Assembly (NCBI GenBank): GCA_947172415.1
Contig: OX359189.1
Coordinates: 2,936,501-3,000,500, forward strand
Direction of reading: 5' to 3'
Length of the DNA stretch: 64,000 nt
Source: Chondrosia reniformis
Taxonomy: Eukaryota > Porifera > Demospongiae > Chondrillida > Chondrillidae
The notes under the pieces were generated by a model. That model did not search any database. It was not told where the DNA came from and worked only from the letters and a program-made list of their open reading frames with translations. The position numbers and the translations under genes were made by a program. Position 1 is the first letter of the stretch; the number at the start of each line of letters is the position of its first letter. This document shows, in pieces, positions 1-64,000 of this stretch.

Positions 1-35
1 ATATCCACATGTATGATCAAAAGGGAGACAAGTGA

Positions 36-190
36 GAGAAAATTGGTGACTTAGAAGTGTCACGGGTACGTACATGTGCAGCTATGATTGGAAATAGCTC
101 TTTTCTTGTGTGTGGAGGCTACAGTGATCCAAACAATTGTAATGGGACACTCATTAAGACTGCAGAATTAGTTACAATCATACCCTGAGT
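36..190 (+). pseudogene. possible kelch-like gene fragment
   Basis: Read from position 36 the + strand gives a short open stretch ending at a TGA near 190, with a hydrophobic strand followed by VCGGYSDPN and then a TAELV segment. This spacing resembles one kelch blade (hydrophobic residues, a GG doublet, then a hydrophobic strand). A stop lies just upstream in frame, so it is either the last exon of a gene left of the window or a relic. One blade is too little to be sure. Confidence 0.25.
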
Positions 191-359
191 GGCTTTTGTA
201 ACTTTGTTGAATTCCCATGATTGTATACTGCACTCAGCCATTTTATTTTTGCACCTATTATTGTTTTCACTTTTAATATATGGCTTCCTGTTCGTTACCA
301 TAATGTATGCAGTGCAATATATAGGTAATAAATTGACCTACCATTAGTATGCAACGATT

Positions 360-600
360 TTGTGTTTTCCAGAAGTTCAGAAGTCTGAGCATGGTCAACC
401 ATGTGGTGTGTATCTTGTAATGGGTCCTGGGTGAGCCTCAGTAAAATCACCACATATGCCTCATTAAAATCACCACATATAATGAGATTTTCCTACATGT
501 TGAAGAGAGATAAGGGAATCAAAGAATTCAGCAGCTGCAGATGTGTCACCCCTACATCATCCAATAGGGAGTAGGTAAGCAACACACAGAAAACTGGTTT
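360..600 (-). pseudogene. decayed endonuclease fragment of a LINE-type retrotransposon
   Basis: Read on the minus strand from 600 down, one frame gives a stretch with a single stop whose best signature is NLIICGDFNEA, the pattern of the EEP-type endonuclease of non-LTR retrotransposons (hydrophobic run, then GDFN). There is no start codon or intact domain. It is a short, broken remnant. Confidence 0.35.
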
Positions 601-1140
601 TGATGCCTTAGGTTGGCATGACTACAGTTGTGCCTCTCTGGCTGATTATGAGGTGTCAGGGGAACAACTCAGGGAGAAGGTGAGGAGTGTGGTGTGCAGG
701 TGTGTGGAGAAAGATTGGGCTGAAGATCTTGGCAGCAAACCCAAGCTCTGCATGCGTTTTGAATTCTGTATGGGTGAACGGTTTTGATGGTAGCCTAGGT
801 GTTGGAAAGTGAGGGAGTAGAGCCATAGGAGAGTCCTGATGATACTGAGAGGTGGAACGGTCCCTTTCCAGATTGAAACTGGCAGATGGAAGGGTGTACC
901 TCGAGAATAGAGAGTGTAGGACGCATGAGGAAGTGGAAGACTGCAATCATTGGTTGATATGGTATCCTATAGGTGGGAGCCAGAAAGACGACCTCTTTTG
1001 ACTAGTGTTGAAGAAAGGCTTCCGAAATTTTGCATCGATCCTTAACTGGCACAGACCTAGCATGTGAAGACCGTGGGATTGCCCAGCTGATCTACTTAAT
1101 GTGGACTGCAAGATTTGACTGATTCAGCCTGACTGTATTT
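600..1140 (+). pseudogene. decayed C-terminal region of a LINE-type ORF2
   Basis: Several + strand frames with stops and frameshifts give pieces such as SKPKLCMRFEF, then LSRLKLADGRVYLENREC, then VEDCNHWLIWYP. The order (a K/L-rich segment, an R-L-x-L-x-D-G segment, then Cys-rich residues followed by E-D-x-x-H-x-L and a final P) is typical of the region after reverse transcriptase in invertebrate LINEs. The reading frame is destroyed, so it is dead. It lies opposite in strand to the endonuclease relic at 360-600, so the two need not come from one insertion. Confidence 0.35.
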
Positions 1141-1909
1141 GTGGACTATATTTATGGTGTGGATGTGTGTACCTGACAGTGTCTGTACCCAAGTGCTGTT
1201 ATTGTGCACTTTAATATTAATTAATTAATTAATAATATAAATTTATTATTTTTTGAACTACTGCGATTTAAGAGCACATGCTCCATGTATATGGTAATGG
1301 GCTGTCACGTCATACATAATCTGCTTTCCAGTGTTAAGTTCACACTTTCGCGTTATCATCTTCTCAAGGAGTTATATACGTATATAAACAATGCTAATTG
1401 ACACAGTCCCCGACTTCCGTATAGGAAAACTCCCAGACCCTAGTCTCCAAGTGAGTTATTATGCAATAGCAAAAGCAGAGAATATAGGGTCTGGCCACAC
1501 GAGAGTCAGTCCTAAGAGAGTAACTACCGTACTCTCTGATATGGTTGGTGTGAAAGAGTAGGGAGTATTTGTTGTGAACATTGTACTGATAGATGATTGA
1601 TCTATTGAGCATCAATAGCATAAATATTTAATGACTTTTTGACTCAGAGATCTAGATCTTCATCAGCAATATGATGATGCTGTATACGTAGATGCTAAAT
1701 GTATCATGATCATCTTAGACTAACTACTATTACATATATTTGATGTGTACGCATAAGTACATATGTTGATAATAGGTTGATAAAAAGTAGTAACTATTAT
1801 AATTTATCAATGGTTACATTATTACATACGTATTTCTAACTTAAAAAGTAATCAGTTAATTAATCATCACACACATGAGGCACATGCATGTTTTACAGCT
1901 TATATTGTT
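1141..1909. other. AT-rich intergenic stretch, nothing recognised
   Basis: AT-rich sequence with short TTAA and TACGTA runs downstream of the receptor-like gene. Open frames here are short and carry no recognisable motif. Confidence 0.5.
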
Positions 1910-4900
1910 TTAGTAAGTAATGTGTAAAAGTATATTTGCAATTTCCTGATGAACATTATGATCTTGAGAGGTATTTTGAAGCACTTCACAAAGTTTTTCA
2001 ACACTGTATAGTGTACCACTATTCATCAAGTGACGTAGGAAGAGTTGATTAGCTTCCAGTTTGCTTCTACTCATTAATATCTCTTCATAAGTCTGTTCAT
2101 TTATCAGTGGGTTTCCATCCACTCCTTCAAAGAGCTTATCAGCAATCTTAGGCACATTAAGATTTTCCAAAAGAAAATTCCAGTAACAGCACCTCAAAGT
2201 TTCTTTCCACTTGTTCATAGCTATATTATATATTTATAAGGCAAGTATATTAACAATCATTTTGAATATATCATGCAATTAATTAGCAATAAAAATAACT
2301 GTATGAAACTTATTTTTGGCGTGTCAATTTACCTTTTTGAATTGAAAACATCTTTTATAATTTTTAGACTGGAATTAACCATTCAAAAGACAAATATTTA
2401 ATGCTGGCTAAGTATATCCTTTATTTTTACTCTGTGAAGAAAATACATAATACATTTTCTTGTTTTTCCTATAAAGATTACAAATTTTCTACTACCACTC
2501 TGGTGCAAATATTATACAACCAATTTTTATTTTTTATTTACCATTTCAATATAATTGTACTGACTGGTCTTGCTACAATTTTTCTCTATATACATACCAT
2601 CAATTATCTTTAATTAAGCTCAATATACGCATATGACCACTATACCAGTATACATATTATTTAATTCATGATCAGTATACTTTTTGTTTGCTCCAAAACT
2701 ACTCCTAAACTACCGAACCAAACATAACCCAACGTTCACAGATTATGGCTAACTACCTGGAAAGTGCCCTTTTTTAATTGGAGAGTCAAAGACGCCCACG
2801 TCCTATCAAAACTTATAATATAATATATAGTTATATGATCTTGAACAAACTAACCAACAAAATCATAGACTTTTTCAGCAAGACATTGGTGATTATCGTC
2901 TTTTTGATCATCTTTTAGCATTTTAGCTAATTTTAATAGCTCTTTAAAGTAGTGCAGACTTTCCAGGATAGTGTCTGTAAATTGGTTGGTATTCTCTTGC
3001 AAACTGTCCTGATTTAGTTTGCTCAGTTCCTTCTCATGATGGTTGATGACCTTTGCATCAACAAGGACAGGGGCTATTCTTCTGAAATCACATTTCTTTA
3101 TCAAATCACGATTTTCTTTCAAGAATGAGCCCCATGATAGTGCTACAAATGATATAGGTATATCTTGTACATCATAACAGGATATATATATATATATATA
3201 TATATATGCATACAGAAAAAGCATTCACTTAACATAGCATGCATGCATTGTACATATTAGTCCACTTTTAATTAAAATATAATATTGCATGCTAAATGTA
3301 GATTGATTGACTTACATGTATACAATTCTTAATTACTTATTGCAATATACCTGTACGTATAATCTTTTTAATTAAATTTTTCATGACAGTGTACAAACAT
3401 ATTATGGATATTACATAGTTAGATATAGACTTACGTACTTGCTAGCATAATATCATAACCTATTCTTTCAACTGCTTCATCTGAAGGATAAGATTTTCTG
3501 TCAGTCCTCCAGAATGTAGAACCAAGATCACCATAAACAGTATGAAGAACAAAAGGTAAATCAAGAATCAGCCAGTTATCGCCCTCATCTTCCCGGTCTT
3601 GGATATACAGAGCATTTCTTTTCTTAGCCAGATCAATGCAAATACATTTAGCTGATGGATATTCAATAGGTAAATCACTTTTATTTGTTATCAGCCAAAC
3701 TTCTAAGTCACTTAATTTTATGGCAGGAACTCTTGTCAATTCAGACTCTTTTAGGTGTGTAACTATCCAGTTTAAATTATATAGTTCTTGTGCATTACAG
3801 GGTGATTGATTTTTAATATGTTTGCATATTGCTTTAATCCCAGATGAATCAAATCGTCTGCAATCAAGTACACATGGATCTACTAATTGAATGTAATTTG
3901 GTAGCTTTGGAAGTGCATCAATGCAACTCTTCAAATTGCGTTTTAATGATGTTTTAGTGACTGTACATATCTCAAATATTGAAGAAAGGTAACTACCTAT
4001 CACTAATACTTCAACATTCTGTGCTAAAACTATTTCATTAAACTCTATTTGACTAATCCATTTTTCTAGTTGCTTATTGATTGCCTTTTTTGCATCTACT
4101 ACTATTAGAAAAGTTATCAACCTTCCACTTGTTAGCAAAGCTTTTAGAAATGGCTCATGAGCTTTTAAGTAGGAATCGTGTCCATTAAAATCGAAAAAAG
4201 TCACCTTTCCCATCCTTTTACTTTCAGCTTGCACAACATCAATTCCAAATGTACATTTAATTGTTTTAAACATGGTAAACCAATGTGATGTGAATCCTGC
4301 ATTTTTTAGCCAAGTAATTAGAGTGCTTTTGCCGCATTCTTTGTCTCCCATAACTACCACAAATGTTCTTTCATCAAAGGAGCAGCTGTCATCATGGTGT
4401 TGGATGACAGATTTGAGGTGTGGTCTTGCATAATCTAATGGTGTATTGGAAGCTTTATCTCGCTTTTGAGTCAAACATCCACCAGCTTTCATGAGTAAAA
4501 GGCAGCTGTCCAATTCATTACTAATGATAGCCCAATGTAATGCTGTACGGCCAAACATAGAATCAGGCAAATTGGGGTTTGCTCCATGCAAAATCAGCAG
4601 TTTTACAATTTGATCATGTCCACGTCTTGCCGCCTCCATCAATGGAATGCCTGTTTCTTGGCCATTTTCGTCTATCCCATTTGATTTACTTCCTTTTTCT
4701 AGTAGAATTTTTGCTACATCCAATTTCCCATAAAAACAAGCATATTCCAGTGCAGTAGTCAAATCTTCTCCCTTTATAATATTATCCACTGGAGCTTCTT
4801 TTTTTATAAGTGCTTTTACCAAATTAACATTTCCGTTTTGTGTTGCAATTATTAATGGAGTCTTCCATTCACCATCATCTATGATTTTAGTATTTAGATC

Positions 4901-6040
4901 ATTACTGTTTTTGAAGAAGTCAAGAACATTAACATTTCCAGATTTAAGTAAATGTAGCTGCTGCTGAGCTTTTCTGTCATTTACCCAAGTGCGGGCGTCT
5001 TTTGATGAATTAGAAGATCCTTTTATATAATTCCAAAAACTTTGAAAAGTATTTTCACGTTGGTACTCATTGGTAGAAGCAATAATTATAAGTGCAGTTA
5101 TAATACAATTATTAAAGAGTAAGTAAGAAAGAGATATCATTAGTACTGTTGACTCTGTAAATATTTCTGTAAAATATGGTAATACCAATGGACATAAACC
5201 AAATAAAATGAAAAGCATGGTCCTTGATACTTCAACAATAAGGAGCCCCTTTACGCGAAGGTTTCCTGAATCTATATTTGATTTGAGCTTTCTAATTGGA
5301 GAATTATTTAGTTTTGATAATTTCATAAAGGATCTTAATATTCTGCTTAGTAAATTTATAAACTTCAAGCCAAAAAGAAGTGCAAACAGAATAACAAGCT
5401 GTGGAAATGACCAAATACAAATTCCAAGGTCTTGATTGAAGTAAGGAAATGCAAATGGAAATATTAGACTGATCAATAAAGCAAAAGTTAAAGGGACCAT
5501 TTTAAAAGTGGCAACAAAAGCAAAGGCACATAGATGGTTACGCTTACTATAGAAATGTGAGAACTTAATAGATGAATAAAAGTCAACTTGCAGAACTGCC
5601 ACTACCACCTGTATTACTATTAAAACTGACTGAAAAAATATAATATAAAAGCACACATTTTGACGTTGACAGTTTGTAAATCCAAAAATCCAATTGCCGA
5701 CTAAAAGTGTTATTTTTTGAAAAATGCCAAATATCATGGTGAGAGCAAAGACTGTGAATATGTAAAGAGCATGAACCAATCCTTGTGCTTTCTGAAAGGT
5801 GTTCTTTTGGCATGCAAGATAACAGATTACAAAACTAATGACACAACCAATCAATAAAATGGACATACATAGATAGAAAAAAAATGTGCCATATCCAGAT
5901 TCACTAACTGACCATATGTCTGGAGTTAGCTGGTCTCCGTAGGGATAGGAGTTGTTGCCTACTTTAACAAATGGAAAGCAGAATTGGGAGAGGTTAGTTG
6001 GAATGTATCCCTTGGCATCATAGATCTCTTGATTCTCCAT
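1910..6040 (-). CDS. seven-transmembrane, ankyrin, Roc-GTPase, tandem-CARD protein
   Basis: Three exons: 6040-3439, 3142-2855, 2220-1910 (1066 aa; both introns in phase 1). Residues 1-50 lack a signal peptide. Seven hydrophobic spans follow at about 52-76, 87-110, 129-152, 170-200, 209-232, 264-290 and 297-322, so the N terminus is probably outside. No DRY or NPxxY motif is seen. About five ankyrin repeats lie at 357-548. A Roc-like GTPase covers about 558-745, with a P-loop GDKECGKST (565-573) and a DxxG at 617-620; the usual NKxD guanine motif is not visible, and LDCRRFDSSGIK near 725 resembles the DAPK1 Roc domain. A COR-like winged-helix segment covers about 751-866. Exons 2 and 3 each encode an alpha-helical death-fold segment most like CARD. 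The layout is that of DAPK1 with the kinase replaced by 7TM and the death domain replaced by CARDs. Signal transduction at a membrane is inferred, not shown. Confidence 0.8.
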
Positions 6041-6861
6041 TAAAAGTAGAGTTTCAGTTACCTTTTCCAGGAAAGGTTTATTTGGAGTATATAAGCTTCT
6101 TCAAATTTTGAATATTAAACTTTAACCAAATGTGAGCTGAATCTAATCATGGCCAGTATTTATAACCCTTTAATAATAATCTTGAACATATGTATTCTAT
6201 ATACGTATATTAGCTTAATTGGCCATGCAATTAAGTCTATACTGTACGTAGCTATATATATAGATCATACGTACGTATATATATACATACTGTATATACT
6301 GGCATAGGATCAGGTTTTATATATATGGCATGAAACCTATTTGAAACTTCTTGAACAGCCAGGTGCTCAAGTGTGCACTAATAGAATAATATTTAAGACT
6401 TTAACTTTTTAACAGCCCCTTCCCATGTTTATACTTTCGTACTTTTGAAACCTGGCAGTTCAAAAGAGTTTCACGCTATCTGAAACCTGAGCTTGATCCT
6501 GTGTTGAATATGTATGTATACAAAATAAGGTTTCGTAATATTTGTGTACATTTCAAGGATCACATTGAGTATAAATGCATTTTCTTTTTCATATTTCACA
6601 AAAGAGTACAATTATTAGCAATGACTGCAACTATAATCAATTTCTTATATATCAATTTACTACCTTTTTGTTGACATTAAGCTTTGACATGATCAGTTTT
6701 TTCAGTCAAAATTCATCATTGGATCGATAACATCATTACTATATAATGGTTGACTGATTACTTAGTTGTTATAGCATATGTATACATTTAAGAGGGAGGC
6801 AAGAATTGAGCATTGCAGAGGTGATTGTATAGCTCAATACTATAGTGCCAGATCGCTAACA

Positions 6862-7262
6862 CATTGTTCAAAATCAGCTACTGTCCCATGGCCCAGCAAC
6901 TGTTTCTTTGTGTTTTCCCCCCTTTTCTTATCATGCACGGATTGCATTTGTGCCGTATATATGGATGTGTGTTGCCATAAAGAATGTCTATATGTATTTG
7001 TAATTTAACGCCAATCTAATGCAACACAATGCATGACATTCTACAGTAGGTCTGCCTACAGGAAATTAACACTCGATGTAGAAAACTCCCTTTTATATCA
7101 GAATGTCAACACAGACAATGAAGCATACACACTTGTATAGTCGTATAGTCATGCATAAACACAACTAGAATAATTTCAGTAATCATGATAAGGAAATTGT
7201 ACAATTTCTCCTAAGTGAAAGCTTACAGTAAAGTATAGACTGTACATGGCATATCAATTACA
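6862..7262. repeat. dispersed repeat, copy 1 of a 400-base family
   Basis: Starts near CATTGTTCAAAATCAGCT and ends near CATGGCATATCAATTACA. Apart from small indels it matches 9448-9845. No terminal inverted repeat or target duplication is evident, so the class is unknown. Confidence 0.75.
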
Positions 7263-7649
7263 TATATATTATTATCATTAATATTAAAGTGACATGTACC
7301 GGAAAGGCACTAGGCCAAGCCGAGGCCCATGCGTCACAAAAATACAGAGAAAAAAACAAAGTAATACGTAAATTAGGATCTGCCCTTTCATGAGACTGGC
7401 TGCATAGGAAAGTACATTCTATAGTGCAAGTCATCCTATATATACTGAGTAGCTACCCCTAGCTCAATTGCAAGGCATGTATATATACATCAAATCTGCT
7501 TATGGTTACTAACTGAAACCCCTTAAATTTGGTTCACATGATCATGACTTTCCTTGGAACCAAATGAATTAATTACATTACATTAATTACGACTTGCATT
7601 GTATATATATATACATAAAACTTAATTAAGCTATAAATTTGATAAAGGG

Positions 7650-7865
7650 TTAAAAAGATATGTTGAAAACTCCATTTTACATTAATGTCAATACAGACAA
7701 TTGAAGCATAAATGTAGGTACTTATGTATATGAATGTATACGTATATAGTCGTGCATAAACACAATTAGAATATATAGCTAAAACATTTAAGATATATAT
7801 GATTAAATCATGATTAGGGAAATGGCAAAATCTTATCTTTGTCTGGATATGTTGCAATTTCAATT
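7650..7865. repeat. diverged partial third copy of the 400-base family
   Basis: Shares the middle of the family (GAAAACTCC, then an ATGTCAA-ACAGACAA-TGAAGCATA segment, then ATAGTCGTGCATAAACACAA) but is clearly older, with more substitutions and indels. Confidence 0.55.
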
Positions 7866-8769
7866 AGTTCTGGTTTGTTCTTCACAGCAATTATAACTTT
7901 GTGTTAATTGCAATATATATTTCAGCCTCTTTCGGGCCATCATCGAGGATGCATGCATGCATGGGATCCATGCAGTATAATATTTTGGTCATATACTGTA
8001 TCATCAATAAAGTTGATTCATATACAGATGCCTTTATACTTTAGCTTGTATCTGCATGTGTGACGTTGCAAGGATGCCAGCTATACTTGCATACATAAAT
8101 ATATATATATATATATATTTAGATTGCAGTTGGGGAGTCAACTGAAAAGGTATACTTACATATATAATAGCTACCGGCGCCATAAAGGTATCTTTACCAT
8201 CTTAAAGGTGGCCTTTACAATATTTATAGGGATGCTGAATGAAATAGCTACTGTAAAGACATGCAATGTTGAGTCAACCAACTGCAGTTAACGGGTATAT
8301 AGGCTACTTTATAATATCTAAAAAAAATATAATATCTGTTAAAAATGATAGTAAAGATGCATGCCTTTACGTTTCTACACGGAACTAATAATCATATAAA
8401 CAAACATGCAAGACATATAATGCATGCAGTCAACATGCAGAGTTCATTAATAAGTTAAACATTATGTCAGAATCCAAGCAGGTATATGTGCCTTGCTGAC
8501 TCCTAGATCAATGGGAAAATATAAATTCAATTTAAACTGAGGCTGACTATATGATGCTCTTGATCTTCGAATATACAGAGAATGCCTGATCGAATCAAAG
8601 AGAATGCTAGCTGACAGCATATCTCAGTTGCATGACTTGATGGTATGGATCACTTGTTTTCTCTGCATCATAGATGCTAGCCTTTTATAAATGATGCTGG
8701 CTGATGAACCCATACCACCAGTGCTGGAGAAAATAATGGGGGGTTCCATGCTCCACCTTCCGCATTCTT

Positions 8770-9022
8770 TGTTCATGAAAAATCTAATACCATTGTCCTA
8801 CATGCTATATGCCTATTCTGTAAAAGAGCCTATAGAGGGGAACTAAACCTGAAGAGAGCTTTGGATGAAGATACAGTCTTTTCTTCCTTCTTTTATCTTC
8901 TTCTCCACTGGGTCAGACAGCTGTTTCTGGGAATTCCACCCTTCATCAGTGATCCTGGGAGTCTTTGTCTTTTTCTTTATCCTGATCTTCTGTGAATCCT
9001 TGGCTCATGTACAGTTCCTTCG
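8770..9022 (+). mobile_element. repeat family A, full-length copy (intergenic)
   Basis: About 250 bases running from an AATCTAATAC start through AACTAAACCT, a GGATGA(A/G)GATACA segment, CTCCACTGGG, TCTGGGAATTCCACCCTT and TGTGAATCCTTGGCTC. The same order recurs at five other places in the window. There is no clear terminal inverted repeat and no open frame. Probably a non-autonomous element. Confidence 0.7.
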
Positions 9023-9277
9023 CTTCAAGGACTCATGATGTTTGTATGCAGGAGCTAGGGTGCATGGGTTTTCTGTTACTCAGAGCTAGAGGATTAAACA
9101 GCCTAACATCGAAAAATGTTCTTTGTAACCTGCTTCCCCAGAAACCATCCGCTTAGATATCTACTCGCGCTGATCGAGTCCTCTTTACATGTGATGGCAC
9201 TTCTATATGAGAGAAGACTTCGGTTATTACCGGTTGCAATAGAAGGTAAGCCACTGCAAGGGCATGTAAAAGTATGC

Positions 9278-9385
9278 ATGTTCAACAGTAAATACCTTGC
9301 TACACACACAATGTACCGGTGTAGGAGTAATACAAGCCCCCCCATGAATAGGGTCCGAGGGGCCTAATTTCCTAGGAATCTGGGG
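9278..9385. repeat. 110-base dispersed repeat, copy 1
   Basis: Matches 9991-10110 closely (CATGTTCAACAGTAAAT, then TACCGGTGTAGGAGTAAT, then CCTAATTTCCTAGGAATCTG). Indels between the copies break every shared frame, so the open frames seen over it are not coding. Confidence 0.7.
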
Positions 9386-9447
9386 CCATGGCAAAATTGG
9401 ACTCCCTGGGGGTGCGTTTTTGGCAGTCCGATTCACTAACACTTGCA

Positions 9448-9845
9448 CATTGTTCAAAATCAGCTGCTGTCCCATGGCCCAGCGACTGTTTCTTTGTGTT
9501 TTCCCCCCCTTTTCATTTTTATTATGCACGGATTGCATTTGTGCCGTATATATGGATGTGTGTTGCCATAAAGAATGTCTATATTTGTAATTTGAGGCCA
9601 ATATTATCTAATGCAACACAATGTATGACATTCTAGGTCTGCCTACAGAAAATTAACACACGATGTGGAAAACTCCCTTTTATATTAGAATGTCAACACA
9701 GACAATGAAGCATATATACATCGATCGTATAGTCATGCATAAACACAACTAGAATAATTTCTGTAATCATGCATATGATTAAGGAAATTGTCCTAAGTGA
9801 AAGCTTACAGTAAAGTATAGACTGTACATGGCATATCAATTACAT
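9448..9845. repeat. dispersed repeat, copy 2 of the 400-base family
   Basis: Second near-identical copy of 6862-7262, direct orientation, about 2.6 kb away. The high similarity suggests a recent duplication or transposition. Confidence 0.75.
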
Positions 9846-9990
9846 TTTCACACTATAGTATATTGTATAGGCCCTATATTTATTTCTTATTTTCATGCAT
9901 AAAGAGCCAGTCTTTTTAAGAGTCTCAGTTAGTAATCATAGCAGATTTTATGTGCATGCCTTGCAATTGAGGGGGAGCTATATATAAGAC

Positions 9991-10110
9991 CAATCATGTT
10001 CAACAGTAAATGCCTTGCTACACGCACAATATACCGGTGTAGGAGTAATATGAGCCCCTGTGAATAGGGTCGGGGGGCCTAATTTCCTAGGAATCTGGGG
10101 CCTGTAATGA
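9991..10110. repeat. 110-base dispersed repeat, copy 2
   Basis: Second copy of 9278-9385. The two copies flank copy 2 of the 400-base family, one on each side, so a composite duplicated segment is possible. Confidence 0.65.
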
Positions 10111-11074
10111 CAAAATCGGACTCTACCAAAAACAGACTCCCCAGGGGTCTGTTTTTGGCCAAGAAGGTGTAAGGCCAAAAAGGACCCTGCCAAAAGTGGG
10201 TAGAAGGGGTGTGTTTAGGTCAGAGGGGGTCCATTTTTGCCATACGTGCAGCGTGGGGATCCATTTTTGGAATGGGTGCGAATTTTGTGTTACAGGCTCC
10301 CACCCATAACGAAGGTGGATAGCATAACAAAATCACTTTTTGTTGATGGAGAAAGACTGTAAGCTAATGTTGCTCCTCTCTCTTGCGTTAAGGCCTTCTT
10401 CAAGTTAGGTGACAATTTCTCAGACAAGTTGTTGGCATATATAATTTCACATTTCTCCTTTTTCTAGACCATAATGACATTTCACTTTTGCATGGCTTTA
10501 AGCTGCTTGGCTCTAGCTAATCTCAAGAATGTTCTTATCATTACAATTCTATAGTACTTGAGTTAGCTATTGGTTTTGCGATGGTTATGGAGTCATGGCA
10601 TGGAGAGGATATAGATTTTGATGGATTGGTGCATGACTCAAAGCCCCCCCCAAGTCTTGCAGGTATAGAATCACTGATGTCGGTTCTTTCAGTTATTTTT
10701 GGAATAGGTTTGGAGCAGATCTCTTTTTCTAATGTTGTAACAAATCTTCTGACTCTGGTATGGTACTAGCTACAGGTGAATGCTGCAAGGGATGATTGAG
10801 GCTGTCTGTCTGCAAACATTGCATAGTTCTCCACTTGATCAATCCATTTATCATTGAACCAATGAAAAGGATTTAGAAACCACCTTCACTAGCGTAAAGC
10901 CTACGCAAAAACTTGCTCTGAGATGTCCGATTAACCGATTCTGGTCGTCGCTTGAATGCCGTCAATTTCAAGGTCATATCTCGTAGAAAACGTTAGTAGT
11001 TCGAGTTTAAAAAAATCGAACTATATGTACTTGTTTTACTCGAATTACTTGTTAAAATACCCGCTCATTTTTGA

Positions 11075-11082
11075 TGACGTCA
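11075..11082. promoter_or_regulatory. palindromic CRE/ATF-type site upstream of rpS19
   Basis: TGACGTCA, the full palindromic CREB/ATF consensus, lies about 80 bases before the 5' UTR splice donor of rpS19 and is followed by TGCGCATG, an NRF-1-like half site. A related TACGTCA lies at 12410 before Maelstrom. Position and sequence suit a promoter element; binding is inferred. Confidence 0.45.
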
Positions 11083-11217
11083 TAGAAAGAATTATCTTAC
11101 TGCGCATGTTCGGTACAACGCGCACTAGTGCACGTGTAAGCCTACTGAGGAAATTTCAGAAAGGTAAATGAATGACTTCTGTGCTATAATCCTGGAAATA
11201 TACCTTTGTCATCGTAG

Positions 11218-12364
11218 ATGCCTTTCGGTGGAGTAACAGTGAAGGATGTGAATTCTCATCAATACGTTGTAGCCTTAGCGCAGCACATCAAGAAACAGAT
11301 GATGTAAAGTTATTCAGTTGAAAATTGTGCATGATTATTTAGAATACATGTAGACACATTCTGATCATTTAACCGTATTCTTGTAGTGGCGCGGGTTCAA
11401 AGGCCAAGCTACCTCAGTGGGTGGACTACGTAAAGACTAGCAAAGCAAAGGAACTAGCTCCCTATGAGAAGGACTGGTACTATATCAGGGCGGCCTCTGT
11501 AGCAAGACATATTTATCTAAGAAGAGGAGTAGGAGTAGGCGCTCTTACCAAAGTATATGGAAGTGAGTTTACTATGGACTTTTAGTGTATGTGCTATTAT
11601 TTCTTTGTCACCAAAACAGAAGGTTTTCAAAATCTGTCAAAAGTATATTACTGTATATTACCTGTCTAAAAGTATATTACTATAGTGTAACTGATTATCT
11701 GAGCATGTCTAGGAACTTAAGTCTAAAACTGTTTCATTTTATTCTTAAAGGTCGTAAAAGGAGGGGATCTCGACCATCTATTTATGTGAAAGCATCGTCG
11801 TCAGTTTGTAGACATGTAGTACAGACTTTGGAGAAACTTAAAATAATAGAAGAGGACCCGGATAACGGGTGAGTGAGAAGATTATGTTTATGCCAGTAAA
11901 GAGCAACTTAATAAATGGTCTCTAATCCAATCACAGTGGTCGACGCATTACTTCTCAAGGACAGAGAGATTTGGATAGAATTGCTGGTCAAGTGAGTTGG
12001 TGCACTCATTCAATGAAACCTCCTTATATTCACCTCGGCAGGACATTTGTCACATTTGTATCTCTAATTGTGGAACATTTAGTTGTTATTATGTCATGAG
12101 TACAATTCCTCACAATCTGTTAGTACAGCTACAAACAGACAGATAATGTTGTTCCATAAAGACTGTTTTGAGTCTGTTGTTAACCAGTGATGTGTATACC
12201 ATGCTAATGCATAATTGTCTCTTCAGTCAACATGTTGATAACTATGTGTGACTGAGGTTAACAACAACACAGTAATGATTCAAAAGGAATTCCCACTAAT
12301 GATATATGTATTTATTTTATGTTTCTCTCAACCCGTGCAGGTACTACAAAGCAAAGCAAAGTGA
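11218..12364 (+). CDS. RPS19: 40S ribosomal protein S19 (eS19)
   Basis: Five coding exons: 11218-11303, 11387-11562, 11751-11868, 11937-11991, 12341-12364 (152 aa; the human protein has 145). The translation follows eS19 throughout: GVTVKDVN near the start, [36 protein letters not shown], then [16 protein letters not shown] and [11 protein letters not shown]. It is a small-subunit head protein needed for 18S rRNA maturation. The start codon directly follows a 3' splice site (TCGTAG, then ATG). A non-coding first exon ends at a GTAAATG donor at 11164, leaving a 54-base UTR intron; human RPS19 likewise has a non-coding first exon. The tail QVLQSKAK differs from the human AAANKKH. Maelstrom begins 137 bases downstream on the same strand. 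Confidence 0.97.
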
Positions 12365-12500
12365 ACTCGTTTCAATCATGCATTTTGTCTTGTTGATTAA
12401 TTGTTTAATACGTCATCAAACTTGATCGTGATGATTGCGAAATACTAGCGAAGGTAATGTGACGCCATTTTTCGTGTGATTTCGCGGCAGAAGGATCAAC

Positions 12501-15500
12501 ATGCCTCCCAAAAAGCAGCAAAAGAACGGTTTCTTTTATTTCATGCAAGAAGAACAAAATCAAATTTTCAGGAACTCTGGACGAAGAGTGCCTATGAGGA
12601 GTATGCCAGGTATATCTGGTCCCAGGTGGAGCGTAAGTACAAGTATATACAAGACACCATTGAAATGAATTGTCTGACTTTCTCATATCTGACCAGTAGT
12701 AGAATATAATGCAGTAGTTCTTAGCAGGTCACGTGGCACTCTTAATATACTATACTGTATATATTGTTCAAACCCCACCAGCCACTAGTACTTAAAGGAG
12801 ACCATTTGATGGTGCTTTGTGGATCGCCATTATTCTCCATTTTGAGTAGTTTATATATAAAAATCTCGTCCAAAGATCGTGTTGTACTTGTATGTCAAAT
12901 AAAAACGACCCTGCAGTGAATGTATTTTGACTAAAGTTTATCTCTATAAACATCCATCCCAGCCCACCAGTCTCTACAGGTAGGATTCAATCAGCTCTTT
13001 CCTCAGTGTAAAATAAATGACATTAACACATTATGGTGTTAAATTTTAAATGTATTAAAGATCCTGGTACATATATTACACTACTTCAAATAGCCTTTCA
13101 AAAGTAGATTGACCATTCATAATGTATCTTTTTGTATTACCCTACAGCTCCTTATACCCTTTACATTAGACATTATATCCTACAGCTCCTTATACTCTTT
13201 ACATTAGACATTATACCCTACAGCTCCTTATACTCTTTACATTAGACATTATACCCTACAGCTCCTTATACTCTTTCCATTAGACATTATATCCTACAGC
13301 TCCTTATACTCTTTCCATTAGACATTATACCCTACAGCTCCTTATACTCTTTCCATTAGACATTATATCCTACAGCTACTTATACCCTTTCCATTAGACA
13401 TTATATCCTACAGCTCCTTATACTCTTTCCATTAGACATTATACCCTACAGCTCCTTATACTCTTTACATTAGACATTATACCCTACAGCTCCTTATACC
13501 CTTTACATTAGACATTATATCCTACAGCCCCTTATACCCTTTCCATTAGACATTATATCCTACAGCTCCTTATACCCTTTCCATTAGACATTATATCCTA
13601 CAGCTCCTTATACTCTTTCCATTAGACATTATACACTACAGCTCCTTATACTCTTTACATTAGACATTATACCCTACAGCTCCTTATACTCTTTACATTA
13701 GACATTATATCCTACAGCCCCTTATACTCTTTACATTAGACATTATATCCTACAGCCCCTTATACCCTTTCTATTAGACATTATATCCTACAGCTCCTTA
13801 TATCCTTTCCATTAGACATTATACCCTACAGCTCCTTATACTCTTTCCATTAGACATTATACCCTACAGCTCCTTATACTCTTTCCATTAGACATTATAC
13901 CCTACAGCTCCTTATGCTCTTTCCATTAGACATTATACCCTACAGCTCCTTATATCCTTTCCATTAGACATTATAACCTACAGCTCCTTATACTCTTTCC
14001 ATTAGACATTATAACCTACAGCTCCTTATACTCTTTCCATTAGACATTATACCCTACAGCTCCTTATGCTCTTTACATTAGACATTATACCCTACAGCTC
14101 CTTATACTCTTTCCATTAGACATTATACCCTACAGCTCCTTATATCCTTTCCATTAGACATTATACCCTACAGCTCCGTATACCCTTTACATTAGACATT
14201 ATACCCTACAGCTCCTTATGCTCTTTACATTAGACATTATACCCTACAGCTCCTTATACTCTTTCCATTAGACATTATACACTACAGCTCCTTATACTCT
14301 TTCCATTAGACATTATATCCTACAGCTCCTTATACCCTTTCCATTAGACATTATATCCTACAGCTCCGTATACTCTTTCCATTAGACATTATACCCTACA
14401 GCTCCTTATACTCTTTCCATTAGACATTATACCCTACAGCTCCTTATACTCTTTCCATTAGACATTATACACTACAGCTCCTTATACTCTTTCCATTAGA
14501 CATTATATCCTACAGCTCCTTATACCCTTTCCATTAGACATTATATCCTACAGCTCCTTATACTCTTTCCATTAGACATTATACCCTACAGCTCCTTATA
14601 CTCTTTCCATTAGACATTATACCCTACAGCTCCTTATACTCTTTCCATTAGACATTATATCCTACAGCTCCTTATACTCTTTCCATTAGACATTATACAC
14701 TACAGCTCCTTATACTCTTTACATTAGACATTATACCCTACAGCTCCTTATACTCTTTCCATTAGACATTATACCCTACAGCTCCTTATACTCTTTACAT
14801 TAGACATTATACCCTACAGCTCCTTATACTCTTTCCATTAGACATTATACACTACAGCTCCGTATACCCTTTCCATTAGACATTATATCCTACAGCTCCT
14901 TATACTACTTACATTAGACATTATATCCTACAGCTACTTATACCCTTTCCATTAGACATTATATCCTACAGCTCCTTATACTCTTTCCATTAGACATTAT
15001 ATCCTACAGCTCCTTATACTCTTTCCATTAGACATTATATCCTACAGCTCCTTATACTACTTACATTAGACATTATATCCTACAGCTCCTTATACTACTT
15101 ACATTAGACATTATACCCTACAGCTCCTTATACCCTTTCCATTAGACATTATATCCTACAGCTCCTTATACTCTTTCCATTAGACATTATACCTTACAGC
15201 TCCTTATACTCTTTACATTAGACATTATACCCTACAGCTCCTTATACTCTTTCCATTAGACATTATACCCTACAGCTCCTTATACTCTTTACATTAGACA
15301 TTATACCCTACAGCTCCTTATGCTCTTTCCATTAGACATTATACCCTACAGCTCCTTATGCTCTTTCCATTAGACATTATACCTTACAGCTCCTTATACT
15401 CTTTCCATTAGACATTATACCCTACAGCTCCTTATACTCTTTACATTAGACATTATATCCTACAGCTACTTATACTCTTTCCATTAGACATTATACCCTA

Positions 15501-18500
15501 CAACTCCTTATACTCTTTCCATTAGACATTATACACTACAGCTCCTTATACTCTTTACATTAGACATTATATCCTACAGCTCCTTATATCCTTTACATTA
15601 GACATTATACCCTACAGCTCCTTATACTCTTTACATTAGACATTATACCCTACAGCTCCTTATACTCTTTCCATTAGACATTATATCCTACAGCTCCTTA
15701 TACTCTTTCCATTAGACATTATACCCTACAGCTCCTTATACTCTTTCCATTAGACATTATATCCTACAGCTACTTATACCCTTTCCATTAGACATTATAT
15801 CCTACAGCTCCTTATACTCTTTCCATTAGACATTATACCCTACAGCTCCTTATACTCTTTACATTAGACATTATACCCTACAGCTCCTTATACCCTTTAC
15901 ATTAGACATTATACCCTACAGCCCCTTATACCCTTTCCATTAGACATTATATCCTACAGCTCCTTATACCCTTTCCATTAGACATTATATCCTACAGCTC
16001 CTTATACTCTTTCCATTAGACATTATACACTACAGCTCCTTATACTCTTTACATTAGACATTATACCCTACAGCTCCTTATACTCTTTACATTAGACATT
16101 ATATCCTACAGCCCCTTATACTCTTTACATTAGACATTATATCCTACAGCCCCTTATACCCTTTCTATTAGACATTATATCCTACAGCTCCTTATATCCT
16201 TTCCATTAGACATTATACCCTACAGCTCCTTATACTCTTTCCATTAGACATTATACCCTACAGCTCCTTATACTCTTTCCATTAGACATTATACCCTACA
16301 GCTCCTTATGCTCTTTCCATTAGACATTATACCCTACAGCTCCTTATATCCTTTCCATTAGACATTATAACCTACAGCTCCTTATACTCTTTCCATTAGA
16401 CATTATAACCTACAGCTCCTTATACTCTTTCCATTAGACATTATACCCTACAGCTCCTTATGCTCTTTACATTAGACATTATACCCTACAGCTCCTTATA
16501 CTCTTTCCATTAGACATTATACCCTACAGCTCCTTATATCCTTTCCATTAGACATTATACCCTACAGCTCCGTATACCCTTTACATTAGACATTATACCC
16601 TACAGCTCCTTATGCTCTTTACATTAGACATTATACCCTACAGCTCCTTATACTCTTTCCATTAGACATTATACACTACAGCTCCTTATACTCTTTCCAT
16701 TAGACATTATATCCTACAGCTCCTTATACCCTTTCCATTAGACATTATATCCTACAGCTCCGTATACTCTTTCCATTAGACATTATACCCTACAGCTCCT
16801 TATACTCTTTCCATTAGACATTATACCCTACAGCTCCTTATACTCTTTCCATTAGACATTATACACTACAGCTCCTTATACTCTTTCCATTAGACATTAT
16901 ATCCTACAGCTCCTTATACCCTTTCCATTAGACATTATATCCTACAGCTCCTTATACTCTTTCCATTAGACATTATACCCTACAGCTCCTTATACTCTTT
17001 CCATTAGACATTATACCCTACAGCTCCTTATACTCTTTCCATTAGACATTATATCCTACAGCTCCTTATACTCTTTCCATTAGACATTATACACTACAGC
17101 TCCTTATACTCTTTACATTAGACATTATACCCTACAGCTCCTTATACTCTTTCCATTAGACATTATACCCTACAGCTCCTTATACTCTTTACATTAGACA
17201 TTATACCCTACAGCTCCTTATACTCTTTCCATTAGACATTATACACTACAGCTCCGTATACCCTTTCCATTAGACATTATATCCTACAGCTCCTTATACT
17301 ACTTACATTAGACATTATATCCTACAGCTACTTATACCCTTTCCATTAGACATTATATCCTACAGCTCCTTATACTCTTTCCATTAGACATTATATCCTA
17401 CAGCTCCTTATACTCTTTCCATTAGACATTATATCCTACAGCTCCTTATACTACTTACATTAGACATTATATCCTACAGCTCCTTATACTACTTACATTA
17501 GACATTATACCCTACAGCTCCTTATACCCTTTCCATTAGACATTATATCCTACAGCTCCTTATACTCTTTCCATTAGACATTATACCTTACAGCTCCTTA
17601 TACTCTTTACATTAGACATTATACCCTACAGCTCCTTATACTCTTTCCATTAGACATTATACCCTACAGCTCCTTATACTCTTTACATTAGACATTATAC
17701 CCTACAGCTCCTTATGCTCTTTCCATTAGACATTATACCCTACAGCTCCTTATGCTCTTTCCATTAGACATTATACCTTACAGCTCCTTATACTCTTTCC
17801 ATTAGACATTATACCCTACAGCTCCTTATACTCTTTACATTAGACATTATATCCTACAGCTACTTATACTCTTTCCATTAGACATTATACCCTACAACTC
17901 CTTATACTCTTTCCATTAGACATTATACACTACAGCTCCTTATACTCTTTACATTAGACATTATATCCTACAGCTACTTATACTCTTTCCATTAGACATT
18001 ATACCCTACAACTCCTTATACTCTTTCCATTAGACATTATACCCTACAGCTCCTTATACTCTTTACATTAGACATTATATCCTACAGCTACTTATACTCT
18101 TTCCATTAGACATTATACCCTACAACTCCTTATACTCTTTCCATTAGACATTATACACTACAGCTCCTTATACTCTTTACATTAGACATTATATCCTACA
18201 GCTCCTTATATCCTTTACATTAGACATTATACCCTACAGCTCCTTATACTCTTTACATTAGACATTATACCCTACAGCTCCTTATACTCTTTCCATTAGA
18301 CATTATATCCTACAGCTCCTTATACTCTTTCCATTAGACATTATACCCTACAGCTCCTTATACTCTTTCCATTAGACATTATATCCTACAGCTACTTATA
18401 CCCTTTCCATTAGACATTATATCCTACAGCTCCTTATACTCTTTCCATTAGACATTATACCCTACAGCTCCTTATACTCTTTACATTAGACATTATACCC

Positions 18501-21500
18501 TACAGCTCCTTATACCCTTTACATTAGACATTATACCCTACAGCCCCTTATACCCTTTCCATTAGACATTATATCCTACAGCTCCTTATACCCTTTCCAT
18601 TAGACATTATATCCTACAGCTCCTTATACTCTTTCCATTAGACATTATACACTACAGCTCCTTATACTCTTTACATTAGACATTATACCCTACAGCTCCT
18701 TATACTCTTTACATTAGACATTATATCCTACAGCCCCTTATACTCTTTACATTAGACATTATATCCTACAGCCCCTTATACCCTTTCTATTAGACATTAT
18801 ATCCTACAGCTCCTTATATCCTTTCCATTAGACATTATACCCTACAGCTCCTTATACTCTTTCCATTAGACATTATACCCTACAGCTCCTTATACTCTTT
18901 CCATTAGACATTATACCCTACAGCTCCTTATGCTCTTTCCATTAGACATTATACCCTACAGCTCCTTATATCCTTTCCATTAGACATTATAACCTACAGC
19001 TCCTTATACTCTTTCCATTAGACATTATAACCTACAGCTCCTTATACTCTTTCCATTAGACATTATACCCTACAGCTCCTTATGCTCTTTACATTAGACA
19101 TTATACCCTACAGCTCCTTATACTCTTTCCATTAGACATTATACCCTACAGCTCCTTATATCCTTTCCATTAGACATTATACCCTACAGCTCCGTATACC
19201 CTTTACATTAGACATTATACCCTACAGCTCCTTATGCTCTTTACATTAGACATTATACCCTACAGCTCCTTATACTCTTTCCATTAGACATTATACACTA
19301 CAGCTCCTTATACTCTTTCCATTAGACATTATATCCTACAGCTCCTTATACCCTTTCCATTAGACATTATATCCTACAGCTCCGTATACTCTTTCCATTA
19401 GACATTATACCCTACAGCTCCTTATACTCTTTCCATTAGACATTATACCCTACAGCTCCTTATACTCTTTCCATTAGACATTATACACTACAGCTCCTTA
19501 TACTCTTTCCATTAGACATTATATCCTACAGCTCCTTATACCCTTTCCATTAGACATTATATCCTACAGCTCCTTATACTCTTTCCATTAGACATTATAC
19601 CCTACAGCTCCTTATACTCTTTCCATTAGACATTATACCCTACAGCTCCTTATACTCTTTCCATTAGACATTATATCCTACAGCTCCTTATACTCTTTCC
19701 ATTAGACATTATACACTACAGCTCCTTATACTCTTTACATTAGACATTATACCCTACAGCTCCTTATACTCTTTCCATTAGACATTATACCCTACAGCTC
19801 CTTATACTCTTTACATTAGACATTATACCCTACAGCTCCTTATACTCTTTCCATTAGACATTATACACTACAGCTCCGTATACCCTTTCCATTAGACATT
19901 ATATCCTACAGCTCCTTATACTACTTACATTAGACATTATATCCTACAGCTACTTATACCCTTTCCATTAGACATTATATCCTACAGCTCCTTATACTCT
20001 TTCCATTAGACATTATATCCTACAGCTCCTTATACTCTTTCCATTAGACATTATATCCTACAGCTCCTTATACTACTTACATTAGACATTATATCCTACA
20101 GCTCCTTATACTACTTACATTAGACATTATACCCTACAGCTCCTTATACCCTTTCCATTAGACATTATATCCTACAGCTCCTTATACTCTTTCCATTAGA
20201 CATTATACCTTACAGCTCCTTATACTCTTTACATTAGACATTATACCCTACAGCTCCTTATACTCTTTCCATTAGACATTATACCCTACAGCTCCTTATA
20301 CTCTTTACATTAGACATTATACCCTACAGCTCCTTATGCTCTTTCCATTAGACATTATACCCTACAGCTCCTTATGCTCTTTCCATTAGACATTATACCT
20401 TACAGCTCCTTATACTCTTTCCATTAGACATTATACCCTACAGCTCCTTATACTCTTTACATTAGACATTATATCCTACAGCTACTTATACTCTTTCCAT
20501 TAGACATTATACCCTACAACTCCTTATACTCTTTCCATTAGACATTATACACTACAGCTCCTTATACTCTTTACATTAGACATTATATCCTACAGCTCCT
20601 TATATCCTTTACATTAGACATTATATCCTACAGCTCCTTATACTCTTTCCGTTAGACATTATATCCTACAGCTCCTTATATCCTTTACATTAGACATTAT
20701 ATCCTACAGCTCCGTATACTCTTTACATTAGACATTATACCCTACAGCTCCTTATACCCTTTCCATTAGACATTATATCCTACAGCTCCTTATACTCTTT
20801 CCATTAGACATTATACTATACAGCTCCTTATACTCTTTACATTAGACATTATACCCTACAGCTCCTTATACTCTTTCCATTAGACATTATACCCTACAGC
20901 TCCTTATACTCTTTACATTAGACATTATACCCTACAGCTCCTTATGCTCTTTCCATTAGACATTATACCCTACAGCTCCTTATGCTCTTTCCATTAGACA
21001 TTATACCTTACAGCTCCTTATACTCTTTCCATTAGACATTATACCCTACAGCTCCTTATACTCTTTACATTAGACATTATATCCTACAGCTACTTATACT
21101 CTTTCCATTAGACATTATACCCTACAGCTCCTTATACTCTTTCCATTAGACATTATACACTACAGCTCCTTATACTCTTTCCATTAGACATTATATCCTA
21201 CAGCTCCTTATATCCTTTACATTAGACATTATATCCTACAGCTCCTTATACTCTTTCCGTTAGACATTATATCCTACAGCTCCTTATATCCTTTACATTA
21301 GACATTATACCCTACAGCTCCTTATGCTCTTTCCGTTAGGCAATGACTGAGCTGGAGAAGGCCCCATATGTTGCTATGGCTAAACAAGAGAAGAAGAACC
21401 CAAATGGTGTTGTGAGGGATGGTCGTCGTGACAATCATGGAGAACTCTTGTCGGTGAGTTACAAAATAGAATTTTGATACTGTACAGGTTCAGTATAATA

Positions 21501-24500
21501 AGAAGACTAATCAGGGTGTCTTTTCAAGGTTAATGGGGCATTGCTCCTGCTTAAAAATTTCCCCCTTCCTCTAAAAATCACTTTGCCTAATGTTAATAGC
21601 AAATAGACAGGTTGTCCCTCAGCTATATTGCTATATTGCATAAGCTGTAAATGGGAACACAGTCTTAATTCACTATAACACATGTTACATAGTGGAAGAT
21701 CCTGTATACCTGACCATACATTCCATTACCGACTACTTCTATCAACTCAAATAGTCCATTGGGATTCTACAGGGAGAACAGTTTGTCCTGACAGATAAAG
21801 CTAGCTTGACTTTCAATGTATTTCATGTTATCCTTCTTTCGGTTGTACTGTTGTATTGTAATTTGCTTAGTTAGTTTATGATTTAGAATTTCATATTCTT
21901 GAGAATTGTGTTGCTCATGCTTGAGTACTTTGCATTAGGAGCGTAAAGATGCCTTACTGGAACTGGAAGAGAGAAGAGAACGTGAAGGAGCTGAAATTAA
22001 AAAGAGACTTGCCAAGGGAAGAGGTGTGTGAACGTTTCTGAAACATAACAATAAAGCTTTTCATATATGTAAGGTGTCCATTGCAGTCATTGTGTAAAGG
22101 TGTGTGTCTTACTGTAGTATACGTAATACGCTATTATAGTTCACATACCAAATGAGGCAATGACTGTTTCACAGAGTCAAGGTTTTATTGACTACATATG
22201 TGCTATAATTATACTTTTCCTGTAGAAGCAGCAATGCAGGAATTTTACTTTGTAGATTTCCAATATCTTGCTGAATTACCAGATGATGAGACTGTAAGTA
22301 TTTCAATCAAATATCCTCAACCAAGTAATTATGTACGTAAGTGTGTATATGCTAGACTTTCCTCTCTCTCTTAGGATCTTCCATACCAACCAGTTGAAAT
22401 TGGTCTGGTTAAATACTCAATTGAATCTGGAATTGCTTCTTCTATACAGAAATTCATAGACCCAGGTATATATACACTAAAGAAGTGTTTATATATTCAT
22501 CAAAGTGATAATTACGAATCACTACATACAGAGTATTCCACTTAATCTGCCACAATTGGCTCGGGTAATCTTGAGTCACGTTGAAGGGTTGGTAGATTAC
22601 AGTGGAACCTTCCTGATCCGACTCCTCTATAATCCAAAATTAGGTGGTTATCCAGTGTACCGTATATCGGGATATGAATGCAAGAGTTAAAGATTGCGAA
22701 TTACGCGTTTAAGTAAACATTGCAGTTAAAGAATGTGAGATAAAGCTTAGGTGTATGGGACGTGTATACGAAATTATGAGGTGTCAAATCAATACCTGTC
22801 AAAAGATTGCGCATACAGTCAAAACTCACAATTCGCATTCTTTTGACACACGCATTGAATTCCCGATATACAGTATATATCTTTCAGTCTCTGTTATATA
22901 CATAAGACGAAGTGCATTAAGTATACATATGTTCTTTCATCTTGCTTTCCAGGTAAAATCCCGCTTGGATACAGGTGTATCTGCCAAATGCATAGTGATA
23001 AGACACACAAAATTCCTCTAGATGGATTCCCATTGGCTGAAACCAACTACAGAGAGATTTTGTCTGAAATTGAGAGATTCATAAATCCTTCTCAATCGCA
23101 TCAAAGGCCTCCTCTCTTTGCACCAGTATGTCACACTCTATAAGCTGTGTTTAAGATGGGGTTCCCCTTTCAGAACTCCACTTGCCAATTCATACAGTGA
23201 GACACCTACAGTTCAGGCACCATGCAAAACATAGGAAGTGTCCTTGCCTCTAAGATCACCAGAGGTTTCAAAGTTTGAAACTCACCTACGTACATTATAT
23301 AACACATCTACTTTAGAGTAAAAGGCCTATAGGGAACCTAGTTAGGGCTTTGGATGAGGATACCCGACTGAGTTTTCTTCTCCTACTTCTCTTCTTTTCC
23401 ACTGGGCCACATACATATATATGTACGTATGTACGTACATTACGTATACATACATGTATATGTACGTACGTACATTAAGTACGTTTCCCCATGCACCATT
23501 TCCTGCATCTATGTATTGTGATCTTACTAATGTTTCTTTCCATCTTTAGCGTCTCCGGGCTCAAATGAGCGAGCAGTGTCTACTGTGGATGGCTGAACAG
23601 TCCGGCATAGCATGTATATTCTCTGTTTATGAGCTGGAGACACTCATCAAACTGCTCTGTGACAATATCGACCCAGAGAGCAACATGACCATTCATATTG
23701 CAGAAAGAAACCTCTCCACAGAAGCATGGAATTACAGCAGTGGGATCCGTTGCCCCTACCACCACAGAGAGGACATACAACACTGTAGCTTGGCTGCAGT
23801 CAAAAAGTACTGGTATGTCAACCAATATTATGTATGTATGTACGTATGTATGTATGATTCTGTAGGAATTTGTGGTTAGTAATAGAGCATATTTCAGTCT
23901 ACAGCGTTTTCAAATGAATTAGGTACCGTATTTGTCTGTATAGAAGCTGGGTCTCGTTTAGAGGCTGGAGATCAGCTGGGCTATTTATAAATAGAAGCTG
24001 GGTCTCGTTTAGAGGCTGGAGGTCACCTGGGATATTTATAAATAGAAGCTGGGTCTCGTTTAGAGGGTGGAGGTCAGCTGGGCTATTTGTAAATAGTTAA
24101 ATTGACATACTGGGAGAAGTGTGAACCGATCGCAATGTCTAGCCAGTTTATGCTGCAGTAGCGATACCAAAGTGATAGTCCAACGATATAGTGTAAATTC
24201 ATATGCTGCCATCTGGTGATTGATGTATTTCTATAAAAATATACGTATTTATTTTCACTGTTTCTGCAGCTTTGTTATGTCTGAAGAGTTATGTTCCCGA
24301 TACAATGTGTCCATCACTGACAGACATCTTCCACAAGAGGAATCTTCCCTTGGTGTCATCACCACGTACCAGCCAACTGAAGTAGCCAAACCAAAGGATT
24401 TACCCCAGCGATCATGGACTGCTCCTGTGGGTAGAGGTGCAGTGAGGGAGCAGTCAAGGCCAACTGATCCGAGGCTTTCAAAAGGGCGTGGCAGGGGAAT

Positions 24501-24795
24501 TATGGGGTTGGGTGTACCAAAAGCGCCTCGCACTCCTGCCATTCCAGATGTTACTGATTTTGAACAAGATGAACAAAGAGAACTGCATGTTGGTGAAATT
24601 CAAGCCAGTATACCTCACCCAGCCTCTTCAGGACCGCTGCTACAGGGCCCCTGGGGTGTTAGGCCCCTAGCACCAAGCTACTCTAACCCACTGCCAGTAC
24701 AAGGTGCTTGGGCTATGGGACCTCCCCAGCAGCGATTCCAGTATCCTCAAAGCACAAAACGGCCTCCACCAGGGTTTGCTCCAAAGAAGCATTAA
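12501..24795 (+). CDS. MAEL: Maelstrom (piRNA-pathway HMG-box/MAEL-domain protein)
   Basis: Eight exons: 12501-12632, 21340-21453, 21939-22023, 22226-22293, 22375-22465, 22953-23125, 23550-23812, 24270-24795 (483 aa; human 434). Residues 1 to about 70 form an HMG-like box (NGFFYFMQEEQNQ, then PRWSAMTELEKAPYVAMAKQ). The MAEL domain covers about 110-310, with GKIPLGYRCICQMH, THKIP and RCPYHHREDIQHC, the last being the C-x-x-H...C zinc-ligand pattern of the family. Residues 310-483 are Pro/Gly/Arg rich, with RGRG motifs that could be methylated and read by Tudor proteins (inference). Known family role: transposon silencing with Piwi proteins in the germ line or stem cells. Intron 1 is 8.7 kb and mostly a 38-base tandem array whose final unit is the splice acceptor of exon 2. 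Other introns are short. A possible poly(A) signal ATTAAA is at 24867. Confidence 0.95.
13145..21339 (+). repeat. 216-copy, 38-base tandem array of splice-acceptor-like units
   Basis: Units begin CAGCTCCTTATACTCTTT and continue (C/A)CATTAGACATTATA plus a variable YCCTA end. The first CAGCTCC starts at 13145 and the last at 21315. The difference, 8170, is exactly 215 x 38, so there is no net length change across the array. Each unit holds CTTAT (fits the YUNAY branch site), a pyrimidine run and TTAG, plus a second CYTACAG. The last unit reads CTCTTTCCGTTAG and is followed directly by exon 2 of MAEL. The consensus lacks GT, so it offers no 5' splice sites; GT appears only in CCGTAT and CCGTTAG variants. 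Variants repeat in larger blocks: a unit following a TTTCTATTAG variant begins at 13791, 16185 and 18807 (63 and 69 units apart). Confidence 0.97.
22650..22885. repeat. imperfect inverted-repeat element in MAEL intron 5
   Basis: GTATATCGGGATATGAATGC near 22663 is mirrored by an inverted ATTGAATTCCCGATATAC near 22853, with further loosely matching inner arms. The shape suggests a MITE-like remnant, but the arms are imperfect and no target duplication was found. A nearby ACAGTGGAACCTTCC resembles pogo/Tigger-type ends. Confidence 0.35.
23288..23418 (+). mobile_element. repeat family A, truncated copy in MAEL intron 6
   Basis: Contains the 5' half of the family (ACTTTAGAGTAAAAGGCCTA, then TTTGGATGAGGATAC, then TTCCACTGGGCCA) and stops before the TCTGGGAATTCC part. 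It is followed by a TACGTATGTACG-type simple repeat. Confidence 0.6.
23400..23485. repeat. ACGT/TGTACG-type simple repeat
   Basis: Runs of TATGTACGTACGTACAT and variants, rich in the palindromes GTAC and ACGT. The same kind of run recurs across the window, for example at 33190-33255, 43145-43175 and 45425-45450. Confidence 0.7.
23941..24095. repeat. 51-base tandem repeat, three copies, MAEL intron 7
   Basis: Units start TAGAAGCTGGGTCTCGTTTA at 23941, 23992 and 24043 and end CTATTTATAAA; the third is slightly diverged. A CCGTATTTGTCTG sequence sits just before the first unit. Confidence 0.85.
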
Positions 24796-25107
24796 CAAAA
24801 AGCATTACATTATTGTGTGTACTCTGCACCTTTTAATTGTCATTATATATAGCTTATATGATTTTCATTAAACTTCAAACAATCCACTACATACCAAATG
24901 TGCATGCATATACAAGAATTTGCTTGCATGAATATTTTAGTTCAAGTACAGTATTACGATTTGAATCGTTTTATGTTGATCATAATGGTCTCATCTTTAA
25001 ATCAATACATACACTTCAATGATAATGAAATTATAACATTTGGTGCAACTTTGCATGAATCCTATGTATAAATCCTCTTAAAAGTAAGAAAAATTGTTTC
25101 GGGCATG
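24796..25107. other. tail-to-tail gap between MAEL and V-ATPase H
   Basis: Holds both 3' ends. A MAEL-side ATTAAA is at 24867. No separate gene or repeat is seen. Confidence 0.6.
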
Positions 25108-28100
25108 TTACTGCTGGGACATCAGTTGCTTACCCAGGTATTCCCTACATAAATTAAATGCTTGCTAGTAAGGCAATAAGTAGATAAAGAAATAATAATA
25201 TTGAAATTTACCAATTCTGGACCATTATCTTCTGAAGAGCGAGGAGTGCTTGAATGCGTACTTCCGATTCAGTATTTTCAATCAATCTTAGGACTGCCTC
25301 CTTTGCCCCTAAGTTCTCGAGGACACTACAGAAGTCAACAAGTATGAGATCTATAAGAACAATTATTTGACAAAATACACAAATTTATTAACTGTAAGAA
25401 AAGGTTATAGATAAAACTATCATAGCATCCAATGTACTGATAAAGTGATTAAGATAAGCAAAATTCCAAAAACTAAAAGACATTATTTAACACAATTTTA
25501 AGGACAATGGCATACACATTTCAATCACACAAGTAAGCAATAGGTATGATGCTGTTGTATACCGTTTTCCTCTTGGATTGAAGTGTACATATTCTCCCAC
25601 ATCATGGCAGGCAACGGCCTTAGCAAGTGAGGTGGAGGTGGTTTCGTTCATTATTGTAACCAGTTGCCTACCAGAGGGAGGTACAGGCAACAGTAAATAA
25701 GGGAGTATAACCAATAAACGGACATTGAAACATTCTGTAAAGATAGGAGCACACATGAATAATCTAATACACCATTTTTCTTATATACATGCTACATCTA
25801 CTATAGAGTACTGGCCTATAGGGAACTAAACCTAGTGATAGCTTTGGGATGAGGATACAGGAATTGTGCCCTTCTACTTCTCTTCTTCTGAGCTGGACAT
25901 CTGTCTCTGGGAATTCCACCCTTTATCAGTTACCCCGGAAATCTTTGTCTTCTTCTTCTTGATCTTTAGTGATTTCTTGGCTCTCTGTGCTAAATCTAGG
26001 CTAATCGATGTACCTTAACAAGTCATAGTCGTGTTCATGAAACTTTAAAACATTTTCCCTCTATATGTGGAGGGAGAGAGAGGGTGCAGTTGGTTAAAAG
26101 TATACACAAGCACCAAAACAAGTTGCAAGACATTGTGATACTCTGTATTTACCCAAAACTTGTTTGACTTATGCACAGGACTCCATTCTAATCTTCCAGA
26201 CTTCAGTTCTGCAGAATATTCATCAAATGAACTACACACACAAAAGAAATTAATTAAATACATTGTACAAGACTTGCAATAGTAACTACATAAGTAATGT
26301 TCACACGATGTATGCATATTGGATAAGAAAACAGATTAACTCATATCATAGGGAAAATGGACTGGCATATTAAAGGATACATATTAGTCATTATAAGGCA
26401 ATTGCACTCACGTCCATACCTCATGTCATTCACACTGTCTGTTAGATACTCTTGGAGAAACTCAACATCCTTCTGCAAGTCTTCATCCTGAAAATTTTGT
26501 TTAACTAATACATTTAACACCTAATATATATATATATAAAATTGCTCAACATAAAATTTCCAAGGAGTTTAGACAAATAAACTGCTTACACTAAGGACTT
26601 TGTAAGTAACCATTTGGATACCATATGATTCAGCTATTGCGGGTGGTGACTTCTTGAGGAGATTGCAGTAGAAAGCAAAAACTACCCTCCTGACCTTCTC
26701 TCGAGTAGTAGCCCTAAGTGTGTCAGCTGTAGTCACTACAACCTGCGTACTGATACAGTGACATATGAAGAATCTAACGCACCTACATGTTATATCCACT
26801 TTAGAGTAAAGGCCTATGTACGTATATGGAACTAAATCTAGTGAGAGCATTGGATGAGGATACAAGAGTTTTTCTCCTTCTATTTCTTCTCCACTGGGAC
26901 AGACAACTGTTTCTGGAAATTCCACCCTTCATCAGTGACCCTGGAAGTATTTGTCTTCTTATCGATCTTTTGTGAGTCCTTGGCTCACTGTGCTAAATCT
27001 AGAGGTCTTATATACACACTTTTGGTGCCAAATGTTGAATTAAATGTTAACTAAGACACATGACGAAACATACAGTTAAACAGGTATGTACATACGTATA
27101 TAGGACTATCACCTATGGAATATATGCACACGTACAAACATATATGAAAAGAAAAGAAAATTGGCATAATATTGTATCCTTATTCAAAGGTCTAAAGACT
27201 TTCCCTAAGTAATAAATATAGGAGAACAGTCTATAGCTTTCAGAAAAAGGAACAGGAATCAGTCCAGAGAATCCAGGAACCAAAACTCACAATTTGCAAT
27301 TATCAAACTCATAAATGCATACCCGTATATACACAAGCACCTGGTATCAAGAGATTAGTGGCACTATACACTATACATAAGCACCTGGTATCAAGAGATT
27401 AGTGGCACTATACACTATACACAAGCACCTGGTATCAAGAGATTAGTGGCACTATACACTATACACAAGCACCTGGTATCAAGAGATTAGTGGCACTATA
27501 CACAAGCACCTGGTATCAAGAGATTAGTGGCACTATACACTATACATAAGCACCTGGTATCAAGAGATTAGTGGCACTATACACTATACATAAGCACCTG
27601 GTATCAAGAGATTAGTGGCACTATACACTATACATAAGCACCTGGTATCAAGAGATTAGTGGCACTATACACTATACATAAGCACCTGGTATCAAGAGAT
27701 TAGTGGCACTATAAAACACTCACTCTTTCATTTTAACGGCTAGGTCTTCACTAAATGACAACATCCAAATGCAGAACACAACTTGATATTGCAACTGAAA
27801 GTTTGGCTTTTTACTCAAAATATCTGTCAATCTACATATGTACATAAAGATGAATTGGTTTGTAACAATATGGTTGCATATGTATGCATGTATACGTGAA
27901 TAAATCAATTTCATAAGTTGTGGTAGTTATATGCATCAGTCACAAACAAGTGACTACAAACTAAATCAAATCCCAAGTGAAGCTTAAGTGTCATGCCTTT
28001 GAAATTTTTGTTTTATAGAAAAACACACATAAAACAACTAATATCATACGTACCAATAGAGCTGCAAGCAGAACTTAGGGCAAAATGAAACTTTCAAAAT

Positions 28101-31100
28101 TTGGGGAGGGGAGGGGGTGGGCAATGGTATATACGTAATATTAAGCTGTATATTAACCTCCCAAAAGTCTAGGGGGTAAAAGCAATCCAAGGGGAGAGAA
28201 ATGCCATCCCTACCCCTCCCCCCCTCAATGCAGCCCTGACCAATTAGTATAATGGTTAAATATACTATACAGACTATACTTACTACAACGTTTAATGATG
28301 AATTAGAATGAAAGATTGAGAAGTAAAAATGCTTTTTTTGGTATACACTTACGGTTTAACACCATTCATTTTGTAGTATGGCTGTCTATAGGCTGGTATC
28401 ATTAGGAAGTATTTCAGGCCTTCTGTCACACAAATCAAGTAGTCAGTATGCTACAGAGAAATAAATCTTCATCACTAAACACATTCCAATACAGCATCAT
28501 GTACTGGAATACACAAACAGATGCGATCTACTCTGTTACACAATTAGTCTGGCTTGCTATCTCCTACTTCCTGCCCACCGACAATAATTGCGCGGGGACG
28601 AGAAAGAAGGGTCTAGCAGAAAATGTAAATGCCACACCTCGCCTCGACCAATCAGATTACAGCTACCGATTTCACACCAGTAAACAGGCGCCTACATGGG
28701 AGGCTAGTAGTACGAGATACCTGAAGCTGTCCATGTACTTGAGTATATTCTTGCTCTTTCTGTACCTTTGAGGGCTTCCTTTAGGCATAAATCACAAGAC
28801 GCTTCAGCTGAAACCATAGTTGCGTTGGACCGCCAAAATAACCATAGAACCTCCACATGATTTGTATGTACGCTTACGGTACCACTGCGGTGTGGCATTT
28901 ACATTTTCTGCTAGACCCTACTTTCTCGCCCCTGCGCAATTATCAGTGGTGGGCAGGAAGTAGGGGATAGCAAGTCAGACTATTACACAATGGACTACAT
29001 AAGTAGTGAACACGAGCAACAATGTATATAGGTAGGTATTAATGTACATACGTATATAGCAGACATATGTGCTGTATTTAGTGTTAGCCTCATATCTGTC
29101 TATTTGATAGAGTTGCAACACTAAATATATGTAAATTTATTATTTGTATACAGATATACAACATGGGGTCAAAGATAGTGCAAATATAAATCCGTATATA
29201 CATCAAAATTTCAAACTAATTTGACATGCTTAATGGATGTCTGTGAACACTAAGATCAATAGCTTCACATCTGAATTAAGTAGGAGTAATATGATGAATT
29301 ACACAACTAAAGCAAAAAGTCAATGTACTACAAATTAGAGTAATAATGTTCAACGTGTTTTACTGCAGCATCGTGTGATGGTCATTTCTTAAATTTTAAA
29401 AATGGCTTCTCCATCAGCATTGTACATTTCACTTACAGGAATTCCACAGAAAATAAACTTAACCAAAAATAATAATGATGCTGTCAAGATGTGCTAAACA
29501 CTGAGTGAACACCTACAAAGCTGCCACTAATAGAGAATTTTGAACATTTCAATGAACACACACATACCAGTTTTAATAGCCACGTCACGACGCATTTTAG
29601 ATACATTGTGATGGATTCCTTCTCAAGTTGACATCTTGTATAGAACACTAGACGACCAAACACCAAACCAGCCTAACGTAAGGAAACACATAGTTCATGT
29701 ATTTACATATATAGAAATAATCTCATATATATTGCTGAAGACTTGCGGGTTGAAACTTCCTAAATTAGTAAACCCATTAAAGAGTAAGGATTCCTTCTAA
29801 CTGTGTCGGACCTGCGTAAGAAAAACTGCGTCTTTAGACACTCTAAAAGTCGAAAGATGACCCTTTCTAAAGATAGTAAATCCATGTTGCTGATGCTCAA
29901 TAAGGCTTTATTCTCATAGAAATAATCATAGACACACATCAGGAGAGGGAAAAACAGAAAAAACAGGAAAAAAGCAACTACTGAGAATTGAACCCAGGTA
30001 TGCTTAATACCACCGTGCTCTGCCAATGAGCTACAATTGCCAAAGCAATACTCTACTCATGCGTGTTCCTCTTATATATGTACAGTACGTACAAAGTGAT
30101 TGGTCTCTATTCACACTTGGGTTGTTAATGAAAGGGATTATCCCATGCTTCTTGATTCTCTATACATACGTAGCTACTAATATATCTAATACATTGCTCA
30201 CTAGAATAAAGATATGCCTATGCTATAACTTACCATTAGCATGCAGAATCGATCTTGCCCTTCTAGTAAATTGACAAGTAGATTTATCATTCCATTGCTA
30301 TGGTAACAAATACAGGGAACTCTATTAGTACGGACAACACATTTAGCAATGGCTCATATTACTCACATGTCCATTGTGTTCAAAACATTCTCGCGGGTAG
30401 TTTCGTGATCCAATATATCATTAAACATTGTAAGGACAAAACTAAGAGGTTCCTGACTGTGGATCGATGACAGTGATGATTTCAGAAATTCCACACACTA
30501 CGGAAATACATAGAATCACTAAACAGGTATGTAAGTATGCAGGATTATATAAGTACACATATATACATATGTATATAATGAAGTTTTACAGATGGGCTGC
30601 AAAGAAAGTCTAATCAGGAAAACCACTAAATAAGAAATACAGATTGCACAAGTTGGACTGGTGAAGCCACATGTGTCCATACTTGGGGTTACTCCCAGGC
30701 TGGACAATTATAAAGCCAGTCCAACTTGAGACCAGCATGTGTGTTTTATAAGAAAATGTCTATCTCAGCCCTCTTGCAATTCAGTCAGAATAATAGATGT
30801 GTAGCATGTAAGAAAATGGTGTTGATTATTCATGCATACAGACCTGTTCCACTCTTCCTTCAACAATGTCACACTTCTTGGTTGCATCATCATACAGAAT
30901 ATAATCCTTTACAAACTGAAAAGCTGCTTCTGACAGGGCACCATTCCTGAGAGCAGAGAGAGAAGCACATTATACCAATGAAGAAAGAGGGGATGGGATT
31001 TGGTACAGATAGCCAAGGTACATAACTATAGCAACACCAAATGAAAATTCTAGATGTGTTAATCCTAGCAGTTGTAGCTTTGACCTACCATAGTACATGT

Positions 31101-31700
31101 ACTTATGTATGTACATACATAAGTAAAATATGCTTTTAAATGTCAAAACAATCTCATAGCACTCTCAGCAATGCCAATACATACGTACTTCTGGTAGTTC
31201 TCAAAATCTACGTGCTTTCTTTGAATGTCCTGTCTGTCTTTGGCTACCAAGTCAAAATTCTGAACAGATGCTATAAAGAAAAAGATTCTACATATTATGT
31301 TTCACTCAGTTTTAAAGTGCTGCTGGTAAGACATAGTATGACCAGCTAGTCAAGTAGGCCACCAATGTAATAAAAGTAATCTTTGATACGTACATAACAA
31401 TCTAGAACAAAATATTATGGATAACATGTTTAAGGAAGCATAAAGACTTAAAAATACAATAACATGCACTGCTATGAGAGTTGATCATTAAAATAATTTG
31501 TAGAATGATCATGATCATCTTGGCATGTCCTGTAGTTCACTGGGGAATGCTACTTCAAGGCACCCCATAACTTTACATACATGATTTAACTAAACTGTGC
31601 AATAGACTTAATATGACGTACTCCGTGCTCCAAACAGGTTTCCTGAAGTACCCCCTTCGTCTACGTTTGCAACTACCGTGTCCAATTTCTTGTACGCCAT
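25108..31700 (-). CDS. ATP6V1H: V-type proton ATPase subunit H
   Basis: Fifteen exons on the minus strand: 31700-31622, 31270-31189, 30946-30844, 30497-30367, 30297-30234, 29672-29568, 28450-28353, 27831-27724, 26749-26590, 26487-26420, 26231-26153, 26060-26014, 25667-25563, 25325-25212, 25144-25108 (459 aa; human 483). All phases close. Family landmarks are [56 protein letters not shown] and the end [17 protein letters not shown]. Subunit H is an armadillo-like regulatory part of the V1 sector that couples or silences ATP hydrolysis and proton pumping on acidic organelles. The N-terminal third is more diverged than the rest. Introns carry a tRNA-type SINE, two copies of repeat family A and a 44-base minisatellite. 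It is divergent from ODF3 with 197 bases between start codons. Confidence 0.95.
25752..26003 (+). mobile_element. repeat family A, copy in ATP6V1H intron 12
   Basis: Full-length copy, antisense to the gene. Its 3' end lies about 10 bases inside the donor of exon 12 (exon edge 26014), and it makes up most of the 346-base intron. Confidence 0.7.
26759..27003 (+). mobile_element. repeat family A, copy in ATP6V1H intron 8
   Basis: Full-length copy, antisense to the gene. Its start (ATATGAAGAATCTAAC) is about 10 bases from the 3' splice site of exon 9 (exon edge 26749), so the acceptor pyrimidine tract is at the element boundary. Confidence 0.7.
27335..27717. repeat. 44-base minisatellite in ATP6V1H intron 8, nine copies
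   Basis: Units start AAGCACCTGGTATCAAGAGA and end with a CACTATACACTATACAT stretch. Copies begin near 27336, 27379, 27423, 27467, 27503, 27547, 27592, 27636 and 27680; one unit is shorter through loss of a CACTATA piece. Copies are almost identical. Read in gene direction the array starts right after the donor of exon 8 (GTGAGT at 27723-27718). Confidence 0.9.
29760..30041 (-). mobile_element. tRNA-derived SINE in ATP6V1H intron 5
   Basis: The minus strand from about 30041 begins with a tRNA-like head: an A-box-like TAGCTCATTGG, a B-box-like GGTTCAATTC, and an acceptor-like GGCAATT that pairs with AGTTGCT. The anticodon arm is distorted, with extra bases before it, so it is not a normal tRNA. 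A T-rich run and a body follow; the body contains a core (GTCATCTTTCGACTTTTAGA) that also occurs near 55560 and, diverged, near 56230. Confidence 0.65.
30649..30728. repeat. 80-base hairpin-forming inverted repeat
   Basis: CAAGTTGGACTGG at 30649-30661 is perfectly inverted as CCAGTCCAACTTG at 30716-30728, with about 54 bases between. It lies in ATP6V1H intron 3. It could be a tiny MITE or a transcript hairpin. Confidence 0.5.
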
Positions 31701-31897
31701 TTTAGTGTCACATGAGTTGCCTCAGTTATTGCATAATATTCTGTATTATTGCGCAAGACCACCGTCGCTAATAATTATCGCTTCTATTTGAAGAATGATT
31801 TAGCAGCTGTCGATTCGTCGTTAAGCTACATCGTCATGGATACGTGCGCACAATACAAAACACTCTTTCCTTTACGCCAACAGTCGCCAGCCACAAG
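31701..31897. promoter_or_regulatory. bidirectional promoter between ATP6V1H and ODF3
   Basis: Only 197 bases separate the two start codons. The gap contains TATTGCATAATATTC and TATTATTGCGCAAG, which look like C/EBP-type half palindromes, and no TATA box in a clear position. A shared divergent promoter follows from the layout; the factors are unknown. Confidence 0.6.
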
Positions 31898-33439
31898 ATG
31901 AATGACTCCAATGGACAGACGACGAAGAGCCCGGATAAGGACACCCCGCTAATCGCTGCAAGGGAGAGAGGTTGGAACTACTCGATAGAAACTTATTTCA
32001 GCTCTCTGTTTTGTATATTGGGTGAATTACTAATCAAAAGTAATACCTTATGTAGGCCCCGGTCCTGGTCGCTATGCACTTCCATCCACTGTTGGTTTCA
32101 TCAATCACGACCCCACCAAGAAGACAAAGCCATCCTATAGATTTGGAATGCGGCTAAACAACGCAAGTAAGAATTAGTAAATTAGCCGTAGGCTACTATT
32201 TTAGGCGCCCAGTTAAAAAAATATGTACACTCAGTCTAGGAAGAAAGTATACTTGTAACATTATAACCTGCCTATATAAAGAGGTCAGCTGTTGTCCAAA
32301 CTCTGTGTGCTGTATAACTCTTGCAGTGTTCAAGAAAGATTCCAGTCCTGGACCTGGTTATTTCGTGGATCCAACTATTTCAAGATTTGGCAAAGATGGA
32401 ACACCATCTTACTCCATTCTCGGAAGGCAAAAGGATCCAAGTGAGCACACCATCCTTTATATACAAATGAATTAGATGTACACTCCAGCAATTGTGCATC
32501 TGTATTCACATCAAATCTGATAAATTTATTGCTGTATATATACCATGTTCATTTAGACATATTCAATACTCCATCACCTGGTGCATACAACCCGGAGAGA
32601 GTCCATCCACAAGGGGAGAAACATTCTCCTGTGTACTCTATGAGTGCCAGAACCAAATATGCAAAACGTGATGCCACTCCTTCTCCAAACTCCTACGCCC
32701 TTCCAAGTCTTTTAGGAAGCAAAGTTCCCAATAAAGTGTCATCAAGCTCCTATTCAATGGCTGGTCGTCCCATAACTGGAAGCTTCTCAGAGGATTTAGC
32801 TAAGACACCAGGACCAGGAAGATATGATAATACAAATGCTGAAACCTACCAGAAGAAAGGACCTGCTTATTCTATGCTAGGACGTAGAACAAAGGGTTCA
32901 GGTAAAATGAGTGTATTACATATCAGTCTTACTCAAATGATTGGTCTGCTAATGTATATAGTTTCTAGCTTAGCAAAGCTTACAATATACCGTTGTATTT
33001 ACCATGCAGTAGTGTTGCTTTCTGTACATTTTTAATCATCCTAGCTAACTTAATTCACTCAAAATTTCTTATAGAAGTGTCTAGATTTTAATATAATGAG
33101 ATACTTAGAGTAGTAACATGGCTTTAAAACAGGCAGTTTTAATATTGCTTGGATCTCATATTCTTCATTCCTATCTTTGTCATAGTAATGGTTCGTACGT
33201 ACATATACGTATGTACATATGTATGTATGTATATACATGTACATATATGTATGCAGGTTAAACAAACATGTGTATTAATGGCTTTACTTCCTGTTCCTAT
33301 AGACACCCACACTACACCTGGTCCTGGAGTGTACAAGCCAGAGGGAGTTACAGTGAACAAGAGGTCTGCACCAACATACTCCCTTGGAATTAGGCATTCA
33401 GAATACATGACACCTCTCATTCTGGAGGTATCTGATTAG
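31898..33439 (+). CDS. ODF3: outer dense fibre protein 3 / CIMAP1-like (SHIPPO repeats)
   Basis: Five exons: 31898-31970, 32056-32166, 32327-32440, 32557-32901, 33303-33439 (259 aa; human 254). All four introns are in phase 1. The protein is a chain of Pro-Gly-Pro repeats with regular Tyr-Ser turns: GPGPGRYALP, SSPGPGYFVDP, TPSPGAYNPE, TPGPGRYDN and TPGPGVYKPE, each followed by a segment such as SYSILGR or AYSMLGR. Family members bind axonemal microtubules, mainly in sperm and other motile cilia. The ATG used is the first that keeps the frame into exon 2; an ATG at 31835 runs into a stop. A possible poly(A) signal AATAAA is at 33635. Which ODF3 paralogue it matches cannot be told. Confidence 0.92.
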
Positions 33440-34150
33440 AACCCTAAAACTCGTCCATTGCAACTTTATTGGCCACTCTCTTTGCAAGTTGTATTATACA
33501 ATACACATAATCCCACATTTACACTTATTGACACTGTATGTATATACATATTAATACAGTATTATATTCATATATTTGAGTATAATATAGGCTGCATGAT
33601 ACATCAAACCTATTTCATTTATAAGTGTGAGTCAAATAAAAAATACATTTGCATGAAACTAAACTGCACTTCAAAACTAGCCATATAACCCACATTGAGC
33701 ATGTGATTTATAAATGCATACACTGCATGTACAATCTTATACAATAATATTTGGCCTTTATAATATAAGCAAGTATTTGTACATACTTCTGATAACCACA
33801 TAATTAAACTATCATACGTACAGTACATACAACATATAATATTATTACCAGAAATGATATGACAACTGCTTTGACATCAAAATAAAATGGTAAATACAAC
33901 AGCTCAAGTTTTGAAGGTCTATATGGGCCAATAGAATACAAAGATGCAAGTATAACCATTTCATTGGCTCATTTGAACGTAGCCTAAGCAACAACACAGA
34001 ATTGTCAATTATTTTCACAAGGAATCATTTTGAGTATATATACTGTATTATTTATAAATTTGTATTCAGTACTATACTAAATATTCTTGGAGTAATTTTC
34101 AAGGACTGCCCTTAGCACAAGTGGAAAGATTTTAAGCTGAAACAAGAAAT
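33440..34150. other. 3' UTR of ODF3 and spacer, nothing else seen
   Basis: AT-rich sequence containing the ODF3 AATAAA at 33635 and TACGTA runs. No exon or repeat family was recognised. Confidence 0.5.
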
Positions 34151-35489
34151 ATGTCTGCAAATGAAATTGAAAAGGTTATTGAAGATACTAAATCCTCCCT
34201 AACTTACATATTTCAAGGTAAGTCTAGCAGACTGCAATCAAAGAGAATTAGATATTTAGTTGCACTTTTGTATTACTCTATTAATATACATATATCTGTC
34301 ATAGGATCTTATACTAATCCAAAGAGACTACGGGCTGCAAAGTATTATAAAACAGTTTGGAATGAGGCTTTAAAAGAACATAACAAGAAGACTACCTCAG
34401 CTGTATGCACTGATAACCTACTTGACGTACCCGGCAGAAGAAAACTTGTTTTCCCTGGAGAAGAGGAGAATCTGGATAGAGATAGTCAGAATTTGGAGGT
34501 TTTGGATATAACTGACTTAGATGCAGACAATGAAGAGAGTGTCACAGAGGATGAAACAAGTCATGAAAGTGATGGAAACAGTGATGAACAGGGAGCACTG
34601 GGCTGGCTCAACAGACGGGACAGTGAGGAACTGTTTACTGCCAGACCAGCTGTACCAACAAATATCTCTAAAGGTTCTCTAGAAGATGAATACTGCATTA
34701 GTAGTCATTTCCCTAAAATGGCCAATGAAACTCCAAACTTATCAGCTGACTCCACATTTACCAGTGATGAAGAAGCATTTGTGGGTAGTGGAAAGAGAAA
34801 CCTGGGCTCAGTTTCAGAAGAAAATCTTTACACAGATGAGGAGAGTTCCAATATAGGGAGTAAGCAATATCATGCATATGTATTCCATGGTTATACCTAT
34901 GTATGTGACCAATGTCATGCACATATAATGATCACTAGTGACTCGCTTTCTTGTAAACAGGTGCATGTGCAACCTCTGTCAGCTAAGGGGATTACCCTGT
35001 TATTTACGTACTTGAACATATGCATATATAGGTACTCAAATGGAGAGGCATTCCACTTCTGGCAAGCAATCATTTAAGGAATGGAAAGACGGAAATGGCT
35101 ACTGTGCTAATGAGGAAGCACTAGCTGACTGGTATAGACCTTCAAGAGGCACCAAAAGATACAGAAGATCACAAAACAGCTCAACTGAGAGTGAATCAAA
35201 TGATGATGAATGGCACTCCCCGACACTAAAAAAAGGTTCATTCATTCATTCAGATTCAAATTTTGATGTGACCTGTGAAGCTGTAGTCATAAGTAAAGAT
35301 GATTCAATGAAAACAGCATTCAGACCATGGAGACCTTGGATAAACAGGAAGAGAAGTCTAACAACTGGTAAGTACATACAACATTGTCACATTGAAGAGG
35401 AGAGAGGACCACGACAGCTGACAGTACTTGTTCCAGGAGCACGCCTACCAAAACGAAAATCTAAACATTTCTCCAGCAACATTCCATAA
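34151..35489 (+). CDS. acidic, Ser/Glu-rich protein of unknown function
   Basis: Three exons: 34151-34217, 34305-34859, 35032-35489 (359 aa), with good splice sites (GGTAAGTC, GTCATAG, GAGTAAGC, ATATAG) and phases that close. I do not recognise the family. Residues 1-60 are mixed, with YYKTVWNEALKEHNKK. From about 80 to 200 it is very acidic and Ser-rich (VTEDETSHESDGNSDEQG), typical of a disordered phosphorylated region. The C-terminal third is basic and Trp/Arg-rich (DWYRPSRGTKRYRR, FRPWRPWINRKR). A GTAAGT at 35368 could mark a further intron, but the frame stays open through it to the TAA. A possible poly(A) signal AATAAA is at 35619. A nuclear or scaffold role is only a guess. Confidence 0.7.
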
Positions 35490-35760
35490 TTCTCACTCCC
35501 TTGTCTATGGAAACAAGCCTTTTAACACAACTGAAAAACCGAATCTCAGAAAATATTTTATGCTCATTTGCATTACTCATACAACCGTACCTACATCTAG
35601 ATTAATTGCTTATTTGTAAATAAATTATATTAAATACATATTAGCTACATTAATATCATTTGTAAGTAAAATAGCATAGAGTTAGTACCTTTGAAATATC
35701 TTTAAAGTATAGAATAAAATTAAATTTTACAGTTCAGTTATATCAGCAGTTGACAACTAT

Positions 35761-37730
35761 TTAAAGGACACCTTTTGACTTTAGCTTAGCAATCAATTCA
35801 TCTACATCAGCCACTATGGACCCAGCCTCTCTAGTGGGAGGATCTGAAACATGTAGCACCTCAATACGAGGACTGATATCCACTCCTAATTCATCTGGTG
35901 TTAGTTTAGCAATGGGTTTTTTCTTAGCTTTCTACAAAGAAAATGAATAAGTGTCATTAACTCTCTATTAAACCTTCCATATACCACATAATCAAAAACT
36001 TTAAGACTACTGTAACAAGGTGACCACTAATTAAAATAGCCACAAAATTTCGGTCCCAAATGAAGCTGTGCTTAATTCATTTGCAAATAAAACCACTTCA
36101 ATCAATCAATCAATTCATCATGTAGCTCATCTCCTCAGTAGGAGGTCGCTGTTACATACAGTAAAAATACTTTAAAATTTTCAGTTACTATAGGAATATT
36201 TGACTGTTCTGCATAACAAAAAAACAAATAAAACAACTTCACTAATGAAATTACAATCATAATACTTGATCAAATAATTTTGGCCATGCTCTTTATCCAT
36301 ACACATGAAACTTTCACCAATCAGACCACCTCAGAATTGATATCACTATTAGCGAGTCCCAATGAAGGTCTTATAAGTGAGTTCCACTGTATACACATTA
36401 AAACATTGTGCATGCCACATTTCACTTGTTACCATTATATTGGGGAGAGTAGCATAACGAGGGACATTCAGTCTCAGATCCGCAGACACCACAGCTGGAA
36501 GTTTAGTTGTAATGGTCTCTAAGCCACCATCTACCTCACGAACCACCTGTAAAAGTTTTGATTCAATAAATCATTCACTACTTATAATCTTTTTACATAC
36601 ATACAATCCAAATAAAAAATTAAGCATCGTCTTAATAGTAGAACATTAATAGTAATTATAATAAACATTCATGATTGTGGAAATTATTACTTTAATGTTA
36701 TCCCCTTCCTTTTTGAGTTCTGATGCGAATGTTGCTTGAGGCCAATCAAGAAGAGAAGCCAGCATTTGACTAGTCTGATTACAGTCATCATCAATAGACT
36801 AGAGACACGCAAGAAACAGATAATACACTCACAGGATTCCCTATCAAACAGCTATTCTGCTAAAGATATTTTATGGAAAAACAATCACTCCATATCCTTT
36901 CAAAGAATTTAAGAAACTTTACATACAACTAATGGTATATAAAGCCAAACCATACAACCAATGTAAGTATCTGAAGTGAGAGTTCTAAACTAAGCTGTCA
37001 TTCCATGAAGTGTGAGAAGCAGTATATAAATAAAACAATAGTATGTTTGTTATATGGTTAATGTCCCAGCTACAATTAATCTCATGAATTCACTGGTGTG
37101 CTACGTATATTTCAAAGTAACAAGTACAAGTTTTAACCTGTTTCCCAAGAATTACAAGATCCATTTTCTCCTTTTCCGTCAATTTGGCTAGGAGCTTAGC
37201 TACAGCCAGAGGTTGGAGTTGTTCATACTGGTCCGGTGGTACTTCAATATGGACAGCCTTATCAGCACCTATAGCTAGGGCCACTCTTAGTATCTCGGCA
37301 CTCTGTGCTGGGCCACAGCTAACTGCTACCACCTCACTTGCTACCTTCTGCTCTTTCAACCTCACTGCCTAACAGAATTTAATTCAAGAAACTGTTCCTA
37401 TAGACCATTTTAAAATCCATCTGCTGACTCACTTCTTCCAGAGCTATTTCGTCAAATGGATTCATGCTGTGTTTAACCCCTTCAGTGACTACACCTGTAT
37501 TATCTGGTTTGACACGTATCTGTATAGGGAGAATAAAGGACGCTTAGGATTCGACAGTGTACCAATGTAAGACATTAACAAACGAGCTAACTGCTGTACA
37601 TTTTCTCCTCTAAAAATATATAATGATTAGTTTAACACCTTGGTAATGATAAAATGTATAAACCTATACTTACCTTGACAGCATAATCTATGACTCTTTT
37701 GCAACCAACAAGCACTCTCAAGCCTGCCAT
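35761..37730 (-). CDS. ETFB: electron transfer flavoprotein subunit beta
   Basis: Six exons on the minus strand: 37730-37674, 37519-37433, 37368-37138, 36798-36691, 36546-36433, 35931-35761 (255 aa, the same length as human). All five introns are phase 0. Landmarks: [77 protein letters not shown], and the ETF-beta signature [20 protein letters not shown]. With ETFA it passes electrons from mitochondrial acyl-CoA and other dehydrogenases to ETF-ubiquinone oxidoreductase; beta holds AMP structurally. HADH, another beta-oxidation gene, lies 13 kb away, but nothing suggests linkage is functional. It ends tail to tail with the acidic orphan gene. Confidence 0.97.
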
Positions 37731-37786
37731 TTTATTGATCCCCGATTGCGTTGGGCAATTCTTAGTTTGGAAAAAAAAGGTAAAAA

Positions 37787-37809
37787 CGCACCTGGGAGGG
37801 CTCGAACCT

Positions 37810-37843
<34 letters not shown>

Positions 37844-37860
37844 AATTGCGCCACAAGTGC
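37787..37860 (-). tRNA. tRNA-Asn (anticodon GTT)
   Basis: 74 bases on the minus strand with a full cloverleaf: acceptor GCACTTG pairing with CAGGTGC (one G-U), D arm GGCGCAATTGGTTAGCGC, anticodon arm TTCGGCTGTTAACCGAA with GTT at 37826-37824, and T arm GGAGGTTCGAGCCCTCC. A TTTTT run just after the discriminator G is a good Pol III terminator. The body matches animal tRNA-Asn. It sits 57 bases upstream of the ETFB start on the same strand and 73 bases from the mL17 start on the other. Confidence 0.95.
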
Positions 37861-37932
37861 TCTGAAAGGAGAGGTATTAACTTTCCCTTTTATTGTTAAT
37901 GCCAAAAATCCAGCTAACACTTTTGCTCGGCT

Positions 37933-38739
37933 ATGAGACATGGTAAGAAATTTCGGAAACTTGGACGAGATCGCCGTCACAGACAAGCCCTTTTAAAGAA
38001 CTTAGCCACAGCGCTAATGAAACATGAACGAATAGTAACCACGCTAGCCAAAGCTAAAGAGCTAAAAAGGGTTGGAGATAGAGTAAGTTATTGCAAACTT
38101 CATCAAGGTAGCTATCGTTTTTCTAAACAATTAAACACGGTTTACAGAGTAATCTTGTATTCTCCTATAAGATGATAACCCATGCTAAAAGAGGGACGCC
38201 ACAGTCTAGAAAGGAGTTGGACAGATGGATGAAGGTAAATGAATGTCTCTATGAGCTACCATATTGCACTCTTTATATATGTAATCTCGTATACTACAAC
38301 GTGCTAATAAAAATATTGTCAATAAGCTTTGCACATGCCTAGATAATTGTTACAATAACAAGCAATACCAGACATAATAATCTCAAAACAGATTAATAGC
38401 ATTAGATTCTAATTTAACAATCAATGGCTTGTCTATTGCAATGTGAATGAATTTTATGCTGTTTTTTAGGAGAAATATGTAGTACCAAAGGTACTGGGAC
38501 CTCTAGCCAAGAGATATGAAGGTCGTGAGGGTGGATATACTAGGGTATTGCGCATACCAAACAGAAAAGGTGATCAGGCTGAGATGGCAGTGATTGAGCT
38601 CGTTGAAAATGGCTTACCTCCACTGCCGCATCCAAAGACGATAGAAGAATATAATAGACTTCAGACACAGATGACTGCAAGGAGTGTTATAAATGGAGTT
38701 GAGCAGATAAATGTGCCTCCACAGGGCACTCCGGTTTAA
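37933..38739 (+). CDS. MRPL17: mitochondrial large-subunit ribosomal protein L17
   Basis: Three exons: 37933-38082, 38172-38234, 38470-38739 (160 aa; all phase 0). The bL17 core is clear: [40 protein letters not shown], then THAKRG and [23 protein letters not shown], as in bacterial L17 and animal mL17. The C-terminal 40 residues extend past the bacterial protein, as in animals. It starts with M-R-H-G, closer to bacterial L17 than the human protein, which has extra N-terminal residues; a mitochondrial presequence is therefore not obvious. A possible poly(A) signal AATAAA is at 38902. It diverges from ETFB and the tRNA. Confidence 0.95.
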
Positions 38740-39174
38740 TCAAGATGGGTGCCATCTTTAATTAACTCTATTTTACCTATTTGGACTATTCAAATGCTGT
38801 GTTGGAAGTTTTTGTGTATATCCATGCAACTATCTGAATGTTATTGACCTATTTACAAGCGGGTATAAAGCTTGAAATGATAGCGAAACATATTTCAGGC
38901 TAATAAAATAAGGATTTCTTCTAATTCTGCCAAATGGATCTTTTGAATGTTTCGTATTTCGATTTTTTTTAATGTCTTTTTGGTCATTTCGACCCTTTAG
39001 AGAACAGAGGATTTTTCATATGTTATGATTTATGTACATTACTGTCATCAGTACCGACTTGGCATGAAAATGTCTAATGGAATAAAAAGCAGGAAAAACT
39101 CCCAGGAAATATAATATCGATCCCTATACGTTTTCAATATCGATATCTATCGATCGTGGTCGCCACTTTTGAAA
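38740..39174. other. spacer between mL17 and CEP120
   Basis: Holds the 3' UTR and AATAAA of mL17 and the CEP120 upstream region, with an ATCGAT-rich stretch near 39115-39155. No clear X-box (RFX site) was found. Confidence 0.5.
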
Positions 39175-42100
39175 ATGGAAGGCGATACAATTTTGCTTGT
39201 TATCAGTGTGTTAGAAGGTAAGGAAGTAATTCCGTAAGCAATTTATAGCAAGACAAACTCTTTATTTGCTTATTATAGTGAACCTTTATATAAATAAATT
39301 TCTGATTCAAATGTGTAATTTCAATCAAAATTTTTAAACTTACTTTCTCGCTTACCTCTTCTGCGTTCTAACGTAAATAATGTCCTATTTAATGTTGTTC
39401 TATAAACATAGGCCGCCGATTTCCATCCATAACAACTAAATTACTACTAGTAGAAGGTACATTCAATGGAGAGAGTCTACAGTCCGATCCAGTTCCGCAC
39501 GAATCGAATCCAAAAATTAAGACTGAATTGGCATGGGAACTGACAAAGAAAATATTTCACCAACACAAGCTACAAAGAACACCACTGAAACTAAAGGTTA
39601 GCTACCGAAAAATTTGGGGCAATAGGATTCCGACCTATTGGCGCTCGGTAAGATAGTTTGAAGACACGTTCTGTGCTACAATTCTCTTAGATCACGCGTA
39701 ACCGTAAGCATTTGCTAATTGTATGTGTACTATATAAATATTTGACACTTTATACTGCTATATTATCCTTGTCCATTCAACACTACTTCCAATAATTAAC
39801 GGCTTACAAAGAAGTACCATTTGCTATGCATTTCAAGCTAATGTGTAGGTTAAGAGACTGGGTGTAGGCGTGGACCTGGACTGGGTGTAACCATGGACCT
39901 GGACTGGGTGTAGGTGTGGACCTGGACTGGGTGTAGGTCCACTGGACTGGGTGTAGGCATGGACCTGGACTGCGTGTAGGTCCACTGGACTGGGTGTAGG
40001 CGTGGACCTGGACTGGGTGTAGGTCCACTGGACTGGGTGTAGGCATGGACCTGGACTGGGTGTAACCATGGACCTGGACTGGGTGTAGGTCCACTGGACT
40101 GGGTGTAGGCGTGGACCTGGATTGTTAGCTTTTGTGATACACACATATGCTGCTCAAGTATTACACATGTTTTTAGTGCTTTTGTGTTGATGACCATACC
40201 TCAAAGAAGGACCTCATGGGTTATGTGATGCTGGACCTGCGGATGGCCCAAAACAGCAAACCCATTGAGACCGTTGGCAAGTGGTACCCGTTAATGAACA
40301 GCAGTTACCAGAAGCACAAGCCAGAGCTTAACATTGCCATCACCATAGAAACGGAAGAACAGTACCATCCTATACCCCCACAGTTACCTGTCAATTTTTC
40401 AACAAGTGTGTCCGCATGCATTTACATACGTACATATTACATATGCTGATTGAAATTCTGTGCTATCTATTACATTATAGTTAACATGCTTTGTAAATGT
40501 ACACCCCTCAGTGCTCTGCCATAGAGGAATCTTTAATAGTGAAGAAGAATCAAGAAGAAGAATCCACTACTTCCTGTATACATAGCTTTTCTGTTGAATT
40601 ATGTACATATACGTACGTATGTGTACTCTATTATATACGTATTGTGTAAATTTTTCAAATAATTTTAATGAAATTCAAATGCAGTATTTCATATATTAGT
40701 CATTCAGTGATATCTTCAGTATCCACTGTACATTTCACTATATAGTTTTCCCCATTTACAGCTTCTGATAGTGGCACCTCTCACTTGTCCTTGCTTTTGG
40801 ATGAGAATGAAGGGTACTATGTCATTGGACCTCGACAACAAGCCGAATCCATCTTTATCGTTAGCATGTTGATATCATCAGTTCACCAACTGGCGCAGGT
40901 ACAGAAGGCAATACAATACATATAGGTCATACATGTCTATCATAAACTACGTACATACTTGCATATCTTATTAGCAATACCCAAATGCTACGTACATATT
41001 TGGAATGGTGTCCAGATTACTGGAGTCCCATCTAAATAGCCTGGCCAAGTACATGATGTTGCTAAATTTGTAGGAATGATTTTTTTTGAAATGCTAGGGA
41101 TATGTTTTGATTATAATACAACTGGGATTTCTGAGTACCCATAACCTTAACAGGATTGGACCTTTCACTCATCATGCATACATACGTAGATCTTCATTGA
41201 TAAATGAGACATGTACGTACTCAGGATTTTCTCATTAAATCTTACAGCAAAGAGTGTTAGCAAATGTACAAAACAATTTCAATAGTTTCTTTGATTACCT
41301 CCTTCCACACACTTACTTAGGTAGTTCCAGTTTCATCAGAAGTTAAGGCTGAGCGTAGATATCACTTTTATTACAGTTTATTTGGTAATGACATTCACAG
41401 TGAACCTGTGGTTGACATGGCAACCAATGACTTCCAGCCAGAAAGGGCGAGTGTCCGCTTCTTTACCTCAATGGAAATGATGAACCTCTTCCTCGCAGCA
41501 CAACAGGATATCAAGGTATGCTACCTTCATGAAATCTCACGGTAAAGTCAGCAAAGTTTAATGGCATGAAACATTGTTATTCCTGTTTATTATAATGTGA
41601 CTAATAGAAGATAAAGGCTACTAAGCCCCTCCCACCAGTTCTATGCTTTGATATCAATGATATTTAGAGCTTTATACGTACATTGACGAGGTTATGACAG
41701 ATATGACATTCTGACCTAAGTAAGTATGTAACTGTTTTTCCCCTAGTACATACGTATGTACATGTATCCTATTGTATTAATCATATTTAAAAGGAGTTTT
41801 ATGTACGTATGTTGACTTTTCTGTGGGTAGCATGAAATCAGACTTATGAATACCATAATATTTAACCTAAATTGTGGTTTAGAGAATTGTAACTGAAACA
41901 TGAGAAGTATATTCTTTCAACATGGTATTTTTCTTTCACATTTACCACCTCTTTTCCTGTCACCTGACTACATGTCACTGCCTGATTTTTGCAAGTGCAT
42001 GCATGACCATGTATTGTAAGTACGTATATGGTGATTAAATATTCCAATTTCACAATTATTATTGGTAATAAAAACTTCTATTCACCTGTTCTTCTGTTTT

Positions 42101-45100
42101 TGTGTCTAGATCCACTTTTGTTGTGATGGGAATACTGTGGCTACCACTTCCATACCCGTAGCCCACCTCTCAAAAGTACCCGAGTTTAGTGAGGAGTACC
42201 TCTTGACTTCTCCTAATACCACTGGGCGTGCCTCCATTGTTGTGTCAGTGTCACTCGTCAAGGAATCCCCCCTTCCCCCTATTCTCAGACCCTTACATGG
42301 AGCTACTGAACCAACCAGTGTACCCAGGGGCCCAAGCCCGCAGGGCCCACCTAAGGATTCAAGACTGCACGGCCAAACTGAAGGTTCAGGTATAGACGCA
42401 GTTAAAACGCAACCCCTGAAAACACAGAATGGTGAAATTTTATCCACAGCTCAGCTCCAGAATATACGTGAAGATTCTACAGTCTCCCATCCCAAATCGA
42501 TCTCTTTAGCAGCCCCACCCTCCTTAAGCCAAGGTCTTCACACATCACCACCACCCACAAGCACTCACTCAGCACGACGTAATCTTCAATCGTCCTTTGA
42601 AGAGGCTGCTAGCAAATCACACAGCAGCAGTCAGATGGATTCATCTAGCACAAATACCTCCATGGAAACGGCTAATGCGAAGACAGCCAACCCTCAAGAA
42701 GCAAGTTCAATAACCCATAAACCAGGCCCTGGTTTCTCTCAAGGACCCCCTTCATCAAGTACCCAACCAGTTATGCCTGCTGAAGCAGTGTTCCAGCCTA
42801 CAGTGACCTGTTCTGCTCCCCATACTGCTCAATACATACAGAGTGTTGTGAATTCTTCACCATTAGTAAACCAAAAGGGGAATATCCGTTCATTTTCAAA
42901 GGGAGTGTCCAGTCCATCAAGCCTAGGTCTTCATCACTTCTGTTATGCCATTGATATTCAATCCATCAAAAACATGAGTCATCAATCCACTCTCAACTGC
43001 TGGGCCAGGTAAGACGTCCATAGCTTTAGCATATTTACTATTGTAATATTGTCACATCACATTAAATATCTACCTTGCAACTACAAGACTACGTATATGT
43101 GTGTAGTAATGAGCCACCAATAGTTCTATCAAAATTCAGGAAATATGTATGTACGTACGTACATGTACATACGTAGCTCACATACTTAAGAGCCAAGACA
43201 GCCAACTTCACTCTTTCTACACACACAATATTGCATAACATGTTCAACAACTGCTGTTATACGTACGTATGTTCAGCACAATGCTGATACAACATTAATG
43301 TATTAACTTCAATTTAAATTTGTTTCCTGGTATGCGTACATTTAGGTATTGTTATCCATTTTTTGGCGTTAACTCATACGTTGTATTCCAGCCGGCACTC
43401 ACTATCCCTCCACTTGGTGAGCAAGGCTTCACAGAGTCCTACTGTGCTTTTGACTTTGCCACAACTCTAACATCACTCAGTAACCACTTAATAAGGTAAG
43501 AACTCCCTAACAAGCATGTGTTTGGCTTTTGCAGATTTTGTTTGTGTATGTACAGTTTATATATAGCAAGCTTTACATATGTATCTGATTGATTATTGTT
43601 CTCAGCCTATTACAGTGGTTTAATCTGTCCTTTCCTTTCAAATGTCTTCTACCACCTATGTATGTAGTACTCCTCTCATGATTGAAGTGCTCAGTGGCAC
43701 AGCTGTCGTAGGACATGCCCAAGTCCCTCTCAGCGATGTACTGGGAGAACCAAAAGTAACTATTCAAGCACCTGGTGTAACTGGACTCAGGCAGATGAAG
43801 ACAGGGCTTGTCAAGGCTAGATCTAGCTCCAAAGATCTGCCTTTTGCTGAAGTGACTGTAAGATTAGTTTTAGAAGACTATGGACCCCCAAAGAAGGCAC
43901 TGACACATGAAGAACACCCAGCTATCAGCAGAATTGGACTTGTTCAGAAACCGCAAACTGTACATGAAGTGGATGAAGGAAGGCAACTTGAAGGCCATGG
44001 TAATGGTAGCCATGAGGACCCAAGGACAGGCTCACAGTATAAAGCAGCATTAGAGCTGGAACTTTGGAAAGAAGAACAGGAGAAAACATTCCTAGCACAA
44101 GTAAGGACACATGAATAATCTAATACACCACTTTCCTACATGTTACTATTCTGTAATAAATTAAAAAGCCTATAGGGAACTAAACCTGGTGAGAGCTTGT
44201 GATGAGGATACAGGAGTCTTCTTCTTCTTTTGCTCCACTGGGCCAGACAGCCGTTTCTGGGAATTCTCCACCCTTCATCAGTGAGCCTGGGAATCTTTTT
44301 CTTGATCTTTCCTTTCGGTGATCTTTTGTGAATCCTTGTACGTACATACATATGTGCACAGATAACAAATTTGGTCAAGAGATTTTTAATGTTACAAATG
44401 TTGGTAATTGAAAAAATAATCTATGCAGCAAATTTTACAGACTAAAGAAAAGAAAAATAGATGAGACCTCTGTAAATGTATATACGTACATCCAGTGTTT
44501 ATATGTAAATGTGTATACATCCAGTGTTTATATGTAAATGTGTATACATCCAGTGTTTATATGTAAATGTGTATACATCCAGTGTTTATATGTAAATGTG
44601 TATACATCCAGTGTTTATATGTAAATGTGTATACATCCAGTGTTTATATACACAAGTTTATTTGTTTATGCAGCTTCAAGAAAAGGAGGAGAAACATTTG
44701 AAATTGCTAGTTACTGAACAGCAAAAGAGGGAGAATGAGAGAGAGAGTCAACTTAGAAAAAAAGTTGAAGAATACTCTCGTTTGGAGAAAGAATTCAAGT
44801 CAGCTTTGTCTGAAGTACGAACTCAGCAAGATCAGCTCAGAGAGAAAGAGTATAAGGTTTGAATGCTGCCCTTATTGTACATATTCATTGTACACAGACT
44901 AAAATAGTACTCAATAGTTGTATGTACTCTTAGAGCTTTTAGTCTCTCATATGAACTATGTAGTAATATACCGTAATTTGGGAAATTTTCATTGTTAAAA
45001 TATTTTCGTGGTTGGCCCAAACCATGGAAATGTCTCGCATGAAATTTTTGCTTGTTCATTTGTTTGTCCTAATCAAGAAGTGCGGTTGGTTTCTACCATG

Positions 45101-47008
45101 AAATATTTCAACACGAAAATTTCACACAAACATTTTCCGAATTACGGTATGGGTGGTTAGACTTAGTATAAGCACAATGATGCACCACAGGTAGCAAAGA
45201 ATTAGATTACATAACACAAAGAAGAATAACTCTCTGGTTCTCTTTGCTGTGTTCTGTAGGTAGAGAAGGCCCACAAAGATGCCTTGTTTGAAAGGGAACA
45301 GTATCATTTGAAACTTCAGCAGGAAATCCAGCACATAAAGGATAGTTATGCAGTACAACTGGAAATGGAGAAAAGTAGAGTAAATGAACTTGAAATGCAA
45401 GTAAAGAGATTAATTGGACAAGTTAGTTGATATACGTACGTACGTACCTTGTATGTATGAGTTTAATGATACTGGACATACTTATATATGTATATATGTA
45501 TGTTTTGTGTACATGTGTGTGTGTTCATTTGTCTAATGATATATTTTAGTGTACTGTATGATAAGCAAAAAATAATCACTGGAAAGTACGTATTACGCCA
45601 GCCTAATCTTGGCTGGGGGACCAAAGTCCTATTAAATTGGCAACCAGTGATCGCCTCCCCAATCACTGGTGATCCAGTGATTATTTTTTGCTTATCATCA
45701 TAGCCTTTGCACAGGCCAAGTGCAATTACGTAACTCCCATTATTCACGTATACTGTACGTACGTACTCCTATACATATGTAGTAAAGTTATTCTGTAGCT
45801 TCATGCTCTTACTGTTATACATCTGTACAGTTGACTGATGGAGAGCGGAGGTACAAGTCATTGGAAGCAGAATATACAAGCTATCGTGAGTCATCCAGAC
45901 AACAGCCAGAGTCGCAACTGCAGGCACAATTGAGTTTGTTGCACATTGAAAAGGTGTGTATATCAGATGACCATATATTCAGTATTTAACTGCGCACATG
46001 TACACATACGTATATACAACTAAAGGATTTAAAGCTTCTTGTAACTACGTACATATGTATGTACATGTACGTATTTACATCATCACAGCCAGAGGTTGTC
46101 TTTTTACATTCACCATAAAATAATGTTACATAACTTGATAAGTCCCCATATATTTTTCCTATTAAATTATATTATTAGTATACTTGTGTCTACCCAATAT
46201 CCTAATGTATGTTTGTATACTCACAGTCTGAACTTGAACGCAAGCTCAGTTCTGTATCAAGGAGCAAAGTTCACTACAAGCAGCAATGGAGCAAATGCCT
46301 TCAGGAACTTGCTGTAGCAAGACAGAAGGAACAGAAGGCCCTAAAGGAGAAAATGTTGCGACAAGAGAAGACAGTTGATGAGCTGAGGAAATCTATTCAA
46401 GTTAACAATGATACCAAAGTACGTATGTAAAATCTGACAAAATAATAAATAATTAAAATTCAACACAAAATCCACTGGAAAGATAATGTTTATTAAGCTG
46501 AGTCCTTTTCATCTTTACCTCATATTTGTTAGGACTTGGAGAAAGAACTAGCAGAAATAAGGCAAGCGACACTAAAATTGACTGAGCAAGCAGCATCCAA
46601 GACCAGTCCAAGAACCAAGGAGGTACCCCCAGCAACAGAAACAGTGGATACAGATGTTACTCGTCTTATTGAAGAGAGGGACACTCTACTGCAGACAGGT
46701 ACTGTCTATGCTGACAATGCTAAATTCTATGACTATAACTTAACTTGGCTCTCACATTTATTGCATCCTTATAAGAATACATTTAAATATACAGTTTTCA
46801 GCCCTGTATTACATACTATCATGTATGTAACAACCTGAACCAAAATTAAGAAAGTACAGTTGTTGCTGTAGGGGTGTACTCTAAAATATTATTATATAAT
46901 ATATTTTCAATTTCTCATTTCTTTCTATACACAGGTGTGTATACAACAAATGACCCTACAATACTTAAGCTAGATGAAGAAATCAGAAACAAACTCACAA
47001 AACACTAG
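39175..47008 (+). CDS. CEP120: centrosomal protein of 120 kDa
   Basis: Fourteen exons: 39175-39217, 39412-39596, 40177-40405, 40762-40898, 41321-41515, 42110-43008, 43346-43495, 43668-44100, 44674-44856, 45260-45421, 45831-45953, 46227-46418, 46533-46698, 46935-47008 (1056 aa; human 986). Landmarks: TELAWELTKKIFHQHKLQRTP, YVMLDLRMAQ, FYYSLLFGND-like YYSLFGND, ERASVRFF, ESYCAFDFAT, YKAALELELWKEEQEK, KVHYKQQWSKCLQELA and TRLIEERDTLLQTGVY. N-terminal C2 domains (about 1-265), a long Ser/Pro/Thr-rich linker in the 899-base exon 6 (about 290-540), a third C2 (about 545-690), then coiled coil from about 735. Known role: centriole elongation and ciliogenesis. The donor of exon 9 (GTTTGA) is weak. 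A possible poly(A) signal AATAAA is at 47185. Introns hold two minisatellites, two MITEs and one repeat A copy. Confidence 0.95.
39854..40121. repeat. minisatellite in CEP120 intron 2, two unit types
   Basis: Built on GGACTGGGTGTAGG followed either by (C)(G/A)TGGACCT or by TCCACT, in mixed order, with GTAACCATGGACCT variants. About a dozen units. Long open frames over it on the minus strand are repeat artefacts. It ends about 55 bases before the acceptor of exon 3. Confidence 0.9.
44104..44342 (+). mobile_element. repeat family A, copy in CEP120 intron 8
   Basis: Full-length copy in sense orientation. It begins (ACACATGAATAATCTAAT) only a few bases after the GTAAGG donor of exon 8. Confidence 0.7.
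44490..44650. repeat. 29-base tandem repeat in CEP120 intron 8
   Basis: About 5.5 copies of a unit running TCCAGTGTTTATATGTAAAT then GTGTATACA. The last partial copy stops about 25 bases before the acceptor of exon 9. Confidence 0.9.
44969..45149. mobile_element. MITE with TACCGTAATT ends, CEP120 intron 9
   Basis: 181 bases. The left end TACCGTAATTTGGGAAATTT is matched by the inverse of the right end, which reads TACCGTAATTCGGAAAATG. Inner arms (AAATTTTC, CCATGG / CCATG) also mirror loosely. No coding capacity. Confidence 0.7.
45558..45698. mobile_element. 141-base MITE with perfect 25-base terminal inverted repeats, CEP120 intron 10
   Basis: Left end ATGATAAGCAAAAAATAATC plus ACTGG; the right end is its exact inverse complement. 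Unique centre of about 90 bases. The perfect ends suggest a recent insertion. No clear target duplication. Confidence 0.8.
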
Positions 47009-47329
47009 CCCCTGTATAGTTATGGTATATGCAATTGACATGTTGTGCAAAAGTTTTATGGTTCATGAACATGCAAATATATCTACATTTTTATATATTT
47101 ATTCAAAGAGAAACATCTACTAAAACCTATAAATTATATATATATATATTATGCATGTTTATTCGTTCGTCAGAATATTGTAAAAATAAAGACAGTGATC
47201 ATACGTATGGTAAGACTAACATTGTAGAAGTGGCATACTGAAACTTAAAACATCACTTCTATGTTTGGGCACATCATGATAATAGAATGAATTTTGTCTA
47301 TTTCTGTTTAACCCCCTTGCGAACATTGT

Positions 47330-47807
47330 ATAAACATGTAAGGCATCGAAACATGTTTTGTAAGTTCCATCAAAATTTCAAAAACTCATTGGACATGCTT
47401 TATAGATGTCTGTGATTGCTGACACAAAGTAGTAGCTTCATACCTTTCTATTTGATAGAGGTACAGACCTCAATGTACAATAAATTCTGATATACAGAGG
47501 TAATGTATGGTGAAAGATAGGGCAAATTATAAGCTCCATCAAAATTTCAAAGACTCATTGGACATGCTTTATAGATGTCTGTGATTGCTGACACAAAGTA
47601 GTAGCTTCATACCTTTCTATTTGATAGAAGTACAGACCTCAATGTACATTAAATTCTGATATACAGAGGTAATGTATGGTGAGAGATAGGGCAAATTATA
47701 AGTTTCCATCAAAATTTATTGAACATGCTTATAGATGTCTGTTTATAGTAGCACCAAGTATTAACTTTATATTCTATTCTGTAGAGCTGTAATCTATCAT
47801 AGACACA
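47330..47807. repeat. 170-base satellite, left block
   Basis: Nearly three units, each with GGTGARAGATAGGGCAAAT, a CATCAAAATTT-like part, GACATGCTTTATAGATGTC and a final AATGTACA-TAAATTCTGATATACA. GGTGA starts at 47509 and 47679, 170 bases apart. It is interrupted at 47808 by a transposon and resumes at 49113. Confidence 0.85.
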
Positions 47808-47809
47808 TA

Positions 47810-49110
47810 ATTGCGCAATACTATATAGTAAATGGCCGACCGTGAGTAATAGCAAAAGGCAAATTTGCTATAGTATTGTATATCTGAAAAATTAGAAGAT
47901 TTCTTATACACTTTGACATGTAATTTGTAGTACTTGATCATTGTTGAAGTCGTATTTATCCATATATAATATATGGATGCCGTTAAAGTGAAGCTTATCG
48001 AATCTGATGAAGCAAATTACTGCCGAGTTGAGCTTTGGGTGTCACTTTCGTGAGAAGAACCACTATACGACTTTAATGGTGTAGCATTTATATCGTGCGA
48101 TACTATTATGGAAATTATCGGTATACCAAGTTAAAACGATTTGACATGAATGGGGCAACTAGAAACACGTAGGGACAATCCAGAACGCAGCTATCAGAAG
48201 GTCTTTATATAGAGGCAGGTAGCCATTATACTATTACAGCAATTGAGATTGAGTGTGGCTGGTTATACTAGTTTACGTTCATATCGGAACGCCTCTCGCT
48301 AAAATCGTTTCTACATGGGACCAGAAAAGTAGTTCTCCTCCGCCAATCAAGACACTTACAGGATTCTATCCATTTTTCCCAGTTTCTAGATGAACCACAA
48401 ATACTGCATATACCTTTAAAATGGCTTGGAACGATGCGCTGATCCCGAATTAACTTGATATAATTTGACTACATTTTTCTCGCAAATACCCTATTCTTAA
48501 GTATGGAATAGCGCCAACCACAATCGTTTCCTTTTGAAATTTTGTTGTTTAAATAGAAGCGCAAAACCTTATAAAGTAGGCCTACCTGGACACATCTCTA
48601 TGGTGGTAGCGGTTCCCATAGGGGTTGGTAGCGCTTAGACTCTGAAGCTGTCTCCTAATCGGTTGGTGCCATAGAGACGTGCTCACCAATAATCCGGATT
48701 TCGGGGGGGTTCCACGTAATGTGGGATTGGCATCTGATATCTTTAAGGATTCATATGAGTCGGCCATATCGAGAAGAACTGGTTCTTCTCACGCAAGTGA
48801 CACCCAAAGCTCAACTCGGCAGAGCGTTACCACCGATCCCGGCCTCTGAGCGTCGTGGATGGTAGCGTTCGGTATGGTCCAACTTTTTTTCTTTGGAGTT
48901 TCGTTGGCCGTCGATCGGCAAAATTTCACTTTAACGACATCCATATAATATATGTGGATAAATACTGCTTCAACAACAATCAAGTACTACACAGTGCATA
49001 TCCATGTATATAAGAAATCTTTCAAAGAGTTCTAATTTTCAGACTTATATGAAGTACCGTATTTCACTCTTATACCTACTCAAGGTCGGCCATTTATAGT
49101 ATTACGCAAT
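47810..49110. mobile_element. 1.3-kb non-autonomous transposon with TA target duplication
   Basis: Left end ATTGCGCAATACTATATAGT, then AAATGGCCGACC. The inverse of the right end reads ATTGCGTAATACTATA then AAATGGCCGACC. Both sides are flanked by TA (47808-47809 and 49111-49112), as in the Tc1/mariner superfamily. The arms extend inward for over 200 bases (ATATTATATGGATG, GTTAAAGTGAA and GCCGAGTTGAGCTTTGGGTG occur on both sides, inverted), the right arm having about 110 extra bases. No transposase frame. It is inserted inside the satellite. Confidence 0.85.
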
Positions 49111-49112
49111 TA

Positions 49113-50643
49113 GAGTTTGCTAATGTATGGTGAGAGATAGGGCAAATCTGAGTAGGTATTAAAAATTGCAGAACTCAATGAAAACATTTCATATATCTCT
49201 GTGAATAATGAGATAGAGTGTTAGATTCATATCTCTTCATTTGGAAGAATTACAGCACTTAATGTACTTTAAATTACTGCTATAAGAATTGAATGTGTGG
49301 TGAGAGATAGGGCAAATTTGAGTAGATATCAAAACTTGAAAAACTCAATGAAAACCTTTCATACATCTCTGTGAGTACTGAGACAGAGTTTCAGATTCAT
49401 ATCTCTTTATTTGGAAGAGTTACAGCACTTAATGTACTTTTTATTACTGCTATAATAATAATAATAATAATTGTTTATTAGTTTGACATGCCATACAAAG
49501 ATTAATAAAGATGGCCCAACCAGTTCAGGTTTACAAGTCACATTACAAAGGAAAGTCATGATAAATACTTCATTGAGTTTTTTACGAATTAAATGTGTGG
49601 TGAGAGATAGGGCAAATTTGAGTATATAGATATCAAAACTTGAAAAACTCAATGAAAATCTTTCATACATCTCTGTGAGTACTGAGACAGAGTTGCAGAT
49701 TCATATCTCTTCATTTGAAAGAGTTACAGCACTTAATGTACTTTAAATTACTGCTATACGAATTAAATGTGTGGTGAGAGATAGGGCAAATTTGAGTATA
49801 TAGATATCAAAACTTGAAAAACTCAATGAAAATCTTTCATACATCTCTGTGAGTACTGAGACAGAGTTGCAGATTCATATCTCTTTCATTTGAAAGAGTT
49901 ACAGCACTTAATGTACTTTTTATTACTGCTATACGAATTGAATGTGTGGTGAGAGATAGGGCAAATTTGAGTAGATATCAAAATTTGCAAAACTCAATGA
50001 AAACCTTTCATACATCTCTGTGAGTACTGAGACAGAGTTTCAGATTCATATCTCTTCATTTGAAAGAGTTACAGCACTTAATGTACTTTTTATTACTGCT
50101 ATACACAGTTAATGTACGTATGGTGAGAGATAGGGCAAATTTGAGTAGATATCAAAATTTGACAAACTCAATGAAAACCTTTCATACATCTCTGTGAATA
50201 CTGAGACAGAGTTTCAGATTCATATCTCTTCATTTGGAAGAGGTACAGCACTTAATGTACTTTAAATTACTGCTATACACAGTTGATGTACGTATGGTGA
50301 GAGATAGGGCAAATTTGAGTAGATATCAAAATTTGCAAAACTCATTGGATGCCTTTCATACATCTCTGTGAATACTGAGATGGAGTTTCAGATTCATACC
50401 TCTTCATTTGGAAGAGTTACAGCAATTAATATAATGTACTCTAAATTGCTGCTATACAAAGTTAATGTATGGTGAGAGATTAGGGCAAATTTGAGTAGAT
50501 GTCAGTATTTACAGGCATGTATGAAACATTTCCAAACCGTTGTTGAAAGAGTTACAGCGCTCAATGTACATTAAATTCTGGTATACAAAGTTAATGTACG
50601 TACGTATGGTGAGAGATAGAGCAAATTATAAGTTACCATCAAA
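49113..50643. repeat. 170-176-base satellite, right block, ending at the HADH start codon
   Basis: About nine units. GGTGAGAGATAG starts at 49129, 49299, 49599, 49772, 49948, 50121, 50296, 50471 and 50609. The long step at 49299-49599 is due to a roughly 130-base insertion near 49455-49583 that contains an ATA run. The last unit reads AAATTATAAGTTACCATCAA just before AATGG, where other units have CATCAAAATTT, so the HADH ATG lies at the satellite edge. Confidence 0.9.
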
Positions 50644-53211
50644 ATGGCTGCTAGCAGAGGAATGGGTGCTTTACTAAAACGTTCTTTTTCGACTTTGAAA
50701 GAGATCAGTAACGTCACTGTTATCGGTAGCGGTTTGATGGGATCTGGAATAGCCCAGGTATGTATGTATGTAGGCCTACATTATAAGTATTGGCGTTACG
50801 TTTATAGCTCTCCATTTTTGGAAATACGATTGCTTGCATCCGTCAGCATTTTCCCGCTATTTTCTCCATGTATTCCTGGAAAGGTTTTATTTCGATTCTA
50901 CATGTCGTAGTTGTTTTACACTCGATAGGTGGCAGCACAAAATGGGATGAATGTGACTCTGGTGGATGTGTCAGATGGAATCCTTTCAAAAGCAAAGGAG
51001 AGGATAGAGAACAGCTTAAACAGAGTTGTGAAAAAGGAGTTCAAAGACCCTAAGGTTAGTTCTGCCCAAAATGTGTAATCATTTGAAATGTATAACAAGA
51101 GCACTGCATATAGGCCTACATACGTATATACCTATGTTACATGACTTAGCCTACTACAGGAACAGAGGTTTGAAGATATGTCCTCCCTATAGTTTAACAT
51201 GGCGACTTTTGTGTTACTTATTAGAAGGTATAGCTCTCAAGAAATGAATTGATTGTATTGACATAATGAAGTGCAGTTGTAGCTCGGACTCTACTACCAT
51301 ATATGGCATATGTATAGTTGTTCTAGAAACATGTTTGTTATCAATTAAAGTGATGACCTCCGGACTAGATTTGCAAAACCTATAACACATTGAGGTTGGT
51401 GTGTGTTGTGTTAACTTTATTGGTCATTATGCTGCTAGTCCAGTACATGGTAGTGATCAATTATAAAAGATGTTAAATTTAAACTAGTCCTTAGGCTAGC
51501 TTTACTTAGTATGCTTGTACATAATGATTCATTCTAGAAAATTGAATCTTTTATTACACCCCTCTTGTCTCTTTTCTGTAAAAGGTACCTTGTCTTCTTA
51601 GCAGGTAGGAACATAAATTGTGTAGTTACTAGCTCTCAATGGATGTCTTGCTGTAGGAGGGAGAGGATTTTGTGAAAAAGGCTATGTCACATATTGGAAT
51701 GTCTACTGATGTTGAAAGATCTGTGGTATCATGTGATTTAGTCATTGAAGCTATAATAGAAAACATCAAAATAAAGCAGGAACTATTTACCAGGCTTGAT
51801 AAAGCAGCACCAAGGTACGTACTCATGTACAGTACGTGTTTGTTGCTTTATTTACAAGTTTTTTAGAAAATGTGTTTATAATCATTTTAAATGCACAATG
51901 TAGGTAGGTATGTTATACTGTATAGCGGGAAAATTTCACGGAATAAATTATTTATTTGTCTGGAATCATTTTTCTGTCAGTTCAACTGTCTTTGCAAGTA
52001 ACACATCATCCCTCTCCATTACTGAGATAGCATCTTCAGTGACGAGGAAGGATAGGTTTGGAGGTCTCCACTTCTTTAATCCAGTTCCTGTGATGGAGCT
52101 AGTGGAAGTTATAAGGACAGATCAGACCTCTGAAGAAACATTTCAACTTCTTTTTAGCTTTGTTAAGATGATCAAGAAGCATCCAGTAACTTGCAAAGTA
52201 AGACAAATACTTGTTTATCTCACCAAACCAGAATAGACAAACTAGTGTATGTTAGTATGGTTTATGTCAATACACTCAAATCATTTTATGATAGGAATAC
52301 ACGACATGTACCTTCTGGTAAGTAACACATAAGTCAGCATGTTAAACTATAGGGAGGATATATCTTTAACTGCATTAAATTTAGTCCCTTTAGTAGGTTT
52401 AATGTTGTTGTGGTATATAGAGATTGACTGGATCTGGTTGGAGGGATTTCCTTCATGTTGCTATATTAGGCACCAGCCTTGAATACAGATTTTAATCCTG
52501 ACTACTAAATTGCTAATACATGAGAAACGATTAAAATGCCTACGTCATAACTGGAAATATGTCATATCCGGGTACGTATTAATCATTATCTAAAGTATGC
52601 GCTGCATGGTATATTACGGTTTGAGCGAGAGTACGCACTATCCCAGGTACGTACTAATTGAATTACACTGTATGTGGCTTAAGTTCTCTCTTTTTATGAC
52701 AGGACACCCCAGGATTTATTGTGAATCGTTTGCTTGTTCCTTACTTAGTAGAAGCAGTTCGGCTTCTTGAAAGAGGTAAAGATGATATTCTTGAGTAACT
52801 TATTTGTTCCAAGTATGATAGTGTATGATTGATATAGGAGATGCCACTGCTGAAGATATTGATATAGCCATGAAGAAAGGTGCAGGTAGGCATCATCTTT
52901 AGCCTTTTGGGATATCAAGTAGCTGTGATTTTCTGTTCACCAAAGGTTATCCTATGGGCCCAATACAACTGCTTGATTACGTTGGACTGGACACTACCAA
53001 GTTTATTTTAGATGGTATGTACATATACGTAGGTGAGGCTGTATACATCTGCTTGTATATCTCATGTTGGTACTTCTGTCAGTTAGGCTGGCATTCAGGC
53101 GACCCTGAGAATCCTCTCTTCAAGCCATCTGAGAAGATTAACCAACTTGTTGCTGAGGGTAAGCTTGGAATGAAAAGTGGTGAAGGGTTTTACTCTTACA
53201 AGAAGAAATAG
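50644..53211 (+). CDS. HADH: mitochondrial 3-hydroxyacyl-CoA dehydrogenase
   Basis: Eight exons: 50644-50757, 50929-51054, 51657-51814, 51981-52197, 52703-52775, 52838-52885, 52946-53014, 53087-53211 (309 aa; human 314). Residues 1 to about 20 are Arg/Lys/Ser-rich, without acids before residue 20, and suit a mitochondrial presequence. The NAD-binding fold starts at [15 protein letters not shown] (Gly28, Gly30, Gly33) and ends its second strand with VTLVDVS. The catalytic pair is His163 in [16 protein letters not shown] with Glu175; [11 protein letters not shown] holds the conserved Asn. It oxidises L-3-hydroxyacyl-CoA of medium and short chains in beta-oxidation. A possible poly(A) signal AATAAA is at 53249. 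The start codon sits at the edge of a satellite array, so the promoter must lie in repeat sequence or within the gene. Confidence 0.96.
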
Positions 53212-53373
53212 AGTAGTATTAACAATTAATACAGATAGTAACTTTTATAATAAAAAAGGCCATGGACCATTTGTATCATGAGCAATTATTTCAGTTTCCA
53301 TATATGGCTTTTGAAGGGCGAGGCTCAAAAACAACTAAATTGTAATATTCATGAAGCTCATTGCTAACACAGC

Positions 53374-54303
53374 ATGGCCACGATGACCAACAACAGTAAG
53401 TCTGCAACTTCGCTTGGTTCTGTATATACCAGAGGATTGGAATCGGGTCCAGCTCGAGCTAAGGTTCAACGCGACCGTATACAACTCCTGAGAGAGTTGG
53501 AAAGATTGGAAAAACAGGCGAATACTGCAAAAAAATGCGTCGAGAACGAACACACTACTTTGAAAATTTCCTTGAAACAGATGGATAAAAGAAAGCGAGA
53601 GCTCGAACTTGCAACTACTGGATACTCCCCCAAGATGCGCCAAAAATCAAGCAGAGAGGATCGAAAGCTTCTCCTACAGAACAGAACGATAGTGGCTCTA
53701 CCATCGTCATTACAGGCTAATTCTCTCTATGGACCGCAATCTGCAGGATTGGATGGAGAGGCTGTGAAACAAGGTGGAAACGAGGATTCAAAGCTTCAAA
53801 TACCCCCGATCAAATCGGCATTGCACTTGCATATTAACAGTCCGCACATCACATCTCCAGCTCTATACAGGAGAGAGAATCTAGCTAGACCGTTCCGTCA
53901 TCCTGGAACGCTGACGGCAGTGAAACAGGAGTCAGAAAAGGTAGATGAGTCGACTACAAAGCTCCCCAAAGTGCAAGCCAGACCCGGCACAGCCACAAAG
54001 GATAAACTAAAGAAAGTTTTCACAACTCAATCTGCAGTCTTTGGTCTTGATACTAAGAGTGGGGTGGATTTCTCAAAATTTTACGGTACTGATTCTCCAC
54101 TGAATAGTACCGTCCTTTTAGATGAAACTGAGAGGGAGGAAGATGCGGGGATAGATTCCAAAGAGGAAGACGACGAGGAACTCACACCTGAGCAAACTTT
54201 GGAGGAAATGTATCGTGAAATCAAGAATTGTCGCTATATAAGACTCTATCAACCGAGGAAGAATAGAAGGTCGTCTGTCAAGGGGGCACAAAAAGCATGG
54301 TAG
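53374..54303 (+). CDS. intronless coiled-coil protein of unknown function
   Basis: A single open frame of 309 aa with no sign of introns, unusual here. The start at 53374 (GCATGG) was chosen; a second ATG is three codons on. Residues 30-80 form a charged coiled coil (RDRIQLLRELERLEKQANTA, then LKQMDKRKRELELA). The middle is Ser/Pro/Thr-rich and probably disordered. Residues 255-280 are acidic (EREEDAGIDSKEEDDEELTP), followed by LEEMYREIKNCRYIRLYQPR and a basic tail. I do not recognise the family. Codon use looks like a normal gene, and the position between HADH and ANKS3 (182 bases from the latter's stop) is gene-dense. It could be a retrocopy or a lineage-specific gene. Confidence 0.75.
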   Translation: MATMTNNSKSATSLGSVYTRGLESGPARAKVQRDRIQLLRELERLEKQANTAKKCVENEHTTLKISLKQMDKRKRELELATTGYSPKMRQKSSREDRKLLLQNRTIVALPSSLQANSLYGPQSAGLDGEAVKQGGNEDSKLQIPPIKSALHLHINSPHITSPALYRRENLARPFRHPGTLTAVKQESEKVDESTTKLPKVQARPGTATKDKLKKVFTTQSAVFGLDTKSGVDFSKFYGTDSPLNSTVLLDETEREEDAGIDSKEEDDEELTPEQTLEEMYREIKNCRYIRLYQPRKNRRSSVKGAQKAW

Positions 54304-54485
54304 ACAGTTTTACTTATTGAACTGTTACACTACATCTATCTGCATGCATGGGATATACTTTCATCATTGTCTAACTTCGTATTAATGTAACTACTCTAGG
54401 AACTGGTAAGAGAATTTAACTTGACAGTGTAACTTTTCTACATAGTTATCAGTTTGTAACCCAAAATGAACAAAAAATTGAGAAA

Positions 54486-57400
54486 TTATTTCTTGACATT
54501 CATTTGCTCAAGTGTGTCGGTGATGACCTTTATTTTATAATCCTTAGTCTGTTCACTGTCCTGCAATACTGTTTTTAATTCCTTCAGTGTCTGCTGCACC
54601 TATAAATCATAGAATTGGAGAGTGGTATGTACTATACAATGTCATATGTTACTGAATAACAGTGGACTTGTACTATCTATACAACCCAGACATATTATTA
54701 AGGATAACATTAATAACTAATTATATTGTCATGATCAGTACTTATTTCTTATGGCCATGCCAGTAAATTGTACCAAAGAGGTGAAGTTATTCAGCAATAG
54801 GAGACTATCAAATTCGATCCTTTTACAGGGCATTCTGGTCTAGTACTGTATTATATTTTGAAGGGATTTCACTGCACCTGAACCATGGACTAAATATCCT
54901 AGGTAACCTGATATGTGTATGATATACACAGTGTAGAACAATGAATAAATTTCATCAAATGATCATGATGTTATCAAAGCTCTGAATGTATGTCACAAGA
55001 TGTTCATTTTGACAAAATACATAATTTTGTGGCCCACTGCATGGGGGCCTGTGGTTAGGTAGTGTTTCATATATATAATGACATTCACAACTCTTTAAAG
55101 GAATTCATTGTTCCCAAATGATTCATAACAAATACAGTTAAGGGGTCACTCTTTAATGAGATTTATATATTTATATAATAAGAATAGGAATGTACAAGTA
55201 AACACCAGGTCAAGGCCCTAATTATTACAAGAACAACAAGTATTAAAGTGATGCAGATTAATAAATTTGGTAAGTGTGTACATCCAGTCTGTATATAGTT
55301 ACCTTTAATACCTACCTTAGTTATTTATTTATAAATACAAAACAACTACATAGCCCAAGAGTTCTCTTGAAAAGTGCAGGGATGTACAAGACTGTGCATC
55401 ATATACCCTTTCTAATCAGAAAGGAGTTATTAGTGTCATACCAAGGGACCAACTGGAATTCATACCATGCCATGGTTTTCAACTGTTGGTTCTCTAATTA
55501 AAACAGATTCTCCTATACTTTAATTAAAAGTACAAACATCCATTTCATCTTTGAAAAGGATCATCTTTCGACTTTTAGAGCATCTAAAGACTCAGTTTTG
55601 TTGATTGTCAGACGTTTCGACCCCGAGGGTCTTCTTCAGTGACTGATCCATTTTGTTCAGAGACAAGATAGGCCATTTCTACTATACATGTTTGCATAGT
55701 TCCACCACTGCCATCTTCCATCCTCCATTTTCACTGTCCCCAATCACATTTTGTATTATACATATGTACAGTATGTAGTATAAATTGTATAAACTAACTT
55801 GATGATAATCTGTGGCCTTTTGAGTTCCCTAATTAAGAGTATATGATGTAATACCTAAAGATTTATATTACAAAGTGACTTACAGCTCCTTGATTGTATT
55901 GTTCAATTGCTAGTAAAATTTTTCTTCTAGGACCAAATGCTCTGAAGCAAAAATCAACATACGTACATGTACAACATAAGCCACTTGTATATGTACACAA
56001 CAATCAACTTACGCTATGCCTATTTGCTTTAGCTCTGAATCAGTCAATGTAAGCAGAGTATCAAAGTCAATTTCTTGTCCAGAGAATAGTTCAGCATATT
56101 TTTCCAACCTCAGTTTAGCTAAGAATTCCAAAATCTTTGAGTCATACGTAACATCTTCTTCCTCCTTCAGATCAAGGACAATTAAGCAAATAACAACATA
56201 ACATTAATTAAATACATGGTTTACATCTTTTAGATGGTTCATCTTTAGTCATTTGAATGTCTAGAGATGCAGTTTGTTTCTTTAGAATCGGATGTTTTGA
56301 CCCTGGGGGTCTTCATTAGTTACTGAAGAAGACCCCCAGGGTCGAAACGGCCAATTCTGAAGAAACAAGCTGTATCTCTAGACATTCAAGCAACTAAAGA
56401 TGAACCATCTCAAAGTTAAGTTTGGCACAGTTCCCTATCATCTAATATGGTGTGCATGTAGGATCAGAACCAAGGTGTGATATTTATATTAAAAGTGATG
56501 CATAGAAGACGACACTATGTACATAATGAAAGCTGTCTAGGCTATGATTCTGTTGAAAGTTCTAGTTGAACACATCCATCCTACTAGGCCTAATTACAGT
56601 GTACAAATATGACACTAATAAACCTGGAGACTGTAGTATACTACAAATATGACACCATTAAAGTATACTATGATGTTTTGTTGCACCCAATTCAAAGATC
56701 TGCCTAACCTGTTTGCGTTGTGGGAGCTTCTGGATTGTGGCACTTGACCGTCGTCTAGCCAGTACTACTGCTGTAGGCTGAAGGGCTGGGTCATAGTTCC
56801 GAGAAAATTCTTCTGGGCCAGACATGATGTCACCTTCTTCATTCAGTGACTCACAACTCTCATCCCAAGCTGTATAGACAGGCAAGTACAAGTGCAATGG
56901 AAGGTTTATCTGATAGTCATATAACTGAAAGGCAGACATTCTCATCTTACCATTGGCATAATTCTGTACATATTGAGCGTTGTCGAGAAGACTCACTACC
57001 ATCATCTGATTATGTTTCAGTGCAAGAGATCTAGCAGTGTGACCAGACTTGGTTTTAACTTTGGAATCAGCACCCTATGTCAGTTAGTAACAGAAGAATC
57101 AATTAACACTTACATACACCAAAAAGCCAAGTATTGTAGAAATGGACTTCAAAGTGATTCCTCTGAGGTAATCTGGACATTTCCTTTTTAAATTATACTT
57201 CCAATGAGATAATGAGTGCATGGGAAGAGTAAAACCCTACTAGATTAAACTAGTAAACAACAGCTTACACATGCTATTAGAGTTTCAAGGATGATTTCAT
57301 GGCCTTCCTTAGCAGCTTCAATGAGAGCAGTACTTCCATTCTCATGTTCTCTATGTAAACAAATATGGTCAGTGAGCACAATTACATATTTGAAAATCAT

Positions 57401-59532
57401 TTATACATAATAATGAAGTGTCTGAACAATTTAACTGATTAAAATGGTTTCCAGTTTAGACATGTGGGTGTTGGTGACAGGCTAATTGCTAATTTGTCTG
57501 GTTACAAAGGTACACTTGTAAGAGTAGGACATTCCAAAAAAGGTGACATATCTTTTAGTTTTATGGCCATTTTCATACACACTACCATGGTACCTTATTC
57601 AATCATACAACTTTAGGATAGAGCTTGTAATTACCTTAGCAACAACACACAAAGGGCCCATACTATCCTTCCTAAATCCTTATGTACTTAGATACAGTAT
57701 CCCTTCCTATACACTAGCCATAGTTTATTGTTTATTGACCGAAACATTTGTCTGAGGGAGTACTAAATTTGACATGTCAATTACTGGATTTCCATGTCAG
57801 CTCCTGTTTCAAGCAACAATCTGACACAATTCTGGTGGCCCTGTCTTGTTGCATGGTAGAGAGGAGTCAGCCCTAGGGAATCTTGTGCATTAATGCTTGC
57901 GTTGTGCTATAATAAGAGAAACATGACAAGGAATAGCATGCTTAGAGCTGATAACTCCCTTTCAAATATACTGTACATGATGATAACAATATACTAACTG
58001 AGCAAGTAGATGTGTCACTTAATCGACATACAAGTCAAAGGAAACAACATGAGACACAAGTGTACACCTAGTCCTGTAGGATTTGACACTCTTTAGATGT
58101 TTGGCTTCATAATTCTACATTAGTAGTAAGTAGACTATTTCTATTAGAATACAAATAAGATGACAAAGATTTCTAGGGTCACTGAGGAAGGATGGGATTC
58201 CCAGAAGTAGCTATCTAGCACAGTGTAAAAGAAGAGAGGTAGAAGCTGAAATCTATTGTATCCTCATCCAAAGCTCTCACTAGGTTTAGTTCCTTTTTAA
58301 TAAATTGGAGGTAGCTTGTTGAAAGATGGCGTGTTAGATTATTCATTGGCTTATGTGAGTAACAAAGTACCATTTAGCACATCCGTAACTAACCTGAAGC
58401 AGAAAGTAGCAGACCGATTCATTTCCACACCCAGCGGCTATCATAAGAGGGCTCAGCTTCTGAGGACTACAGTAGTTGGGATCAGCTCCACTCTCCAGTA
58501 GCAGGTTGAGTATGATGTCATGTCCCATATAGGCAGCATACATAAGCGGACTCCAACCTCCTACAAAACATTACACACAAAATTAATATGCTGAATAAAC
58601 TAAAAGTGCATTTGAACTTGAAAATGTGTGAAAATATATGTAATAGTTATAAAATCCACCCCTAGGCTTTTTGTTGGATAACGCAAGCTTTTAGACGTTT
58701 ACTGAGTTAACGGTGGGTTATCACTTTGTATAACTATAATAAGAGGCCAAAGTGTTTCTTATTTAGTTATACAACGGTTGTGGAATATAATTTCGCTTGG
58801 TTTCCCCAGCAACGGAGTGAATATGTATTTATATCCATCCATTGCTCTGGCAATGAGTTGATATATTGAGGGACATTATCTGCCATATTCTGTATAAACT
58901 GCTGCTTAAGGGGATGTATGGAGTGAGAGGTCTGTATACAGGAAATAAACCAAAGTTTACATATTCATTTTCTTTGTTACTGGTAGTTGTTTAGTCACTG
59001 AACAAATCTCATGCATTTCTTCTCTCTATAAGCCATATCAATCCTGGGAAGCCGGAATGTGAACATGGCTTTGGAGTAAAAACAGTCATAGCTCAGAGGC
59101 AAGTACTATAGCCAAAGGGCTTATAACTATTATATGTACATAAATAGGCCTTTACACCGAGATACATAAACATAGGTATGATACTTTAGGACATATGTGG
59201 ATTGTATGGCTGAATAGCCTGATTGCTTTTGTGTAACAGGTCACATTACAAACCTGTCCAATGACCAAATAAGGTCTGAATTGTCACATGACTGCATCCT
59301 TGTTTCCTTCTAACAAATTCACAGTAATGTATCATAGCTAGGTAACATATCGGTGGCAATTCTTACCTTTGTTTCTTATATTGAGTTGAACCTTTTGCCT
59401 GACCATTGCGTTGACGGAATCATAGCTGCCAACTGCAGCTGCTGTGAATATATCATACGTAAGAGGAGGAGATTCCGGGTCCTCGTATATCTTTTTGGCA
59501 ATAGCCAGTGTTTGCTCAAATAAGTCGTCCAT
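54486..59532 (-). CDS. ANKS3: ankyrin repeat and SAM domain protein 3
   Basis: Nine exons on the minus strand: 59532-59367, 58560-58394, 57906-57785, 57350-57269, 57074-56951, 56869-56709, 56164-56013, 55941-55884, 54599-54486 (381 aa; human 656). Residues 1-210 hold about six ankyrin repeats, close to human ANKS3: GGWSPLMYAAYMGHDIILNL, GNESVCYFLLQ, EAAKEGHEIILETLI. A short linker has ARRRSSATIQKLPQRKQ. A SAM domain at about 270-340 includes LEKYAELFSGQEIDFDTLLT and FGPRRKILLAIEQY. A short coiled coil ends the protein. The long human linker is missing. Known role: part of the nephrocystin (NEK8/INVS/ANKS6) module at the cilium. An in-frame ATG at 59574 would add 14 residues. It meets the coiled-coil gene tail to tail. 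Confidence 0.93.
55550..55660 (+). mobile_element. single arm of a palindromic element, ANKS3 intron 8
   Basis: GATCATCTTTCGACTTTTAG, then CATCTAAAGACTCAGTTTTG, then GTTTCGACCCCGAGGGTCTT. It shares its order of parts with the left arm of 56225-56412 and its core with the SINE at 29760-30041. Confidence 0.6.
56225..56412. mobile_element. snap-back palindromic element, ANKS3 intron 6
   Basis: Two arms of about 90 bases: GATGGTTCATCTTTAGTCAT ... CCTGGGGGTCTTCATTAGT and the inverse GACCCCCAGGGTCGAAACGG ... CAACTAAAGATGAACCATC. The transcript would fold into one long hairpin. Confidence 0.75.
58170..58305 (-). mobile_element. repeat family A, partial reverse copy in ANKS3 intron 2
   Basis: Reading the minus strand gives AACTAAACCTAGTGAGAGCT, TTGGATGAGGATACA, then a diverged centre and GGGAATCCCATCCTTCCTCA. 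The ends are missing. Confidence 0.55.
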
Positions 59533-60162
59533 CTTTTTTTTCTTCAGTTCAGAGTAAATTGCATATTCTTGCAATAGTAAATAAGAAAGTGTTCAAATTA
59601 CTACAAAACCCCACAAAACAGTGACAAACACGACAGATACTTAGAATAGAGTTAGTCTTAAATTAGTTACCAAATGCAATGTTAATCTTCAAATATAGGA
59701 TAAAGCTTAGGTGCTGATTGGAGGCAGACCATTACATAATCTTTGTATCAGACAAATAAAAGTACAATAGCCACTCGTTTGCTTTAGGTGTATGTCTATT
59801 CATAAAGTACAATACGTACACATACCCTATTCTAACAGAGTCAATGCTATGATAAAATACACATGGTAACCTGTAGGCCTACATCACGAACAGACTAAGA
59901 GCGCATCCTAAAGTAACATGATAGAATACTTTAGTTAATTATATAAATGAAAAGTCACGCACGCGTATCTTTTAACAAGTCTGATTATTTTCACTTCATG
60001 TTACGACGTTTATAGTATCTTCCGAAATCTAAAATCATCTGCATTAAGATGGGTACACTTGGGAGGCACTCTCCACTCACCAGAGATCAGACAGGTATTT
60101 CTCTTTGAAGATTTCAGACAAGGACTAGGAATTAATTAACAAGTGTCACTATCGTAGTTAAA
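59533..60162. promoter_or_regulatory. head-to-head spacer of ANKS3 and TM2D1
   Basis: 630 bases between the two start codons, AT-rich; it must hold both promoters. No TATA box or X-box could be assigned and no repeat was recognised. Confidence 0.45.
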
Positions 60163-61605
60163 ATGGCGGCGAGAAGAGAATTCCTTTTCGTTTGTTTACT
60201 TTCCTTTATGGCTCACACTATTTCTCAGGAAGATTACTGTAAATGTTGTGAAACAGGACTCCAAATTGGGCAGTATCCTTATAGTATTAACACGCACACA
60301 CACTTGAACATGGTGATTCTACTTAAGTCCGTCAACTGTATCTGGTCAGGTAAGATTAAAATGATTGGACTTTAAGTTTAGTAAATATCTTAATAGTCCA
60401 TGTAGTACACCATATATATTTCCTTGACTGTGAAAAGATATTTTTGTGTCAGTCCAAAGATAGATTTGGACACTCAATCAGAGTGCGATTGCGACCCCTA
60501 TACAAGAATGACTAACGTTACTTGTTACCCTATCGCAAAAGTGAAGTGTAACAATACGGAGGTGTCCAATAGTAGCTTCTTCTACAGACAGAGTCGATGT
60601 CGATATGTGTGAGTTAAAGATTGCCCCGAAGAATATTGTTGATATAAACGGGTGATATAAAATCAATATTTTAACAGTTGGCATATTAAGTTGATGGCTT
60701 ACCCAGCCATAGCTTATTACTGGGGGATTTAGATGACAGTTCTCTTTATACGTACGGGTCAACCTTGTGAGTTCTAAACAATCCTCTGACCCAATTTAAT
60801 ATGATATTTTTGAGCCCTTGGTCAGTAGGGAATCCTCAGCTTATATAATAAATAAGGTGAATCAATACAGGCTGCTAATTTTAAACTTTTAAATGTTACT
60901 TTTCTTTCAAGTACTCGTGTGACTTTATACACTTGTTCCTCTTTTCTCTTAAAGGACTGGTCAACGTTACAACTATTATGTCGCTATATCTCTGTCGCTC
61001 TTCCTTGGGATTTTTGGTATCGATAGGTTCTACCTTGGATACCCCGCCATTGGACTCATCAAATTGTGTACTGCCGGATTCTTCTTTATCGGTTACGTCA
61101 TTGACTTTGTGCTCATTACTACACAAGTACGTATGTTAGAATTACTACATTGCACGATATGCAGTGCAACTTGAGAAGTAATAATTTTAGAAGACTGTGT
61201 GTGTTTGGAGTGTGTAGTTTTACAGTATTATTTAGACATATTGAATAATTGCGTGTAATGAATGGCTATATATATACTTGAGATCTGTAATTTGTGGATA
61301 TTCTCAGTTGTCAAACATCATGTTCATTGCATGTGAATATGATGTTGAATTGTGTCTTTTACTAAGATGCATAATATTCACATGTATTCCAATAGTCATA
61401 TATTGGTAAACAAATATTTATTGGTATATTCTTATACCTTAATAATTGATATGATTAAAACCTTATTCTATTACTTGTTATTTTGCATATTTTAATAAAT
61501 CAATTTTATTTGTAGATTGTGGGTCCAGCGGATCAAAGTGACTATTATACTCCCTTTTATGGGCCAGCTTTGTATAGATTGACTCCTGGCAATCTCAATC
61601 AATGA
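60163..61605 (+). CDS. TM2D1: TM2 domain-containing protein 1
   Basis: Four exons: 60163-60272, 60438-60608, 60955-61126, 61516-61605 (180 aa). Residues 1-21 form a signal peptide (EFLFVCLLSFMAHTIS after an Arg-rich start). A Cys-rich lumenal part follows (YCKCCETG, QYFCVSPKIDLDTQ, DCDPYTRMTNVTCYPI), with several Asn-glycosylation sites. Two membrane spans at about 102-122 and 126-150 flank the family motif DRFYLGYPAIG (Asp117-Arg118-Phe119). The tail QIVGPADQSDYYTPFYGPAL matches TM2D1 rather than TM2D2 or TM2D3. The fly relatives affect Notch signalling and phagocytosis; the molecular role is unsettled. A possible poly(A) signal ATTAAA is near 61820. Confidence 0.93.
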
Positions 61606-62186
61606 TCCTTTCTCTGTACATAATGATTGGTTTCTTTGATTATCTGTGACATACAAGTCAAGTGTATGTGATTTGCTTATTGTAAAAGTTAATTGATTTT
61701 TATTTTATTACTGTGATTGTGTTACTGTATTGACATTGTGGAAATATGCTTTTGGTCAATCCTATAAATTTTATTCAAAACCGTGCTTGCAGTATTCGTG
61801 CATATGGGATTTGTCCAAAAATTAAAAGAATTATTAATTAAATTGTTACTCCAATTCCTCTTACGAGAAATAATATGCTTATGCAATCTAATTCAGGACT
61901 ATTTACAAATATCAGTGGAGGGTCAGGTGGCTTAGATTTGGCTCCAAAGACCTCCAGTTCCGTAGCATAGCTCATGCATTCTCTGAACGCCATCCACTAG
62001 TATATACTTATTCAGTAGCCACATATTTATGTAGTGGCCATCTTAACAGTGGAAATGTCTTGTACGTATATAATGTCATACATACAAAAGAATGGTAAAA
62101 ATATAAGTTCTACATGTATCAAAATATAGCTATACATTTAGGGAATATATGGATGTTAGATAAAGCATCTGCAGTAACATTTTAGT
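61606..62186. other. tail-to-tail spacer of TM2D1 and the calpain gene
   Basis: AT-rich, holding both 3' UTRs. No exon, RNA gene or repeat family was recognised. Confidence 0.5.
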
Positions 62187-63890
62187 TTAGACTGATTGCA
62201 TATCTGAACTGCACTTGACAAGTAGAGATATCTCCCCCTGGGTAGGTCTTACACAACAACCTCTAGACATCAGTGGTAGTACAAAACGCTGTGTCTCATT
62301 TATCCTTGGTACCTGAAACTCAACCTTCCCCATAAAGTCATCAAACAAGAGGTCCTTATCAAACACCTTGGAGAGCAAATTGCACATAAAGTTAAACATT
62401 ACATACACATTATACATACTTACATGTTCTAAAACTGGAGACAGATACGTAAAATACCAACCCATAACTACAATATTTAAGTGATAATCAAACCACAAGT
62501 AATCATTCATAAATACCATGAAGAGAGAAAAACATGAATTACATACATAACTGAGTCTCCACAAATTGTAGCAAAAACTTATGATCAGGATAACCCTGAT
62601 AACTGTCATCGCCTAATACACCAAACCTCCCAAGATTACTGAGCTCCCTAATATAGTAAACTTGTAATTTTGTGTCCGTGGTTTAGAGTTTACTGAGATT
62701 AGCAGTGTAAATGAAAAACTGGTGCATTGACAAAAAGTGTATACATACGTATGTACGTATATACAGTATACATACATAAAATGTGAATGCACAATCTTAA
62801 GATCTCACTTTGACTGTGACAGTTTTTCCAGCAGGATTACGGCCGTACAAAATAATAGTTGAGTTCCAAACTGGATTCAGAGTGTCTTTACAGACATGAG
62901 TACGACCTTTGTAGCGTCCCATCTTCACTTTGCAGTAAGGATCCGCACCTGGATGATAGAACATGTGACAAATAAGAAATATATATGAATTAAACCAAAT
63001 ATATACAAGTACTGAAGTAAAAACTGACTGCACACTGGCCACAATATAAAATGATAAAAGCACATACATACATATAATATTGCATATACGTATATATATA
63101 ATGCTGATGGTCCACTGACATTAAGAGAAAAGTTACGTAGGTAAAGGTTCCGGACTTCAATTTGATTACATTCAACTAACTTCCAAAGAGATCATGCTTT
63201 TTAAAGTCTGTTCCGTGTTCAACTTCAACAGTGACGACTGCATTTGGTTTAATCAGACCACATGTCAGGTATCTCAGTAACCCTCCAGTGGGAACATCCT
63301 TTTCAAGGAACCTGTATGTAACACAGACACCAGCTAGCATTGAAACCTAGGATAAACTAGTTTATCTGAAAATTGTAATTTCTACTACTTACAAATGAGT
63401 ATGCAGAGGCTAACATGCAAGATAATAAGTACTAGTTATACCACACTCAAGTGTGATGCATAAGTGATATCTGCCCGAGGCCAAAGCACGTATGACTTGA
63501 ATTAATTGTAAGGTGATGATAAGTAAATATGAGCACTGGTGATATAACATTTATCACAAGTTCAAGTGTGAAATATAAGGTTTATAACACCCCAGATATC
63601 ACCCGGTTGTCCTGGTAACATGATACATACGTAGTTACACACGTATATTCTCTGCATGTACTTTAAGAGAAGTATGTACACTTGTACACAAACCTTGTCT
63701 CCATAGCTGCTTCTGAGAATAATCTTAGAAAGAAGTGTCCCTCTTCACCAACTGTAAAGGTAGATGGCACTATAACGTAGCTTCCAGCTGGGAGAGTAAA
63801 TTCACCAGCCACACTTCTGTGGTTAGTGAAGGTGATAGAGCCAGCCTTCTGGTGTACCGCATGCATGCGGTACTTCCTATTGGGTTCACA
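62187..63890 (-). CDS. calpain, C-terminal part (domain III and C2), 5' end off the window
   Basis: Four 3' exons on the minus strand: 63890-63694, 63311-63181, 62948-62809, 62366-62187 (about 215 residues); phases close and the first begins at phase 0 after a TTGTAG acceptor, so upstream exons lie beyond 64000. The first exon carries the calpain beta-sandwich signature GEFTLPAGSYVIVPSTFT, then GEEGHFFLRLFSE. The remainder is a C2 domain: SADPYCKVKMGRYKGRTHV, LNPVWN and KVFDKDLLFDDFMGKVEFQV, with Asp residues placed for calcium binding. Domain III followed by a C2 instead of a penta-EF-hand is the layout of calpain-5/6 (PalB-like, TRA-3) proteases. The protease core is not in the window, so activity cannot be judged. 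Confidence 0.88.
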
Positions 63891-64000
63891 CTACAATTAG
63901 AGATAAATTTAGGCAGTTTATAATTTGCAACATAAAAATATTTAAGTTGATTTTCAAAATATTTTAAGTTGACTTCATAGTTTTTAACTGGGCAGAATAG

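Follow-up and report, generated by a model that had tools for sequence, protein, structure and literature searches.

A 216-unit minisatellite carrying splice acceptor motifs directly precedes exon 2 of a Maelstrom gene in the sponge Chondrosia reniformis

Introduction

Repeat length is known to alter exon inclusion in CFTR, where a (TG)m(T)n tract in intron 8/9 lies before exon 9/10. Recursive splice sites are acceptor-like sites inside long introns and need the sequence AG|GT. The array of the human IFI6 gene consists of about 26 short units. This donor-site minisatellite (PMC4526556) is the nearest known system to the locus described here, intron 1 of a Maelstrom gene (MAEL) from the sponge Chondrosia reniformis. 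In both genes a tandem array lies at an exon-intron border and its units carry a splice site. However, IFI6 repeats donors, at least some of which are used in mRNA, while MAEL repeats candidate acceptors and does so in a far longer array of 216 units.

The CFTR tract resembles the MAEL array in being located directly before an acceptor, but it is a microsatellite within one acceptor, whereas entire acceptors are repeated in MAEL. Recursive sites are likewise acceptor-like sites within a long intron; they differ in their need for AG|GT, as the MAEL array is devoid of AGGT. In the literature searched on repeats and splice sites we noticed no counterpart made of acceptors, and we do not claim that none is in print. 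The locus is a natural experiment on the choice of a single 3′ splice site by a spliceosome that is offered more than 200 nearly identical candidates.

Results and Discussion

The Maelstrom gene and its first intron

Exons were assigned by eye with a check of the reading frame, and the resulting model was compared to Pfam and to homologues. Positions refer to the window, i.e. the whole 64-kb stretch of DNA that was analysed.

12501..24795, plus strand: eight-exon model of the Maelstrom gene (MAEL), encoding 483 aa
12501-12632, 21340-21453, 21939-22023, 22226-22293, plus strand: MAEL exons 1-4
22375-22465, 22953-23125, 23550-23812, 24270-24795, plus strand: MAEL exons 5-8
12633..21339, plus strand: MAEL intron 1, 8707 nt, donor AGC|GTAAGT
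13138..21339, plus strand: 216-unit array, unit length 38 bp, consensus ACATTATACCCTACAGCTCCTTATACTCTTTCCATTAG (TRF and unit count)
21302..21339, plus strand: terminal unit, inferred from homology as the acceptor of intron 1, with CTTAT and ending in TTAG
21340..21453, plus strand: MAEL exon 2, length 114 nt, purine content 61%, with the donor GTGAGT after it

In Pfam, the 483-aa model matches Maelstrom with E=1.2e-40 and, over residues 2-65, HMG_box_2 with E=1.6e-7, so that an HMG box and a Maelstrom domain are both above the cut-off (PF09011 and PF13017); PF00505 is below its own (23.1 vs 25.4 bits). Among the 17 homologues found, the one from amphioxus is best (4.7e-65). The frame is kept when 12501-12632 is joined to 21340-21453. 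The HMG_box_2 match spans this join, which is located at residue 44, and the 8 homologues that were aligned are all gap-free there. Judged from homology, intron 1 has a GT donor, an AG acceptor and a restored reading frame. Its first 505 nt, 5′ of the array, are not repeated, while the array itself extends up to exon 2 without any offset, the last unit ending at 21339 and exon 2 starting at 21340.

An earlier note on this DNA had taken the last unit for the true acceptor of intron 1, abutting exon 2 without a gap, and had proposed that the exon 1-exon 2 join restores the HMG-box frame. Abutment and frame were both confirmed, and the sequence together with the gap-free join supports the terminal unit as the probable acceptor. 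Its putative branch A lies 15 nt ahead of the final G, a distance that is short by vertebrate standards.

Composition of the array

With head-to-tail units in the range of about 10-100 bp, the array is a minisatellite. TRF reports a period of 38 bp and 215.8 copies for 13138-21339, with 94% matches and 0% indels. TTAG occurs 216 times, so that 216 units can be counted, and the spacing is exactly 38 bp in all 215 intervals. The units represent 33 different sequences. In unit 1, 5 of the first 6 positions deviate from the consensus, and the terminal unit is identical to the consensus at 36 of 38 positions. While TTAG is present in every unit, the branch-like CTTAT is found in 206 of 216. The earlier note had correctly reported 216 copies of a 38-base unit that carries CTTAT and TTAG, although it placed the start of the array at 13145, which is 7 bases late.

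The array is 33% purine (67% pyrimidine) and contains neither GAA nor GAG. There are 427 AG dinucleotides and 13 GT. Besides the last one, the AGs comprise 215 in TTAG and 211 in TACAG, the AG of the latter being AA in 5 of the 216 units. Recursive splicing within the array was considered and rejected, as it requires AG|GT and AGGT is absent from the array.

Effect of decoy acceptors on the protein

The terminal acceptor was replaced in silico by each of the other AGs of the array while the donor of exon 2 was kept. All 426 decoys lead to truncated proteins of 46-81 aa. From the 215 TTAG decoys, products of 81 aa (207 cases), 46 aa (6 cases), 58 aa and 72 aa (one case each) result; the 211 TACAG decoys lead to 63 aa except for a single product of 54 aa. 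Accurate choice of the last unit is thus required for full-length Maelstrom, and any wrong choice inside the array would show up as a truncated product.

It had been argued in the earlier note that the units contain no GT in consensus and that decoys therefore cannot close an exon. The first part is correct for the consensus, but there are 13 GT in the array and GTATAC is found in 10 units, each time 20 nt past a TTAG. This hexamer is close to the donor of MAEL intron 5, CAG|GTATAT. The second part could not be sustained: the absence of GT is no safeguard because a decoy does not need a donor of its own and can pair with that of exon 2. For a consensus with two G, the lack of GT is also unremarkable: after shuffling, 7645 of 20000 units (38%) are equally devoid of it.

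Splice sites were also scored by position weights. Training on ab initio introns was attempted three times and yielded 20, 19 and 31 introns; the first set consisted mostly of purine repeats, and the second, which had been seeded with MAEL sites, recovered only one of the 7 MAEL introns. With the crude score from the 31-intron set, a poor training set, all 215 TTAG decoys exceed the real acceptor (mean 7.32 vs 5.61). On that score, with its poor training, site strength would not explain the choice of the last unit. It would not surprise us if decoys were used to some extent.

Acceptor likeness and constraint on the units

A simple rule was applied to recognise acceptors, calling for YAG, at least 13 pyrimidines among 17 positions and YTNAY 12-40 nt upstream with no AG between; it accepts 4 of the 7 MAEL acceptors. 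In the array there are 198 such sites on the plus strand (24.1 per kb), 197 of them at TTAG, and none on the reverse strand. Together with TTAG in all units and CTTAT in 206, this places a splice-site motif in each unit. Elsewhere in the sample 210 sites were found in 527,586 strand-bases (0.40 per kb). As the array repeats one unit, however, a single unit is the fair control, and 1060 of 10000 shuffled units yield an acceptor-like site. The likeness therefore follows partly from composition. By itself it is weak, and it is the exact position at the exon that bears the argument.

These figures bear on the possibility that an ordinary minisatellite arose independently inside the intron and extended until it reached the exon. 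Its last unit would then have replaced the original acceptor, and the likeness would be a by-product of composition. Arrays are indeed common in this genome (65 with a period of at least 15, the MAEL array included, cover 43,794 of 272,001 sampled bases), and about 11% of shuffled units are acceptor-like. We nevertheless consider such an origin rather unlikely, as the end of the array coincides with the exon boundary, in the phase that closes with TTAG, and as its unit is found nowhere else in the genome.

Fifteen positions of the unit are variable, 8 of which are C in the consensus. The invariance of TTAG across units has P=0.12, and a comparison of branch site plus TTAG with the remaining positions gives P=0.05. 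We do not take these values as constraint, and purifying selection on the units is not supported. Decoys have not been purged from the array.

It could also be imagined that the array is functional: decoys would compete with the last acceptor, copy number or the level of a splicing factor would set the amount of full-length Maelstrom, and truncated products would represent the off state. Truncation by every one of the 426 other AGs and the intact TTAG of all 216 units would fit such a role, and the donor minisatellite of human IFI6 is a precedent, as described in PMC4526556, for repeat units serving as splice sites. With no sign of constraint at either motif, we regard this as very unlikely. 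Regulation of splicing by copy number is possible but unsupported, and the same holds for the role in splicing choice or timing that the earlier note had suggested.

Growth and origin of the array

Long runs of units recur within the array.

15412..17957, plus strand: units 61-127, base-for-base identical to units 130-196 (18034-20579)
13550..15601, plus strand: units 12-65, identical to units 144-197 (18566-20617)

In addition, units 12-64 are identical to units 75-127 (15944-17957). These runs of 67, 54 and 53 consecutive units reappear 69, 132 and 63 units further on, respectively, and the latest growth thus proceeded by blocks of 2.0-2.5 kb. The identical blocks indicate that this growth is recent. 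Units 2-205 show 1.43-1.54 mismatches to the consensus on average, compared to 1.73 for the last 11 units.

Blocks that are identical to the base might also result from an assembly in which parts of a real array were wrongly repeated, so that the copy number is in error. The published assembly of C. reniformis has 117.37 Mb in 14 chromosomal scaffolds plus the mitochondrion (PMC12181767). It is based, according to the same source, on 10.31 Gb in 0.80 million HiFi reads and has a QV of 69.8 (PMC12181767). This corresponds to a mean read length of about 12.9 kb, so that many reads should be able to span the 8.2-kb array; furthermore, there is no N within the window. We consider an erroneous copy number highly improbable.

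The unit is private to the MAEL array. When the genome (117,379,552 bases, 15 contigs) was searched with a 22-base part of the unit and up to 3 mismatches, 216 of the 218 forward matches were the array itself, and the backward control gave 2 matches. Another search with the unit returned 44 matches, 43 in the array and one at C11. The C11 match was rejected as a further copy, since it sits in an array of the 7-mer ATACCCT. No degenerate units were detected in the 5′ flank of the array, where 129 of 300 shuffles scored as well.

The array had been described in the earlier note as an expansion of the gene's own acceptor, and a head-to-tail repetition of the acceptor region is indeed supported by sequence and homology. 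That the end of the array coincides with the exon boundary speaks for an origin from the acceptor. While the array, the gene model, the reading-frame effect of each decoy and the further examples given below are direct observations, we infer that the last acceptor is used in RNA, that the array originated from it, and that it is tolerated by virtue of exon definition. We consider it probable, based on sequence, that we are dealing with an intronic minisatellite which grew out of the 3′-terminal part of MAEL intron 1, and the last copy of which still serves as acceptor.

Most likely, the 3′ end of the intron was duplicated in tandem and then amplified. Copies would have multiplied, in the last phase by duplication of 2.0-2.5 kb blocks, and the last copy would still act as acceptor. 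Splicing accuracy would be kept by exon definition favouring the terminal unit. Purine motifs and a nearby donor aid acceptor choice. Only the terminal unit has a G next to it, then a purine-rich exon, which carries two GARGAR motifs, and then the GTGAGT donor after 114 nt, whereas upstream copies have the purine-poor array downstream, lacking GAA and GAG. Exons begun 1-4 units upstream would have a length of only 152-266 nt, and exon definition alone therefore need not exclude them. If allele lengths differ, the locus would tie repeat instability to a gene of the piRNA pathway.

Other introns ending in arrays

Arrays were surveyed in 322,001 bases, consisting of the window, stretch L009 and 25 stretches of 10 kb, and 62 arrays with a length of 60 nt or more were retained. 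Ten are strongly pyrimidine-rich (at least 73% on one strand); the MAEL array, with 67%, is not among these. Three of the ten end 10-27 nt before the acceptor of a homology-checked exon, namely in an ARL6-like gene and in two GALNT introns, and a SOS-like intron is probably the fourth array-ended case.

L024 6185-8064 (C1, near 2.006-2.008 Mb), minus strand: intron of an ARL6-like gene, length 1880 nt, of which 1807 nt are an array of a 27-bp unit in 66 copies
L009 907-1304 and 1510-1590, minus strand: two adjacent GALNT introns, mostly CT-rich arrays before TACAG
L023 9279-9628, plus strand: SOS-like gene, CT-rich array ending 5 nt before CAACAG

The ARL6-like array stops 27 nt before the acceptor CCCCCTAG, and the joined exons match PDB 2h57 at 3.8e-21 with a gap-free join. 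In the GALNT gene, the arrays account for 398 of 436 nt and for 81 of 132 nt of their introns; the exons match PDB 6e4q at 7.6e-71, and neither join is gapped, a one-residue alignment gap occurring a few residues past the first. For the SOS-like gene, upstream exons match PDB 1q9c at 4.2e-17, but the two exons flanking the array, taken by themselves, gave no match better than E=0.74. Two further candidates rest on open frames alone (L018 7504-8079 and L021 9821-9884), and their putative exons match no Pfam family above the cut-off. No exon at such a short distance was seen at L018 5867-6203, L033 3394-3575, L021 658-981 and L021 8317-8587. L009 had been fetched for a weak match to the MAEL unit and is thus no random draw; without it, there are one checked, one likely and two putative cases among eight pyrimidine-rich arrays.

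The ARL6-like, GALNT and SOS-like introns are similar to MAEL intron 1 in that an array ends close to the acceptor, 5-27 nt before it. These arrays have 81-1807 nt and are 84-98% pyrimidine, compared to 67% in MAEL, and they differ from MAEL in their units; an offset of 0 is found only in MAEL. Of the arrays observed at 3′ ends of introns in this genome, that of MAEL is the largest, yet it is no one-off, and introns ending in arrays are a real class by example.

Automated tests did not prove an enrichment of arrays at acceptors. When array ends were scanned for adjoining exons, 3 of the 67 arrays were flagged, namely that of MAEL and one each in L009 and L023. At thresholds 3, 4 and 5, exons were found on the strongly pyrimidine-rich strand at 3, 1 and 1 of 10 downstream ends vs 0, 0 and 0 of 10 opposite ends, and in the weaker pyrimidine class at 2, 1 and 1 of 14 vs 0, 0 and 0 of 14. 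The corresponding figures are 2, 2 and 1 of 69 for neutral arrays and 6.4, 4.7 and 4.6% for random positions. A scan for exon segments gave, at the threshold used, 224 segments vs 127 on reversed sequence and recovered 4 of the 8 MAEL exons; in the same sample, 11 arrays were located 5′ of segments vs 10 that were 3′. Ten DEAD-box loci, drawn from 38 matches for their short open frames before repeats were looked at, had no array in the 500 nt upstream of the match, distances being taken from the match and not from fixed exon borders; this speaks against array-ended introns being frequent. At L039 and L041 arrays begin 26 and 33 nt beyond the 3′ end of the match, nearer to the donor side.

Because repeat arrays are also found at the ends of further introns of this sponge, we regard the MAEL array as an apparently extreme example of repeat growth at an intron end and not as a proven switch. 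These further introns suggest that minisatellites can be born in acceptor regions; the published genome, its annotation and the RNA-seq data would allow such cases to be counted. A more far-reaching proposal would be that 3′ splice sites seed minisatellites genome-wide and that the MAEL array is a length-tunable competitor, allele length setting full-length Maelstrom and thereby the activity of the germ-line piRNA pathway; we consider this hardly probable. The locus is of value because it is clean and open to testing, and because it draws attention to the array-ended introns of this sponge.

Three other repeats were noticed. At L010 2534-2602 (plus strand), there are 2.2 copies of a 34-bp unit with the sequence TTCCTTTGYAG, closely followed by an open frame for which no Pfam or PDB match was obtained. 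This is possibly an acceptor duplicated once or twice, and thus an early stage of the same process. An array of 8.9 copies of a 44-bp unit at window positions 27328-27713 has units that read ACCAG|GTGC on the minus strand, an AG|GT site. Finally, a satellite-like repeat of 169-174 bp occurs at 49122-50504 of the window and also in L010, L012, L017, L020 and L022, where it reaches up to 8.2 kb (L022).
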